A stretch of 9,120 nt of DNA from Candidatus Methanoperedens sp. (GTDB taxonomy: Archaea > Halobacteriota > Methanosarcinia > Methanosarcinales > Methanoperedenaceae), in NCBI GenBank assembly GCA_026552835.1, contig JAPMTY010000001.1:1-9120 (forward strand), given 5' to 3'. How positions within the stretch are numbered: position 1 is the stretch's first letter; each line of letters opens with the position of its first letter. Positions 1 to 9,120 of the stretch are shown here, piece after piece. A model generated the notes under the pieces. It saw nothing but the letters and a program-made list of their open reading frames with translations, did no database searches and was not told where the DNA came from. The position numbers and the translations under genes are program-made.

Positions 1-2178
1 AAGAAAATGGTCGAGCGTGTAACGGTGCTGATGGATAAACCCGAGTTTATCCGTAACATCGGTACAGTTGCACACATTGACCACGGAAAAACAACATTCT
101 CAGATAACCTGCTTGCGGGAGCCGGCATGATTTCAAAAGAGCTGGCAGGCGAGCAGTTATTCATGGACTTTGATGAAGAAGAACAGAGACGCGGAATTAC
201 CATTGATTCTGCAACGGTCTCAATGGTGCACGAATACGAGGGTAAGGAATACCTTATCAACCTTATCGATACGCCGGGGCACGTGGACTTCGGCGGCGAC
301 GTTACTCGCGCTATGAGAGCTGTGGACGGGGCGGTTGTGCTGGTTGACGCGGTGGAAGGACCGATGCCCCAGACCGAGACGGTATTGCGGCAGGCGCTTC
401 GTGAGAACGTAAAGCCAATTCTTTTCATTAACAAGGTTGACAGACTTATTAATGAGTTAAAGCTCACTCCGGAGGATATGCAAATGCGCCTGGGGCTTGT
501 CATTGATAAAGTCAATAAGATAGTTAAAGGCCTGAAGCCTGATCAGTATGATGACCTGAAGCTGGACCCTGTAGTTGGAAAAGTTGCATTCGGGTCAGCA
601 CTTAATAACTGGGCAATCAGCATTCCTTATATGAAGAAGACTGGCATCGGATTTAAGGAAATTATCGAATTATGCCAGGCTGAAAAGCAGAATGTACTTG
701 CTGAAAAATGTCCGCTTCATGTTGTAATGAATGACATGATCATACGATTCCTCCCAAGCCCAGTCCAGGCACAACAAGAACGAATAAAAGTCATCTGGCA
801 CGGCGATAAGGAGAGCGAAATCGGAAAATCCATGATAGAAGTGGACAGGAACGGCAAGGTAGCTCTTATGATAACCGATATCACCACCGACCCGCATGCG
901 GGTGAAGTGGCAAGCGGAAGGCTTTTCTCCGGTACTCTTGAGAGGGGTAAGGAAATTTACATTTCAGGAATGCCCCATCCTAACAGGATACAGTCAGTAG
1001 GTATCTTCATGGGTCCTGAACGAATCGAGTGCGAGAAAATCCCTGCCGGAAATATCGTAGCAGTAACCGGTTTAAGTGATGCGATCGTGGGTTCGACAGC
1101 CTCTACAGATAAAAGCATGACGCCATTTGAGAGCATAAGGCATGTCAGCGAGCCCGTAATGACCGTAGCGGTCGAAGCAAAACACATGAAAGACCTGCCA
1201 AAACTGGTTGAAGTATTAAGGCAGGTCGCAAAAGAAGACCCCACCCTTAAAGTAATGATAAACCAGGAAACAGGAGAGCATTTGCTGGCAGGAATGGGTG
1301 AACTTCATCTTGAGGTTGTTGCAGGCAGGATACAGCGCGACAAACATGTTGAGATTACAACATCAAAGCCGCTTGTAGTATACAGGGAAACAATCTCAAC
1401 TCATGCCGGGCCTGTAGAGGGAAAATCCCCTAACAGGCATAACAGGTTCTATGTTGAAGTGGAACCGTTGTCTCCCACTATAATTGAGCTTATTAAGAAT
1501 AATGAAGTTTCAATGAGGCAACCTGAAGTTGAGCGCAGGGATATTCTCTTGAAAGCAGGTTTTACCAAGGATGAAGCGAAGGGAATTACCCATATCTATG
1601 AGACCAATATGTTTATCGATATGACAAAAGGCATCCAGTATTTAAATGAAACAATGGAGCTCATACTCGAAGGCTATGAAGAAGTCATGAAGGCCGGACC
1701 GCTGTCAAGAGAACCTGTAATGGGAGTCAAGGTAAAATTGATGGATGCCAAACTCCACGAAGATACAATCCACAGGGGACCGGCGCAGGTCATCCCGGCG
1801 TCAAGACAGGCAATCCAGGCCGCAATGCTCATGGCAGGGGCTACGCTCCTTGAACCATTCCAGAAAGTATTCATCCATGTTCCCCAGGACCAGATGGGCG
1901 GTGCGATGCGTGAAATGCAGGGAAGGCGCGGGTCCATACTTGATATGAAATCAGAAGGCGATACCACGATTATCGAGGCCAAGGCGCCTGTTGCGCAGTT
2001 GTTCGGATTTTCCGGCGATATACGCTCTGCTACCGAAGGCAGGGCAATGTGGAGCACGGAATTTGTGGGATTTGAACCCATACCCGGGAACATGCTCAAT
2101 GATATCGTGATGGATATCAGGAAACGCAAAGGATTGAAACTCGAATTGCCAAAACCGAGTGATTTCATCAGTCCCTGA
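1..2178 (+). CDS. fusA: Translation elongation factor EF-2 (aEF-2), 5'-truncated by the window edge
   Basis: This is the ribosomal translocase GTPase, which moves tRNA and mRNA after peptide bond formation in the cytosol. Numbering from the Met codon at base 7, the G1 loop AHIDHGKT is at residues 22-29, RGIT at 62-65, DTPGH at 88-92 and NKVD at 142-145. Domain IV carries SPNRHNR near 474-480 and IHRGP, where His589 is the expected diphthamide site. The two codons before base 7 read Lys-Lys in frame. Archaeal EF-2 usually begins MGRRKKMVERV, so the true start is probably four codons upstream of the window and the Met at 7 is internal. With that extension the protein is about 729 residues, the normal family length. 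EF-1A and S10 follow on the same strand, as in the archaeal str operon (S12, S7, EF-2, EF-1A, S10). Nothing looks damaged and every GTPase motif is intact. Identification is essentially certain; only the start is inferred. Confidence 0.98.
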
Positions 2179-2189
2179 ACAACGCAAGG

Positions 2190-2250
2190 TTTAAAAACAA
2201 AAACAACAATACGAACACAAAACAATTTCCTAAAAAATTAAAGGAGAAAT
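2190..2250 (+). promoter_or_regulatory. Possible TATA box and A-rich leader for EF-1A
   Basis: The 75-base gap between EF-2 and EF-1A contains TTTAAAAA at 2190-2197, which resembles an archaeal TATA box. A start of transcription about 25 bases downstream would fall near 2218-2222 and give a leader of roughly 35 bases. The stretch from 2193 to 2240 is almost entirely A and C with some T and only one G, so the leader should be unstructured. It ends in the Shine-Dalgarno motif GGAG at 2243-2246, seven bases before the ATG. Such a leader suits a very highly expressed gene. The box could equally be chance in an A-rich spacer, with EF-1A simply co-transcribed from upstream. Confidence 0.4.
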
Positions 2251-2253
2251 ATT

Positions 2254-3522
2254 ATGGCAGAGAAACCACATTTAAATTTAGCAGTTATCGGGCATATTGA
2301 CCATGGGAAATCAACTCTCGTAGGAAGATTATTGTTTGAAACTGGCGCGGTACCACCGCATATTATAGAAAAGTATAGAGAAGAAGCAAAAGCGAAAGGA
2401 AAAGAATCCTTCGTCTTTGCATGGGTAATGGACTCTCTTAAGGAAGAGAGGGACAGGGGTATCACAATCGACGTGGCTCACCAGCGATTCGATACCGCAA
2501 AATACTATTTCACGATAGTGGATTGTCCCGGTCACAGGGACTTCGTCAAGAACATGATCACAGGCGCCTCACAGGCGGACGCAGCCATCCTGGTATGCGC
2601 TGCTAAAGAGGGTGTCCAGTCACAGACAAAAGAACACGTGTTCCTTGCAAGAACCTTGGGTATTACCCAGTTAATCATAGCAATCAACAAGATTGATGAA
2701 GTCAACTATGACAAGGCACGATATGATGCGGTTAAAACCGAGGTCAGCACCCTTCTTAAAATGGTCGGCTATAAACCGGATGAAATGAACTTTATCCCTA
2801 CGTCAGCTTTCAAAGGCGATAACCTTGCCAAGCCAAGCGAGAATACCAAATGGTATACAGGACCGACATTGCTGGCATCTCTTGATATGTTGAAAATGCC
2901 AGAGAAACCCACGACATTACCACTTCGCATTCCTGTCCAGGATGCTTACACTATTTCCGGTATCGGAACAGTTCCGGTAGGTAGAGTTGAGACCGGAGTG
3001 ATGAAGCCAGGTGATAAAATAATATTCATGCCGGCAAAAGCTGTTGGTGAAGTCAAATCCATTGAAATGCATCACCAGGAGATCAAGGAAGCGGTACCTG
3101 GCGATAACATAGGATGGAACGTTAGAGGTGTTGAGAAGAAAGATATCAGGCGCGGAGACGTCTGCGGACATGCTAGCAAACCGCCAGTAGTTGCGGAAGA
3201 ATTCACTGCACAAATTGTAGTACTGCAGCACCCGTCTGCGATTACAATTGGTTATACGCCCGTCCTGCACTGCCATACAGCACAGGTTGCAGGCACGATC
3301 ACAGCGATATTAAAGAAACTTGATCCAAAGACCGGTCAGGTTGCAGCGGAAAATCCCGACTTCATTAAAGCCGGAGATGCCGCAATTGTGACGATCAAAC
3401 CGGCAAAACCATTGTGTATCGAAAAAGTGAAAGATATTCCTCAGCTCGGTCGCTTTGCAATCCGGGATATGGGAATGACCATTGCAGCAGGCATGGTCCA
3501 GGACATTAAGGCGAGAATTTAA
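2254..3522 (+). CDS. tuf: Translation elongation factor EF-1A (aEF-1 alpha)
   Basis: This GTPase carries aminoacyl-tRNA to the ribosomal A site. At 422 residues it has the usual archaeal length. The P-loop GHIDHGKS is at residues 13-20, RGIT follows in switch I, DCPGH is at 90-94 and NKID at 145-148. The beta-barrel domains 2 and 3 follow, with the archaeal/eukaryotic-type stretch [10 protein letters not shown] opening domain 2 and a conserved GRFAIRDMG stretch close to the C-terminus. The start is set by GGAG at 2243-2246, seven bases upstream of the ATG, and by the family N-terminus ([16 protein letters not shown]). It lies between EF-2 and S10, the standard archaeal order. Its last codons and stop lie within a hairpin (3512-3528). 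No missing residue or frameshift is seen. Confidence 0.99.
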
Positions 3523-3543
3523 TTCTCGTTCTTTCTATTTTTA
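3512..3543 (+). terminator. Hairpin over the EF-1A stop codon followed by a T-rich tract
   Basis: CGAGAA (3512-3517) pairs with TTCTCG (3523-3528) across the loop TTTAA, whose last three bases are the stop codon TAA. The next 15 bases are nearly all T with two C and a few A. This resembles a weak factor-independent terminator or 3'-processing site that would let EF-1A be made in excess of S10. S10 has its own ribosome binding site downstream, so read-through is still expected. The structure is inferred from base complementarity only. Confidence 0.45.
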
Positions 3544-3556
3544 AAACGGAGTTAAA

Positions 3557-3868
3557 ATGGTCCAAAAGGCAAGAATACGTTTATCAGGAACAAGTCCTGT
3601 TACACTTGATGGGATATGTTCCCAGGTAAAAGATATAGCAATAAAAACCGGAGTTAATATCTCCGGTCCGGTTCCCCTTCCAACCAAGAAACTGGTGGTT
3701 CCGTGCAGGAAAAGCCCGGATGGCGAGGGGAGCGCGACATGGGACCACTGGGAGATGAGAGTGCATAAGAGGCTCATCGACCTTGATGCTGATGAACGGG
3801 CTTTGCGCCAGTTAATGCGCATACAAGTGCCAAAGGACATCAGTATCGAGATAGTCCTGACGACTTAA
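3557..3868 (+). CDS. rps10: 30S ribosomal protein S10 (uS10)
   Basis: This is a small-subunit head protein and the last gene of the archaeal str operon. The 103-residue product has the family length and the conserved archaeal core: KARIRLSGT at the N-terminus, the [10 protein letters not shown] loop, [21 protein letters not shown] and the C-terminal beta strand ending in IEIVLTT. The start codon at 3557 has GGAG at 3548-3551 with a five-base spacer. The gene begins 34 bases after EF-1A, and its stop codon is followed at once by a strong hairpin with a T tract, which marks the end of the translation operon. No anomaly is seen. Confidence 0.98.
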
Positions 3869-3908
3869 AAAATGGTTATTTTTAACCATTTTCATATTTT
3901 TATTTTTT
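3869..3908 (+). terminator. Terminator-like hairpin directly after S10
   Basis: AAAATGGTTA (3869-3878) is perfectly complementary to TAACCATTTT (3883-3892) around a TTTT loop. The 10-bp stem starts on the base after the S10 stop codon. It is followed by a very T-rich tract through 3908, matching the oligo-U signal that archaeal RNA polymerase responds to. This is the most likely end of the EF-2/EF-1A/S10 transcript. Confidence 0.65.
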
Positions 3909-3915
3909 AACATTC

Positions 3916-3937
3916 ATAAAGCGACACCTCGCTTTAT
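3916..3937. repeat. Inverted repeat 1 of the intergenic palindromic element
   Basis: ATAAAGCG (3916-3923) and CGCTTTAT (3930-3937) form a perfect 8-bp stem with the loop ACACCT. The loop bases ACACC can also pair with GGTGT at 3940-3944, so two competing folds exist. It is the second of four hairpins in this gap and has no T tract of its own. The role is unknown; it may be part of a dispersed palindromic repeat. Confidence 0.6.
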
Positions 3938-3945
3938 CCGGTGTT

Positions 3946-3966
3946 CAGGTATGCTTCGCATACCTG
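3946..3966. repeat. Inverted repeat 2 of the intergenic palindromic element
   Basis: CAGGTATGC (3946-3954) and GCATACCTG (3958-3966) form a perfect 9-bp stem around the triplet TTC. It lies eight bases after inverted repeat 1. With no coding sequence across it, the perfect symmetry suggests selection or a mobile palindromic unit rather than chance. Confidence 0.6.
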
Positions 3967-3975
3967 TCGTTTGAT

Positions 3976-3994
3976 AAACCTTTCTCAAAGGTTT
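3976..3994. repeat. Inverted repeat 3 of the intergenic palindromic element
   Basis: AAACCTTT (3976-3983) and AAAGGTTT (3987-3994) form a perfect 8-bp stem with the loop CTC, followed by GTTTTA. It ends two bases before the TATA-like box of the pilin-like operon, so it could act as a last terminator or as an operator-like palindrome upstream of that promoter. Confidence 0.55.
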
Positions 3995-3995
3995 G

Positions 3996-4003
3996 TTTTA
4001 ATA
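3996..4003 (+). promoter_or_regulatory. Probable TATA box of the pilin-like operon
   Basis: TTTTAATA is centred about 27 bases before the GTG start at 4027. Archaeal TATA boxes sit about 26-27 bases before the transcription start, so transcription would begin at or next to the start codon. No Shine-Dalgarno motif is visible before the GTG. Both facts point to a leaderless mRNA. The box lies in a T/A-rich stretch, so the exact assignment is tentative. Confidence 0.5.
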
Positions 4004-4026
4004 TTATTGAACGCTTAATTAAAGCT

Positions 4027-4503
4027 GTGAAAAGCGATTCAGCCCAGGTAACCATAGACTATATCACAGGCATTGGAATATTTCTTCTGGCTGTTATTTT
4101 TGTATTCCAGTTCGTATATGGTTTATTCATACCTTTCCAGTCAGGCTCGGATAAGGCGACGCTTGCCGCGGACAGGGCAGGAACCGTACTTGTTGAACGT
4201 ATGCTTCATGCAGATAAGGCAAGTGAGTTGAATGTTATAGACGAGGGAAAACTATCGAATTTTTATGTGAAATTAAAAAATAATGAAACAGATGTTCTTA
4301 AACAAATTGGACTTTTTAGCAATCAAACAGTTTTCGATCTGAATATATCTGTTGTAAATATTACATCCAATATCCTAATGAATCAAAGTGGTCCTTCGCT
4401 GCCGGATAACACAGATATCGGGCAGACTAAGCGTCTGGTATTGATTGTGAATTCTACAAACGGTAATCAAACTTATGCCATCATGTCAGTGAGGGTATGG
4501 TAA
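4027..4503 (+). CDS. Class III signal peptide (pilin-like) protein, DUF7287-like
   Basis: This 158-residue protein is probably an exported pilin-like subunit of the cell surface. The N-terminus is short and charged (MKSDSAQ), with one hydrophobic segment at about residues 13-35. The rest is a polar outer domain with seven N-X-S/T sequons and no cysteine. If prepilin peptidase cuts between Ala6 and Gln7, the mature chain begins QVTID with an acidic residue at position +5, as in type IV pilins. The D-Y-I-T-G-I-G-I-F-L-L pattern and the C-terminal VRVW resemble, from memory, DUF7287 of haloarchaea. The GTG start is chosen because no in-frame start nearer the hydrophobic segment fits, and a TATA-like box lies 27 bases upstream. 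It is the first of six coupled genes; gene 2 overlaps its stop codon. The function is not established. Confidence 0.85.
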   Translation: MKSDSAQVTIDYITGIGIFLLAVIFVFQFVYGLFIPFQSGSDKATLAADRAGTVLVERMLHADKASELNVIDEGKLSNFYVKLKNNETDVLKQIGLFSNQTVFDLNISVVNITSNILMNQSGPSLPDNTDIGQTKRLVLIVNSTNGNQTYAIMSVRVW

Positions 4504-5087
4504 TGTTCGATGATAAAGCCCAGATGCATACCCTGGAGGGCGTGGCTGCTGCTACAATAATGCTTCTTGTCATAGTGTATGCAATAGACGCAACCTCGAT
4601 GACGCCGCTTACTTCTTCAACTGCAAACGTGCATGTGGAAACCGAGCTTCAGGTGCTCGGGCAGGATATGTTAGGGGCACTGGATTATGCAGAGCCGGGA
4701 TATAATTCAAAGCTTAAGAATGATGTGCTCACGTGGAAAGGCAGTGAATATATCTGGAGCGGGACTAACTACACGGAAAAAGGCGGCACTGCGAATCTTA
4801 CCAATAACTTGACTAATATTTTAAATGCCACTTTAATCAGGCAGGGCATTGCCCATAATGTGGAATTCACTTTTCTAATTGATAATAAAGGAAATTATTC
4901 AACCGAGAGAATGATATACAACGGCGACCCCTCAGAAAACGCCGTGATAGTTTCAAGGAAAATCGTTTTGCATGATGGCGACATTAACAAGACGAAATTT
5001 CCAGGCAACCCGATAAATGATGATATAGATCCATCAACAAACCTGTATAATATCGTTGATGTTAAACTTATTTTATGGAGAATGTGA
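4503..5087 (+). CDS. Pilin-like exported protein, DUF7288-like
   Basis: The product is about 194 residues with a short N-terminus (MFDDKAQ), a hydrophobic segment at residues 13-28 and a long outer domain. The motif A-Q-M-H-T-L-E-G is followed by MTPLTSST just after the membrane segment, and the C-terminus ends LILWRM. These resemble DUF7288 of haloarchaea as I remember it. There are six N-glycosylation sequons and no cysteine. Two starts are possible. ATG 4497 leaves only about two bases after GAGGG, whereas ATG 4503 overlaps the previous stop as TAATG, has GAGGG (4491-4495) seven bases upstream, and gives an N-terminus of the same length as gene 1. I therefore chose 4503. A likely peptidase cut is Ala6/Gln7, with Glu at +6. 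It is probably a minor pilin or pseudopilin; its partners are presumably the adjacent products. Confidence 0.85.
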   Translation: MFDDKAQMHTLEGVAAATIMLLVIVYAIDATSMTPLTSSTANVHVETELQVLGQDMLGALDYAEPGYNSKLKNDVLTWKGSEYIWSGTNYTEKGGTANLTNNLTNILNATLIRQGIAHNVEFTFLIDNKGNYSTERMIYNGDPSENAVIVSRKIVLHDGDINKTKFPGNPINDDIDPSTNLYNIVDVKLILWRM

Positions 5088-5926
5088 TGGAAATAATAAA
5101 AAACGAGTCAGCTCAGTTTATGCTGCTTGCAGGTTTCATTATTGCTATCGGACTTGTAATAACCACGGTGATGCTCAATAATATTATATTTGAAAGCAAT
5201 ATGGCAGGGGAAGCGGGAGGAGACCCCATAAAATATGATATAGTGAACCTCATGCGTATCAGCGGGGATGAAATGAAAAGCGCTTACAGGAATGCAACTG
5301 CACTTGGGGGAAATGATGTACAAAAGAGAAGTAATTTTATCAATCAGACACAAAATTTCAGCGCAAACCTGCCTATGCTGTATGCTCTTCATGGGGAAGG
5401 AGTGAATGTAATCTGGGATGTGAGCAATTGGAAGAACGGTATTTATGCGAATTTCACAGATAACGGGACTGCAAATGGCGCAACGAATTGGACTGTGATG
5501 GAAAGTGTTAAAACAATGTCTGTATTTGAATTAAGAAACGTAAACGTTTCAGGCTCAAATTTCATGGTAAATGTGAGCAATCAAACAACTGGTGCATTTT
5601 TATGGTCTATGAAATTAACTGGAAGCGGTAACATAGAAATTCGTAACTATACAGCGCCTACTACTCCAACTTCTTATGGCGTAAATTATGATTATATTAA
5701 TTTAACGAATTCCACTTATAAGCTTACAACAATCATAGGGAACAACATTACTAAAATCACGTTCTTAAACGGCTCGAACGCTTGGGGCATGTTCAACCTC
5801 ACAGGCACTACCTCTTACGGCAATAGTTTCACCCGCGCCCGCGATTACATCCTTTACTCAACAGTAACCCTTTCCACCAGCCTTATGCGCACCAATATCA
5901 CGATTCCGGTTTCAGTGCCGTGGTGA
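5087..5926 (+). CDS. Pilin-like exported protein, heavily N-glycosylation-prone, DUF7261-like
   Basis: The product is about 279 residues. The N-terminus MEIIKNESAQ precedes a hydrophobic segment at residues 11-31, then a large polar domain. Sixteen N-X-S/T sequons are spread along the outer domain, the densest of the cluster, and there is no cysteine. The A-Q-F-M-L-L start of the membrane segment and the N-N-I-I-F-E that follows it recall DUF7261 of haloarchaea, a tentative match. The start at 5087 overlaps the previous stop as TGATG and has GGAG at 5077-5080, six bases away. An ATG at 5075 is in frame but lies directly before that GGAG, so it is less likely. No acidic residue occurs at +5 of the predicted mature protein, unlike gene 1. 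The function is unknown; a surface filament or scaffold component is inferred from context. Confidence 0.82.
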   Translation: MEIIKNESAQFMLLAGFIIAIGLVITTVMLNNIIFESNMAGEAGGDPIKYDIVNLMRISGDEMKSAYRNATALGGNDVQKRSNFINQTQNFSANLPMLYALHGEGVNVIWDVSNWKNGIYANFTDNGTANGATNWTVMESVKTMSVFELRNVNVSGSNFMVNVSNQTTGAFLWSMKLTGSGNIEIRNYTAPTTPTSYGVNYDYINLTNSTYKLTTIIGNNITKITFLNGSNAWGMFNLTGTTSYGNSFTRARDYILYSTVTLSTSLMRTNITIPVSVPW

Positions 5927-5930
5927 ACCT

Positions 5931-6398
5931 ATGAATCCAAAAAATCTCCTGAAAAATGAGGATGCGGTGTCCATTACACTAGGTTTCATTCTCATATTAT
6001 TTATTACAGTGCTGGTTTTCTCTGCAACCATTCTTTCTTTTTATACGCTCACGCTGAACTCCCAGCAAGCGGTAATGAGGGAAAGTTTTGATATCCTGGG
6101 AAGCGGATTTGCAGCACGGGTGACTTCAATGGATACCCTCGTAAATATAACAAAATCAAACGGGGGCGCTGTAAACCAACTGGAATATGACTTTTCAATT
6201 CCGGCTTCCATTGCAAACGAGGAATATGGCATCAATATAACCAGGGAAAGGATATTCCTGGATGCGGAAAATGGTGCGGAAGCCTGGATACCTTTCAATT
6301 CTTCCTATAATATAACTGAGCAGATATACAGCAATGCGCAGGACTATGCACTGAGCTATGATAATAATACAAATTCAATGATAATAGAACAGCAATGA
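5931..6398 (+). CDS. Pilin-like exported protein with AVS motif, DUF7266-like
   Basis: This 155-residue protein has the N-terminus MNPKNLLKNEDAVS, then a hydrophobic segment at about residues 15-37 and an outer domain with five sequons and no cysteine. The E-D-A-V-S run before the membrane segment is the pattern of archaeal type IV pilin N-domains (AVSP-type), here without the proline. The outer domain is predicted mostly beta and resembles DUF7266 by my recollection. The ATG lies four bases after the previous stop, with GGTGA at 5922-5926 as ribosome binding site. Its own stop overlaps the next start (ATGA). It is the first of three consecutive A-[V/A]-S class proteins. It could be a minor pilin; no enzyme motif is seen. 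Confidence 0.82.
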   Translation: MNPKNLLKNEDAVSITLGFILILFITVLVFSATILSFYTLTLNSQQAVMRESFDILGSGFAARVTSMDTLVNITKSNGGAVNQLEYDFSIPASIANEEYGINITRERIFLDAENGAEAWIPFNSSYNITEQIYSNAQDYALSYDNNTNSMIIEQQ

Positions 6399-7156
6399 AA
6401 TCCATTAAACTTCTTTCCTCGGAAGATGCAGTCTCTGAAGTAGTGGACTTTGTAACAATCCTCGGGTTACTGGTGTTATCTATCGGAATTATAGGAGTGG
6501 CAGGCTACCCGATAATAAAGAATGCGCAGGAGGCAAACCACATAGAAAATACCAAGCAGAGTTTTATCGTGCTGGCAAATAACGTCAATAAAGTTGTAAT
6601 TGGGCAAGCGCCTTCACAAAGCGTTGAACTAAAGATGTACGGCGGGTCGCTGAGTGTCACGGGAAGTAGCACAATAAATATTACAGCAAATAATTCAGCA
6701 GGTCTAAGAATACCTATTTTAAATGACACGCGAATGCGCAGTATTGAAAGTGTTGTAGGGGAAACTGTCGTAGCTTATGAAGGCACAGGGGTATGGGCTA
6801 AGTATCCAAACGGCAATACAATACTTGTTTCAAAGCCGCTTATTACTAACCAGAGCAATGTGCTCGTTATTCCTATCGTAACCATAGGAGGGAGTTCATC
6901 CACGGGCGGCAGCGGCATGAGCAGGGTTACGGTTAAAGGTGTGCCAATTGTTACTTTTTATAGCAATGTGAGCGATATAATAGTAACTATCAATAGCAGC
7001 TATTCAAAGGGGTGGGAGAACTATGTAAACAGTGTGATGTCATGGAATTTCTGTATTTCAGGCGTGTCATCAGGAGAGTGCACCGGACCACTTAACACGG
7101 CAAAGAATATAGATATATATATATTGAATATCCAATTGGAAACTGAGGTTGTATGA
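6395..7156 (+). CDS. Pilin-like exported protein, DUF7289-like, paralogue of the next gene
   Basis: This 253-residue protein starts MKSIKLLSSEDAVSEVVDF and has a hydrophobic segment at residues 19-37. The outer domain carries GGSL, then VAYEGTGVWAKYP at residues 126-138, then a Gly/Ser-rich stretch near GGSSSTGGSG. These features recur in order in the following gene, so the two arose by duplication. I recall the same V-A-Y-E-x-x-G-V-W signature in DUF7289 proteins of Methanosarcina. Six N-glycosylation sequons are present. The only cysteines are Cys220 and Cys229, nine residues apart near the C-terminus, suitable for an extracellular disulfide. The ATG overlaps the stop of the gene before (ATGA), and no clear Shine-Dalgarno motif is seen, so translation is probably coupled. 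Its biochemical role is unknown. Confidence 0.83.
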   Translation: MKSIKLLSSEDAVSEVVDFVTILGLLVLSIGIIGVAGYPIIKNAQEANHIENTKQSFIVLANNVNKVVIGQAPSQSVELKMYGGSLSVTGSSTINITANNSAGLRIPILNDTRMRSIESVVGETVVAYEGTGVWAKYPNGNTILVSKPLITNQSNVLVIPIVTIGGSSSTGGSGMSRVTVKGVPIVTFYSNVSDIIVTINSSYSKGWENYVNSVMSWNFCISGVSSGECTGPLNTAKNIDIYILNIQLETEVV

Positions 7157-8532
7157 AGCTTCTAAGCTCAGAAACTGCAGCTTCTGAAGTCATAGGTCAT
7201 CTCCTTATCCTGTTTATCACTATTCTCGGAGTTGGCATGATAACCCTGTACGGCGTGCCTGCGATTTACAGTCTTGAGGATATGGCAAATTCCAAGAATT
7301 CGGAACAGGCGTTTACAGTCCTTGACTCAAGGGCGAGCAGGGTAACGCTGGGTGAGTCGCCGCTTCAGGTAACAAATATCAATCTTGGCGGAGGCACCCT
7401 GACGGTTGAGCCGAACACAAGTTTCATGGTTGTAAATAGCAGTAATTTTAATGTCAATATATCTATGGGAAGGGTAAAATATACTCTTGGGGACAGGATA
7501 GTAGCTTATGAGGGTGGCGGGGTATGGGCGCAATATCCGGGCGGGGGCACTGTTATGCTTTCTCCTCCCGAATTCCATTATAACGGCTGGACGCTAACAC
7601 TTCCTGTAATTAATATAAACGGCAGTGCGTCTGTTGGGGGTAAGGGGACTGCGGTAATTTCTTTCAAGAAAGTAGCAACAATAATACAGTATCCCAATGC
7701 AAGTTTCGCAGGGAGGACGAATCCTGTAGACACAGCTGCAGGAAAAGTTTATGTGAATATAACGAGCGACTACTATCTTGCATGGGCTGATTATGCCAGA
7801 AGCCTTGGATATACAAAAGTCAATACTAATTCTATAACTCATAATGCGAATATAGAACTTACTGTTGTGCCTTCCAATCTGGGAAAAAATATGCCTATGA
7901 GCTTTCCCCAAACTTATAGGGGGATTAATTCAAGCAATCAAACGCCTCTGGATAATTATAGCTTTAAAATAAAACCGGATCATAATAATTTAAAATGGGA
8001 TATCCGTGCAAAATCCGGAAACAAAACAATAATATTTTACTTTAGTGGACCTAGTAAGACCTCTGAAGACGCACTTACCCTACAAATTGGTTATCAGGAT
8101 GGCGCTGGGACTCAGGCCGAAACTTGGGAGGGAACAAATATGTTTACGTTACAAGGAGGCTCCTTTAGCATAGATCTGCTGAACAAAAGTAAAACATTAA
8201 TCTACAAAGACGTTGCTAATATTGGTGCTGATAACGCCAATACGTGCAGACTTTATGGAGATAGGTTCAGCGGCACTGTAGAGCCGGATTTTTCTTGGGA
8301 CGATATTATCATAAATAAAACTAATTCTAATAAAACCCAATCCCTCTATAACATAACACAGCACTATTTTTGGAAAATGGCGCAAGAAGGAGATATCACC
8401 TTCGGTGACTGTGCCGCTGGAGGCAATCAGCCAGAGGAAGATGAATCATCTATGCTTATCGATTACATCCCTTCAAGTGCTTTGAATTACCTGCACATCA
8501 CGGAGAACAGGGCTGATGTGGGGATAAGCTGA
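7153..8532 (+). CDS. Long pilin-like exported protein, DUF7289-like with C-terminal extension
   Basis: This 459-residue protein is the largest and last of the cluster. The N-terminus MKLLSSETAASEV leads to a hydrophobic segment at residues 13-33. The core to about residue 239 is paralogous to the preceding protein: GGGTLTV, VAYEGGGVWAQYP at 117-129, a GGKG stretch and a closing IELTV strand. Residues 240-459 form an extra domain with no counterpart there and no family I recognise. It is polar, ends in an acidic QPEEDESS stretch and holds the only two cysteines, Cys365 and Cys420. Fourteen sequons occur overall and no C-terminal membrane anchor is visible. The start overlaps the previous stop (ATGA), with GAGG four bases upstream. 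Being long and last, it could be a tip or cap subunit, which is inference only. Confidence 0.84.
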   Translation: MKLLSSETAASEVIGHLLILFITILGVGMITLYGVPAIYSLEDMANSKNSEQAFTVLDSRASRVTLGESPLQVTNINLGGGTLTVEPNTSFMVVNSSNFNVNISMGRVKYTLGDRIVAYEGGGVWAQYPGGGTVMLSPPEFHYNGWTLTLPVININGSASVGGKGTAVISFKKVATIIQYPNASFAGRTNPVDTAAGKVYVNITSDYYLAWADYARSLGYTKVNTNSITHNANIELTVVPSNLGKNMPMSFPQTYRGINSSNQTPLDNYSFKIKPDHNNLKWDIRAKSGNKTIIFYFSGPSKTSEDALTLQIGYQDGAGTQAETWEGTNMFTLQGGSFSIDLLNKSKTLIYKDVANIGADNANTCRLYGDRFSGTVEPDFSWDDIIINKTNSNKTQSLYNITQHYFWKMAQEGDITFGDCAAGGNQPEEDESSMLIDYIPSSALNYLHITENRADVGIS

Positions 8533-8533
8533 C

Positions 8534-8568
8534 TAAAAAAGAATATCCGCTGCAAAAATTTACAGCGG
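8534..8568 (-). terminator. Terminator of the Spt5-L11 transcript, over the L11 stop codon
   Basis: On the minus strand CCGCTG (8568-8563, the last two codons of L11) pairs with CAGCGG (8552-8547) around a loop holding the stop codon TAA. It is followed by GATATTC and a run of six T (8540-8535). The stem plus T run fits factor-independent termination on this strand. The plus strand has A's on that side, so the pilin-like operon gets no obvious T tract here. Confidence 0.55.
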
Positions 8569-9042
8569 CTCGGAAAACTCCGAGTCGAATTTACCGCTAT
8601 TAATAGCCGCAATAGCTTCCTTGGGATTTAAGCCCTCAAAAGTAATCCCAAGCGGGACGCATGAGCCAACAACCTCTTTGACAACATTCTTCAATGATTT
8701 CGCCAGAGTGTCGTTCTTCTTCATGTGCGCAATCTTCACTGCCTGTTTCACAGTAATATTGCCCACAGTCTTCGTGTTCGGTGTCCCTGAGCCGGTCTCG
8801 ACGCCTGCTTCTTTCTTTATGAGTGCTGAAGTCGGCGGGGTTCCAACCTGTATCGTGAATTGTTTCTTATCATCCACGATTACTTTAATCGGGACTTGCA
8901 TTCCGCTGAACGCTTTTGTTTGCTCATTTATCTTATCTATAATCGCTTTCACATTTACGCCAAGCGGGCCAAGTGAAGGACCAAGTGGCGGACCCGGGGT
9001 AGCTGAACCGCCGGAGACTAATGCTTCTACAACGCTTACCAT
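8560..9042 (-). CDS. rpl11: 50S ribosomal protein L11 (uL11)
   Basis: This protein binds the GTPase-associated region of 23S rRNA, where EF-1A and EF-2 act. The 160-residue product has the archaeal family length. The N-terminal domain shows the proline-rich motif GPPLGPSLGPLGVN at residues 17-30. The C-terminal rRNA-binding domain begins near residue 68 (GTPPTSALIKKEAG) and contains VKQAVKIAHMK, ending with an archaeal tail after GITFEGL. The ATG has AGGAGA eight bases upstream on the minus strand (9051-9056). The upstream neighbour is Spt5, 21 bases away, the usual archaeal pair. No L1, L10 or L12 gene follows; the transcript ends at once against a convergent operon. A 146-residue reading frame on the opposite strand is only a shadow. 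Confidence 0.98.
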   Translation of the reverse strand: MVSVVEALVSGGSATPGPPLGPSLGPLGVNVKAIIDKINEQTKAFSGMQVPIKVIVDDKKQFTIQVGTPPTSALIKKEAGVETGSGTPNTKTVGNITVKQAVKIAHMKKNDTLAKSLKNVVKEVVGSCVPLGITFEGLNPKEAIAAINSGKFDSEFSEPL

Positions 9043-9063
9043 TTTTGATTTCTCCTATTAATA

Positions 9064-9120
9064 TTATTTCTCTGCTTCCTCACGTTTCAATATTCTCACA
9101 TTATCCCCGCGAACTGTGAC
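9064..9120 (-). CDS. spt5: C-terminal end of transcription elongation factor Spt5 (NusG), partial
   Basis: Read on the minus strand, the last 57 bases encode VTVRGDNVRILKREEAEK and a TAA stop. The pattern V-T-V-[KR]-G-D-x-V-R-[IV]-L is how archaeal Spt5/NusG proteins end after the KOW domain, as I remember the family. The position just upstream of L11 is the expected one. Spt5 with Spt4 binds RNA polymerase and keeps it processive. Only 18 residues are visible and the rest lies beyond the window, so the call rests on this short tail and on gene order. Confidence 0.85.
   Translation of the reverse strand, partial: VTVRGDNVRILKREEAEK

Follow-up and report, generated by a model that had tools for sequence, protein, structure and literature searches.

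Which machine, if any, do the six consecutive pilin-like genes at positions 4027–8532 of a 9,120-nucleotide stretch of DNA (the window) serve? They form a tightly packed operon on the + strand, and the source is a Methanoperedens-like, methane-eating archaeon. An earlier note had compared the set with the minor pilins that initiate a pilus and had proposed an undescribed surface or secretion apparatus. We favour the former comparison: the six genes probably supply the pilins of a euryarchaeal type IV pilus, in which their complex would prime and tip a filament of PilA. Statements citing PMC4371748, PMC4858521, PMC6491452, PMC8179133 and PMC10191384 refer to the available parts of those articles.

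Operon layout and family assignment

Four of the five gene junctions overlap (by 7, 13, 4 and 4 nt) and 4 nt lie between genes 3 and 4 (Table 1). Later ATGs at 4503 (gene 2) and 5087 (gene 3) are the likelier real starts; the gene-2 ORFs of L001–L004 and L007 start at the matching codon. The hairpins in the upstream spacer possibly form a leader or terminator structure and are candidate members of the operon.

Table 1. Positions of the operon features in the window; a slash marks the predicted cut.
Feature	Position	Strand	Description
Four tandem perfect hairpins	3869..3994	+	Spacer upstream of gene 1
Gene 1	4027..4503	+	DUF7287 pilin-like, 158 aa, GTG start
Gene 1 predicted prepilin cut	4044/4045		KSDSA/QVTIDY
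Gene 1 Asp+5 codon	4057-4059		
Gene 1 C-terminal Trp codon	4498-4500		
Gene 2	4497..5087	+	DUF7288 pilin-like, 196 aa
Gene 2 predicted cut	4520/4521		DDKA/QMHTLE
Gene 2 Glu+6 codon	4536-4538		
Gene 2 conserved Trp codon	5076-5078		
Gene 3	5075..5926	+	Remote DUF7261 pilin-like, 283 aa
Gene 3 predicted cut	5113/5114		NESA/QFMLLAG
Gene 4	5931..6398	+	DUF7266, PilA-like (Pilin_N-related), 155 aa
Gene 4 predicted cut	5966/5967		NEDA/VSITLG
Gene 5	6395..7156	+	DUF7289, PilA-like, 253 aa
Gene 5 predicted cut	6430/6431		SEDA/VSEVVD
Gene 5 Glu+3 codon	6437-6439		
Gene 6	7153..8532	+	DUF7289 + DUF7308, PilA-like, 459 aa
Gene 6 predicted cut	7179/7180		SETA/ASEVIG
Gene 6 Glu+3 codon	7186-7188		

Pfam matches were obtained for gene 1 (DUF7287, 1.9e-31), gene 2 (DUF7288, 3.7e-47), gene 4 (DUF7266, 2.4e-9), gene 5 (DUF7289, 1.6e-25) and gene 6 (DUF7289, 3.7e-27; DUF7308, 6.6e-17). 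Gene 3 matched DUF7261 at a sub-threshold 0.031 only; this family is present in some close gene-3 homologues, and at E <= 0.5 it is matched by 42 of the 57 gene-3 proteins in the alignment. The five DUF names given in the earlier note were borne out in this way, DUF7261 below threshold. The note knew of no function assigned to them, and the literature search found no paper holding the five names.

By sequence, genes 4–6 appear to be relatives of PilA (Pilin_N). Pilin_N was matched at E <= 1e-3 by 5 of 59 gene-4 and 7 of 66 gene-5 proteins and was precomputed on 2 of the 120 gene-6 homologues listed; no evidence was drawn from a gene-6 scan (7/39 at E <= 0.01), which is biased by the inclusion of two known carriers. 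Profiles of genes 4 and 5 searched against PDB sequences gave the archaeal pilin 8fj5 as first match (1.4e-4; only 0.011). The profiles of genes 1–3 found no pilin in the PDB, which counts against a pilus, nor was there a pilin among the families and chains listed for these genes, bar one gene-2 member matching Arch_flagellin at 0.12. Kinship of genes 1 and 2 to TadE/TadF was rejected (absent from the 25 gene-1 families and from the best 25 of 34 gene-2 families). Among the profile pairs compared (5-4, 2-4 and 1-2), genes 1 and 2 are similar at their N-termini.

Models were predicted for genes 2 and 5 (pLDDT 90.8 and 91.5). In both of these, the only two predicted, a long pilin-like N-terminal helix runs into the outer domain, a feature whose absence the earlier note had named as refuting; in the gene 5 model the helix has 55 residues and the outer domain is all-beta. 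For the outer domains, Foldseek and VIA-align listed no clear relative, a result that weighs against the pilus reading and proves neither a new fold nor non-kinship.

Gene order and conserved residues

Relatives were sampled as 60 regions fetched by a DUF7288 match from 56 of 97 matching genomes, the other 41, of all match strengths, being left out; 59 regions were counted (L097 had no local match and L051 duplicates L006). The order 1-2-3-4-5 was kept in 62 of the 73 module copies examined, with median gaps of -4 to -13 nt when ORFs were counted from the first possible start, and the whole set occurs in tandem in L046, L048, L049 and L055. The conserved ordered module that had been anticipated for relatives including haloarchaea is present, and the lack of shared gene order that the note had named as refuting was not found.

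Alignments were made from subsets chosen by score and length: 57 rows for gene 1 (56 of 71 candidates plus the window), 69 for gene 2 (all 68 plus the window), 57 for gene 3 (56 of 62 plus the window), 59 for gene 4 (all 58 under 260 aa plus the window, long vWA forms excluded), 66 for gene 5 (65 of 80 plus the window) and 39 for gene 6 (of the 120 homologues listed). All six window proteins have a short leader, Ala at position -1 of the predicted prepilin cut and then a hydrophobic helix, and the N-terminal motifs described earlier were found (MKSDSAQ, FDDKAQ, KNESAQ, NEDAVS, SEDAVS and SSETAAS). For genes 1–6, Gly, Ala or Ser occupies -1 in 53/54, 68/68, 57/57, 58/58, 66/66 and 38/38 of the rows without a gap there (340 of 341 pooled), in keeping with the pilin-like nature that the note had read from the window. 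Residue +1 is Gln in 39/56, 65/68 and 57/57 rows of genes 1–3; in genes 4 and 5 it is Val (48/58 and 61/66 rows), and in gene 6 it varies (E14, V13, A9 and D2 among 38 rows). From these counts in relatives, the conservation of the motifs at -1 and +1 is more than chance.

A charged residue at -2 is the archaeal rule, reportedly critical for the prepilin peptidase (PMC4371748). It is found in three of the six window proteins (K, D, D; the others have S, S, T), which counts against a pilus, and among relatives in 29/54, 51/68, 38/57, 35/58, 55/66 and 25/38 rows of genes 1–6. Peptidase_A24 was not found in METP1, one of eight genomes, and this also counts against a pilus. The three uncharged -2 positions would suit ordinary Sec-anchored surface proteins, co-transcribed by chance and with no tie to a pilus, as would the sequon-rich exteriors of genes 1, 3 and 6 (gene 3 has 16 N-glycosylation sequons beyond residue 40) and the location of the operon in the window's lineage, between rpsJ and L11 and away from PilB/PilC, a point that weighs against the pilus reading in general. 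Against such surface proteins stand the near-uniform -1 residue, the Pilin_N matches and, described below, the linkage to T2SSE/T2SSF in some relatives and the co-occurrence with T2SSE, and we regard them as very improbable.

Several families have a fixed acid near the mature N-terminus: Asp+5 in 56/56 gene-1 rows, Glu+6 in 69/69 gene-2 rows, and an acid, mostly Glu, at +3 in 57/66 gene-5 and 37/38 gene-6 rows. Gene 4 has an acid at +6 in 24/58 rows, and gene 3 has none from +1 to +7 in 57 aligned rows. Archaeal PilA likewise has no N-terminal acid, as seen in that of Haloferax mediterranei, so the missing acid of gene 3 argues only weakly for a cap.

Trp was found among the last five residues in 72/73 gene-1 and 73/73 gene-2 proteins, compared with 11/71 for gene 3, 2/70 for gene 4 and 4/116 for genes 5 and 6. 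In 125 of the 145 Trp-bearing genes the TGG codon is overlapped by an ATG or GTG that could start the following gene, and in 37 + 52 it shares the frame of the following ORF. Gene overlap alone is nevertheless the poorer explanation of the Trp, because Trp is kept in 31 of the 32 cases with a non-overlapping ORF or no pilin gene downstream; maintenance by a constraint on the protein is the better reading.

The division of the six into two classes, genes 1–3 and 4–6, holds at the first mature residue. The other features instead suggest 1 + 2, 3 and 4–6: genes 1 and 2 go together by N-terminal profile similarity, fixed acid and C-terminal Trp, and gene 3 shares with them neither the fixed acid nor, mostly, outside Methanoperedens, the Trp.

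Linkage to PilB, PilC and PilA

Of 148 Halobacteriota genomes, 97 gave a DUF7288 match, 94 of them above the cut-off. When the genomes are divided by their best T2SSE match, 96 of the 97 belong to the 125 with one stronger than 1e-10 and one belongs to the 23 with a weaker match or none (Fisher p 2.9e-11, with the strong/weak line set post hoc and relatedness uncorrected). A T2SSE-like ORF is present in 13 of the 59 regions, which were chosen by DUF7288, and in neither the window locus nor the remaining 46; it is in line with the module in L041–L044 and L065, and L041 and L113 have both T2SSE and T2SSF by Pfam. Linkage to T2SSE/T2SSF was seen in relatives such as L041–L044, L065, L113 and L129. 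On pHME505 of H. mediterranei, one strand carries T2SSE, T2SSF, DUF7287, 7288, 7261, 7266 and 7289 and then Pilin_N. As PilB-type and PilC-type genes adjoin the module in some relatives, with PilA also nearby in H. mediterranei, we read the set as part of a type IV pilus rather than an undescribed apparatus, and the linkage fits the euryarchaeal pili of Makarova et al. (2016).

A short pseudopilus that does not grow into a long filament, and that works like a piston or helps docking in secretion, in DNA uptake or, in Methanoperedens, in extracellular electron transfer, would agree with several unlike pilins per operon, as in pseudopilin sets (PMC10191384), and with the window neighbours (EF, S10 and L11), which include no separate major pilin. 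It is an unlikely reading: Pilin_N genes lie outside the module in 7/7 genomes searched and downstream of it in H. mediterranei, no substrate or outer gate was seen within the window, and the PilB1-C1 system of Haloferax volcanii, with pilins of related families, works in adhesion (PMC6491452).

The partner ATPase was surveyed in close relatives (G001–G003), which stood in for the source genome. The best candidate in Methanoperedens would be a pilin-less PilB3-like/PilC pair by a MinD-like gene (L100, L105, L110). An L100-type ATPase (58–62% identity) adjoins a complete module in G009 and G055 and an incomplete one in G029 and G068, associations uncorrected for kinship. Another possible partner is a PilB-like pair that comes with a single DUF7289-like pilin (L102, L107, L112). 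The archaellum ATPase (L101, L106, L111) was set aside, as were the pilin-less pair L103, L114 (only 26% identity to L100; L103 has T2SSE and no PilB3-like domain at E <= 1e-3) and L104, L115 (matches of about 1e-8; by eye the ORFs resemble PIN-domain ATPases). An ATPase tree of 26 rows left the main forks open and did not single out a partner, and no claim is based on it.

Proposed role and comparison with known systems

In the assembly that we propose, the six products would be inserted by Sec via the N-terminal hydrophobic helix, which is retained, and each would be cut just before the helix by a PibD-type prepilin peptidase, to judge from the sites. The mature pilins would assemble in the membrane into a single, invariant hetero-complex. 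A PilB-type ATPase, seated on a PilC-type platform, would drive this complex outwards, and it would prime and tip a filament with a body of PilA (Pilin_N) subunits from genes located elsewhere. The conserved core pair would be genes 1 and 2, the candidate cap gene 3, and genes 4–6 would carry outward binding domains, with adhesion as the presumed use. For the priming and tip position itself we put the chances at about even.

The six could instead be subunits of the filament body, with gene 4 (or 5) a dedicated major pilin, the others co-polymerizing and PilA unneeded. This comes near the PilB4-type model of Makarova et al., with a PilA-related major pilin (arCOG03926) and other pilins that could all be structural (PMC4858521 section 11), and genes 4–6 look PilA-like. 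Two published views also tell against a tip: PilB4-type systems bring a major pilin of their own, making a need for PilA unlikely (PMC4858521 section 11), and a PilB4 structure of two large pilins was proposed in a 2015 review (PMC4371748). However, PilA itself lies downstream of the module in H. mediterranei, genes 1–4 are each single within every one of the 62 canonical copies, and the gene-4 slot in 11 other genomes holds proteins of 766–968 aa with vWA features, unlike a helical major subunit. VWA_2 was matched by 11 of 13 long proteins (11 in the gene-4 slot, two in the gene-3 slot), and a DxSxS MIDAS-type motif is present in all 11 long gene-4 proteins and one gene-3 protein. For a vWA pilin, Streptococcus PilB, modelling permits a tip position only (PMC8179133). 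No long vWA gene-4 protein was found in the window or the other Methanoperedens loci examined, which counts against a tip. On balance we consider body subunits rather doubtful and prefer the tip complex.

More tentatively, and taken together, the five to six families may form a general priming and tip complex of euryarchaeal PilA pili. Its subunits would each be placed in the core of the filament by an acid register of their own (+5, +6, none, variable, +3); the products of genes 1 and 2 would make up an obligate core held via C-terminal Trp strands, and slots 3, 4 and 6 would be exchangeable and bring in adhesion modules, vWA among them. The complex would be the archaeal counterpart of the bacterial tip complex, without detectable kinship to it.

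The kind of machine is already known; the role is proposed for an uncharacterized set, and this analysis notes the family-fixed N-terminal acids, the C-terminal Trp of genes 1 and 2, the vWA modules of gene 4 elsewhere and the candidate partner ATPase. If the set is a tip complex, genes labelled hypothetical in a public record, as the H. mediterranei module genes are, would turn into a defined component of the machine that can be deleted in haloarchaea amenable to genetics. For Methanoperedens, an archaeon of aggregates, it would supply a named candidate for an attachment organelle. The role can be tested through several features that the set shares. No tip complex of an archaeal type IV pilus was named in the available parts of the literature searched on pilus start and tip.

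The closest described systems are the euryarchaeal clade-2 pili (PilB3 and PilB4 type), predicted and listed by arCOG number (Makarova et al., 2016; PMC4858521). They share several FlaFind-type pilins next to ATPase/TadC, a duplicating minor pilin of 250–550 aa (arCOG02911) that fits genes 5 and 6, the PilA-related arCOG03926, which may be gene 4, a MinD-like ATPase, and pilin-less ATPase/TadC loci like L100; the equation of the two arCOGs with module DUFs is inferred from size and behaviour only. They differ in that the available text has no fixed acids, C-terminal Trp or vWA-bearing pilins; there, vWA proteins are treated as regulators and bacterial TadG is mentioned.

In H. volcanii the PilB1-C1 operon (clade 4C) also has clade-2-type pilins next to an ATPase, which belongs to another clade, and its loss reduces adhesion (PMC6491452). 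Weak matches to DUF7262 (gene-2 proteins) and DUF7285 (gene-1 proteins) may point to its pilins, although this is a guess. Streptococcus sanguinis PilB resembles the long archaeal gene-4 proteins in carrying a metal-site vWA module on a pilin (PMC8179133), but belongs to another pilin family and domain of life, and the gene 4 protein of the window is short and without the module. With the bacterial tip complexes PilHIJK and GspHIJK, no sequence similarity to the archaeal set was found and no sequence or fold match to the H, I, J and K subunits was listed; the position of the archaeal acids, +3, +5 or +6, also depends on the family. The likeness lies in a compact, constant group of dissimilar pilins from adjoining genes and possibly in one subunit that has no N-terminal acid (PMC10191384); set against that rule, genes 1, 2, 5 and 6 have the acid, gene 4 has it at +6 in 24/58 rows and gene 3 in 0/57.

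Gene order and genomic setting of the module

Genes 1–6 matched the Pfam families DUF7287, DUF7288, DUF7261, DUF7266, DUF7289 and DUF7289 plus DUF7308, respectively; the DUF7261 match of gene 3 lay under the Pfam cut-off, and some of its close homologues do carry this domain. The six proteins came nowhere close to a cut-off in NCBIfam, and a literature search with five DUF names found no paper naming any of them.

With the window proteins as seeds, local profiles were built and scanned against 68 loci (59 regions fetched by DUF7288 match, seven genome contigs, the window and the ATPase locus L113), 67 of which had a gene 2 match. 73 module copies were recovered. The order 1-2-3-4-5 was found in 62 of these, 35 of them with a second DUF7289 gene; the orders 5-4-1-2-3 and 3-4-5-1-2 occurred four and three times, and the remaining copies, one each, had no gene 3 match (L042), were cut by the region end (L048) or were incomplete (L094 and L113). 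The median intergenic gaps for genes 1–5 were −7, −13, −10 and −4 nt, the overlaps being upper estimates since ORFs were taken from the first possible start. The module is tandemly repeated in L046, L048, L049 and L055, which suits a set working as a single unit.

The window contains EF-2, EF-1 alpha, S10 (rpsJ), genes 1–6 and, on the opposite strand, ribosomal L11. Matching surroundings were also found in Candidatus Methanoperedens contigs; S10 and L11 flank the module in L001, L006 and L007, with extra genes before L11 in L001. Named relatives of the module proteins, among those listed, were almost all from Methanoperedens or Methanosarcinales, and gene 2 was 84% identical in the closest locus. 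Because relatives of EF-2, EF-1 alpha, S10 or L11 were found, of the loci searched, only in L001–L007 and L051 (a duplicate of L006), the location looks particular to Methanoperedens.

The hairpin stretch before gene 1 gave an RNA fold z of −7.4 (0 of 200 shuffles equally stable) and matched no Rfam family at the gathering cut-off. Its second hairpin has an identical copy in L002 and L003; by eye, L003 has a different perfect 10 nt hairpin at about the place of the third.

Features located in the window and in related loci
Locus	Coordinates	Feature	Remarks
Window	3869–3994	Four tandem perfect hairpins	rpsJ–gene 1 spacer; arms 10, 9, 9, 8 nt
Window	4497–4503, 5075–5087	Conserved C-terminal Trp codon of genes 1/2 under possible next-gene start	A-TGG; recurs in relatives
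L001	14958–18723	Several small genes between gene 6 and L11	Some PIN-domain toxin–antitoxin-like (by eye)
L044	8189–9535	Gene 3 (DUF7261) protein with pilin-like stem	C-terminal bactofilin domain (2.2e-9), polymer-forming fold
L061		Long gene 3-slot protein	DxSxS (MIDAS-type) motif
L065, L067–L072, L075, L077, L080, L083		Long gene 4-slot proteins	MIDAS-type motif

Termini, subgroups and outer domains

The predicted prepilin cut is uniform, with Gly, Ala or Ser at −1 in 340 of 341 alignment rows. Gene 1 has Asp at +5 (56/56 rows) and gene 2 Glu at +6 (69/69); gene 3 has an acid at +1 to +7 in none of 57 rows, gene 4 at +6 in 24 of 58, and genes 5 and 6 at +3 (57/66 and 37/38). Bacterial pilins are reported to use Glu5 for pairing with the next subunit's N-terminus, and the capping subunit of a bacterial tip complex is described as being without this residue (PMC10191384); an acid at +5 is described for a subset of archaeal pilins only (PMC4371748).

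Trp stands among the last five residues in 72/73 gene 1 and 73/73 gene 2 copies; gene overlap was tested as its cause and does not explain it. Profile comparison joined gene 1 to gene 2 (probability 95.5, 41 N-terminal columns) and gene 5 to gene 4 (probability 96.9, 64 columns), matches in which a short hydrophobic stretch can score by composition; genes 2 and 4 were not joined (probability 14.6). The family acids, the C-terminal Trp and these comparisons suggest a grouping of 1+2, 3 and 4–6.

Confident models gave helices 6–34 and 38–63 followed by an alpha/beta domain for gene 2, and helix 14–68 followed by a beta-rich domain for gene 5; fold searches with both found no clear PDB relative. 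Sequons exceeded shuffles in genes 1 (7 versus 2.0 expected), 3 (16 versus 6.5) and 6 (14 versus 6.5), as would be expected of surface proteins, with a smaller excess in genes 2 (6 versus 2.4) and 4 (5 versus 2.1) and none in gene 5.

In 11 other genomes the gene 4 slot is occupied by a protein of 766–968 aa that carries the metal-site motif DxSxS. Across both slots the MIDAS-motif proteins, which are pilin-like, span 757–968 aa; most match vWA and some have PKD repeats. Scanning of 13 long proteins, 11 of them encoded in the gene 4 slot and two in the gene 3 slot, gave VWA_2 in 11, VWA in eight, DUF7266 in six and DUF7261 in two. For Streptococcus PilB, a vWA pilin, modelling is reported to permit a pilus-tip position only (PMC8179133).

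Linkage to pilus ATPases

T2SSE-like (PilB-type ATPase) ORFs occurred in 13 of the 59 fetched regions, in line with the module in L041–L044 and L065 and elsewhere divergent from or facing it. Pfam identified the genes adjoining the module in L041 and L113 as T2SSE and T2SSF (PilC-type platform), both ATPases having a PilB3-like C-terminal domain; L113, a second module of the METP1 genome, forms one run with its ATPase and T2SSF genes. Haloferax mediterranei pHME505 carries on one strand T2SSE (an unlisted ORF), T2SSF, DUF7287, DUF7288, DUF7261, DUF7266 and DUF7289 (the five DUF genes annotated `hypothetical'), then Pilin_N (PilA family). Of 148 Halobacteriota genomes, 97 had a DUF7288 match; Haloferax volcanii was the sole one of 14 control genomes to have one. 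With related genomes unweighted, 96 of the 97 fell among the 125 with a strong T2SSE match (E stronger than 1e-10, a line set after seeing the list) and one among the 23 with a weak match or none.

A T2SSE/T2SSF pair (L100, L105 and L110; Pfam-confirmed for L100) occurs in each of three Methanoperedens-type genomes, with a MinD-like gene upstream and no pilin genes in the 15–20 kb seen. Of 148 genomes, 30 encode an ATPase closely homologous to that of L100 (E ≤ 1e-200): 18/29 with DUF7308 versus 12/119 without (p = 1.7e-8), and 28/97 with DUF7288 versus 2/51 without (p = 1.8e-4). This ATPase directly adjoins a module in G009 and G055 and a partial module in G029 (contig end) and G068; no pilins accompany it in G138, G044, G147 and G005, an arrangement like that in Methanoperedens. 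From this co-occurrence and adjacency we infer that the L100-type pair is the best partner candidate for the window's module.

Each of three Methanoperedens-type genomes also carries an ATPase/PilC-like pair with one large DUF7289-like pilin gene after it (L102, L107 and L112), which may be a second, minimal pilus system. The stand-alone PilB3-like/PilC pair adjoins, in four genomes (L118–L121), genes that resemble pheT and RNase HII by eye.

Comparison with known pilus systems

The six genes very probably form a pilin set; that this set is a priming or tip complex has about an even chance. Makarova et al. (2016; PMC4858521) catalogued such pilins by arCOG, reported a minor pilin of 250–550 aa shared by euryarchaeal systems and described pilin-less ATPase/TadC loci, leaving the roles of other pilins unclear. 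For PilB4, expression has been reported (PMC12542753, PMC7305310) and a pilus-like structure built from two large pilins proposed (PMC4371748), in each case without tested function. From this literature the archaeal type IV pilus machine is already known in outline. The module is best read as a well conserved, functionally unassigned pilin set of an archaeal type IV pilus, a known kind of machine.
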